DNA of 64,000 nt from Xestospongia bergquistia (lineage: Eukaryota > Porifera > Demospongiae > Haplosclerida > Petrosiidae), in assembly GCA_963965975.1 (NCBI GenBank), contig OZ014412.1, positions 5,830,501 through 5,894,500 on the forward strand, written 5' to 3'. A model generated the notes under the pieces. It made no database searches, was not told where the DNA came from, and saw only the letters and a program-made list of their open reading frames with translations. How positions within the stretch are numbered: position 1 is the stretch's first letter; each line of letters opens with the position of its first letter. The position numbers and the translations under genes are program-made. This document shows positions 1-64,000 of this stretch, piece after piece.

Positions 1-2213
<2,213 letters not shown>

Positions 2214-2235
2214 CTGAAGTAGTAAAGAAGTATAT

Positions 2236-2330
2236 ATTAGTCAATATGTTAGCTAATTCTGGCACCTGCTCAATTCTCTTATGAAGTATATCTACAACTA
2301 AAATAAGAAGATAATTGTTAAGTATAAATT
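2236..2330 (-). pseudogene. Fragment of helical-domain exon
   Basis: On the reverse strand this reads VDILHKRIEQVPEL directly after a TTGTAG acceptor. It is clearly related to the start of the helical exon of the death-domain gene (VDILCEKIEQVPDL at 17253 in copy B). The rest of that exon is missing and the sequence runs into the kinase transmembrane region. It suggests this locus once carried two helical exons in tandem, the second now mostly deleted. Confidence 0.5.
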
Positions 2331-2890
2331 ATATGTTAGTATTATTACTAAATTTTCACTGTTTTTGACCAATGAGACTGCAAGTATACTTTTCTAATTG
2401 TTAAAACATATTTTACTGATATGATATGGTAAGTCAACTCTAAAGTGGAATATCAAATTATAGAAGTTGTAACTCCATATGATTGTGTGTTGTTGAGACA
2501 AATAATCATGGAGGCCATTATTATGTATTTAAAATGGACAGAAAGACATACTAGATTCATAAGAGACAGTTGATTGAGGGTTAGAAAACTGAAGCTATAC
2601 ATGTTGTGTTAGAGCCACTCCCTCTCAACATCTCATTGAATGTGCACAATCACACCCAAAACATAACATTACAACAACATTTTTACTAGGACAGTCAAAC
2701 TTTTTTTAGCTAAAATATACTAATAAATAAATAAATGTTAGGAGGCTACATGATGTCCGTAAAACCATTGACGTGGCATCCATTTTCTTGGAGGAAATTG
2801 TGGGATAAATCATGTAATATAATGTAATTTTATCAAAGATCCTACATTCTCAAGGCATTTTTTTGTGCTTTCAAACTTAAAGCATCTGCA
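2330..2890. other. Non-coding DNA with repeated intron segment
   Basis: No gene seen. It contains a copy of the gtggttagagccactccctc motif block (about 2604-2640) that recurs at about 4015, 17620 and 18122, always beside helical-domain exons. This indicates old duplication of intron plus exon. Confidence 0.5.
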
Positions 2891-2895
2891 CGTAC

Positions 2896-5547
2896 CTTTG
2901 TTGTGACCTTCTATGGCATCAACTATCAACTCTGGTAATTCAATTCTCACTCCCAAGTCCTGAAATCTTTGTTGAACATCAGGAGATTTGAGGGATTCTA
3001 GCACATCATGGACAACAGAAGGTAGTACTGCATATTTTAGAACAACACCGTTCTTTTTTAATTCACAAAGTAAACATGATTCAAACCAGGAATATCCAAA
3101 AAAATAGTAGTAATTGAATCAAGAAAACCTTTTTGTAGCCAAAAGTCATCAAGACGAAACACAACATAAGGCAAACCAATAGGAGTTGCTGGTTTAAGAC
3201 TAGGATCTTGACGAAAGACAGACATTAGATCTTTGAATGTGGCTTTACTAATAAGTTGAACATACAGTTTCTCATACTCATCAAACTTGCGGATAATATT
3301 GTCATCTTTAATTAATTCCCCGATGCGTTTTAAAAGAATGTAATTAAGATAGCCAAAGAAATCATGCTCATACAGAAAAAAGAAATATTTATTGACATCA
3401 TCAATTCTACGAAGCTCATGTCGATATACCTCCACCCTACTTCCCCCTTGAATACGAATACTGAGCTTTAGTTCTTGATCAACAAACGTTTTCACTTTAT
3501 CCAAATTAACGTTCTTGATAACTGAGTCTTTCACTTCATTTGTTAACATATGAAATGTTTTTTGCAGTGTACAAGCTATTTTCTCTAATTCATCCACTTG
3601 ATTAATCCTTCTCAGTAAGTCAGTTAATATATCTGGACAAAACATGAATCACAGAAATGAAACAATTATTGTATATACCTTCATGGGCTAACTGTTGTTG
3701 AGCATCGATATCAGTTGAAATCACTAAAAAAATGATACCAAATGTATTAGTATGTTGTGTCAAAGAAAATCAAATTATATTGTATTGTGCTTATAATGCA
3801 CCAAATGAGAACAAGCAATCTGATTGCATGTCAACATGATACAAGGCAGTCATACATCTCAAAGTCTCACTAGGTATTCTGATAAAACTTATCACGAGAT
3901 TCATACTAGCCTGCCACTATCACTCCATAAAATAGCATGTGGCCCGGTACATTATTAAATATTTAAAATAAACAGAAAGACAATTCATAGAGAGTCAATT
4001 GAAGCATACACATTGTGGTTAGAGCCACTCCCTCTCAACATCTCATTAAACATTAATAGTATATATAAGTAATTATTTTTCACAGCTAGACACTAGACCC
4101 AATGCCATAAAATGTGATAACATAAAAGTATAATGTTTACCATATACAATATTGATTTTTGGCATAAATGACATTTTATGAAAACAAAGGTTGACCCCAA
4201 TCAGTGAACACTGTGCATAAGTATTTTAAGTTTATGGTCAGTTTAGGTCAGACTGTTCTTATATTTATACTATATTGTTTACTCTTGTGATAATAGCTAA
4301 CACTGTCATTGTATAGCAATATTTATTTTTTGGCCAAAAGAGCACACCATAGGAAGAATAAATATAATGTGACTTTTCAAATAAGACAACCAATGAATAT
4401 TATTCCTAATCACAAGTGCTATGATGATGGGTGTGACTGATCATGATTTGAAGGCTTGAAGCTTCTCAGTAGCTTCCTTCTTTACCTTAGTAACATTCTT
4501 TCCACAAACACTGTTGCCAATTCTCTAATCTCTATAGCTCTAGTCAGTGTTCTCTATGAAGTTAAGATCTTCCATTATAATTTCTGGGAGGAATGCTGGT
4601 CTAAACCATGATGCTTCAACCTCTCCTCTACTGTTTTCATCTTGGAAAATTTAAAAACCATTTTACGAAACAATGATTTATACTTAATTTTACTCAAAAA
4701 AACATTCTATCATAAATTATTCATATGCTATGAAGTATTGTTACAAAAATACCTGGTCCACAGTTAATATCAAGCTATTTTCAGTCACACCCAATGTATA
4801 ATGTCAAAACAAATTTTTTACTAGGACAATCAAGCTGTGTTTTCTTAGCTTGAAAGCTGAAGATCTTCCAGACTTACTAAAATTTATAGCATTAGGAGGC
4901 TACTTAAAATGTGCAGACCATTGATGTGGAATCCATTTTCTTTGAGAACGCTGGAGGGAGTGCATGGTTCTAAACCATTATAACTTTGACCCTTTCGAGC
5001 ATACTAACTTTGTCTCCTGGATGACAGTGAAATTTTAGGCTTTATTGCGTAATTATGCTACTAGTTATGATTAATAAATATAACTAGATCTGGAACTTGC
5101 CACTATCAGATACAAGTATGCATACCAAATGTCTTACCAGGATTACTTGGTCTTCTTTCAACATTAGATCTCTCATGGGTTTGTTGAGACGTATCTGTGG
5201 CTATCTGTATATAACAACGATATAAACACACTCTAGGATTACTTACTGACCTTTTGAGACAACAGTTATTGATATTTATCTGCAACAGCATTCTCTCCAA
5301 CATCTTTACTTCTTAAAGCTGTCAGCAGCTGTCTTCTTGTTGCATCAGGTCGAGTATGTAGCCATAACTGATACATTCGATCCCTTTTGTCAGCGTCTTT
5401 CCTAATCTCTTCTAATTCTACGCCATCTAGTAGTAACTGTATCCCCAGCTGGTACCAGTTAGTAACTCTAACATGTTCACACACTTCGTGGACTGGAGGC
5501 GCACTATCTAAGAGAGAATCCAGTGAATCTGGTAAGCTTACAGCCAT
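2896..5547 (-). pseudogene. Death-domain plus helical-domain gene, copy A, disabled
   Basis: The first coding exon (5547-5247) starts MAVSLPDSLDSLLDS and has a death-domain pattern: NWYQLGIQL, ELEEIRKDADKRDRMYQLWL, TRRQLLTALRS. A short linker exon follows near 5200-5140, then a large exon (3632-2896) of predicted helices with PIGLPYVVFRLDDFW. Death domains mediate homotypic adaptor contacts in apoptosis and innate signalling; I do not recognise the helical domain. Two lesions are visible: CAA to TAA near the end of the death domain (minus codon at 5268-5266, intact in copy B), and a one-base slip in a T7 run near 3098-3104 that breaks the frame of the last third. If the stop is read through or spliced out the product could survive, but decay is more likely. 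Confidence 0.6.
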
Positions 5548-5559
5548 AGTTTTATATAC

Positions 5560-8500
5560 AGCACGCCCGAACCTATACATAATGCATACTATAATTAGTT
5601 CACTTGACTATTCAGATTAGCTAGTTATCAGGGTATTACCCCTGAGGTTTTTCGTGGTTAGCACCCGTCAATTCTGAACAAGAATTACTGATGCTGAGAT
5701 TAACCACTGAAGGAAACCTTTAGATGTTTAACGATCATTAATTGGTTCACTAGACTATAGCAAGTGTTGTGTCATCAGTATAGCAATAACTATAATAATA
5801 CAGCCTTATAATTCCCCCAGTTACTTACACCCTCTCAATCTCCTCATCTTGTCCTTGTACTGATACAATGTAATACAGTTTACTGTCAGGTTAACATGAC
5901 AGAAGATGTAAACAGTTACTATTAGCAATAATTTTTGGGAATGAATTGAGTAATTAGTAAAATACATAATAATAAAATTAATTATAGATAAGTAATATAG
6001 ATCTAGAGGCAACCAAGCAAGAAAACTAATAAATAATAATATTATTAACTTAATACAATAAAGGACACAATATTATAATATATTTCTTAATTAATGGTAA
6101 ATTTTTCTTCTTTGAGTGAAAAAAGTGAGTAGTTGTGAAAGAAATGAATCACTGGAGCTACTCTTACACTGTCATTGATCCTGTCAAAATTTTTAAGTAC
6201 AGTTATTATGTGTTGTAATATGATCATATTATATAATTTGTCATTGTTTGCAAGTTTTTTTTACAATATTACAGTCAGATTATCAACAAAATATGTAATA
6301 TATCATGTATATATCTGACACCAAACCAATACATGGTGCATTATTATATAGTTACATATATAATTGTAATTACCCAAAAAATCAATACATTTTTAACATA
6401 AAAACAACAATTGTATTCAATATATTTTACCTGTGACTATATAGAACAGAAATATATTAAGTAATAAGATAGAGCATATTTTAAGTGTATCGTAGAAATT
6501 GAAGCATTAAGGTGTGGTCTTATGGCTTTAATTCTATTATAACTATTGGCATTGCACTTGATCATATAGCACATTCATGAAAGTACATTTTTTAAACAAA
6601 TATAATCATGTACTATTGAAATTGCACTTGATCACATACTATAATCATCAAATATATTATACACTTAATATGTTATGGTCAAACATCTCTAGATAGAACA
6701 TATCAAATAAACAATACACAGGAAATGGATTGACCAACTGAAATAGCAGTGATATTACATTAGATAGAGAATATTAATTTCTTCAGTTCCTTCCAACATA
6801 TTAGTCCTATAGAGTCTTCTAACTGATCTGAGACATAATACATAACTTACATTCTGCCATACATATGTCAATATGTCAATTTACTTAGTATAGTGTTTTG
6901 CCATGAATATATTAAATAATAAAAACCATCAAATTCATTCTGCCACAAATGCATGTTAGTCAACACATTTTTTGTCATAAATATTACTTAAACAATACAT
7001 ATCACAGAGCATAAATCAATATCTTAAATCCTCGAGTAAGAGTCTAAATAATGGGTTGAAACTATGAAGAGAACTATTGTAGAATGACATTTTATATACA
7101 TATTGATAGACATACTACTTATATACTATTGAACATAACACATCAAGTTTGTTCACTAATATTTAAAGTATTTAAGTTTAAAAAATAGTCAAACATTGTA
7201 TTAAAGCAATGAAGATAATATAACAACTATTTTACTGTAGGAAATAGACACATTTACACATTATCTCAGTAAACAACTTGTGAATATACCAACAGAACAT
7301 ATTTGTTATATGATAATAGATAACATGCATGAGACTGAGGTCGATAGATTAATTGACACTTTTGATAGTCACTTGAATACATAAATTACTACATTCTAAC
7401 ATTAAATATATAAAACCTCTATATAAATCAAAGCAAGTATCTCCATCATCACTTGTTAAAGAAATATACTGATTTAAAACATAGGCAAACATACATTAAG
7501 TAAATAACATCATTGATTAAAATATTTCTAATTGGCAAACCAGTTAGTCAATTGTAGATAGTGGCATACAGACATTCATATTAATAGACAGATACAAAGT
7601 TTATAACTGTACAATATACCAGCTGTATTGTATGTCAGTCATTATCTTGATTGGTTACACCTAAGCTACACAGCTGTCACAACTTTCCTTTCTTTGTATA
7701 TCATAATGCAATAATCTTATAGGAAGTCAATTGGGACAGTATGCTTATATAAAGTAATCTAGTTAAGTCAAAATCAATTTTTTTAAAAGTAAAATTCTTC
7801 ATATTATCATGTTTCTCTGCTATATAGTCAATTATGACACTCAATAAAGTTATCTTAGTATCTACTATAATGTTGTAATATGCTATATATAGAACCTCAT
7901 AATAATAATGACTCTAATATATATAATATATGTCTTGATTGAATACAGAGCTTGTAACTTTCTTATTCACAGGTGTCCTGTTACAGTATTAGTAATATAT
8001 CTTGAGGTTTGTTTATAAGGTATCCTAGTTATAGTAATCATAGTAAATCCTGAGTTGTGTTTATGAGGTGTCATATTAGCTGTTATAATGTTAAAAGTGA
8101 CTTGTCAATTTAATTAATAATAGAGACTGTCCCATAGATTTCCTATATGATAATACTTTATGATAAAGACCATATGAAAGTTGTGACAGCTGCAACCCTG
8201 CATGTACAATAACACATGTAAATATAATTATATAATGTCTGTATTAAGTTGAGTATATTATCTGTACAAAATATACACTACTTCATTAGATATAAATATT
8301 ATCCACTGTTATCAATGTTAGGTAAACAGTAGCTGGAATCTATAAAATATATAGGGAAGACAAAATGTACTTTATGACCATCCTTCTCCATTGGGCTAAA
8401 CCATTCTACAAGGCTCCTGGTTAAGCATCATTTGAGTGTCAGATTTGAAAATTTATATTTCGTGTTTTCAATTGTACACATGCAACAATAATTATAAACT

Positions 8501-8880
8501 TGTAACATAATAAAATTGTTTTGAGAATTTTAAGAGGAGTTGAGTGGTTATTGGTCTGACAGGAAATTAATACAGTTTTGTTACTATATTTATCTGGTCT
8601 GATCTAATTATGTGCTGTAGTATATCAGACCCTTCTTCCTTTTTAAATACTGAGTGTCTTGCTCGTTAGATTATGTTGGAATAAAATTAATACAAGTATA
8701 TTTTCTTAAAAATAAAAATAAAATTTAATGCAAAGGAACACAAACAAGATTAATAGATGTGTAGATCAATATTGTATAGGGACAAATATGGCAGCTCACT
8801 GACGCTGGTAATCACAAACTAGCCTTAATGATATTCATTGGCGACAAACAGCGCGCCCCACAAGAGCATGAAGACAAAAT
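5560..8880. repeat. AT-rich spacer duplicated at 18940-20640 and 12262-13200
   Basis: No convincing exon on either strand. The first part, upstream of the death-domain start, is well conserved in copy B and includes a small hairpin (TCAGGG..CCCCTGA near 5629). The remainder is AT-rich unique-looking DNA. From about 7925 on it is matched again at 12262 onward. Confidence 0.7.
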
Positions 8881-8890
8881 CTGCAGTACA

Positions 8891-8897
8891 TATAAAA
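8891..8897 (+). promoter_or_regulatory. TATA box of ncRNA copy 1
   Basis: TATAAAA located 30 to 24 bp before the conserved block, as in Pol III type-3 (U6/7SK/RNase P-like) promoters. It is kept in all three copies although neighbouring bases changed. No proximal sequence element could be verified. Confidence 0.5.
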
Positions 8898-8920
8898 AGA
8901 AATGAAAACCACCTTGGATA

Positions 8921-9270
8921 GGTTGTGTTGTGGGCCAGCGTTCTGCAATGCATCAGACCTCTGAGATGGTTACCAGCATACTCTACGGAGTATCCGAAAG
9001 GCCGACTAGGATAGGGCTGGTAGTCTCCCTTTAAACGAGAAGAGGCTGGTGTATTTGTGGTTCCCGGTTCCTGAATGCGACATTCCCTAAGAGCTGGAAT
9101 CCCGTACGGCTGGTTTTAAGTTAGGGCGATGCTCCAGCCAGGATTACCTCGCGAAGACGAGGGTTACCAAGCCAGGTGGCGGTCCCAGCTAGCAATAGCA
9201 GGGAATCCTGGAGCCTAAGTGGAAGCCTGAGTGGGTGAGCGAGTAGGAATCGTTTGGGCAACACAACATG
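8921..9270 (+). ncRNA. Putative Pol III structured RNA, copy 1
   Basis: This is a 350-nt block clearly more GC-rich than its surroundings and base-for-base identical to 13235-13584 and 20924-21273, whereas the flanks differ. It has no long reading frame. Its ends are complementary (GTTGTGTTG with CAACACAAC). Internal hairpins include ATACTC-TACG-GAGTAT (UNCG loop), CC-GAAA-GG, CCTCG-cgaaga-CGAGG, and CCCaGCTA-GCAA-TAGCaGGG (GNRA loop), plus a long-range stem TTACCAGC/GCTGGTAG and another closed by GCTCCAG..AGGATT/AATCCTGGAGC. A TATA box lies at -30 and a T8 run follows at once, so it looks like an independent Pol III gene. I could not match it to RNase P, MRP, 7SK, SRP, U-snRNA or 5S. A structured non-autonomous repeat is the main alternative. 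Confidence 0.55.
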
Positions 9271-9278
9271 TTTTTTTT
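9271..9278 (+). terminator. Pol III-type T8 run, ncRNA copy 1
   Basis: Eight T residues directly after ACAACATG at the end of the conserved block. The run is ten T in the other two copies. Confidence 0.5.
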
Positions 9279-10150
9279 AAATAAATCTTAACTTTATTTT
9301 TTAAACTACGATAATGTCAGCCAATCTAAAGTAAAGTTAATGTTGTTGCTAAAAGTCAAAATTAAAGGACATATTGGAAGTTCCTTTAATTTCAGTTCAA
9401 CATAACACTAACTATATCATAGATATTTGGTGACAACATCCGTGATGTCTCACTGACTGAAGAAGATCTTCTCCCTGTGATATCATCACAACATTGTCAA
9501 TATTATAGTTTTCAATGGATCCTGGATAATAAGTTCTATCATTGAGTCAGTAAGCTTGTTTGCAATAACAAAACATACCTTTTTTAAAAGTAATAGAAAT
9601 ATGTTTATAATACTTCAGAACATTTTCAACTTTTGATATTTAATTTTACAATATTAATTGATCAATTTTTAGAATTATTTTGCATTTGTCTAAATTGTAA
9701 TAACTGTTTATTTGCCCTTTATCCACTTGAATTGTGGCTAAGATATTAAAGCTACTTTTTCTCTAACCAGTTATTGTGTGTAAGATAGCATCATTATTCT
9801 ATATTTCTGGATATCTTCCTGTAATCCATATCAACTAAATTGCATGCACACATAAAAATGGTGTGTTCTTTTGACACATCATTATGTGTTAAACAATTGT
9901 CCCAGATTTTAACACACTACACATCATGCTAAATTAACACACTTAGCAAATGTGCTGTTGAAATACGTTAGCGTGCTAAAATAGCACTCCCTGATACACT
10001 GCTAATGTGCTGTTTTAACTCATTTAAGTGTGTTCACTGTGTTGTAATAATATTTTAATAAATATTAAAGTTATAATAATAATCAATGATAATTAAGTAA
10101 CAGCATTGACAACACAATACTGAATAAGTTGTTACACACGTTTTCACAGA
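9279..10150. other. Spacer with dense short repeats (9840-10060)
   Basis: 9279-9665 matches 13595-13825 and 21284-21670 (duplicated spacer). From about 9670 the sequence is unique. 9840-10060 is packed with inverted and direct copies of TAACACAC/GTGTGTT and GTGCTGTTTTA/TAAAATAGCAC, like the subterminal repeat zones of DNA transposons. It lies 1.8 kb from the transposase-like fragment at 11870, so it could be a relic end. That link is speculative. Confidence 0.4.
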
Positions 10151-10156
10151 TTCTTT

Positions 10157-11037
10157 TTAATCTTCTGACTCAAGGTGGACTTTCTCAGACTCCTGTTCCC
10201 TAATGTCATCACTGGCTTTCTTAATAGCGTTCACTGTTGCTCTATATCTTGCTGATTTCTTCGTGTTTGGCTTCAAGTTTACTAAAAGACACTCCTGGAG
10301 GAACAGTAATAAAGATTGAGCTGGCACAGATTTGGGGTAGTTCACATGAAACACATAGTAGGCTGCTAGAAGAGAAATCAACCCGTCTATTACCGTAAAG
10401 TCAGTTATTTCAAGAAGAATGTTCTTTTCAGCTACAAGAAGACCTTGGGAAATGTCCATGTTCTCTGAATCAGATAGAAATAGAACTAGCCTCGGCTCGG
10501 AATATGTGTTCTCTAGCACAACAGTATTGATGTCAGTTGAACTCTGAAATGGTACATGTAAGTGTATGCGTACATGTATTGTTAATGTATATATTCATTA
10601 TCTTATAAACTTGAAAACCTCCGGTATGTTTCGCTGTAGGGCCAGTTCGAAATTGTTTGTCCAACAATTCCAGGGAATGAAGTGGATTATTATTGTAAGA
10701 GGAAGTGGAACAAGAACATGCATGAAGAATTGGTAACTGATACTTCTCCCAGTTTTGTTTCATTGCTTGGATTCGCTCAGTACCAACTATAAGTTCAAAC
10801 TCACTTAGTACCTAGTATAGATGTTCATATTATGTTATGTTGATTTTTACATACCCAGGCTTTTTTAGAAAAGAATGGATACTTCTCCAGTATCTCAGTC
10901 AATCGTACCTGGCTAGATACGATGTCTAATCGTCTACGTTCATGAGTGAGTTTCAGTAATTTCCTCATCACTACATTGTTCGGGTTCCATTTTTTGTACT
11001 CCAAGACTAAACCTTCCTCGTTTCTCTTAATCTCCAC
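10157..11037 (-). pseudogene. Fragments of a multicopy animal family of unknown function
   Basis: Three reverse-strand pieces: 11037-10825 (MEIKRNEEGLVLEYKKWNPN, then a basic stretch and ILEKYPFF), 10763-10700 (IQAMKQNWEKYQLPILH) and 10519-10157 (VLENTYSEPRLVLFL, LLAAYYVFHVNYPKS, LLLFLQECLL). The order and the pattern 'leading-strand of charged helices, then YPxF, then VFxxxYPK' recall a repeated animal family often annotated as SAMD3-like uncharacterised protein; this is from memory of family style, not a search. No complete gene model could be built. It lies in the 2.6-kb segment that is absent from the other duplication copies. Confidence 0.35.
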
Positions 11038-11620
11038 ATCATCAGACTTTGGAGCCTTAATTAGATAGTATGCACATGTAAATTGTTATGCTAGTTATTT
11101 GTTATAGGAATTACCTCCAAACATAATGTCTTGGGCATAATAGTTGCTGTAATGTAACTTTGGGTGGAAGAAGTGGGTTGAGAAAGACGTCTACAATTAC
11201 GAAATCTCTGAGTAAGATAATCCTTTACAGAATAAAACCTAATAAAATTAACATACCTTATTGCTACTTTTAATAGGTTATACTTAAATTAACGTCCTTA
11301 AATTTAGTGTATACTAATTTTGGCTTTTTTGGAAAAAACACTTAGTTTTTAGTAAATAATTCATTAATAATTAATGTTAGCTGGTATTTAGGAAATGCCA
11401 AAAAAGCTAAAATTTGTACCCACTATCAAAAGTAACAATGATAAAGGAATACCAGGCATTTACATGTAGCTTACCCAGTACATTCCATCCATTGTGTTCA
11501 CATCTCTTAGTGTAGGATACTTATCACACAGTGCTTGTGACATTGCCAGGTACTCAAATGATTAAGGGGATGGGCACAAACCATAGAAGAATGATGCACA
11601 TTCCCGCAACATCCTCAATT

Positions 11621-11857
11621 TCAATAACCCTGTGATCTGATTGTGTAGCAATCCAGTCTGAACTGCTGGTGAAAACACTGAAGGTAATGGACAAGGTATT
11701 GGTAAATGTGCACTTGTCTCTTTGATGTCATCCTCTTTTTTAAGGGTCTCCGTTTGGGTGTAATTTCAGGGTTCTCCTCTTCACTCAAAAGAGGGCATTT
11801 CAAACTGTTAGGAGTTGATGCTAAGGAAATCTCTGAAATGAGAACTCTCATTTTCAT
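11621..11857 (-). other. Open reverse-strand stretch, unassigned
   Basis: It reads a basic segment EITPKRRPLKKRMTSKRQ. It may be an upstream exon of the family fragment at 10157-11037 or chance. It overlaps the start of the transposase-like fragment on the other strand. Confidence 0.2.
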
Positions 11858-11869
11858 GCCAGTGCTTTC

Positions 11870-12244
11870 GTGGAAAGAACCTCAGAACTACACAAAGAGT
11901 ATCTAGACCTCATTGAAGCTGGGGGACAAAGACATACCGTCACATATGGCATCAACAATCGCAGTCCTCTCATTGACCTTGTTGGATTTGATATTACCTC
12001 ATGCTTGCCTTTCGATATTATGCACACAATTTTTGAAGGTGTTGCCACTCTTCACTTGCAGGCTCTACTCTACTATTTAGTTGACACTAAGAAATCCATC
12101 ACGTTGGTAAAACTAAATACAATATTGAGAACTCACAAGTGTCATTCTTCTGAGACTAAGCCTTCCCCTATCAGCAAAGATAATGATGGTACCTATCACA
12201 TAAAGCAAACAGGTATGAACATTAAATTGTCAAGTTTTATTTAA
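11870..12244 (+). pseudogene. Transposase-like fragment (EnSpm/CACTA TNP2-type)
   Basis: About 120 residues with GINNRSPLIDLVGFDIT and CLPFDIMHTIFEGVATLHLQ. The pattern 'GIxxRSxLxxxxxFDVTxxLPxDIMHxxxEGV' is characteristic of a family of animal transposase-associated proteins related to TNP2-type transposases. Only the middle portion is present: no start with upstream catalytic region and no C-terminus, and the right end abuts the duplicated spacer at 12262. It is probably a dead insertion remnant. Confidence 0.5.
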
Positions 12245-13204
12245 CTTACATAGCTTATATACTATATGTCTTGATTGAATACAGAGCTTGTAACTTTCTT
12301 ATTCACAGGTGTCCTGTTACAGTATTAGTAATATATCTTGAGGTTTGTTTATAAGGTATCCTAGTTATAGTAATCATAGTAAACCCTGAGTTGTGTTTAT
12401 GAGGTGTCATATTGGCTGTTATAATGTTAAAAGTGACTTGTCAATTTAATTAATAATAGAGACTGTCCCATAGATTTCCTATATGATAATAGTTTATGAT
12501 AAAGACCATATGAAAGTTGTGACAGCTGCAACCCTGCATGTACAATAACACATGTAAATATAATTATATAATGTCTGTATTAAGTTGAGTATATTATCTG
12601 TACAAAATATACACTACTTATCATGCACTGTTATCAATGTTAGGTAAACACTAGCTGGAATCTATAAAATTTATAGGGAAGACAAAATGTACTTTTTGAC
12701 CATCCTTCTCCATTGGGCTAAACCATTCTACAAGGTTCCTGGTTAAGCATCATTTGAGTGTCAGATTTGAAAATTTATGTTTTGTGTCTTCAATTGTACA
12801 CATGCAACAATAATTATAAACTTGTAACATAATATAATTGTTTTGAGAATTTTAAGAGTGGTGATTGGTCTGACAGGAAATTAATACAGTTTTGTTACTA
12901 TATTTATCTTGTCTGATCTAATTATGTGCTGTAGTATATCAGACCCTTCTTCCTTTTTTAAATACTGAGTGTCTTGCTCATTAGATTATGTTGGAATAAA
13001 TTCATACAAGTATATTTTCTTTAAAATAAAAATAAAATTTAATGCAAAGGAACATAAACAAGATTAATAGATGTGTAGATCAATATTGTATAGGGACAAA
13101 TACTGCAGCTCACTGACACTGGTAATCACAAACTAGTCTTAATAATATTCATAGGCGACAAACAACGTGCCCCACAAGAGCATGAAGACAAAATTTGCAG
13201 TACA

Positions 13205-13211
13205 TATAAAA
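13205..13211 (+). promoter_or_regulatory. TATA box of ncRNA copy 2
   Basis: TATAAAA 30 bp before the block. The surrounding 88 bp differ from copy 1 at five positions, but the TATA and its spacing are unchanged. Confidence 0.5.
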
Positions 13212-13234
13212 GGAAATGAAAACCACCTTGGATA

Positions 13235-13584
13235 GGTTGTGTTGTGGGCCAGCGTTCTGCAATGCATCAGACCTCTGAGATGGTTACCAGCATACTCTAC
13301 GGAGTATCCGAAAGGCCGACTAGGATAGGGCTGGTAGTCTCCCTTTAAACGAGAAGAGGCTGGTGTATTTGTGGTTCCCGGTTCCTGAATGCGACATTCC
13401 CTAAGAGCTGGAATCCCGTACGGCTGGTTTTAAGTTAGGGCGATGCTCCAGCCAGGATTACCTCGCGAAGACGAGGGTTACCAAGCCAGGTGGCGGTCCC
13501 AGCTAGCAATAGCAGGGAATCCTGGAGCCTAAGTGGAAGCCTGAGTGGGTGAGCGAGTAGGAATCGTTTGGGCAACACAACATG
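13235..13584 (+). ncRNA. Putative Pol III structured RNA, copy 2
   Basis: Identical over all 350 positions to the blocks at 8921 and 20924, including complementary ends and the UACG and GCAA hairpins. It is followed by ten T residues. It sits 460 bp downstream (right edge to left edge) of the kinase copy B 3' end, on the opposite strand. Confidence 0.55.
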
Positions 13585-13594
13585 TTTTTTTTTT
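13585..13594 (+). terminator. Pol III-type T10 run, ncRNA copy 2
   Basis: Ten T residues directly after the block. Confidence 0.5.
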
Positions 13595-14043
13595 AATAAA
13601 TCTTAACTTTATTATTTAAACTACGAGAATGTCAGCCAATCCAAAGTAAAGTTAATGTTGTTGCTAAAAGTCAAAATTAAAGGACATATTGGAAGTTCTT
13701 TTAATTTCAGTTCAACATAACACTAACTATAATAGATATTTTGTGACAACATCCGTGATGTCTCACTGACGACTGAAGATCTTCTCCTTGTGCTATCATC
13801 ACAACATTGTCAATATTATAGTGTCTTGCTCGTTAGATTATGTTAGGATAAATTCACACAAGTATATTTTCTTAAAATGAAAACTAAAATTTAGTACAAA
13901 TGACCACATATTATGATAATACCCAATAACTATGACAGATCAGTAAATGATTAATGCCACAATGATATATACTTAAAATGGCAAGAACATAGATATAAAT
14001 ATGGATTTGTTATTAAAATACAGCTGTATGACTTAAGTGGGTG

Positions 14044-15099
14044 TTATTTCATTTTCTCCAACTCATTCAAAATAGTTAATATTGATATTGGTATATCATT
14101 CCATGACTCTTCTAAAATTTAAACAATAGAACAAAATAACTGTAGAAATAATGGAATTAAAAATATAGCAATACAACATTCTATATACCTCTGTATCATA
14201 CCAAGTAGATGGTATAATAGGCCGACATTTTCTATCACAGACTAGCATTCTCACAGCCGTGATGCTTGGATCTGATGATAACTGTCCTTCAAATGGAAGT
14301 GAGTAATGTCCTGTTGTACCTAGATGACAGAACTATTTATGATAAATCATCACAAAGAACAACTTACAATTAAACAATTCCCATAAAACATGTGAAAAGG
14401 AGTAGATATCTGACATCATATAATCTGTAAACTTTTCAAAATCCATCTGCTCTCTTAAAATTTCTGGACTTAAGTATCTCTTAGTTCCTACATACACAAG
14501 AGAGGATATCATAACTAACTCACTTAATAACATTATAGACCTGAAAATTTGTTTTGTGGAATGAGATCAACACCATTATCACCTACTAGTCTCACAGCCA
14601 TACCAAAATCACATAAACATAACATACCATTTGATTTTACAAGAACATTGTATGATTTGATATCTCTGTGAGCAATGAAGACTTAAGAGAGAAGTAAGTG
14701 AAAAAAAGGAAAGAACATAATTTTGAAGAGAAAAGTAGATTACTTAACACTACATACAATAATATATACCATTGTTATGAAGATAATTTAGACCATGATT
14801 TAACGATATTGTCATGTCGGATAGAACATTAAATTCTGTTGGTGGAAAGTCTTTAAGAATGTCCTTAGGTTTCCATGGAGATGATACTCAAATACTAAAC
14901 AGTGATCAAGTTCATCTAGAAACAACAAACCAGTCATTACCATATATAGTCATATAACTCACATTTATAATCTTTTAGAAAACGCAGTATATTCTCATGA
15001 CATAAATCTCGATTGATTAACATTTCTCTCTTCCATATTGTTAAGTCATTAATAGATTTTACAACAACTAATTCTTGACCACTAAGTCCACTCTTGTCT
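14044..15099 (-). pseudogene. TGF-beta-receptor-like kinase, copy B, disabled
   Basis: It has the same exon series as copies A and C, with HENIL, HRDIKSYNV, DFG and GTKRYLSPEIL recognisable. In the last exon a changed base turns AAA (Lys in copy C) into TAA just before ILEESW. A 12-base in-frame deletion also removes TKRM, which includes the conserved arginine of kinase subdomain XI. The transmembrane exon that should lie to the right of the CA repeat (about 16110) is absent, replaced by unrelated sequence. The TTTSPTE region also differs (KDFPPTE). It is therefore a pseudogene or at best a truncated soluble kinase. Confidence 0.75.
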
Positions 15100-15467
15100 C
15101 TACCTAAACAAACAGATTAGACCTAGATTTTAATAGATCATACTTCAAGTGACCACAATTTAATTCTACTGACAGACAACATAGTACATTTAATAAGACC
15201 TCAACTATGCACCAGGTTAGTTCTATACTTTAGATTAGAGTGTAATGACTCTTCAAGTAATCTGATTGATCAGTCATAGTTAACTATATTAATTTCTCCA
15301 GGCTTTCATTGTTAATACACTCTATGTTAGTTAAAGTCCTTTGGCAATGAGAATTATACAAGATACAAAGTTGTGTGTAACTAATATAACAGTCAGACAT
15401 GTGTGCTTGACTTTATATTGATGGTTCATTACCTTCTAAATTTGGTCTTAGACTCCAAAATATATTG

Positions 15468-15899
15468 TACGGAAGCCGAAGGCAGCCATCCATTTCTACT
15501 TTGTAATTTCCATTTCTACTTCGTAATTTCATATTCTACTTTGAAGTTTTCCAAAACTATTCCAATTCCAATTCTATTTTCTATCCTTTGATGGAACATT
15601 TAACAACTAAAATCCTATCCCCACCATAACTGGAAACATGTCGCTTCGCTCCATTCTCGCACTTTACTTCATTGAGCTCCATGAAGTAAAGCAAGCGCCG
15701 TCTCTTAGAATAGAGCGAAGCGGCATGTTTCCGGTTATGGTGGGGATAGGATTTTAGTTGTTAAATATTCCATCAAAGGATAGAAAATAGAATTGGAATT
15801 GGGAAAATTGCAAAGTACAACTGGAATATTTTTGAAAAACTTCAAAGTAGAATATAAAAATTATGAAGTAGAAATGGATGGTCGCCTTCAGCTTCCGTA
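15468..15899. mobile_element. Foldback MITE, TACGGAAGC family, copy 2
   Basis: Same insertion as copy 1 (target duplication ATATTG at 15462-15467 and 15900-15905), inherited through segmental duplication. It is longer (432 bp) because of internal partial duplications of the arms. Confidence 0.9.
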
Positions 15900-16117
15900 A
15901 TATTGTGATAGTTGTTTGTCATTGAATAATAGATGACTAGAGCTTTAATATGTACTGTGTTATTATTGACATGATTATTTTAAAACTTAAGTTTACACTT
16001 TAAGAGAGAATCTCTGACTATGGAAGCTATTTAAATGCTATATTTAGCAAAATTCAATGATGTAATTATTACATAAAGTACATGTTTTATTAAGTAACAT
16101 ACTTTGATAACACACAC

Positions 16118-16490
16118 ACACTCATGCTCAGTTTGTGAAGGACTTCTATATATGCTTTTTTTATATGCTCAGACACAGGACATGGGTACTTCTTGTTCCA
16201 AAGAAGTACCCATGTATTCATGTATTGTAGTCTAGGGACAAGACTGTTATGGCACAGCACAGCACAAAACTGTATCATTTAAGGTACTTGTATCACAATG
16301 GATTACTTTAATGCTAATAAAAACATAGCTAAACCTTCCAAGCTCTTTTCCTAAAGACATAAGGCTAACTGAGAACATTATTAAATAGAGATGATGTATT
16401 TTAATAGCCACACCTCCAGATAAATGTGCACACATAGACAATGCTAGCTGAGCTAGGAAACTCTTTATTAGATCTAGTCTACTCCTAATT
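16118..16490. other. Replacement segment with hairpin, no gene seen
   Basis: Sequence unique to copy B where the transmembrane exon should be. It holds a strong hairpin, CATGGGTACTTCTT..AAGAAGTACCCATG around 16179-16215, and little else. Confidence 0.4.
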
Positions 16491-16520
16491 AATTATTACT
16501 TGTATAGCACATGTACTTAC

Positions 16521-17580
16521 TTTCATCCTTTCTTGGTCCAATATCATCATCAGGTAAGTGTACTAATGTCACTACTACACCAATATTCTCTAGCTCTTTT
16601 GATGCAACAGGATCTTCCAGGTCTTCAAGAACAGTAGGTAAAGCAGAAGGGAGAACGACATATTTAACAATGAGACACTCAGACGAGAATTCCTTAGGAG
16701 CAAGTGAACGAGCCCAATTAGGGAATTTGTCATACATGTACTCCTTCCAAGTAGACACAGGTCTTTCTGGCCAAGGGCTCTTTAGTTGAAACATCATTTC
16801 AGGAAGTCCAATCGCAGTAGTTGGAGAGAGATCTGGGTAAGTATGAAATACTTGCATTAGAAGATTGAAGGTTGATGTATTGAGAAGATACTCGTATATC
16901 CTTTCATATTGGTCAAACTGTTTTTTTACTTCAAGATTATCCTCTAGCTCACTGATCTCCTTCAATAAAACATAATTAGATATCCAACAAAGTGATTATC
17001 AATAAGAAAAGCAAACACTTCATGAACTGTATGTATAGAGCTTAGCTTTTGTTTGTAAAGTTCAATTGACTCAGAAATAGGACCAAGACATTCTACAACA
17101 TGTAAACGGATAAGTGATATCACCTTCGACAGGTGACATTCTTTAACTGACTCTTGTACATTCATAAGAAGTGAGCGAAACTCTTTTTTAGGTTGGAAGC
17201 AATGGTAACTAAATCTGGCACCTGCTCAATTTTCTCACAAAGAATATCTACAACTAATATAAGAAGAAAATTGTAAAGACATAATATTGAAATAATAGTT
17301 ATAATATTAATATTATTATGTTTATATTAAGACTGTATTTGACCAATCAGATAGTAAGGACACTTTCTTTATTGCTAGTAGCAAAAAAAATATTTGAAAA
17401 AAAACACTTGACTGCTACCATGGCAAGCCCGGGCCAAATGAAATATCAAATTGAATTGCAATTGGTTATAATGGTTGGTATAGCTACAAATAATGGAGGC
17501 CACTATTGAGTACTTAAAATAGATATAAAGACGTACTGAATTCATAAGAGACAGTCAATTGAAGCTTAGAATACTGAAGC

Positions 17581-17622
<42 letters not shown>

Positions 17623-18920
17623 GGTTAGAGCCACTCCTTCTAAACATCTTTTTGAATGTTAAGAGTCTAAAACAGACACTAGACCCAAACACATATACAT
17701 AATATTAAAGTATGATGTAATTGTTTACTGTTTAGGACATTTATTTCTGGCATAATAATCAATATATTTCATGAAATCAAGGTCAATCCTAATCATGGAA
17801 AACTATACATATGTATTTTAAATTTAGGGTCAGGTCAGGCTGTTAATATGTTTATATTATATTTTCATTGTTTTTATCCAATCAGATTGTAAGTATACTT
17901 TTGTTATTGCTAGCAATGAAAAGATCTTTGAGAAACATTTGCCAGCTGCTATGGTAATACCCAGCCAAAATGGAATATCAAATTATAGAAGATGTAACTG
18001 GTTATAATTGTGTGCTATGGCCACAAATAAATCATATAGATCATTAATGAGTATTTAAAATGGACAGAAAGATGTACTGAATTCATAAAAGACAGTAGCT
18101 TAGAATACTAATACTGTACATATTGTGGTTAGAGCCGCTTCCTCTCAACATCTTATTGAATGTGCATAGTATAAATGATCATTTTCACAGCTAGACAATA
18201 GATCTAATCCCATATGTATAACATAAAGGTAACATGTTTACTGTTTAGGATATTGATTTTTGGCATAAATGACACTTCATGAGAACAAAGGTTGGTTCCA
18301 ATCAGTTAACACTAAACCACATTACTTTTGACCCTTTGAGCATAGTAAGTTTATTGTATCTTCGATAACAGTGAAATGTAGGATTTATTCCATAATTATA
18401 CTACAAGTTATAATTATGCATATAATTAGCTAATATAACTGGAAACTGACACAATTTTTGTTTCCACGTTGAATTAAACTTGTCACTATCACATACAAGT
18501 TTGCATATAATTGTCTTACCAGGATTACTCAGTCTTCTTCCAACTTTAGGTCTCTCGTGAGGCCTATCCGTGGCCGTCTATATATAACAACGATATAAAC
18601 ACACTCTAGGATTACTTACTGACCTTTTGAGACAACAGTTGTTGATATTTATCTGCAACAGCATTCTCTCCAACATCTTTACTTCTTAAAGCTTTAAGCA
18701 GCTGTCTTCTTGTTGCATCGGGTTGAGTACGTAGCCATAACTGATACATACGATCCCTTTTGTCAGCATCTTTCCTAATCTCTTCTAATTCTACGCCATC
18801 TAGTAGTAACTGTATCCCCAGCTGGTACCAGTTAGTAACTCTAACATGTTCACACACTTCGTGGACTGGAGGCGCACTATGTAAGAGAGAATCCAGCGAA
18901 TCTGGTAAGCCTACAGCCAT
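16521..18920 (-). pseudogene. Death-domain plus helical-domain gene, copy B, frameshifted
   Basis: The death-domain exon (18920-18620) is intact: MAVGLPDSLDSLLHS, NWYQLGIQL, RMYQLWLRT, QQLLSQKV, then a GTAAGT donor in phase 1. A linker exon near 18576-18520 reads TATDRPHERPKVGRRLSNPG and fits the phase. The helical exon (17253-16521) keeps the family pattern (FDQYERIYEYLL, TAIGLPEMMFQL, IVKYVVLPSALPTVL), but the reading frame slips at the A6 run near 17190 and again near 16970, where one base is missing from CTAAATTATG. The death domain alone could still be expressed. Function beyond death-domain adaptor chemistry is unknown. Confidence 0.6.
17320..18300. repeat. Tandem duplication inside the gene (about 550 bp apart)
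   Basis: 17320-17760 and 17870-18300 share the same order of blocks: a CAATCAGATxGTAAG block, ATGGAATATCAAATT, an ATTCATAAxAGACAGT block, then the GTTAGAGCC block. This is intronic sequence duplicated together with the helical exon in the past. A TA run lies at 17590-17622. Confidence 0.6.
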
Positions 18921-18939
18921 TGTTTTAAATACAGGCACG

Positions 18940-20640
18940 CCCGGACTCTATTCAGATTAGCTAGTTATCAGGGTATTACCCCTGAGGTTTTAGCACCCGA
19001 AGTAGAGTCAAGAATTACTGATGCTGAGATTAACCACTGAAGGAAACCTTTAGATGTTTAACGATCATTAATTGGTTCACTAGACTATAGCAAGTGTTGT
19101 GTCATCAGTATAGCAATAACTATAATAATACAGCCTATAATACACTGGTTACTTACACCCTCTCAATCTTGTCATCTTGTCCTCATACTGATACAATGTA
19201 ATACAGTTTACTGTCAGGTTAACATGACAGAAGATGTAAACAGTTACTGTTAGCAATAATTTTTGGGAATGAATTGAGTAATTAGTAAAATACATAATAA
19301 TAAAATCAATTATAGATAAGTATTAGATCTAGAGGCAACCATACAAGAAAACTAATAAATAATAATAAGGACACAACATTATATATTTCTTAATAAATGG
19401 CAAATTTTTCTTCTTTGAGTGGAAAAAGTGAGTAGTTGTGAAAGAAATGGATCAAACCAATAGATGGCACATTATTATAGTTACATATATAATTGTAATT
19501 ACCCAAAAAATCAATATATTTTCAACATAAAAACAACAATTGTATTCAATATATTTTACCTGTTAATATATAGAAGAGAAATATATTAAGTAATAAGATT
19601 GAGCATATTTCAAGTGTATCGTAGAAATTGAAGCATTAAGGTGTTGTCTTATGGCTTTAATTCTATTATAACTATTGGCATTGCACTTGATCACATACTA
19701 TAATCATCAAATACATTATACACCTGATAAGTTATGGTCAAACATCTCTAGGTAGAACATATCAAATAAACAACACACAGTAAATGGATTGACCAACTGA
19801 AATAGCAGTGATATTACATTAGATAGAGAATATTAATTTCTTCAGTTCATTATTAGTCCTATAGAGTCTTCTAACTGATCTGAGACATAATACATAACTT
19901 TCATTCTGCCACACATACACTCAATTTACTTAGTACAGTATTTTACCATGAATACATTAAATAATAAAAACAATCAAATTCATTCTCCCACAAATGCATC
20001 AGTTAGTCAACACATTTTTGTCATGAATATAACTTAAATAATAAATATTACAGAGCATAAATCAATATCTTAAATACTCGAGTAAGAGTCTAAACAATGG
20101 GTTGAAACTACGAAGAGAACTATTGTAGAATGACATTTTTATGTACATATTGATAGACATACTATTTATATACTATTGAACATAACACGTCAAGTTTGTT
20201 CACTAATATTTAAAGTATTTAAGTTTAAAAAATAGTCAAACATTGTATTGAAGCAATGAAAATAATATAACAACTATTTTACTGTAGGAAATAGACATGT
20301 TTACACATTATCTCAGTAAACAACTTGTGAATATACCAACAGAACAGATTTGATATATGATAATAGATAACATGCATGAGACTGAGATCGATAGATTAAT
20401 TGACACTTTTGATAGTCACTTGAATACATAAATTACTACATTCTAACATTAAATATATAAAACCTCTATATAAATCAAGGCAAGTATCTCCATCATCACT
20501 TGTTAAAGAAGTATACTGATTTAAAACATAGGCAAACATACATCATGTAAATAAGATCATTGATTAAAATATTTCTAATTGGCAAACAAGTTAGTCAATT
20601 GTAGAGAGTGGCATACAGACATTCATATTAATAGACAGAT
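18940..20640. repeat. Duplicated AT-rich spacer (copy of 5600-7600)
   Basis: Collinear with the spacer of copy A minus several deletions (for example 6140-6320 is missing). No coding signal seen. Confidence 0.8.
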
Positions 20641-20893
20641 ACAAATTTTATAACTGTATAATATATAGGAAGAGAAAATGTACTTTTTGACCATCCTTCT
20701 CCGTTGGGCTAAACCATTCTACAAGGCTCCTGGTTAAACACCGTTTGAGTGTCAGATTTGAAAATTTACGTTTCATGTCTTCATAGGAACACATGCAACA
20801 ATAATTATAAACTTGAAACATAATTAATTAACGATATTCATAGGCGACAAACAGCGCGCCCCACAAGAGCATGAAGACAAAATCTGCAGTACA

Positions 20894-20900
20894 TATAAAA
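20894..20900 (+). promoter_or_regulatory. TATA box of ncRNA copy 3
   Basis: TATAAAA 30 bp before the block, same spacing as the other copies. The duplicated region immediately upstream is shorter here: about 340 bp present in copies 1 and 2 are missing, yet the proximal 85 bp are kept. Confidence 0.5.
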
Positions 20901-20923
20901 AGAAATGAAAACCACCTTGGATA

Positions 20924-21273
20924 GGTTGTGTTGTGGGCCAGCGTTCTGCAATGCATCAGACCTCTGAGATGGTTACCAGCATACTCTACGGAGTATCCGA
21001 AAGGCCGACTAGGATAGGGCTGGTAGTCTCCCTTTAAACGAGAAGAGGCTGGTGTATTTGTGGTTCCCGGTTCCTGAATGCGACATTCCCTAAGAGCTGG
21101 AATCCCGTACGGCTGGTTTTAAGTTAGGGCGATGCTCCAGCCAGGATTACCTCGCGAAGACGAGGGTTACCAAGCCAGGTGGCGGTCCCAGCTAGCAATA
21201 GCAGGGAATCCTGGAGCCTAAGTGGAAGCCTGAGTGGGTGAGCGAGTAGGAATCGTTTGGGCAACACAACATG
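20924..21273 (+). ncRNA. Putative Pol III structured RNA, copy 3
   Basis: Third identical 350-nt copy, followed by ten T residues. Because its upstream flank is reduced by deletion to roughly the proximal 100 bp shared by all copies, this copy best delimits the minimal conserved promoter region. Confidence 0.55.
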
Positions 21274-21283
21274 TTTTTTTTTT
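21274..21283 (+). terminator. Pol III-type T10 run, ncRNA copy 3
   Basis: Ten T residues directly after the block. Confidence 0.5.
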
Positions 21284-21823
21284 AATAAATCTTAACTTTA
21301 GTATTTAAACTACGAGAATGTCAGCCAATCCAAAGTAAAGTTAATGTTGTTGCTAAAAGTCAAAATTAAAGGACATATTGGAAGTTCCTTTAATTTCAGT
21401 TCAACATAACACTAACTATAATAGATATTTGGTGACAACATCCGTGATGTCTCACTGATGACTGAAGATCTTCTCCTTGTGCTATCATCACAACATTGTC
21501 AATGTTATAGTTTTCAATGGATCCTGGATAATAATTTCCACCATTGAGTCAGTAAGCTTGTTTGGAATAACAAAACATACCTTTTTAAATGTAATAGAGA
21601 TATGTTTATAATACTTCAGAACATTTTCAACTTTTGATGTTTAATTTTACAATATTAATTAATTGATCAATTTTTATATATTATGATAATACCCAATAAC
21701 TATGACAGATCAGTAAATGATTAATGCCACAATGATACATACTTACTTAAGGAATGAATGACAAGAACATAGATAGAAATATGGATTTGTTATTAAAATA
21801 CAGCTGTATGACTTCAGTAGGTG

Positions 21824-23858
21824 TTATTTCATTTTCTCTAATTCATTCAAAATAGTTAATATTGACATTCTCTTTGTTGGTATATCATTCCATGACTCTT
21901 CTAAAATTTTAACAATAGAACAAAATAACTGTAGAAATAATGGAATTAAAAATATAACAATACAACATTCTATATACCTCTGTATCATACCAAGTAGATG
22001 GTATAATAGGCCGACATTTTCTATCACAGACTAGCATTCTCACAGCCGTTATGCTTGGATCTGATGATAACTGTCCCTCAAATGGAAGTGAGTAACGTCC
22101 TGTAGTACCTAGATGACAAAACTATTTATGATAAATCATCACAAAGAACAACTTACAATTAAACAGTTCCCATAAAACATATGAAAAGGAGTAGATATCT
22201 GACATCATATAATCTGTAAACATTTCAAAATTCATCTGCTCTCTTAAAATTTCTGGACTTAAGTATCTCTTAGTTCCTAGATACACAAGAGAGGATATCA
22301 TAACCAATTCACTTGACAACATTATAGACCTGAAAGTTTGTTTTGTGGAATGAGATCAACACCATTATCACCTGTTAGTCTCACAGCCATACCAAAATCA
22401 GATAAACATAACATATCATTTGATTTTACAAGAACATTGTATGATTTGATATCTCTGTGAGCAATGAAGACTTAAGAGAGAAGTAAGTGAAAAAAGGAAA
22501 GAACATAATTTTGAAGAGAAGAGTGTACATTGCTTAACACTACATACAATAATATATACCATTGTTATGAAGATAATTTAGACCATGACTTAACGATATT
22601 GTCATGTCTAATAGAACATTAAATTCTGTTGGTGAAAAAGTCTTTAAGAATGTCCTTAGGTTTCCATGGTGATGATACTCAAATACTAAACAGTGATCAA
22701 GTTCATCTAGAAACAACAAACCAGTCATTACCATATATAGTCATATAACTCACATTTATAATCTTTTAGAAAACGCAGTATATTCTCATGACATAAATCT
22801 CGATTGATTAACATCTCTCTCTTCCATATTGTTAAGTCATTAATAGATTTTACAACAACTAATTCTTGACCACTAAGTCTGCTCTCATCTCTACCTAAAC
22901 AAACAGATTAAACCTAGATTTTAATAGATCATACTTCAAGTGACCACAATTTAATCCTACTGACAGACAACATAGTACATTTAATAAGACCTCAACTATG
23001 CACCAGGTTAGTTCTATAACTTTAGATTAGAGTGTAATGACTCTTCAAGTAATCTGATCGGTCAGACATAGTTAACTATATTAATTTCTCCAGGCTTTCA
23101 TTGTTAATACACTCTATGTTAGTTAAAGTCCTTTGGCAATGAGAACTATACAAGATACAAAGTTGTGTGTAACTAATATAACAGTCAGACATGTGTGCTT
23201 GACTTTATATTGATGGTTCATTACCTTCTAAATTGTGCAATTCTTTGGTCTTAGACTTCAAAATATATTGTACGGAAGCTAAAGGCGACCATTCATTTCT
23301 ACTTTGTAATTTCATATTCTACTTGAAGTTTTCTCAACTCCAATTCTATTTTCTATCCTTTGATGGAACATTTAACAACTAAAATCCTATATCCCCACTA
23401 ACTGGAAGCATGTCGCTTCGCTCCATTCTAAGAGACAGCTCACGCTTTACTTCATTGAGCTCCATGAAGTAAAGGGAGCACCATCTGTTAGAATGGAGCA
23501 AAGAGACATGTTTCTGGTTAGGGTGGGGATATAGGATTTTAGTTGTTAAATGTTCCATCAAAGGATAGAAAATAGAAATAGAATTGGGAAAACTTCAAAG
23601 TAGAATATGAAATTATGAAGTAGAAATGAATGGTCGCCTTTGGCTTCCGTAATATTGTGATAGTTGTTTGTCATTGAATAATAGATGACTATAGCTTTAA
23701 TATGTATTGTGTTATTATTGACATGATTATTTTAAAACTTAAGTTTACACTTTAAGAGAGAATCTCTGACTATGGAAGCTATTTAAATGCTATATTTAGC
23801 AAAATTCAATGATGTAATTATTACATAAAATACATGTTTTATTAAGTAACATACTTTG

Positions 23859-23897
<39 letters not shown>

Positions 23898-24116
23898 TAA
23901 CCTAGCCATACTTTACTGTTTGAAGTTAAAGCAATACATGACACTTTTGTAATCGAAGGAATTGATTGTAGCTCATAATACTCTCCTGACTCATCTGGAG
24001 AACTTCTCCCTGAAGAAACTGATGATTTTCTTTTATGATGATAAATAGCAAATCCAACAGTAAATACAATCATAATGATTGTCACAGTACATCCTGGTAA
24101 TAGATACAGGAATATC
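21824..24116 (-). CDS. TGF-beta-receptor-like Ser/Thr kinase, copy C
   Basis: The most complete copy. Exons, in gene order: 24116-23902 (transmembrane segment after FLYLLPGC, then IYHHKRK and a Ser/Glu-rich juxtamembrane stretch SGRSSPDESGEYYEL); 22890-22754 (LVVVKSI, HENIL); 22706-22560 (CLVFEYHHHGN, LSHGLNYLHNN); 22470-22330 (HRDIKSYNV, SDFG); 22276-22157 (GTKRYLSPEIL, DIYSFSYVLWEL); 22108-21978 (LPFEGQL, MLVCDRKCRPIIPS); 21928-21824 (ILEESWNDIPTKRMSIL, stop TAA). Exon lengths and phases fit (131, 120, 141 and 147 nt). The activation-loop exon is bounded by a 53-nt intron. It is probably a membrane receptor kinase of the TGF-beta receptor group. No ectodomain or glycine-rich loop was located; an exon with TNIECINNESLEKLI near 23110-23060 is a possible but unproven part. 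Confidence 0.75.
23271..23651. mobile_element. Foldback MITE, TACGGAAGC family, copy 3
   Basis: Orthologous to copies 1 and 2 by position (flanks ATATTG at 23265-23270 and 23652-23657). The arms pair over most of their length. Confidence 0.9.
23863..23894. repeat. (CA)16 microsatellite
   Basis: Short version of the CA tract at the donor of the transmembrane exon. Confidence 0.95.
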
Positions 24117-24189
24117 CTAAAGAAGTATATATTAGTCAATATGAGAGATATGTTATTAAATAATAAATGAAGGTAATTAGTATATTTCA

Positions 24190-24735
24190 TGTAGTAAGTA
24201 CATAATGATAGAAGTAGTCATGAAGGACTTGTATGAAAACATTATTATAAGTAACTATCTAATAAAGAGTTGATGATCTATCTCTACTTTGTATGATCTC
24301 CTTTGATAATTAACAGTATAAGTTAGATATTAATATTAAACAATTATCATTGTTTATTTTATATGGATTTCAAGTAGAAATGAGATGTAAGGAATAGTTA
24401 GAGACAATTAAGTACATGGTCATCCTATAATAGTATTGATCATGATAAGTGTGAGCCATGTGGTCAGACAAGTGATGCAAAATATCAAAAATCTTATCAA
24501 AGTATGCCCACAACTGATTAGTTTACCAAAAACTATTTTTATATTAAATATGCTTAGCTATGTGAATATGTTTTTGTAAAAACAATTCCTCCTCAAAAGC
24601 CACAAAACTATGATGGCTTCTCTTCTCTCATTATTATTAGCTACGCTATACAAACTAATTTAAAAGCTAAGTAGGTGACATATCATAATTAAATTATGTG
24701 GGTATGTACAATAATAAGGTAATATGTGTGATAAA
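24190..24735. other. Upstream region of kinase copy C, nothing assigned
   Basis: AT-rich. No exon with convincing splice sites and no signal peptide found on the reverse strand, where the receptor 5' exons would be expected. Confidence 0.4.
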
Positions 24736-25690
24736 ATAACTACGGAAGCCAAAGGTGGCCATCCATTTCTACTTCATAATTTCATATTCTACTTGAAATT
24801 TTCTCAATTCCAATTCTATTTTCTATCCTATTATCTATGCTCCATTCTAAGAGACGGCTCGCAGTGCTCGCTTTACTTCATGGAGCTCAATGAAGTAAAG
24901 CGTGAGCTGTCTCTTTGAATGGAGCAAAGCGACATGTTTCCAGTTAGGATGGGGGGATAGGATTTTAGTTGTTAAATATTCCATCAAAGGATAGAAAATA
25001 GAATTGGAGTTGAGAAAACTTCAAGTAGAATATGAAATTACAAAGTAGAAATGAATGGCCGCCTTCGGCTTCCGTAAATAACACAGTACTCTCAATGTGA
25101 TACAATATTACATGTTCTCCTAATCTCTTTATTTTTAAATAATACAATTGTGATATTTATTAACAGATAGAATCTAACTGCTAGGTCTATAGTACTAGAA
25201 ATGTGCCATCATACTCCAATTAGGTACCACTACTCACTATTGTGGAACAATAAACTCTTGATTGTAATCAAAACTTACAAGTAATAACTTTGCAATGAAC
25301 TTTAAAGTATCATTTCTATCACTGCATGTATAGAGACTATTTACTAAATATTATATATTTTTTTCAATTCCCAATGAAAATAATAAACAATATCAACAAA
25401 TAGGCATACATATTAGACTACATGAAAGTAAACACTAACTTGTTCTTTCTAACAAGACTATATAACTATCCATTCCCATCTGTAGATGGGAGTAGGTATA
25501 TAGCTTGCAAATAACTTACATTGATTGCATAATCATTTCAGTTCTCTAAATATAGAAAAACAATGAGACAGTGTATATTATCTATATCAAATCTACAACT
25601 ACAAGACCTACCTGTAGAACATCTTCCTAACTAGAATGTTGCACACGTGTTTTAATTTATAGTTAGCCACTCCCCTATTTGCAGGAAGCA
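24700..25690. repeat. Segmental duplication with 51108-51760
   Basis: Apart from the MITE, this region aligns in order and orientation with 51108-51760 (shared stretches such as cttacaagtaataactttgc, aacactaacttgttctttct, atagcttgcaaataactta). No coding function recognised in either. Confidence 0.8.
24741..25076. mobile_element. Foldback MITE, TACGGAAGC family, copy 4 (independent insertion)
   Basis: 336 bp, ends TACGGAAGCC/GGCTTCCGTA, target duplication AATAAC at 24735-24740 and 25077-25082. The paralogous region at 51108 onward has the same flanks without the element (gtgataaaataacact), so the insertion event is visible directly. Confidence 0.93.
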
Positions 25691-27200
25691 AGAATTCAAG
25701 AGACTTGTGGATCAATTCTTTATAAAATACTTGCAGTGTTATTATATTGTTAACATATTATATTATATTGAATATGCAATATCGTGAATGGGACGCCTAT
25801 AATAATCGTGAATTGGACGCCTATTTTTGTCGTAGTTCGTATAATTATGTACTTTAATAGTACTAGTCTTAATCTTTTAAGTTTTATCTAATAGTTATAC
25901 AGTAAGCAATGAACCAATATGCCAGTTAGGAATCATTGGCTTACACAAGGTTCCTTTTAGTTATCATATATAGTTAATATCATTACACACAGTGAACTAT
26001 ATTATATTACATATACTGCCATAACCACAATGTAAATATATGCTATTGCTAATATCCCTTCACTACAACTTCACTGTTATACTCTCATCTACTAGCTAAA
26101 TATCTAAATTGATTTTAATAGACAATATTTTTCTTTTTAAAAAAGGTCTGTTTTCACGCAAAATTAGCTACATTATAATGCTGGTTCTACATAGATCATA
26201 AGTATATACATGCTTCATTTTTGTTATAAGTAAAGTAAATAACTTTGCTATATCTCTAATAATTATTGCTCAATACAATGTAATAGTGCAATTGATATGC
26301 ATATACATACATATATGTGTGTTAATACAAAACACAATTATATTGCTCAGATCACTACTAAAGAAACCAATTTAAAAAAGTACAAACTAAGTGTAGGTGA
26401 ACACTAATAAGCAGACAATTAGACAAGCATATAATGTCCATACAATACATTTCCCTTACATACATCTATATAAGATATATAATAGCCTATGGTTACATAT
26501 GTACATTAGCTATAGATACAGTACATACATTATACATAGTTTTATATACTATAATGATTATATATCTAATATTTTGTTATACATACATTCCATTATCTAC
26601 ATGAATAGTCAATTCCATAGTACATTTATTGCATTAGTAATTAAAACTGTACATATCATGTGACTAATATACAATGTACATGAGATTGTTCAATTGTTTT
26701 TAGGCATTCTGATTTCAATAAGCATTTATACTGCTATAGCAATGTATGTACCCATCACAGTAATGTTTACTAGACAACCATCAATCACAGAGAGCATTTT
26801 TTTGTTTTAGTAATAAAAATTGTACATATGATGTTTAATTTATTCCTTTGCATAACTTACTATGCACACAGAAGCTGTATAATCATATATTGCTTAAAAC
26901 AATCAATCAATTTTTCAGTGATAAACCTTTGTTGTGACTATTATAGCAACTAATACATTCATCAAAGTAATGTTTACTTGGCAACCATGCATACTATCAT
27001 ACCTTGTTATTGTTAATATGTACCTTGTATATAACATGTATGCATGAATATATGTTATATACAATACTCGTATAGTGAAATTTGTGCTGCTATAGATATT
27101 GTCACAACATGCATATCTTCCATTTACTAGATGGTTCATCAAAATGTTATGATGCTTACTATAGTGATTACTAATGAACAAAATGTTTTAAGTATATGTA

Positions 27201-27467
27201 TGTTACAGTGAGATTGTGTATCAAGGAGTCACTTTTTCACTTAGGGACTTCAAGTTAGGGTTTAGGGTTTAGGGAGTTTGTGAAATCACTTCTTCACTTA
27301 AGGACTTCAGGTTAGGGTTTAGGGTTTATTAAGTCCTTAAGTGAAAAAGTGATTTCACAAACTCCCTAAACCCTAAACCCTAACCCGAAGTCCCTAAGTG
27401 AAAAAGTGACTCCCTGAAAGTTTCAGGGATTTCGCCAAATCCCTATATACACAATCTTACTGTAACA
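27201..27467. mobile_element. Foldback MITE with TTTAGGG repeats inside
   Basis: Ends TGTTACAGTxAGATTGTGTA are inverted repeats, flanked by TA on both sides (27199-27200, 27468-27469), as for Tc1/mariner-type insertions. The inner arms also pair: cactttttcacttagggact and its complement, each containing gttagggtttagggttt. It is non-coding. Confidence 0.8.
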
Positions 27468-28108
27468 TATATAATGCTCAAACTCTTATTAATAATAGTG
27501 TTACAATTTGAGCTAGAATATATCCAAATGTGGCTTTATCATTCAAGACAATCAATGTAAGGGAGTATCTCCATATGATGTACAAACATAATATATAATG
27601 CTATAAGCCTGAAGTTTAACAATGCAAGATATATGTAATTTAACAGATTCACATTTTAGTTTCTCACATGTATTTAAATAAAGTGACCTACACATGTGTG
27701 ATGTATAGTTTTATGAAATTCATTCTCTTTGTGTTGGTTCAGTCAAGTTTGTATGTTTATAATAGTAGTCACTTAAGGATGTACTACTAAGACACACACA
27801 CACACATATAGTAATTTAGTTAAAAATTTATACTGTACATGTATATAATTAATGTAATACCTCAGTTATCAATATATATTTGATATGGTCAGAGGTCTAA
27901 ATAACACATTACATAGCCCTGAGTTGTCAACATGGAGATTTGTTATTTTTATTAGTAAGGCAACTATTTTTGACAGTCCCAATACATTCTTGTCATAACT
28001 GTTGTGTGTGAAATCACGATACCAAGGAGAGCAAAATCATGACAGGTATACTACCTTGTATACACACACATATATATATAGTGTATAAATGTACTACCTT
28101 GACCTTTT

Positions 28109-28403
28109 AGTATATTTCTATGTTGTATGTACTTAAACTTACACTATTTTATTGCATGTAATCAACATAAACTCTTTTACTACTAACATAGAATTTGTAG
28201 TTGTTGTTATCATAAATTAAATTATGGTAGTTATGACAATTGTAGTATCTATGCTTTCAGTATATTTCTATGTTGTATGTACTTAAACTTACACTATTTT
28301 ATTGCATGTAATCAACATAAACTCTTTTACTACTAACATAGAATTTGTACTTGTTGTTATCATAAATTAAATTATGGTAGTTATGACAATTGTAGTATCT
28401 ATG
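28109..28403. repeat. 150-bp tandem duplication
   Basis: 28109-28253 and 28259-28403 differ at only about one base (gtagttg/gtacttg). This is a recent event. Confidence 0.9.
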
Positions 28404-28871
28404 TCTGCTGATGTGATGATCAGCTGATTTCCCATATAATCATATTAGCAGTGATTCATGTATTCACCAGCACAGTAAGGTATAGTGTTAGAGTCTCTAA
28501 TTTTGCAATAAGTAAAATGATGTAATATTCTGTAAAATTTTGTAATAAGTAAAATTTTGCAATAAGTAAAATGATGTAATAATCTGTATATTATATTTGT
28601 TATAGTTATTATTTTGGTAATAGCATTCAAATGATCTTGAATAATAGTGTTGGTATTTTTACTAAAAAGAAATGGCTTTAGCATTAGATTTTGTTTCTTT
28701 ATTAGTAATAGTATTAGTATCAAGAGGACAACACATGTCAGCTATATATGACAAAATACTAGAGCAAACACTAATAATTTAGCTCCACCTTTTCGTATTA
28801 AGCAAGTGGGCGTCTAGGACAACGCTAACTATTTAAAGCATTGCAACTGACAATAAATATTGCATTACATC

Positions 28872-29611
28872 ATGACGCTATTCGTGTTTGCAGTAGTGCT
28901 CTCTCTGACAGTTACTGTCAAAGCTCAGGACTGTACAGCTCTAGCTAACGATGGTAATTGCGACTTCTATAGTCGTTGTGTAGAGCGAAGATTTCAATGT
29001 GGTACTAATGAATATGGTCTTGCCTGTGGTGACAGATACTGCTGTAATTTCATAAATAGTTGTTTTACAGCTACTGTAAGTATGTTAGTGTTGTCTCTTT
29101 AATTTTTAGTAATTTCATATAGGGACAAATTTGGATTAAGAGTGTGAAAAGTTGCCTTATGAAGGCCATTTTGAACAGCAATGTCTACAACCAAAGTGGA
29201 ACATGCAGTCAATTGCAAACAATTGTTTTCAGCAGTCGTCAATCCTGCTTTATTAACAATGGATTTTGTAATGATATCCTTTTGAATGACATTAACTTGA
29301 ATTGCCTTGCCATTGAATTTTCTGACTTAAGTGATGTCCAAAACGAACAGGCAATTCAACAGGTTTGAAACCAATAACATCAATATAGTATCCATGCATC
29401 TATCAATCCATCCATCCATCCATCTATCTATCTATCTATCTATATGTATCCATCATTGATAATAACATTTCACTATAGGTTCTTCAAACTGCAACTACAT
29501 GTCCCAGGCAGGTAGCTGATAGTTTCTTGTCAACTGCAGATAGTTGGATATCAAAAGCTAAATACTTATCAACACATCAACTCCTGCTAACTTTAAAAGA
29601 TCTTCTCAGAG
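28872..29611 (+). CDS. N-terminal exons: signal peptide plus Cys-rich domain
   Basis: Exons 28872-29075, 29123-29362 and 29479-29611 (204, 240 and 133 nt; phases 0, 0, 1). I chose ATG at 28872; an upstream in-frame TTG is not a plausible start. MTLFVFAVVLSLTVTVKA is a signal peptide, with cleavage likely before QDC. The mature part has about 14 cysteines (CDFYSRCVERRFQCG, YGLACGDRYCCNF, VKSCLMKAIL, SRQSCFINNGFC). The spacing resembles invertebrate stanniocalcin-like domains, but only weakly. The second intron contains a CCAT/CTAT repeat (29405-29445). Confidence 0.75.
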
Positions 29612-32600
29612 GTATATATAATATATGTATGCATACGAGTATGTGGCAATTATTACCTTATAAAATTGTGGTAAATTCATATTGGGGAAGAGTTTTTGTC
29701 TTAGAAGCAAGTATATTCTTTGTGTTAGTGATGAACAATACAGCAGATAATTGAAATGATGTGATTTAATTGTGTTGAATTTATATTGGGTTGAATTTTT
29801 GCCTGAGAAATAAGTGTAATTTAACATAGATCATGTAGCAGATTGAAAACGATGAGATTTGATAAGTAATACTATATAGAAAATTAACGCTCATGCTGCA
29901 ATTCCTACTTTGAACTTGTTTAAGATATTTTTAACACTCAGTTTCCCTACAATAAATGAATAATTAAAAACTTTATTTACTGGTATATATTATGCATTAA
30001 TATGAAATAAAATGACACTGTAACCATTCCTATTATCATCTTTTTAATAGACTGAGATATAGCGCACTCTACATTTCCTTTATAAGAATTTGAATTTATT
30101 CATGTAATAAATATATTAATTAGGTTTTTTTCTTAACTTCAGCTCATACGAATAGATTTAGTGGATTGGTTTCTTCCTATTTTTTGTCATAATTGAAACT
30201 ACAGTAAAATGTTAATTATCTTTTATTGTAGAGCCAAAAATTGACCTCAGCACATACAGCAGTGAGTTTTATCTGGGATTTTACGAACATGTATATAGAT
30301 CTAAAGAACGTGCATTGTATGTTCATACTATGAAAACAACTCCTGTTAATTTCAAAGTCACATCATCTGATTCCAACTTCTCTTATATGGGTACAACTAG
30401 TTATCACAACCCTCATAAAGTTTCTATACCAGCAAGTTATGAAGTGTTAGATCATACCTACTCTTGGAGGAAAAAGGGTCTTAAAGTTTCATCTCTAGAT
30501 ACAGAGCCTATATCAATTATTGCATGGAGCTACTGTACTGACTCAGATTTCATGTCTTATTTAGCTCTTCCATGTCATAAACAACCAACAACTCAATACA
30601 CATACTATGTTGTGTCTACATTAGGTTGGAGTGATCAGACAAGTCAGTTCATGATTATTGGTTGCCATAATAACAGTAATGTGACTATCATTCCAAACAA
30701 AGACGTTACTGTTCCATCAGATCCTCAGGACAGTGCTGCTGTTAATATGATTATGTCAGCCGGACATTCTTTTCATTTTGTCCTTCATTCACTTCAGACA
30801 TTCTTTGTTTCTAAACCTCATGTTGATCTTACTGGAACAAAAATTATATCTGATAGTCCACTCACAATTATTAGTGGACATGAAGCCGCCAGAGTTCCAG
30901 CTGGGACTAATGATGCTAATCCTATTGTTACACAACTGATACCAACAATAACATGGGGAAAAACATTTCTGTTATCACCATACATGGGTCGAAATAATGG
31001 ACAAAGTTACAAAGTGATTGCTACTAACAATAAAACAACTGCAATCAAAACCTGTGGTACAAATTACAATGTTGAACATATCAAAATTGATGAAAACAAT
31101 ACCAATTGGTTTTACACAACCAACAATGTATACTGTAGTATTATTTCTGATCGACCAATCTATGTTGCTCAAATTGGTGTTAGTACACAATATGATGGTG
31201 GTAACTATGGTGACCCTTCCCTTAACACAGTGCCACCAATAGAACAATATGAACACTCCATCCAGTTCTCTGCATTGCTATCAAGTGGTACTAGTTATTA
31301 CAGTGTGGTTGTACCAAATGATGCTTACTTTAACCAGAGTTTATTGATCAACAATATTCTTATCAATCCACCATGGGTTCTAATATATGCTTTTGATGGT
31401 TCAATCTATGGATATGGGTATTCAACATCTTTTAGTGGTATTAATACAATAGCCCATTCTAACCCAAATGGTAAAATATTTGTCTCTATCTATGGTTGGA
31501 GAAAATATGCAGGGTACAGTTATGTTGGAGGCATGAAGTTAAACCCAATTAACATTCCAGGAAGCAATGGTACATTGCAAAATTCAAGCTATGATGAAAA
31601 GCATTTACAAAATTTTGTACATATTTATTAACATAATGCAAATAAATTATTATTTAAATCTTATCAATTCAATTTCATTACATTTTCTTTAGATATTTGT
31701 TTGTTGTTACCAGTTAGTGGTCCATGTACTAACAATATCCTTCGATGGTATTATAGCTATGCTGTGGGTAGATGTCAGCAATTTACATATGGTGGTTGTG
31801 ATGGTAACCAAAACAACTTTGAAACTTTATATAACTGTCTACATCAATGTGGTAAGTGTTTAAAACTTGTCAGAATTGATTGGAAACAGAAATCATTTCA
31901 TCAAAAATATTTAAACATTATTTTAATTAAATACTTTTATTACAACAGGTGTAAAGTGCAAGAATAATGTTCAATTGGTACAATGTCTAGATAATCCATG
32001 TGACACTGCACAATGTCCAAACATACCTGATGCTATATGTGTACCATCAAGTTGTGGTCAATGTTCAGCTCATTTCTTTAACACCTTTGGTCACAATGTC
32101 ACAAGCAGTTGCAGTATGTATTAATAATTTAAAATAACAGTTCTTTAATTATAATAAAATTGTGTCATACTGACTAATATATCCTACCTACAGTACCTAA
32201 TAATCCTTATTACTAATTTCCATATTTAAACAGGATACTATACTGTAAAAGATGATGTATACAAACCATGTAGATCTACATGTGTACATATTATGTTTTA
32301 TAATATAGCCACACCCAAATATCTGAACATAAGATTTATGTTTGAAAGTTATGTTTTACTATAATTATTGTGATCACATCCTTAAACAAAATCTAACTTT
32401 CTTTTTAGCTGAATACCCTTTTACAATATCCTTCTTATAGGACTGTTTGCCTTAAAGTTTTTCTTGCAACTATTCCAGCAAATAAGTATTATGATGTTGA
32501 TATGATGACTGTATTGAAAGAATGTTGATACTGTATTTCTACTTTAGACTTGTTTTAGATATTTCATTACCTGAAATCTCTAAATTTAATGACTTCCTAA

Positions 32601-35600
32601 ATTTATTTACTAGTTTAAATTGATGATACTGTAACATTTCCTAACATATCTTATATTGTGCTCTTTATTTGACCTAGATATAGCAATGCATTTTTTTTAT
32701 TTACATTTAATATTTTTTATACTTAGTTACAATCTCGGTTAGGTATTTCTTAAGTTCAACTCATCAATATTGATTTTAATAATTATCTTTTTCTTATATA
32801 TATATGTAATATTTTGTTTTCATTATAGAGCCAAAAATTGACCATAGCACATATAGCAGTGAGTTTTATTTGGGATTCTATGAAAATGTACATGGATCTA
32901 AAGAATGTGTATTGTATGTTCGTACAATGGAAATGACTCCTGTTGTTTTCAAAGTCACATCACTTGATGGTAGCTTCTCATATATGGGTACAACTAGTTA
33001 TCACAACCCTCATAAAGTCTCTGTACCAACAACCTATGAAGTATTAGATAATACTTATTCCATGAGGAGAAAGGGTCTGAAAGTTTACTCTCTATACTCA
33101 GACCCAATATCAGTTATTGCATGGAGCAGCCATAATAACTATGCCTTCATGTCTTATTTAGCTCTTCCATGTCATAAACAACCAACGACTCAATACACAT
33201 ACTATATTGTGTCTACATTAGGTTGGAGTGATCAGACAAGTCAGTTCATGATTATTGGCTGTCTTAATAACAGTAAAGTGACTATCATTCCAAACAATGA
33301 TATTACTGTTCCATCAGATCCTCAGGACAGTACTGCTGTTAATATAATTGTTTCAGCTGGACATTCTTTTGACTTTGTTCTTCATTCACTTCAGACGTTC
33401 TTTGTTTTTAAACCTTATGTTGATCTTACCGGAACTAAAATTACATCTGACAGTCCACTCACAATTATCAGTGGACATGAAGCTGCCCGAGTTCCAGCTG
33501 GGACTATTGATGCTGACCCTATTGTTACACAACTGATACCAACAATAACATGGGGAAAGACATTTTTGTTAACACCACACATGGGTCGTATCAATGGACA
33601 AAGTTACAAAGTGATTGCTACTAAAAATATGACAAATGCAGTTAAAACTTGTGGTACAAATTACAATACTGAACTTATCAAATTTGATGAAAATAACACC
33701 AATTGGTTTTACACAACCAACAATGTATACTGTAGTATTATCTCTGATCAACCAATCTATGTTGCTCAAATTGGTGTTAGTACATGGTATGATGGTGGCA
33801 ACTATGGTGACCCTTCCCTTAACACAATACCATCAATAGAACAATATGAACACTCCATCCAGTTCTCTGCATTGCTGTCAACTGGTACTAGTTATTACAG
33901 TGTAGTTGTACCAAATGATGCTTACTTTAACCAGAGTTTATTGATCAATAATGTTCTTATCAATCCACCATGGGTTCTAATATATGCTTTTGATGGTTCT
34001 ATCTATGGATATGGCTATTCAACATCTTTTAGTGGTACTAATACAATAGCACATCCTAACTCAAATGGTAAATTGTTTGTCTCTATCTATGGTTGGAGAA
34101 ACTATGCAGGGCACAGTTATGTTGGAGGCATGAAGTTAAACCCAATTAACATTCCAGGAAGCTATGGTAATTATTTTACATTGTAATCTATGATAGACGA
34201 GCTCGCAAAATTGTTTAATAGCATTGATAATTGGTTTGAGTTTCTCCATTCAATTTTACTGCATTTCTTTAGATATTTGTTTGTTGTTACCAGTTAGTGG
34301 TCCATGTACTAACAATATCATTCGATGGTATTATAACTTTGCTGTAGAAAGATGTCAGCAATTTACATATGGTGGTTGTGATGGTAATCAAAACAACTTT
34401 GAAACTTTATATAACTGTGTACAACAATGTAGTAAGTGTTTTAAACTTGTTAGAATTGATTGAAAATAGAAATCATTTCATCAAAAATATTTAAACATTA
34501 TTTTAATTAAATACTTTTATTACAACAGGTGTAAAGTGCAAGAATAATGTTCAATTGGTACAATGTCTAGATAATCCATGTGACACTGCACAATGTCCAA
34601 ACATACCTGATGCTATATGTGTACCATCAAGTTGTGGTCAATGTTCAGCTCATTTCTTTAACACCTTTGGTCACAATGTCACAAGCAGTTGCAGTATGTA
34701 TTAATAATTTAAAATAACAGTTCTTTAATTATAATAAAATTGTGTCATACTGACTAATATATCCTACCTACAGTACCTAATAATCCTTATTACTAATTTC
34801 CATATTTAAACAGGATACTATACTGTAAAAGATGATGTATACAAACCATGTAGATCTACATGTGTACATATTATGTTTTATAATATAGCCACACCCAAAT
34901 ATCTGAACATAAGATTTATGTTTGAAAGTTATGTTTTACTATAATTATTGTGATCACATCCTTAAACAAAATCTAACTTTCTTTTTAGCTGAATACCCTT
35001 TTACAATATCCTTCTTATAGGACTGTTTGCCTTAAAGTTTTTCTTGCAACTATTCCAGCAAATAAGTATTATGATGTTGATATGATGACTGTATTGAAGA
35101 ATGTTGATACTGTATTTCTACTTTAGACTTGATTTAGATATTTCATTACCTGAAATCTCTAAGTTTAATGACTTCCTAAATTTATTTACTAGTTTAAATT
35201 GATGATACTGTAACATTTCCTAACATATCTTATATTGTGCTCTTTATTTGACCTAGATATAGCAATGCATTTTTTTTATTTACATTTAGTATTTTTTATA
35301 CTTAGTTACAATCTCGGTTAGGTATTTCTTAAGTTCAACTCATCAGTATTGATTTTAATAATTATCTTTTTCTTATATATATATATGTAATATTTTGTTT
35401 TCATTATAGAGCCAAAAATTGACCTCACCACATATAGCAGTGAGTTTTATCTGGGATTCAATGAACATGTACATGGATCTAATGTACATATATTGTATGT
35501 CCATACTATGGAATTGACTCCTATTACTTTCAAAGTCACATCACTTGATGACAACTTCTCATATATGGGTACAACTAGTTATCACAACCCTCATAAAGTT

Positions 35601-38600
35601 TCTATACCAGCAAGTTATGAAGTGTTAGATAATACCTATTTCTGGAGGAGAAAGGGTCTGAAAGTTTACTCTCTATACTCAGAGCCAATATCAATTATTG
35701 CATGGAGCAGCCGTAGTGATGATGACTTGATGTCTTATTTAGCTCTTCCATGTCATAAACAACCAACAACTCAATACACATACTATGTTGTGTCTACATT
35801 AGGTTGGAGTGATCAGACAAGTCAGTTCATGATTATTGGTTGTCTTGATAACAGTAATGTGACTATCATTCCAAACAATGACATTACTGTTCCATCAAAT
35901 CCTCAGAACAGTGCAGCTGGTAATATCATTGTTTCAGCTGGACAATATTTCAATTTTATTCTTCATTCTCTTCAGACATTTTTAATTTTTAAGCCTTGTG
36001 TTGATCTTACTGGAACAAAAATTATATCAGACAGCCCAATTACAATTATCAGTGGACATGAAGCTGCCCGAGTTCCAGCTGGGACTAGTGATGCTGAACC
36101 TATTGTTACACAACTGACACCAACAATAACATGGGGAAAGACATTTCTGTTATCACCTCACATGGGTCGTAGCAATGGACAAAGTTACAAAGTGATTGCT
36201 ACTAAAAATATAACAAATGCATTCAAAACCTGTGGTACAAATTACAATGTTGAACATATCAAAATTGATGAAAACAATACCAATTGGTTTTACACAACCA
36301 ACAATGTATACTGTAGTATTATTTCTGATCGACCAATCTATGTTGCTCAAATTGGTGTTAGTACACAATATGATGGTGGTAACTATGGTGACCCTTCCCT
36401 TAACACAGTGCCACCAATAGAACAATATGAACACTCCATCCAGTTCTCTGCATTGCTGTTAAGTAGTACTAGTTATTACAGTGTGGTTGTACCAAATGAT
36501 GCTTACTTTAACCAGAGTTTATTGATCAATAATGTTCTTATCAATCCACCATGGGTTCTAATATATGCTTTTGATGGTTCAATCTATGGATATGGGTATT
36601 CAACATCTTTTAGTGGTACTAATACAATAACACATCCTAACTCAAATGGTAAATTATTTGTCTCTATCTATGGTTGGAGAAAATATGCAGGGTACAGTTA
36701 TGTTGGAGGCATGAAGTTAAATCCAATTAACATTCCAGGAAGCTATGGTAATTATTTTATATTTTACATGCAACAAATATTTCACTTTACAAAATCCAGG
36801 ATATGATGAATTCGTTTTCAATATAATTTTTCTTATGGTTTCACATTTTAGTCAAAAATTAGTATTTTGGCCAATTCTGACATAATTACTATAATTATTA
36901 TTATTAAGGTTTTTTCATAATAACTTATGTGTAAAATAGCAGCATATTTATAATTAATATATATATATATAATTATAATATTATAATTAATTATAGTTAC
37001 TGATGCATTGATTGTTATCAGTATATCTCCTATTATTAAATCAGTTTTATTGTCATTTTCATTTGTCACAGAATTTCAAACTCCATCACCTTCAACAAAT
37101 AGTACACATCTTCCAAGTTCTTTGTCTTCTTCAATTCGTTCTAAAGTTACACCTACACCAATGGTTCCTCCAGGTAAATGAGTACTGTTAAATTAATTTG
37201 TTCATATTATTTTAACTTTAGGCTCATGTTTGGCACTTAATCTCAACTATTCTGGATGTTGTGTATGGTCACTGTCACCACCTTGTAACAATAAAGGATG
37301 CTATTGTGATGATAACTGTCACATTTGGAATGATTGTTGTAGTGATATAGCTGATATTGGTTGTCATCCTGCTTCTTCTTCCTCTTCTATAATTTCACCT
37401 ACTCCAACTGATACACTTAGTAAGACAAACTCAAAAGCACAAGCACTACATTATAGTATTAGTTTTTATTAATATTATTAATAATAATTAAAAATTAATA
37501 TAAAATTTGGTTATCTTCTATATTTCATGTGTATGCACCATTTTATACAGCATCTGGCTCTGGCTCAGGATTCCACATTGAATCTGGCTCAGGATCTGGT
37601 ATAGGATCTGGCCTAAATGGTTAGTGACTATTTCTTCATTATTAAATTATTGATGTTTGGAATGCTTGTAAAATAAATCTATTTCCTAATTAGTGACTAC
37701 TTCTTCATGATCAAAGCATATATTATTGACATATTTTATTACATTACATATTTCATATTAATAAACATGTGTAACAAAATAATACTATACCCAACAATGT
37801 ATACAACCACTAACTCCACTAGCAAAATCATCACAAACCAATTATTAAAATTACTTACACTGGAATTTATGATATAAAATATGTTTCCTAATTTGCTATT
37901 TGCTTTTTAATTGCATGTCTTGCATGTCATAGTGATCTCATTTTCTTGTGTTCATTTTTAAGATAACATTCTATGATAGTTATGTTTTAGTCAAGTAAAA
38001 CACTAATTTATTGCTAATTATTATGAAATTTTTAAGGTTACTTCCTAACAGATCATGTGCGAAAGAGTAGTATATTTAATTAATTATGTGATTGTGAACA
38101 GTTTATTTCTAACATCATACGAATTTTATGGTCATTTTTATACAGACACAGAATCAAAAAGTCCATACCCCTTGACAAGTAGTACAAATCTTCCTTCATC
38201 TTCTTTAAGTGACTTTATAGTTACACCTACACCAACTCCTATAGGTTAGTGAGTACTGTTAATTAATTAGTTTAGTTTCTTAATTTTAGGCTCATGTTTG
38301 GCACTTAATCTCAGCTATTCTGGATGTTGTGTATGGTCCCCGTTATCTTGTAGCAACAATGGATGCTATTGTGATATAGACTGTCATGAATTAAATGATT
38401 GTTGTAGTGATATAGCTGATATTGGTTGTCATCCTGCTTCTTCTACATCATCTGTAGCTTCAACTACACCAACTGACATACTTGGTAAGACAAAATCAAA
38501 ATCTCATACCATATATATTAGTCACATCTTTTATAAAATTTAGAATATATTATCAATTTTACTTTATGTAGACACAAAATCTCAAACTCCATTTACTTTG

Positions 38601-41600
38601 ATGAGTAGTACAAATCTTCCAACAAGCTCTTCATCTTCTTTAAGTGACTTTATAGTTACACCTACACCAGCTCCTATAGGTTAGTGAGTACTGTTAATTA
38701 ATTAGTTTAGTTTATTAATTTTAGGCTCATGTTTGGCACTTAATCTCAGCTATTCTGGATGTTGTGTATGGTCCCCGTTATCTTGTAGCAACAATGGATG
38801 CTATTGTGATATAGACTGTCATGAACTTAATGATTGTTGTAGTGATATAGCTGATATTGGTTGTCATCCTGCTTCTTCTACATCATCTGTAGCTTCAACT
38901 ACACAAACTGACATACTTGGTAAGACAAAATCAGAATCTCATACCATATATATTAGTCACATCTTTTATAAAATTTACAATATATTAACAATTTTACTTT
39001 ATGTAGACACAAAATCTCAAACTCCATCCACTTTCATAAATATTACAAATCTTCCAACAAGCTCTTCATCTTCTTTAAGTGACTTTATAGTTACACCTAC
39101 ACCAACTCCTATAGGTTAGTGAGTACTGTTAATTAATTAGTTTAGTTCATTAATTTTAGGCTCATGTTTGGCACTTAATCTCAGCTATTCTGGATGTTGT
39201 GTATGGTCCCCGTTATCTTGTAGCAACAATGGATGCTATTGTGATATAGACTGTCATGAATTAAATGATTGTTGTAGTGATATAGCTGATATTGGTTGTC
39301 ATCCTGCTTCTTCTTCATCATCTGTAGCTTCAACTACACCAACTGACATACTTGGTAAGACAAAATCAGAATCTCATACAATATATTAGTCACATCTTTT
39401 ATAAAATTTACAATATGTTAACAATTTTACTTTATGTAGACACAAAATCTCAAACTCCATCCACTTTCATAAATAGTACAAATCTTCCAACAAGCTCTTC
39501 ATCTTCTTTAAGTGACTTTATAGTTACACCTACACCAACTCCTATAGGTTAGTGAGTACTGTTAATTAATTAGTTTAGTTTATTAATTTTAGGCTCATGT
39601 TTGGCACTTAATCTCAGCTATTCTGGATGTTGTGTATGGTCCCCGTTATCTTGTAGCAACAATGGATGCTATTGTGATATAGACTGTCATGAATTAAATG
39701 ATTGTTGTAGTGATATAGCTGATATTGGTTGTCATCCTGCTTCTTCTTCATCATCTGTAGCTTCAACTACACCAACTGACATACTTGGTAAGACAAAATC
39801 AAAATCTCATACCATATATATTAGTCACATCTTTTATAAAATTTAGAATATATTATCAATTTTACTTTATGTAGACACAAAATCTCAAACTCCATTTACT
39901 TTGATGAGTAGTACAAATCTTCCAACAAGCTCTTCATCTTCTTTAAGTGACTTTATAGTTACACCTACACCAACTCCTATAGGTTAGTGAGTACTGTTAA
40001 TTAATTAGTTTAGTTTATTAATTTTAGGCTCATGTTTGGCACTTAATCTCAGCTATTCTGGATGTTGTGTATGGTCCCCGTTATCTTGTAGCAACAATGG
40101 ATGCTATTGTGATATAGACTGTCATGAATTAAATGATTGTTGTAGTGATATAGCTGATATTGGTTGTCATCCTGCTTCTTCTACATCATCTGTAGCTTCA
40201 ACTACACAAACTGACATACTTGGTAAGACAAAATCAAAATCTCATACCATATATATTAGTCACATCTTTTAAAAATTTACAATATAATATCAATTTTACT
40301 TTATGTAGACACAAAATCTCAAACTCCATTTACTTTGATGAGTAGTACAAATCTTCCAACAAGCTCTTCATCTTCTTTAATTGGCTTTATAGTTACACCT
40401 ACACCAATTCCAATAGGTTAGTGAGTACTGTTAATTAATTAATTTAGTTTATTTAATTTTAGGCTCATGTTTGGCACTTAATCTCAGCTATTCTGGATGT
40501 TGTGTATGGTCCCCGTTATCTTGTAGCAACAATGGATGCTATTGTGATATAGACTGTCATGAATTAAATGATTGTTGTAGTGATATAGCTGATATTGGTT
40601 GTCATCCTGCTTCTTCTTCATCATCTGTAGCTTCAACTACACCAACTGACATACTTGGTAAGACAAAATCAGAATCTCATACCATATATATTAGTCACAT
40701 CTTTTATAAAATTTACAATATATTAACAATTTTACTTTATGTAGACACAAAATCTCAAACTCCATCCACTTTCATAAATAGTACAAATCTTCCAACAAGC
40801 TCTTCATCTTCTTTAAGTGACTTTATAGTTACACCTACACCAACTCCTATAGGTTAGTGAGTACTGTTAATTAATTAGTTTAGTTCATTAATTTTAGGCT
40901 CATGTTTGGCACTTAATCTCAGCTATTCTGGATGTTGTGTATGGTCCCCGTTATCTTGTAGCAACAATGGATGCTATTGTGATATAGACTGTCATGAATT
41001 AAATGATTGTTGTAGTGATATAGCTGATATTGGTTGTCATCCTGCTTCTTCTTCATCATCTGTAGCTTCAACTACACCAACTGACATACTTGGTAAGACA
41101 AAATCAAAATCTCATACCATATATATTAGTCACATCTTTTATAAAATTTAGAATATATTATCAATTTTACTTTATGTAGACACAAAATCTCAAACTCCAT
41201 CTACTTTGATGAGTAGTACAAATCTTCCAACAAGCTCTTCATCTTCTTTAAGTGACTTTATAGTTACACCTACACCAACTCCTATAGGTTAGTGAGTACT
41301 GTTAATTAATTAATTTAGTTTATTTAATTTTAGGCTCATGTTTGGCACTTAATCTCAGCTATTCTGGATGTTGTGTATGGTCCCCGTTATCTTGTAGCAA
41401 CAATGGATGCTATTGTGATATAGACTGTCATGAATTTAATGATTGTTGTAGTGATATAGCTGATATTGGTTGTCATCCTGCTTCTTCTTCATCATCTGTA
41501 GCTTCAACTACACCAACTGACATACTTGGTAAGACAAAATCAAAATCTCATACCATATTATATTAGTCACATCTTTTATAAAATTTACAATATATTATCA

Positions 41601-44600
41601 ATTTTACTTTATGTAGACACAAAATCTCAAACTCCATCTACTTTGATGAGTAGTACAAATCTTCCAACAAGCTCTTCATCTTCTTTAATTGGCTTTATAG
41701 TTACACCTACACCAACTCCTATAGGTTAGTGAGTACTGTTAATTAATTAGTTTAGTTTATTAATTTTAGGCTCATGTTTGGCACTTAATCTCAGCTATTC
41801 TGGATGTTGTTTATGGAAACTTTCACGACCTTGTAGCAACAATGAATGCTATTGTGATATAGACTGTCATGAATTAAATGATTGTTGTAGTGATATAGCT
41901 GATATTGGTTGTCATCCTGCTTCTTCTACATCATCTGTAGCTTCAACTACACCAACTGACATACTTGGTAAGACAAAATCAAAATCTCATACCATATATA
42001 TTAGTCACATCTTTTATAAAATTTAGAATATATTATCAATTTTACTTTATGTAGACACAAAATCTCAAACTCCATTTACTTTGATGAGTAGTACAAATCT
42101 TCCAACAAGCTCTTCATCTTCTTTAAGTGACTTTATAGTTACACCTACACCAACTCCTATAGGTTAGTGAGTACTGTTAATTAATTAGTTTAGTTTATTA
42201 ATTTTAGGCTCATGTTTGGCACTTAATCTCAGCTATTCTGGATGTTGTGTATGGTCCCCGTTATCTTGTAGCAACAATGGATGCTATTGTGATATAGACT
42301 GTCATGAATTAAATGATTGTTGTAGTGATATAGCTGATATTGGTTGTCATTCTGCTTCTTCTTCATCATCTGTAGCTTCAACTACACCAACTGACATACT
42401 TGGTAAGACAAAATCAAAATCTCATACCATATATATTAGTCACATCTTTTATAAAATTTACAATATATTATCAATTTTACTTTATGTAGACACAAAATCT
42501 CAAACTCCATCTACTTTGATGAGTAGTACAAATCTTCCAACAAGCTCTTCATCTTCTTTAATTGGCTTTATAGTTACACCTACACCAACTCCTATAGGTT
42601 AGTGAGTACTGTTAATTAATTAGTTTAGTTTATTAATTTTAGGCTCATGTTTGGCACTTAATCTCAGCTATTCTGGATGTTGTGTATGGTCCCCGTTATC
42701 TTGTAGCAACAATGGATGCTATTGTGATATAGACTGTCATGAATTAAATGATTGTTGTAGTGATATAGCTGATATTGGTTGTCATCCTGCTTCTTCTACA
42801 TCATCTGTAGCTTCAACTACACCAACTGACATACTTGGTAAGACAAAATCAAAATCTCATACCATATATATTAGTCACATCTTTTAAAAATTTACAATAT
42901 AATATCAATTTTACTTTATGTAGACACAAAATCTCAAACTCCATCTACTTTGATGAGTAGTACAAATCTTCCAACAAGCTCTTCATCTTCTTTAATTGGC
43001 TTTATAGTTACACCTACACCAATTCCAATAGGTTAGTGAGTACTGTTAATTAATTAGTTTAGTTTATTAATTTTAGGCTCATGTTTGGCACTTAATCTCA
43101 GCTATTCTGGATGTTGTGTATGGTCCCCGTTATCTTGTAGCAACAATGGATGCTATTGTGATATAGACTGTCATGAATTAAATGATTGTTGTAGTGATAT
43201 AGCTGATATTGGTTGTCATCCTGCTTCTTCTACATCATCTGTAGCTTCAACTACACCAACTGACATACTTGGTAAGACAAAATCAAAATCTCATACCATA
43301 TATATTAGTCACATCTTTTATAAAATTTAGAATATATTATCAATTTTACTTTATGTAGACACAAAATCTCAAACTCCATTTACTTTGATGAGTAGTACAA
43401 ATCTTCCAACAAGCTCTTCATCTTCTTTAAGTGACTTTATAGTTACACCTACACCAACTCCTATAGGTTAGTGAGTACTGTTAATTAATTAGTTTAGTTT
43501 ATTAATTTTAGGCTCATGTTTGGCACTTAATCTCAGCTATTCTGGATGTTGTGTATGGTCCCCGTTATCTTGTAGCAACAATGGATGCTATTGTGATATA
43601 GACTGTCATGAATTAAATGATTGTTGTAGTGATATAGCTGATATTGGTTGTCATCCTGCTTCTTCTACATCACCTGTAGCTTCAACTACACCAACTGACA
43701 TACTTGGTAAGACAAAATCAAAATCTCATACCATATATATTAGTCACATCTTTTATAAAATTTAGAATATATTATCAATTTTACTTTATGTAGACACAAA
43801 ATCTCAAACTCCATTTACTTTGATGAGTAGTACAAATCTTCCAACAAGCTCTTCATCTTCTTTAAGTGACTTTATAGTTACACCTACACCAACTCCTATA
43901 GGTTAGTGAGTACTGTTAATTAATTAATTTAGTTCATTAATTTTAGGCTCATGTTTGGCACTTAATCTCAGCTATTCTGGATGTTGTGTATGGTCCCCGT
44001 TATCTTGTAGCAACAATGGATGCTATTGTGATATAGACTGTCATGAATTTAATGATTGTTGTAGTGATATAGCTGATATTGGTTGTCATTCTGCTTCTTC
44101 TTCATCATCTGTAGCTTCAACTACACCAACTGACATACTTGGTAAGACAAAATCAAAATCTCATACCATATATATTAGTCACATCTTTTATAAAATTTAC
44201 AATATATTATCAATTTTACTTTATGTAGACACAAAATCTCAAACTCCATCTACTTTGATGAGTAGTACAAATCTTCCAACAAGCTCTTCATCTTCTTTAA
44301 TTGGCTTTATAGTTACACCTACACCAACTCCTATAGGTTAGTGAGTACTGTTAATTAATTAATTTAGTTTATTTAATTTTAGGCTCATGTTTGGCACTTA
44401 ATCTCAGCTATTCTGGATGTTGTGTATGGTCCCCGTTATCTTGTAGCAACAATGGATGCTATTGTGATATAGACTGTCATGAATTAAATGATTGTTGTAG
44501 TGATATAGCTGATATTGGTTGTCATCCTGCTTCTTCTACATCATCTGTAGCTTCAACTACACCAACTGACATACTTGGTAAGACAAAATCAAAATCTCAT

Positions 44601-47600
44601 ACCATATATATTAGTCACATCTTTTATAAAATTTAGAATATATTATCAATTTTACTTTATGTAGACACAAAATCTCAAACTCCATTTACTTTGATGAGTA
44701 GTACAAATCTTCCAACAAGCTCTTCATCTTCTTTAATTGGCTTTATAGTTACACCTACACCAACTCCTATAGGTTAGTGAGTACTGTTAATTAATTAGTT
44801 TAGTTTCTTAATTTTAGGCTCATGTTTGGCACTTAATCTCAGCTATTCTGGATGTTGTGTATGGTCCCCGTTATCTTGTAGCAACAATGGATGCTATTGT
44901 GATATAGACTGTCATGAATTAAATGATTGTTGTAGTGATATAGCTGATATTGGTTGTCATCCTGCTTCTTCTACATCATCTGTAGCTTCAACTACACCAA
45001 CTGACATACTTGGTAAGACAAAATCAAAATCTCATACCATATATATTAGTCACATCTTTTATAAAATTTACAATATATTATCAATTTTACTTTATGTAGA
45101 CACAAAATCTCAAACTCCATTTACTTTGATGAGTAGTACAAATCTTCCAACAAGCTCTTCATCTTCTTTAAGTGACTTTATAGTTACACCTACACCAACT
45201 CCTATAGGTTAGTGAGTACTGTTAATTAATTAGTTTAGTTTATTAATTTTAGGCTCATGTTTGGCACTTAATCTCAGCTATTCTGGATGTTGTGTATGGT
45301 CCCCGTTATCTTGTAGCAACAATGGATGCTATTGTGATATAGACTGTCATGAATTAAATGATTGTTGTAGTGATATAGCTGATATTGGTTGTCATCCTGC
45401 TTCTTCTACATCATCTGTAGCTTCAACTACACCAACTGACATACTTGGTAAGACAAAATCAAAATCTCATACCATATATATTAGTCACATCTTTTAAAAA
45501 TTTACAATATAATATCAATTTTACTTTATGTAGACACAAAATCTCAAACTCCATCTACTTTGATGAGTAGTACAAATCTTCCAACAAGCTCTTCATCTTC
45601 TTTAATTGGCTTTATAGTTACACCTACACCAATTCCAATAGGTTAGTGAGTACTGTTAATTAATTAATTTAGTTTATTTAATTTTAGGCTCATGTTTGGC
45701 ACTTAATCTCAGCTATTCTGGATGTTGTGTATGGTCCCCGTTATCTTGTAGCAACAATGGATGCTATTGTGATATAGACTGTCATGAATTAAATGATTGT
45801 TGTAGTGATATAGCTGATATTGGTTGTCATCCTGCTTCTTCTACATCATCTGTAGCTTCAACTACACCAACTGACATACTTGGTAAGACAAAATCAAAAT
45901 CTCATACCATATATATTAGTCACATCTTTTATAAAATTTACAATATATTAACAATTTTACTTTATGTAGACACAAAATCTCAAACTCCATCCACTTTCAT
46001 AAATAGTACAAATCTTCCAACAAGCTCTTCATCTTCTTTAAGTGACTTTATAGTTACACCTACACCAACTCCTATAGGTTAGTGAGTACTGTTAATTAAT
46101 TAGTTTAGTTTATTAATTTTAGGCTCATGTTTGGCACTTAATCTCAGCTATTCTGGATGTTGTGTATGGTCCCCGTTATCTTGTAGCAACAATGGATGCT
46201 ATTGTGATATAGACTGTCATGAATTAAATGATTGTTGTAGTGATATAGCTGATATTGGTTGTCATCCTGCTTCTTCTACATCATCTGTAGCTTCAACTAC
46301 ACCAACTGACATACTTGGTAAGACAAAATCAAAATCTCATACCATATATATTAGTCACATCTTTTAAAAATTTACAATATAATATCAATTTTACTTTATG
46401 TAGACACAAAATCTCAAACTCCATCTACTTTGATGAGTAGTACAAATCTTCCAACAAGCTCTTCATCTTCTTTAATTGGCTTTATAGTTACACCTACACC
46501 AATTCCAATAGGTTAGTGAGTACTGTTAATTAATTAATTTAGTTTATTTAATTTTAGGCTCATGTTTGGCACTTAATCTCAGCTATTCTGGATGTTGTGT
46601 ATGGTCCCCGTTATCTTGTAGCAACAATGGATGCTATTGTGATATAGACTGTCATGAATTAAATGATTGTTGTAGTGATATAGCTGATATTGGTTGTCAT
46701 CCTGCTTCTTCTACATCATCTGTAGCTTCAACTACACCAACTGACATACTTGGTAAGACAAAATCAAAATCTCATACCATATATATTAGTCACATCTTTT
46801 ATAAAATTTACAATATATTAACAATTTTACTTTATGTAGACACAAAATCTCAAACTCCATCCACTTTCATAAATAGTACAAATCTTCCAACAAGCTCTTC
46901 ATCTTCTTTAAGTGACTTTATAGTTACACCTACACCAACTCCTATAGGTCAGTGAGTACTGTTAATTAATTAGTTTAGTTTATTAATTTTAGGCTCATGT
47001 TTGGCACTTAATCTCAGCTATTCTGGATGTTGTGTATGGTCCCCGTTATCTTGTAGCAACAATGGATGCTATTGTGATATAGACTGTCATGAATTAAATG
47101 ATTGTTGTAGTGATATAGCTGATATTGGTTGTCATTCTGCTTCTTCTTCATCATCTGTAGCTTCAACTACACCAACTGACATACTTGGTAAGACAAAATC
47201 AAAATCTCATACCATATATATTAGTCACATCTTTTATAAAATTTACAATATATTATCAATTTTACTTTATGTAGACACAAAATCTCAAACTCCATCTACT
47301 TTGATGAGTAGTACAAATCTTCCAACAAGCTCTTCATCTTCTTTAATTGGCTTTATAGTTACACCTACACCAACTCCTATAGGTTAGTGAGTACTGTTAA
47401 TTAATTAGTTTAGTTTATTAATTTTAGGCTCATGTTTGGCACTTAATCTCAGCTATTCTGGATGTTGTTTATGGAAACTTTCACGACCTTGTAGCAACAA
47501 TGAATGCTATTGTGATATAAACTGTCATAACTTTAATGATTGTTGCAATGATATAGCTGATATTGGTTGTCATCCTGCTTCATCTTCATCATCTGTAGCT

Positions 47601-50600
47601 TCACCTACACCAACTGACATACTTGGTAAGACAAAATCAGAATCTCATACAATATATTAGTCACATCTTTTATAAAATTTACAATATATTATCAATTGTA
47701 CTATATGTAGACACAAAATCTCAAACTCCATCCACTTCTATAATTAGTACAAATCTTTTAACAAGCTCTTCATCTTCTTTAATTGGCTTTATAGTTACAC
47801 CTACACCAACTCCTATAGGTTAGTGAGTACTGTTAATTAATTAATTTAGTTTATTTAATTTTAGGCTCATGTTTGGCACTCAATCTCAGCTATTCTGGAT
47901 GTTGTTTATGGAAACTTTCACGACCTTGTAGCAACAATGGATGCTATTGTGATATAAACTGTCATAACTTTAATGATTGTTGCAATGATATAGCTGATAT
48001 TGGTTGTCATCCAGCTTCTTCTTCATCATCTATAGCCTCACTCACACCAACTGACATACTTGGTAAGACAAAATCAGAATCTCATACCATATATATTAGT
48101 CACATTTTTTATAAAATTTACAATATATTATCAATTGTACTTAATGTAGACACAAAATTTCAAACTCCATCCACTTTGATAAGTAGTACAAATCTTCCAA
48201 CAAGCTCTTTAAGTGGCTTTATAGTTACACCTACACCAACTCCTATAGGTAAGTGGTTTAATTATTTCACCTACTCCAGCTGATACACCAGTTAAAACAA
48301 AGTCAGAAGCGTCATGCAATGCATCGTCACAGTTCCTTTAATAAATTAATTAATTAATTAGCAATTTATACAAAATTTGATAGACTTAGCATCTGGCTCA
48401 GGACTTTTCCTTCAATATAGTTTTTAATATTAATTAATAGTTAGAGACTATTTTTATTGTCATTGTAAATGTTATTAACAGAGTTTATTACACAGCATAC
48501 TTCATACTTATTAGCATGAGTCACAAAACATGGCTATATCCAACAATGTATATTCTCATAAACTCTAATAACAAAATCATCTTAAATTTAAATATTATAA
48601 AGGGAAGTGATGTTGAGAGTTCTTATCGAATGAAGTCTATTTCTTTATTTTCTATTTGCTTTGGGATTGCATGTCATTTAAAATTAATTTCTCTTATGTT
48701 AGTCACTTATAAGACAAAAAATATTTATTTTGCTAATTCTGACATAATTATTATTTTAAAAAGCTTCTAATATCACTATAGTACAAAATACTTCTATTTT
48801 TAATTTATGCTATTTATTATAGTGCCACATACTGACCTCAACACATACAGTAGTGAATTTTTCTTGGGATTCTATATGGTCAACAACAGAGCTAATGAAC
48901 TTACATTGTATGTTCATACTATGGGAATGACTCCTGTTAATTTCAAAGTCACATCACTTGATGACAACTTCTCATATATGGGTACATCTAGTTATCACAA
49001 ACCTCATAAAGTCTCTATACCAACAAGTTATGAAGTGTTAGATAATACCTATTCCTGGAGGAGAAAGGGTCTGAAAGTTTACTCTCTTTACTCAGAGCCA
49101 ATATCAGTTATTGGATGGAGCAACCGTAGTGAGGATGACTTCATGTCTTATCTAGCTCTTCCATGTCATAAACAGCCAACAACTCAATACACATACTATG
49201 TTGTGTCTACATTAGGTTGGAGTGATCAGACAAGTCAGTTCATGATTATTGGTTGCCTTGATAACAGTAATGTGACTATCATTCCAAACAATGATATTAC
49301 TGTTCCATCAAATCCTCAGGAGAGTGATGCTGTTAATATAATTGTTTCAGCTGGACATTCTTTTGATTTTGTTCTTCATTCTCTTCAAACATTTTTAATT
49401 TTTAAGCCTCATGTTGATCTTACAGGAACTAAAATTACATCAGACAGTCCACTCACAATTATCAGTGGACATGAAGCTGCCCGAGTTCCAGCTGGGACTA
49501 ATGATGCTGACTCTATTGTTACACAATTGACACCAACAATAGCATGGGGAAAGACATTTCTGTTATCACCACACATGGGTCGTATCAATGGACAAAGTTA
49601 CAAAGTGATTGCTACTAACAGTAAAACAAATGCAATCAAAACCTGTGGTGCAAATTACAATGTTGAACTTATCAAATTTGATGAAAACAATACCAATTGG
49701 TTTTACACAACCAACAATGTATACTGTAGTATTATATCTGATCAACCAATCTATGTTGCTCAAATTGGTGTTAGTACATGGTATGCTGGTGGCAACTATG
49801 GTGATCCTTCCCTTAACACAGTACCACCAATAGAACAATATGAACACTCCATCCAGTTCTCTGCATTGCTATCAAGTGTTACTAGTTATTACAGTGTTGT
49901 TGTACCAAATGATGCCTATTTTAACCAGAGTTTATTGATCAACAATGTTCTTATCAATCCACCATGGGTTCTAATATATGCTTTTGATGGTTCTATCTAT
50001 GGATATGGCTATTCAACATCTTTTAGTGGTACTAATACAATAACACATCCTAACCCAAATGGTAAATTGTTTATCTCTATCTATGGCTGGAGAAGTAATG
50101 CAGGGCAAAGTTATGTTGGTGGCATGAAGTTAAATCCAATTAACATTCAGAGAAAGAATGGTAATACTTTACATGCAATTGTTATTTTGCTTTGCTATAA
50201 TTTTATTTGCAAATTTTGCATGCATGCTTACAAATTAGTAATTATTTACATCTTATAAATTCAATTTCATTGCACTATCTATAGACTTGTGTTCATTTTG
50301 CCTGTAAATGTCCATGTACAAACAATATCCTTCAATGATGTTATAACTTTGTTGTGGCTACATGTCGGTAATTTGAAACTTTATATAACTGTCTGTAATG
50401 ATGTGATAAGTGTTTTATCCTTGTTAGAATTCACTGAAAACAACAGTTATTTTATAAAAAATTTTAGTAAATATCTAAACAGTATTTTAATTTAACTTTT
50501 TTGTTGCAACAGGTATAAAGTGCAAGAAGGATGTTCATGAGGTAAAATGTCCGACCAATCCATGTGATACAGCACAATGTCCAAACATACCTGATGCTAT

Positions 50601-50682
50601 ATGTGTACCATCAAGTTGTGGTCAATGTTCAGCTCATTTCTTTAACTCTTCTGGTGATAATGTAACAAGTAATTGTATGTAG
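28872..50682 (+). CDS. Giant modular secreted protein: IgGFc-binding, Kunitz, somatomedin-B array
   Basis: A single gene model joins about 60 exons with consistent phases. In order: signal peptide and Cys-rich exons (28872-29611); IgGFc exon, Kunitz, Cys-rich; IgGFc exon, Kunitz, Cys-rich; IgGFc exon; linker; somatomedin-B (SMB); Gly-Ser exon; linker; 23 SMB+linker exon pairs; IgGFc exon; Cys-rich exon ending in TAG at 50680-50682. The sum is about 14.2 kb of coding sequence, about 4,700 residues, with no membrane segment. IgGFc-binding N-terminal domains occur in secreted mucus and matrix proteins such as FCGBP; Ser/Thr-rich linkers suggest O-glycosylation. Likely role: extracellular mucus, adhesion or aggregation matrix. 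From exon 3 on every boundary is phase 1, so modules can be skipped or multiplied in frame. It could in reality be two transcripts; long-read RNA would settle that. Confidence 0.75.
30232..31569 (+). CDS. IgGFc-binding domain exon 1
   Basis: One 1338-nt exon, phase 1 at both ends, about 446 residues. Family landmarks: YMGTTSYHNPHKVSIPASYE, SYLALPCHKQ, VSTLGWSDQTSQFMIIGC, VTIIPN, ISGHEAARVPAG, VTQLIPTITWGKTFLLSP, PPWVLIYAFDGSIYGYGYS. This is the IgGFc-binding protein N-terminal domain (PF17517 type), named for FCGBP and usual in secreted animal proteins. The glycosylation pattern NxS/T is frequent. Confidence 0.85.
31693..31851 (+). CDS. Kunitz/BPTI domain exon 1
   Basis: 159 nt, phase 1-1. 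It has the six Kunitz cysteines: ICLLPVSGPC, RWYYSYAVGRCQQFTYGGC, GNQNNFETLYNCLHQC. The P1 position right after the second cysteine is Thr, not Lys/Arg, so trypsin inhibition is not expected. It may be a structural Kunitz fold or target another protease. Confidence 0.9.
31949..32113 (+). CDS. Cys-rich module exon 1
   Basis: 165 nt, phase 1-1, with NPCDTAQCPNIPDAIC and VPSSCGQCSAHFFN. A small Cys-rich extracellular module of the kind found beside Kunitz domains; family name not recognised. It is identical in sequence to the exon at 34529. Confidence 0.8.
32114..32828 (+). other. Intron, near-identical to 34694-35409
   Basis: No exon seen. It is about 99% the same as the equivalent intron of the next cassette, with about six single-base or small indel differences, far closer than the flanking IgGFc exons. 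Confidence 0.8.
32829..34166 (+). CDS. IgGFc-binding domain exon 2
   Basis: 1338 nt, phase 1-1. Same landmarks as exon 1 (TTSYHNPHKVSVPTTYE, ISGHEAARVPAG, ITWGKTFLLTPHMGR). Joined in frame to the previous Cys-rich exon through a split codon A|AG. Confidence 0.85.
34273..34431 (+). CDS. Kunitz/BPTI domain exon 2
   Basis: 159 nt, phase 1-1: GPCTNNIIRWYYNFAVERC, FTYGGCDGNQNNF, YNCVQQC. Again Thr at P1, and the usual Gly before the third cysteine is Glu-Arg. Confidence 0.9.
34529..34693 (+). CDS. Cys-rich module exon 2
   Basis: Same 165-nt sequence as 31949-32113, phase 1-1. Confidence 0.8.
35410..36747 (+). CDS. IgGFc-binding domain exon 3
   Basis: 1338 nt, phase 1-1, with SYHNPHKVSIPASYE, SYLALPCHKQ, ISGHEAARVPAG, ITWGKTFLLSPHMGR. 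Unlike cassettes 1 and 2, no Kunitz or Cys-rich exon follows. The next 320 bp are AT-rich intron. Confidence 0.85.
37072..37173 (+). CDS. Ser/Thr/Pro-rich linker exon
   Basis: 102 nt, phase 1-1: TPSPSTNSTHLPSSLSSS, then VTPTPMVPPG. The founder-like version of the linker repeated 23 times downstream. A likely O-glycosylated stalk. Confidence 0.7.
37222..37419 (+). CDS. Somatomedin-B-like exon 1 (divergent copy)
   Basis: 198 nt, phase 1-1. Cysteine pattern CxC-xxx-C-xxxxx-CC-x7-C (CYCDDNCHIWNDCC..IGC) preceded by SGCCVW. It matches the SMB fold seen in vitronectin. It is outside the 435-bp array and more divergent, so it may resemble the ancestral unit. Confidence 0.8.
37551..37619 (+). CDS. 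Gly-Ser exon with SGSG motifs
   Basis: 69 nt, phase 1-1, encoding TSGSGSGF, then IESGSGSGIGSGLN. Ser-Gly repeats next to an acidic residue resemble glycosaminoglycan attachment sites; alternatively a flexible spacer. A decayed relative lies at 48389. Confidence 0.6.
37620..38145 (+). other. Intron
   Basis: No exon seen in these 526 bp. Parts are recognisable again at 48420-48560. Confidence 0.6.
38146..38244 (+). CDS. Ser/Thr-rich linker exon before the array
   Basis: 99 nt, phase 1-1, ending VTPTPTPIG like the array linkers. Confidence 0.7.
38290..48248 (+). repeat. 23-unit tandem array of SMB + linker exon pairs (435-bp period)
   Basis: Each unit is SMB exon (about 195 nt), intron (about 87), linker exon (about 108), intron (about 45). 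SMB exons start at 38290, 38725, 39160, 39593, 40028, 40463, 40898, 41334, 41770, 42208, 42643, 43077, 43512, 43947, 44383, 44818, 45253, 45688, 46123, 46558, 46993, 47428 and 47865. All exons are phase 1-1, adding about 101 residues per unit. SMB signature: SYSGCCVW, CYCDIDCHELNDCC, IADIGC. The linker has TNLPTSSSSSL and VTPTPTPIG. Units 10, 23 and 24 carry the variant CLWKLSRPC. Exons and introns are both nearly identical between units, so they are homogenised by recombination. Copy number is probably variable, and assembly collapse is possible. Confidence 0.93.
48249..48822 (+). other. Intron with vestigial SMB tail and Gly-Ser exon
   Basis: 48265-48305 resembles the 3' end of an SMB exon (cacctactccagctgataca) and 48389-48420 the Gly-Ser exon (catctggctcaggact), in the same order as at 37390-37620. 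Both have lost usable donors. It looks like a decayed copy of the pre-array segment. Confidence 0.5.
48823..50160 (+). CDS. IgGFc-binding domain exon 4
   Basis: 1338 nt, phase 1-1, with YMGTSSYHKPHKVSIPTSYE, ISGHEAARVPAG, IAWGKTFLLSPHMGR. It joins in frame (G|TG) to the last linker of the array. Confidence 0.85.
50285..50420 (+). pseudogene. Decayed Kunitz exon
   Basis: Still alignable to the Kunitz exons (tgtccatgtac, acaatatccttc, ttataactttgttgtgg, actttatataactgtct), but with an in-frame TAA after six or seven codons and frame changes, and the GGC region is gone. It is skipped in the phase-consistent gene model. Confidence 0.75.
50513..50682 (+). CDS. Terminal Cys-rich exon with stop
   Basis: 170 nt: NPCDTAQCPNIPDAIC, VPSSCGQCSAHFFNS, then SNCM and TAG. 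Here the position of the usual donor reads as the stop codon, which ends the protein. Confidence 0.8.
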
Positions 50683-50929
50683 TATGTACAAACAATTGGA
50701 AATGAGTTTTTTGTCTACTTTTATTTTGTTCACATATTCTTGATAAACCATCAATATATTGTCCTAATAATCTGTGCTGTATTGACCTTTATATAGTTGA
50801 TGACTTTTGAAGATATAAATGTATCAACCAAAAGTATACCAAAAAACATAGGCAATTCATAGAATATAGATGCCTATGCACTTAAGGTATCAAGCATGAT
50901 GGAGATATTTAAATGTATCTAGATATTAC

Positions 50930-51110
50930 TTAGTAAACACAATACGAGATACATTATCATTACCGTATAAGCAATACAGTACATTCCTCCCACTAGAAGA
51001 CAAGAAGTACCTGTCAGAAGGTTTAGAAATTCTAGGTGATAGTCTAAGTTCAGGATTGGATGATGATGCTGATGACTTGGGTCCAATCATTAAATATTTA
51101 ATTTGTTATG
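50930..51110 (+). other. Possible orphan exon
   Basis: An open stretch between a TTACTTAG acceptor and a GTATGT donor reads YKQYSTFLPLEDKKYLSEG and LSSGLDDDADDLGPI. It looks coding in composition, but I recognise no family and see no partner exon. Its right edge is the start of the segment duplicated at 24700. Confidence 0.25.
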
Positions 51111-52220
51111 GGTATGTACAATAATAAGGTAATATATGTGATAAAATAACACTGTGTTCTCAATGTGATACAATACCAAATGTTTTCCTAATCCCTTTAT
51201 TTTTAAATAATACAATTGTGATATTTACTAACAGATAAAATCTAGAGCACTGAAAACAAATCTTCAATCTCTAATTGAGTACTCTCTATTATGGAAAGTA
51301 GAGTCTTGATCATAATCAAAACTTACAAGTAATAACTTTGCAATGAACTTTGAAGTAAACCATTTCATTTTTTTCACTGCATGTATAGAGACTACTCACT
51401 AAATATTATATATTTGTTTTAAATTCCCAATGAAAACAATAAACACTATCAACAATTGAGCTTACATACCAGACTACATGGAACTAAACACTAACTTGTT
51501 CTTTCTAACAAGACTATTATTACAAATATCCACTCTCATCTATAGATGATAGCAAACATATAGCTTGCAAATAACTTACTTTAATTGGGTATTGTTGTCT
51601 CTAAATATAGAAAAAAGCAATGATAGCTATCTATATCAATATGTTATCTATATCAAATCAAACCAGGATAAGAAGAATCAATAACACTTCCTAACTAAAA
51701 TATTTATTATACACGTGTTTTTATTTATAACCAGCCACTCCTCTTCTTGCAGCTTTAGAGTTATTAGTAGCTCAGTACTAAACAATCCTCTGGTTCACTG
51801 TAAAAACAATTGTGATCTGATTTGCAAAAAGGAACCACTGCAAATTAGGTCATAATTGATGATATAACAATGTCGATATGGTCACTATAAAAAGAATGGG
51901 TGCTACTCTAAGCAATGGATTGTCATTTGGTGGACTGTGACCTTTAATAGCTTCAGTAAAAAACATTTCCATCCATTATAATCCAATCTCAATTTCATTT
52001 AGTTGCCTATTGTTTTGTTATGTTTGTAAATACCTATCATAATATCATCATTTACACAACATTTGTACATCTGAATATATTTTCGTCCAAGAACACATTA
52101 ATAAATCAATGTGGGCTTTGTGGATAACATTAATTACCTATGCGCAATAGTAAAAGCATTAATTGAACAAAAAAACATTGGAAAGAATTAGAAAACAAAT
52201 TAGCATTATTTTCCTGTGAT
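51111..52220. other. Non-coding, includes duplicate of 24710-25690
   Basis: 51111-51760 is the MITE-free paralogue of 24710-25690. The rest is AT-rich. A short inverted element GTGATCTGATTTGCAAAAAG with its complement lies at about 51811-51853 and resembles the ends of the element at 53750. Confidence 0.6.
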
Positions 52221-52223
52221 AAT

Positions 52224-52586
52224 TACGGAAGCCGCAGATGGACATTCCAATTCCTGTTTCGTATTTTTTCCGTGAACCTTGGCGTTTTTAAAAAATCCCA
52301 ATAAACGATCCAGTTGATAAGTTCAATTTCTTCTTCCTAATTTCCATTATTGACATGTGCGCCATTTCTAGGCTTTTATTGCTACTTAACAAAACGCGGA
52401 GCGTGAGTACCACGAGCCGTCTCTTAGAATCGAGCTTCAGCGAGATGTTTCCAGTTTAGTTGGGTCCCTGACTTAGGTTGTTTATTGTAGTTCTATTATT
52501 TAGCGAACCCGAGGACGGACATTCAAACTCCGTAAAACCCCTGAAATTGGAAATAAGAATTGAAATGTCCGTGTGAAGCTTCCGTA
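52224..52586. mobile_element. Foldback MITE, TACGGAAGC family, copy 5 (divergent)
   Basis: 363 bp, ends TACGGAAGC/GCTTCCGTA, target duplication GATAAT at 52218-52223 and 52587-52592. The interior is divergent from copies 1-4, but a central GAGCCGTCTCTTAGAAT block is shared, so this is an older or different subfamily member. Confidence 0.88.
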
Positions 52587-52592
52587 GATAAT

Positions 52593-53240
52593 ATATCAAT
52601 TCTCAAATTCTTTTTAACAAAGGGTCAAGAAAAGCATCAAACTTATGAGATGACTTTTGAAGCAGTTGGTAAGTTGGTATAAATGATTATATTTTATTAT
52701 CAACTTAAATAGTTTTTGAAAGATTAATTAACATACGTTGTAATGTCATCTTTAAATTGTATTGAGCTAAACAAAACTAAATATCAACTCAAAAACTAAA
52801 AATGCACAACTGGTCAAATTCTGATTTTGTTCATGTTTCTACCTCTGCCTCTGCTTTATATTTCACAATAACTCTATAACCTTTAAACGGTTTGGATGCC
52901 AAAATGACAGAAGCAACACACTCAACTACAATGGATGGCCTTTTATAGGTCTCGTTTTGAGTGGATTAGAAACAAAAATAGTGATTTCAGTAGTTTTCTA
53001 TCAAGAGCTACTCTTAGGAAGCCATTTTTATGAATAAATAATATTTCTTATAATGTCAATGGATAAAATATATTAAGCCAAACAACAACTAAATAAAAAA
53101 TTCAAACCTAAAATGAATAAGGATGTTTTTATAATAACTAACACAACATACTGATTTGTTCCCTACATCTATTGCATAATTCATTTATTATAGTCTGTAT
53201 AGAGCCCTATGGTATTGCTATCTATATGGCCCAATATCAA
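52593..53240. other. Intergenic, nothing assigned
   Basis: AT-rich. No exon, RNA or element recognised. Confidence 0.5.
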
Positions 53241-53247
53241 CAATCTA

Positions 53248-55021
53248 TTACACACGTTTTTGTTGTTGTTGTTTTTGTTGTTGTTGTTGTTGTTGTTGTA
53301 TGCTTTGTCTTTGTTGCTGTAGTTCATACATTTGCATCATTTGTACTGTTTGTTGCGTTTTTAACAAACGCTTGATTTTTCTGAGTTCTCGTTGCTCTGG
53401 AGTTTCTGAAAAGTATATCATACAAACACACGGACATGTTAAACAGTCAATACAAAAGTTGCCTGGATCATTGCAGGAACAATCATTTTGGTAACAAGCA
53501 TAACAGCACGCTCCTCCATAACAACAACAGCAATACAAAATAAATGCAGTAACACAGAAAGTGATAACGACCCAGTTTTCAATTATATAATCTATCCATG
53601 AAATATTTGTATCAGCTGTGACAAGAGAAATAGTGAACACTGACATGATTGTTATATATATATTTTACTCACCACTACATGTACTAACTGTAGTAGTAGG
53701 TTTGGAGCGACTAGAGACTGATATAAAAGAGAGAATAGATTATATATACGTGACCTGATTTGCAAAAAAAGACCACTTTTGTCAAAACAGTTGTGTCTTG
53801 ATTTATAAAAACACTGTTAAAATGTTACATCAAAAAAACAGTTTTGATTACATATAGAATAGGTATGCATATATGCTAACTGTATGCAAACAAAACTGAG
53901 AAGTTTGAGATGTTTTAACTAACAGTGGTTTGCTCATAAATCAGGTCACAATTGTTTTGAGAGAAGTGGTCCTTTTTTGCAAATCAGGTCACATATATAT
54001 GAGCTAAAAATAATTATTAAATTACACATACTGTATAGACACTCTAAAGTAACATCATCATTATGTGTACAGACACTACTGGCATATGAAGTCGATGGAC
54101 ATGAATTGCTTGAGGAGTAACAAATGTCAGATGAAGTGCTATGCATTGTAGTAGTCCATATTGGTTGACTTGTAGCACCAGATCTATATGAAGTGTATGA
54201 GTTGTGTTACTTAACGTTAAGTATACCCTACAGATTAAGATGATTGTAGTCATTGTAGTCATTGTATCCTAGTTGTTTGCATATTACTCCAGCATCAGTG
54301 CTATCAAACTGATCATCACACATAGTTCCCCATTGTCCATTACAATAGACCTCCACACGACCTTCATTAGAATAACTTCCTCCTTGAAGACGTATCATAC
54401 CAGGGTAAGGATTGTTGTTCCAGATCCTAGTAACGTCTGCAAGAATTTAGATAAAATATGCTGCATGCTTTTATGATGAATGTGACTCACAGCAATACAC
54501 AGTAGCATCATATGAGTTGGTGCATTCTCTAATACGTATACTAGTAGAGAAGGAACATTGAAAGATTGTCAGATACTCACTACTATCACAGGAGACATCA
54601 CTTAGAAATGTTTGACTGTAATCAGTACCATAACTGCTTATATATTTAAAAATTAGCCATTTTTGTTTTACTAACCTCACCAATCCTGCTCTAGAGTAAC
54701 TCGAGGCTCCTGTATATCCTAACTGATGACAAATGACATCAGCTTCATTTTGACTGTAGCTGTCGTCGTCACAGATGTTGGTGGCGGTCACATCATTATT
54801 GTCATAGACCCTTACAATTCCATAGTTGTAGGAGTTTGAAGTGATTCCATTACGAAAGAGTATTATAGAACTTGCTAGATATAAAAATGAACGAGAAAGT
54901 AAAGTAATAATAATTATGTTTAATTTGCTTAGTAGATATTGTAGTGAGGCGACTTACAGTGAACATAAGAAACAAAACAAGTCAGAGCACTCAAAAAGAA
55001 CAAAAAGCTATTCAGAGTCAT
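53248..55021 (-). CDS. Two-SRCR single-pass membrane protein with Q-rich tail
   Basis: Complete seven-exon gene: 55021-54958 (signal peptide [17 protein letters not shown]), 54874-54676 and 54636-54491 (SRCR 1: [37 protein letters not shown]), 54436-54232 and 54183-54032 (SRCR 2: [38 protein letters not shown]), 53717-53673 (Ser/Thr stalk) and 53615-53248. The lengths add to 1179 nt, 392 residues plus stop, with matching phases. The last exon has a membrane segment ([14 protein letters not shown]) followed by a dense cysteine cluster ([29 protein letters not shown]), a basic helix and a glutamine-rich end. It is a scavenger-receptor-like cell-surface protein, possibly palmitoylated at the cysteines. 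Ligand unknown. Confidence 0.85.
53254..53300 (-). repeat. Trinucleotide (CAA/CAG-type) tract coding poly-Q
   Basis: GTTGTT repeats on the plus strand encode the glutamine run at the C-terminus of the SRCR protein. Length polymorphism is likely. Confidence 0.8.
53750..53992. mobile_element. TIR element, GTGACCTGATTTGCAAAAA family
   Basis: Inverted ends GTGACCTGATTTGCAAAAAA..TTTTTTGCAAATCAGGTCAC with paired GACCAC/GTGGTC next inside. It lies in the intron between SRCR 2 and the stalk exon and is non-coding. Target duplication unclear because flanks are TA-rich. An internal partial end (aaatcaggtcacaattg, near 53938) suggests nesting. Confidence 0.8.
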
Positions 55022-56300
55022 TTTCTCTAAGATAAATCCAATAGATTTTGAGGTATCAGTCAATTCGCGCAGCCGTTAATGTCGATAGATATATACGGGT
55101 GGGATCTGTAGTTATGCATAAAACATTAGTTATAGTCACACCTATTCTTGTGTAGGACCTGTGCTATACTTTAAAATAGTAACTAAAGAACACAGACTCT
55201 ATTTACATATATTAAACAATCATGAAAATGGCAACTACTCTAAGCCAGCTGATGAGTGGGATTTAATTGTGAGCTGCTTATATGACTATATCACTTATAT
55301 AGTTGATTGATTTGCAGAGCTTGTTATATATAATAACTGAGAGAGATGTTCATTCCTTGCTTAACCTAATGAGTTCCAGCTATATAGCTAAATTGATACT
55401 TTACAAACTATGAACCTATATTAACAGACAATACATATTGATGCAATTACTATCATGCAAACAAATTTAATGAAAATGAAATATTGATGTGTTGTGATTC
55501 CATTTTGGTAAATTTAACACAATTAATTCTTTTTGTTTACATTTCAGTGAAATGTAAACAGCAAATATATTTATTAGAAAGGCACCATAACATCTCAATA
55601 TTTCAAATAAATAATACAATAATAATGGATCAGTATGATACCATTATTATGATTCATAATCACTGAATGTAATCGTACAAGATATATTAGAAGTTTTACA
55701 GGAAAAAAGTATCAAATACATTCATTGTTTTATTGATGTAAATGAAATGGTTTATACTACAATTACAATAGTAAATATTCCATTCATTTTGTACCATGTT
55801 TTTACATAATGTATATATGATGGATTTATTACAATTGTTGTATTAACGTTGTAAATTTTCAATTGTAATAACAATGTGCAAATATGTATGTAAATGTATT
55901 GTAAATTTTACAACGTCTTTACATTGTTGTAATATCATTGTAAATTTTAAACTGCAATACCACTGTGTAAATTTGTATGTAAATGTATTGTAAATTTTAC
56001 AATGTCTTTACACTGTTGTATTATCGTTGTAAATTTTTAATTATAATATTGTATTTAAAGAAAAAACATCTGTCAATAACAAAAATGTATTTAAAATATT
56101 CCAACAGTCTAAACTTAGTTTAGTAATGTGTGGTCAATGAGTGGAGCAAATATCAAGTTCTTCCTGAGCTCCTAAACAGTAAAGTTCAGAGAAAAGCACA
56201 TAAGTAGTGAAGGGTAACTCCTTGAGAACCTTCCTTGAGAATGCATAAACCAAGGGCAAAGGCAAAAAGAAAAAATGACATTAACCTCTCTCTCTCTCCT
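55022..56300. other. Intergenic with a 110-bp tandem repeat
   Basis: No gene seen. 55846-56045 holds about two copies of a unit built on TTGTAAATTTTxxAxTGxAATA and ATGTATGTAAATGTATTGTA, in inverted and direct arrangement. A possible upstream region of the SRCR gene lies just right of 55021. Confidence 0.6.
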
Positions 56301-57612
<1,312 letters not shown>

Positions 57613-57760
57613 AGATGATACTCCGCCCACACTCGTTGACTGTCAATAAATTGTGTGTGGGGGAGGAAGAGATAGATCTTGAACATAAATTTGTTAGATG
57701 TATATAACATTGTCACCAGACACCAGTAGATAGAAATTGATCAATATACTTTTTTTTCAG

Positions 57761-59191
57761 TTCTGTAGCCTATAATCCTTATCTTAAGCAACAGTTAGCA
57801 ACTAGTGATTTTGGTGGTATATTATCAATTTGGGATACTCACCATAATAAATCTATCCACACATATCAGGTCAGTATAATCTGTGTCCATTCTCTTCTGG
57901 GACTCAAGTATTAATATTACTCACAGCATGCTATAGTATTGTTATGTCTTTCATTGCGCAATGAAAGGCATAACAATCCTTCTCAGTGATCCAAAAAATG
58001 AGGATATGGTATATTACTATTGAGTGTCTCATTCTACTATTTAGGAGCATGAAAGAAGGGTATGGTCCATACACTATAATTTATATGACCAATCTCTCTT
58101 GGCTTCTGGGAGTGATGACAATTCTCTTAAACTGTGGCATTTAACATTAAACCAGAGTGCTCAGTCTCAACCTACACAAGCAATTATCTGTAGTGTGAGA
58201 TTTCAACCTAAAAATATATCATCTGGCATATGCCAGTACTGGTAAGAGAACACATGTGCTTTGTAACTGTCCATCAGAAAATAGCTTAGTTAATAACATC
58301 ATAGCAGCTCTAAGTGCAATGAACAAAGTTTATGTATCATCTGCAGATTATATAATTAGGCTAATGGACATCAGAATGCTTTCTGAGGAGTTAGTCTCAG
58401 CGTAAGTTACTATTACTGTAAAGATGTCTGGCTAACTGAGTGGATGAATCAATTATACTTTTCATAGCTCTACAGATGGTGAACTTAAACTCTGGTGTGT
58501 GGAGACAGGAACCTGTCTAAAAACTTACAAAGGTCACATAAATGAAACAAAGTTTGTGGGACTGTCTGTAAACAATGGATATATTGCTTGTGGTAAAGAG
58601 TTAATTATTGTTTATATATGACACACTGTATGATCTGTTAGGATCAGAAACAACTCTTTTTGTGCTTATCAAAAATATGCAATAAGTCAAACAATTGGTT
58701 GACTTATTACATATTTTGAACTTGTACTTGAGTATTGCAATACTCAAGTACAAGTTCACAATCCCAAGAAGTGTTTTAGTAAGTTGATTAATAAGAAGTA
58801 CATATTTAGTGTACATTACATTACATTGTTCATGGAAAAACCTTAAATAGACTTAGTCAATTAATCCTACAAAATGACACTGTCAAGTCTTTATTGTCCG
58901 TCTTCTTTAGCCTGTTGCAAATGATGCACAGAAAGACTTTGACTCAGCTGTATCCATTATAAAGGTAAAGGACACAATATTGATACATGACAAGTGACAG
59001 TAGATCAACTGATTTTATTCAATCTCTAAAAATAACTATGTTTGTATGTAAATCTCGTTTCTTATTTTAGGGGTCAAAAAATATTTTAGCTGCCAATTGC
59101 AATAGCCAAGGTTAATTTTATCAAAGTACATGAAATGATTTTTGTTCTAACTAATGGTATATTGCATTTATAGATTCTAGAAATGACCTGA
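57761..59191 (+). pseudogene. COP1: Partial COP1-type WD40 gene (C-terminal half)
   Basis: Exons 57761-57869 (LATSDFGGILSIWDTHHNKS), 58045-58241 (EHERRVWSIHYNLYDQSLLA, SGSDDNSLKLWHL), 58285-58401 (SSADYIIRLMDIR), 58468 onward ([40 protein letters not shown]), 58911-58964 (NDAQKDFDSAVSIIK) and 59071-59110 (ILAANCNSQG), ending ILEMT-stop at 59191. This follows the COP1 (RFWD2) E3 ligase propeller, which recruits substrates for ubiquitination. RING, coiled coil and first blades are absent; upstream is PRPF8 DNA. The CGSENNSLYLY region runs into TGA at about 58619 and resumes only after a palindrome-rich 190 bp. Most likely a dead fragment, though splice sites of the other exons are good. Confidence 0.75.
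58681..58757. repeat. Two adjacent palindromes
   Basis: 58681-58708: arms AATAAGTCAA/TTGACTTATT with an 8-base loop. 58718-58757: a perfect 40-bp palindrome, arms GAACTTGTACTTGAGTATTG and its complement with no spacer. They lie where the COP1 reading frame is interrupted. Confidence 0.9.
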
Positions 59192-59760
59192 CACATGTAC
59201 AGGCTTTGTGTTTCGAATTCTCTCAATTGATCATGCATATGATGAGAGATGATCATGAAGTTGACATTTCTTATGTTGAAACACTACTTGTAAATTAATG
59301 ACATAATAACACTTCACTTTACAATTGTATCACTTTAATAATTATATGAATAAATGATATAATTAATAATTTATTGTATTATAAAAAAGATCAAGTACTT
59401 CAAACAATTGCAAACACAACATATCAACAATGTGTTAAGAACATCAGAAAATTAATTATAAAAAGAACTGGATTTATGGTAAGATGAGGTATCTCATAAA
59501 TAAGGGTTAGGTATAATATAACTGCAACATAATTAAAGTATACTTTAATTATGTAGTTGGTTGTATGCAGAATGGATAGAAGTGCTTCTGAATCAATCCA
59601 AGGATCAAGTTGGTTTGTCTTCACAATTCAAGAGTTGAGTTCTGTGGTGATACTTTGAGTGTTAAATTAAATGTCAGTGTATATGTGATGTCAAAAGATG
59701 GTGGTTATGATATAACATCAATGAAGAATGAAATTTACATGTAAGAGATTAGATAATTGA
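59192..59760. other. Intergenic, nothing assigned
   Basis: AT-rich. Palindromic bits such as gatcatgcatatgatgagagatgatc near 59229 only. Confidence 0.4.
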
Positions 59761-59774
59761 ATTCGCGATCGAAT

Positions 59775-60175
59775 CAACTGGATCCCTCCCTGTTTCCTCT
59801 CTTTCTCTCTCTTTTTAATTTCAAATTCTTGCTCACGTGGATGTGTATGTGTGTGGGTGTGTACATGTCTATCTATCTATCTCTCTCTCTATCACTCCTT
59901 CCTCCCTCCCTCCCCCCCCTCTCTCTCTCTCTTTCTCTGTTTGTGTGTGTGTGTCTCTCTCTCTTAATAAGCTTGCTCTCTCCCTCAAGCTCCCTCCTTC
60001 GAATTCCCTTCCTCTCGCAATATAGCTAGCTCTCTCTCTCTCTCCCTCTCTTCTTCCCTTCCTCTCTCTCTCTCTCTTTCTTTCTCACTCTGTGTGTGTG
60101 TGTGTGTGTGTTTGTGTGTGTGGTGTGTGCGTGTCTCTATCTCTCTCTATCTATCTCTCTCTCTCCATCCTTCCT
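59775..60175. repeat. Low-complexity CT/TG microsatellite cluster
   Basis: Compound (CT)n, (CCCT)n and (TG)n tracts. The long Leu/Ser-rich translations here are artefacts. Confidence 0.95.
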
Positions 60176-61460
60176 TTGTCATTATTGTTATAATCATTGG
60201 ATTAGTTTTAGTAAATAACTATCACAAATACAACAGTAGGAAAAATAATGTATAATGTTTATACTGAATTGATGAAGGCAAAGTTTATTCGTATGTTGCA
60301 AAAAATTAATAATGCAATATACTAATAAATTCCTTATGTTTCTGAATTCTGGGCTCACAGGAATTGTTCTGTCATTGTCTAGAACTATTCCATGCCATAT
60401 AAACAATACCATGACAGTTTTATAACCAGTAATACCAGGAGAGCAAGCATATCTCAATCATTCCATTATCATAATATTATACATTATATCTTTATTTGAC
60501 TTAATTAGTAAGGACAAAGATATCATACTGTATGTAATAAAAGTTATCAAACACCATCAGTATATAATAACATATCCTCATACCCAAACCTGATATAACA
60601 TATACTATTAACATATTCTTATACCCAAGGTATTATGTTCTAATAATAGTTGCTATATCTCTGATGGAAGTCATATTTTGCTGCATATAGTTTATGTTTA
60701 GGGTTTAGGGGGTGGGGATCAGTTTAATACACAATAAATTATCTGGGACTTCCCACAGACAAATAGTCACCTCCAACATAGTATACACATACCTACCTCA
60801 TGTTGTATCATCATGAATGTCATCATGATGATTTCATCACAATGTCTATTAACAGTACGTGTTATGATAGCAACGAGTTGACTCTGTTCATTAGTTTGTT
60901 TCTCTATCACTACTATCTGTTGTCTTTGTTGTGAGGAGAACTAACATATCACTAACACAACTATAAGAGATTATATCTAATGTAACAATTCATACACCAG
61001 TGTATACATGTACACAACTTAAAACATTGGATAGTTGCTTACTTTAATAAGAGATACAAAATGATTTACCATCATATATAGCACATTACTAACTACACAG
61101 GTACTATTAACAAATAGTCCTCAATATAATAATTTACATAAGAGATATAGAGGAATGAAGCAACCTTATATAACACACTACTACCTACACTAGAGCCAGT
61201 TAAACATTCTCATGTTCAATAGTATTCATTAATTTCTTGAAGAAAAGCATTTATATATTTAATTAAGGAGAAGTAAAATTAATTAATTACTGTTTAATAA
61301 TTATAAAACATAGTTCTCAGTTATTAAGCTCATATCTTCTCTGTCAGCTGTAATTGGTTTGACTCTTCAATTGAACTAAAATTAAGGAAATGTGTAGGAC
61401 AATGTACTTTGAATATACCTAGAGAATAAAGGGATAAAAATAACAGGCATAATTTTCTCT
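60176..61460. other. Non-coding gap inside the PRPF8 relic
   Basis: The PRPF8 exon for YIQPWESEFIDSQRVW and neighbours is expected in this interval and was not found. A reverse-strand open stretch at 60457-60200 (SPGITGYKTVMVLFIWHGIV) matches nothing I know. Confidence 0.4.
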
Positions 61461-61464
61461 CCTT

Positions 61465-64000
61465 ACCAATATAAGCTAGGTATTAACTGGTATTCATCAT
61501 GACTCATACCAGATCTAAAATAACTGATACCCACATCAGTCTCTTTAGATCACCTCAGGTCAGATTCTGGCATCAAGACAAGTCCCATGGAGAGCATCCC
61601 TAATCCTATGAGTTCTTTAGGAGTATAAAATACCACGGGTATGAAACAAGAAGGCATTTTAGAGTTTAGACCAATCTTGATACGAGTTTGAATCTAGTGG
61701 GTTAAGTCATGATATCTTCTCAAACTGGTTAAACTAGTTTATTAACCTTGTTTTCACATTTAACTAGTAGATCTAATATCTCCAGAGTATTAACAACAGC
61801 CTCTCTAAAGTAAGTCATTAGACCAGTATTCTACTTATTAATAATCTATATATATATATATAATATATAATGTATTAATACATTATATATGACATATATT
61901 TTATATAGGTAGTAATAATGATGAGCTCAGTGTGGAGTCAAATGTAATCAATATGGGGGTGTGGTCATTATATGCCACACCTCTCATAGACTTTGAGACA
62001 ACATAGCTCACAGTAGTAGGTGTGGTCTAACCTTGATAAATGTTTTTTATCCAGATACCATAAGGATCTGTCTAACATGATTATGAAACCAATGCAATGA
62101 CTCGTCATCTACTCTTGAGAAACAATAAGCAGTACATTCCTTGGTAACCTAGGTAATTAAAGATGGGTGTGGTCAATTACAGCAATAATAATATTCATAG
62201 TTCTAAACCTCATTTTGTAAGTTCCAGACTCCATCTTTGTGTGTAAAATCTTCATACATTATACGACACTTTGGTAATATGCGTACTTCAAATCCTCCCA
62301 TATTAAACAAGCTAGGATTATCTTTACTATGCATTGATACAAAACTGCTGTATTGTAGTAATGGAACATGGAATTGTAGTAATTAATATACGTACCTCAA
62401 ATCCTCCCATATTAAACAAGTTAGGATTATCTTTACTATGTATTGATACAAAACTGCTGTATTGTAGTAATGGAACATGGAATTGTAGTAATTAATATAC
62501 ATACTTCGAATCCTCCCATATTAAACAAGTTAGGATTATCTTTACTATGTATTGATACATAACTGCTATATCGTAGTAATGGAAGACAATTCTTGATCTC
62601 CCCAAATATACCACAACCCCTAATATGAAGAGAAAAATATTTAATTAATACTTTATTAGATAGAGACATCCTCGTTGACTTACAAGTTGACATCATGTTT
62701 CATTATCTTCTAATAATACCATAGGAGTTAGTATGATTCATATCCTAACAGAGGATATAATATAGTGGGTGGAGTTCTATTATATGCTGTACCTTGTAGT
62801 AAATGACCACATTATTTTTAGGTGTCATATAGTCTGCAATATTGTGAACAACAATTAAATGAAGTAATTGATTCAATAATGTCCAATCAATCTTCTCATA
62901 GAGTTTCTCAAACGATGACTCCATCATTACATTGCATTATCCTTTACCAGTATCCAAGACATCTTGAAGATTATTGATACCTGAGAGAAAAAGAGGTAAG
63001 AATAAACTTACTTTCTCCTCTCTTACCTTGACACTATTTGTAGACTAGTGGAGGAGGAGGTTCAGTGTCTAATGGTTTGATCTATGAAGGAAACAGTTGT
63101 CATTTGTCAGCCTTGTACCACAGATATTGATCAAGATAGGCATCAGTTATTTTCTCTAATGGTTCTACCTCATATACTGGTATCAGATGACCATAGAGAT
63201 CTATAAAGTATAAACTCTATACCAACCTAGAAATGGATGTAGTCAATTAATGAATAGGTGTGGCTAAAACTGACTTTTTTGAAAGCTCTTTGTATTAGAT
63301 GACATTTGATTCTTGATAGTGTCTCATGAGGATTATCATAAACTTGTTCAATGATACCAAGTTCTTCACGTTGAGATTGATTGAGACAACTCTTAACACT
63401 ATAACACACTCCCATACATTTAATGATACTACTACATGATCTAGTACCTGTACACTTTAAGTCTCTCTAGTGCTAAGATAAGAATTTTAGTGTCATGTTT
63501 GTATGACAAAGGAGGAAATGGAATAGGAGAGAAACATCTGCTCTCTGAGCAGTGGACAGTTGTTATATAAAAAGCTACAGCCTCTTCAGCAGTGATGTAG
63601 GGACTATCCTTCAAATAATTATGTTGTCTCTCTTGTTCTGCTTTGAGATAGAGACACGTTAGATGTCCCAAGTTCTCTTTACAAACTGTATTATCAGTAG
63701 TAGCTCCTCAATGTATACGCTCTCTGTTATAATGTGCTGTGTTAGTCTACCAATCAGCTTTAGACTTGACATAACGTAGGATCATGTTCTCTACTGGGAT
63801 AGGTAGACCAGTGACTTGTCTATTGTATGACTTACAGCTGCTCTTAGTTCAAGGTCAAATTGATTCTGAACTTGTTACTTAGTAACTGTTTTAACCACAC
63901 CCTTTGAGTGACGACACTTAAATTGACAAGAGAGGAGGTTCCAAACCATTGTTCTAATATAATGGAACAATTCCTCTCATAAAAGAAAATCCAAATACAC
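61465..64000 (-). pseudogene. PRPF8: PRPF8 pseudogene, 5' segment (runs off right edge)
   Basis: From right to left: [40 protein letters not shown] (63671-63441); [20 protein letters not shown] (63415 on); [20 protein letters not shown], then stops replacing R and [21 protein letters not shown] (62927 on); MNHTNSYGIIR fused almost directly to MKHDVNL, so about 110 residues are deleted; [17 protein letters not shown] (triplicated); [90 protein letters not shown] then TGA for W. Order and spacing match one ancestral PRPF8 gene with introns. A clear unprocessed pseudogene. Confidence 0.9.
62285..62610. repeat. Three tandem 109-bp repeats
   Basis: Units start near 62285, 62394 and 62503. Each spans the exon end [14 protein letters not shown] (minus strand), its GTATGTA-type donor and part of the intron. 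A local expansion inside the PRPF8 pseudogene. Confidence 0.9.

Follow-up and report, generated by a model that had tools for sequence, protein, structure and literature searches.

Candidate family of high-copy snRNA-type Pol III genes for an uncatalogued RNA of about 350 nt in a sponge genome

Three identical blocks in the window

The window, the whole stretch of 64,000 nucleotides that was analysed, carries three copies of a 350 bp block on the forward strand, at positions 8921–9270, 13235–13584 and 20924–21273. A first reading of the letters alone (hereafter the sequence-only reading) had called these blocks identical, and direct comparison of the window copies confirmed that they are the same at all 350 bp. 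The 88 bp immediately upstream show five differences between copies 1 and 2, as had also been stated, one between copies 1 and 3 and four between copies 2 and 3. The GC-content of the block, described earlier as GC-rich, is 53.7% vs. 31.9% for the whole window. The reported TATAAAA at position −30 was found in all three copies, as were the T-runs at the block ends (8, 10 and 10 residues after copies 1, 2 and 3, respectively). The complementary termini GTTGTGTTG and CAACACAAC can be seen in the letters as well as in the predicted fold, and so can the UACG, GAAA and GCAA loops. The features are as follows, with negative positions counted from the first base of the block.

8828–8838, forward strand: DSE-like element ATGATATTCAT of copy 1, at −93; the same or nearly the same element precedes two U6 genes, the RNase P gene and two U2 genes
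8856–8864, forward strand: PSE-like element CCCCACAAG of copy 1, at −65; of the YCCC..AA type found 34–35 bp before TATAAAA in two U6 genes and the RNase P gene
8891–8897, forward strand: TATAAAA of copy 1, at −30
8921–9270, forward strand: putative transcribed part of copy 1, type A, 350 nt, with presumed start and end
8922–8930, forward strand: 5′ arm of the predicted terminal stem, GTTGTGTTG, copy 1; one pair changes from U-A to G-C between types A and B
8978–8993, forward strand: predicted hairpin ATACTC-TACG-GAGTAT, copy 1
9147–9162, forward strand: predicted hairpin CCTCG-CGAAGA-CGAGG, copy 1; loop letters and length differ among copies
9259–9267, forward strand: 3′ arm of the predicted terminal stem, CAACACAAC, copy 1
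9271–9278, forward strand: T8 run of copy 1, presumed Pol III terminator; T4 or longer in 80 of 81 copies
13170–13178, forward strand: PSE-like element of copy 2, by pattern match
13205–13211, forward strand: TATAAAA of copy 2, at −30
13235–13584, forward strand: putative transcribed part of copy 2, same as copy 1
13585–13594, forward strand: T10 run of copy 2
20859–20867, forward strand: PSE-like element of copy 3, by pattern match
20894–20900, forward strand: TATAAAA of copy 3, at −30
20924–21273, forward strand: putative transcribed part of copy 3, same as copy 1
21274–21283, forward strand: T10 run of copy 3

Promoter and terminator

The sequences upstream of the two forms of the block, types A and B (described below), were compared with those of two U6 genes, one RNase P gene, two U2 genes and the MRP gene of the same genome. 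The PSE-like element precedes TATAAAA by 35 bp in types A and B, by 34 and 35 bp in the two U6 genes and by 35 bp in the RNase P gene. The DSE-like element TGA(T/A)ATTCA precedes type A, both U6 genes and the RNase P gene, and occurs in a shortened form before both U2 genes; type B (locus L095) carries a one-base variant missed by the strict pattern. A PSE-like element was found in one U2 gene only, 29 bp before TATTTAA, and the pattern had no match in the U2 gene on contig C7. Upstream of MRP, neither the DSE nor the PSE pattern matched. Since the U2 genes, presumably transcribed by Pol II, and the MRP gene have TATA-like stretches as well (at −31; TATTTAA and TATATAA in the U2 genes), the TATA box alone is not a clear guide to the polymerase.

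The family thus resembles the U6 and RNase P genes of its own genome in the DSE-like and PSE-like elements, in TATAAAA and in the 34–35 bp PSE–TATA spacing, and resembles U6 also in the T-run after the gene, which supports the type 3 Pol III promoter proposed in the sequence-only reading. The RNA itself is unrelated in sequence to U6 and RNase P RNA. A combined PSE-plus-TATA pattern, drawn up after inspection of the U6 and RNase P promoters, occurs in the window only before the three blocks (three forward matches, none in reverse); the mean chance rate in 200 mononucleotide-shuffled windows was 0.05 per strand. Among the 81 copies read genome-wide, PSE-like elements were found in all 81 by a relaxed pattern, TATA-like stretches in 80 and runs of four or more T in 80; the strict DSE pattern matched in 66 copies and was absent from 15. 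A regular-expression scan of the block revealed neither an A box nor a B box, which leaves the upstream promoter as the only one that can be recognised. The internal A and B boxes expected of a SINE or of a tRNA- or 7SL-derived retroposon were thus not found.

Comparison with known RNAs and coding sequences

The covariance search proposed as a check in the sequence-only reading, which had recognised no known RNA motif, bore that reading out: no Rfam family was found in the window at the gathering score, and raising the E-value to 10 added a single chance-level SNORA38 match. Among the best candidates scored, the SRP (1), U6 (2), U2 (12 over the cut-off, of 13), RNase P (4 over the cut-off, of 5) and MRP (1) genes of the genome all lie elsewhere. 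SRP, RNase P, MRP, U6 and U2 RNAs were therefore rejected as identities of the block, which has no covariance match and whose genome has its own genes for them at other places. The 7SK covariance model had no match in the window. The GAUC motif belongs to the 7SK 5′ hairpin, and GATC is absent from the block.

Telomerase RNA was also rejected. Its template is described as 1.5–2 telomere repeats (PMC8480181), more than the single CCCTAA and single TTAGGG of the block, with the reservation that the host telomere repeat may differ. A coding sequence was rejected as well, since the longest stretch free of stops spans 65 residues in the reverse direction and 37 in the forward one. The block had no match in the non-eukaryote collections searched (phages, viral contigs and prokaryote genomes), and no such RNA family is described in the titles and abstracts searched, largely from outside subscription journals.

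Copy number and genomic distribution

A DNA search of the genome (146,460,797 bases, 21 contigs) with the block, in which the best 40 of 413 candidates were scored, gave at least 45 matches, 40 of them full-length and 5 fragments. Among the full-length matches listed (n = 40), 33 were exact, 6 had one mismatch and 1 extended over 349 positions. An internal 31-base word of the block occurs at 336 genome sites (≤3 mismatches), the type A promoter-to-RNA junction at 150 (≤3 mismatches) and the type B 5′ end at 510 (≤2 mismatches), with 0 sites for each control; these counts overlap, take in truncated copies and are not counts of complete genes. The family comprises at least 80 copies with an aligned length of 300 positions or more, most but not all of them complete; this floor consists of 40 copies from the genome search and 40 further places read. 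The three blocks of the window thus appear to belong to a gene family that has hundreds of related sites genome-wide, far more than U6 (2 matches) or RNase P (4 over the cut-off).

Some copies are held in tandem units of about 4.3 kb (contig C1, positions 5717982, 5722297 and 5726612). Type B is distributed unevenly. Of its 510 sites, 100 were listed, and 77 of these lie on contigs C3, C5, C6 and C7; by a hand count of the listed places, 75 of the 77 are no more than 1 Mb from a contig end. Most of the 9 listed on C1 and C2 are internal. Of the listed type B 5′ ends, 26 fall in the first 18.2 kb of C6 (1–18216), on one strand and spaced at multiples of about 340 bp. A similar one-strand series, with type B 5′ ends every ~340 bp, was observed at C5:35405–39169, likewise at a contig end.

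In the first 140 bp of C6, the part of the array that was read, a promoter precedes the RNA start. On this ground, and because a search for RNA 3′ ends lying 25 bp or less from a 5′ start found 0 sites, the idea of chromosome ends made of head-to-tail RNA copies was dropped. The C6 units are shorter than the promoter plus the RNA and so are probably truncated genes; judged by its sequence, the contig-end array probably consists of subtelomeric, truncated, promoter-bearing type B units.

Incomplete 3′ pieces were also found near intact copies, with identities of 98–99% for the 131 bp pieces and of 83% and 73–78% for others. At loci L019 (1489–1875) and L021 (1997–2127 and 3410–3795), partial copies adjoin intact genes; they correspond to positions 220–350 (one to 242–350), are 98–100% identical and have neighbours about 256 bp apart. 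At loci L027–L031 and L034–L038, near 2090–2220, there are decayed 3′ pieces with 73–75% identity to positions 186–300, located in the C1 clusters about 250 bp downstream of intact copies.

Two end types and sequence divergence

The 81 copies read fall into 72 of type A and 9 of type B. This set leaves aside L005 (the same place as L009), L039–L041 (other RNAs) and L042–L061 except L059; the latter loci overlap others or were fetched for fragments, and full copies within them were not added. The two types have a common interior but not the same terminal bases at either end. At pair 3–346 of the predicted terminal stem, type A has U-A where 8 of the 9 type B copies have G-C, a double change that retains the pair; position 2–347 is paired in type A and unpaired in type B. 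One type B copy, locus L100, combines a type B 5′ end with a type A 3′ end and has one mismatch in the terminal stem.

In pairwise comparisons of 17 copies with identical bodies (pairs under 25% difference counted), the core promoter differs by 4.8%, the distal promoter by 7.9% and the downstream flank by 10.4%, vs. 0 differences in 47600 body positions. In a sample of 40 copies on C1–C3, drawn by an exact internal 31-mer and compared within type, the differences amount to 1741/183188 (0.95%) in the body, 1649/31359 (5.3%) in the core promoter and 4202/24855 (16.9%) in the distal promoter. Both sets understate body divergence, because they were picked by body identity or by an exact 31-mer and lean to intact copies. 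Constraint on the transcribed part is the simplest account of the contrast between body and flanks.

Some variants are common to both types. Of the type A copies, 15 of 72 carry the substitution A121T and 2 of 72 a linked loop change of 6 bases in columns 232–237; among type B copies these variants are found in 5 of 9 and 4 of 9, respectively. The loop change is too complex to have easily arisen twice, which suggests that sequence has passed between copies with different ends. Among 23 informative columns, 125 column pairs show all four combinations, many of these being linked end columns counted repeatedly. Such mosaics suggest gene conversion among the copies. The sequence-only reading had attributed the identity of the blocks to selection or gene conversion; with the near-identity limited to the transcribed part and the mosaics found in both types, selection plus gene conversion is the most likely cause.

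Predicted RNA fold

The predicted fold of the block has a free energy of −129.7 kcal/mol (z = −2.07), and 1 of 100 shuffles folded as well, so the fold appears only moderately better than shuffles. When 45 distinct substitutions were placed on it, 15 kept a pair, 16 broke one in at least one copy and 14 fell on unpaired positions; the null expectation was 13.3, 18.2 and 13.5, respectively (P = 0.25), so the variation does not support the fold as a whole. The claim of a strong RNA structure therefore fared poorly, with the z-score and the substitution test lending it little or no weight.

Possible nature of the family

The best reading of these data, and a probable one, is that the blocks belong to an undescribed high-copy family of snRNA-type Pol III genes under concerted evolution, encoding an uncatalogued RNA of about 350 nt. 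SNAPc is described as binding PSEs and, together with a TATA box, TBP and BRF2 as recruiting Pol III (PMC6004067). By this analogy, the external type 3 promoter ahead of the block (DSE-like element, PSE-like element and TATAAAA at about −30) would recruit Pol III through SNAPc and TFIIIB/BRF2, and the transcript would start near 8921 and stop in the T-run. The product would be a non-coding RNA of ~350 nt whose complementary ends may close into a stem that could protect it; as a guess from size and class, it may serve as an RNP scaffold. Purifying selection and gene conversion would preserve near-uniformity in the transcribed part, with promoters and flanks left to drift. It is by such reasoning that we infer the "new structured RNA gene" of the sequence-only reading. 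Counting against the best reading are the lack of the strict DSE in 15 of 81 copies and the MRP gene with neither a DSE nor a PSE match, as far as these patterns can tell, the modest fold statistics (z = −2.07, P = 0.25) and the hundreds of dispersed and subtelomeric copies, which also fit a selfish repeat.

Such a selfish repeat, the main rival, would be a mobile or amplifying cassette with a snRNA-type Pol III promoter and a terminator, its uniformity due to recent spread and homogenisation and not to host function; we consider it rather unlikely. The 336, 150 and 510 sites of the three family words agree with it, as do the tandem arrays at contig ends and the truncated tandem 3′ pieces. Pairwise homology stops near −96 to −120 in 235 of 650 directed pairs and within 40 bp of the 3′ end in 203 of 650; further peaks lie near −260 and +140, and all these peaks may mark the ends of an element. 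However, nothing beyond promoter, RNA and terminator is included in the shortest common unit, and the remaining ends are scattered, as for a gene duplicated with varying flanks. The climb in divergence from body to core to distal promoter fits constraint and not one recent insertion burst, and the block is without the A or B box of known SINEs. Many dispersed copies had been named in the sequence-only reading as a sign of a transposable element; the sites do number in the hundreds, but promoter, RNA and terminator are kept as a unit. Much less probable is a strongly diverged known Pol III RNA, most likely 7SK, beyond the reach of covariance models. The length, the snRNA-type promoter, the paired ends and the T-run fit that class, and the primary sequence of 7SK is reported to vary in protostomes (PMC8406779); on the other side stand the Rfam result, with no family at gathering score and only a meaningless SNORA38 match up to E = 10, the lack of GATC in the block and the location of the SRP, RNase P, MRP, U6 and U2 genes elsewhere in the genome. 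Finally, functionless recent duplicates or assembly-collapsed DNA, in which identity would reflect age only, are very improbable. Some copies do lie in ~4.3 kb tandem units, but identical copies have diverged in their adjacent flanks (10.4% downstream, 4.8–7.9% upstream) with 0/47600 differences in the body, which makes this reading hard to hold.

Within the preferred reading of a Pol III gene family, a more specific proposal is put forward tentatively: the family may represent an undescribed class of abundant animal nuclear RNA, with hundreds of U6-like Pol III genes, gene conversion across the genome, and type B genes concentrated near chromosome ends and partly amplified there into promoter-bearing tandem arrays. 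Among known systems, 7SK resembles the family in size class and promoter type; the family differs from it in its hundreds of copies, in having no GATC in the block and in matching no Rfam model. The rodent 4.5SH and 4.5SI RNAs, like the presumed transcripts here, are Pol III RNAs of narrow, taxon-restricted distribution. They are described as about 100 nt long, with A and B boxes and an origin from 7SL and tRNA (PMC10137851); the family, in contrast, is 350 nt long, lacks both boxes and has an external promoter. Complementary ends are reported to stabilise 4.5SI RNA and prolong its life (PMC3440375), and it is plausible that the terminal stem may act on the family RNA in the same way. SINEs are similarly dispersed, of high copy number and transcribed by Pol III, as the family is presumed to be. 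They are stated to follow an internal-promoter rule (PMC7279448), whereas here the block is without an internal A or B box and the upstream promoter travels with the copies.

If transcribed, the family would contribute an abundant RNA to the few RNAs of the snRNA-type Pol III class (U6, 7SK, RNase P and MRP). Genes of this class are uncommonly amplified to hundreds of sites with homogenisation between chromosomes, so the family would be unusual in this respect, and it would provide a natural system for the concerted evolution of dispersed RNA genes. The promoter elements in common with U6 and RNase P define a snRNA promoter code for this genome.

Other open reading frames in the window

Two long ORFs near the RNA genes, at 3058–3648 and 16489–16995 (both on the reverse strand), gave no Pfam match at E = 0.001. 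A long ORF at 30216–31631, the only one of its run that was scanned, encodes an IgGFc_binding domain (PF17517, E = 1.7 × 10−43), and the long ORFs at 32810, 35391 and 48804 resemble it. An SRCR domain (PF00530, E = 3.8 × 10−11) is encoded on the reverse strand at 54471–54953.
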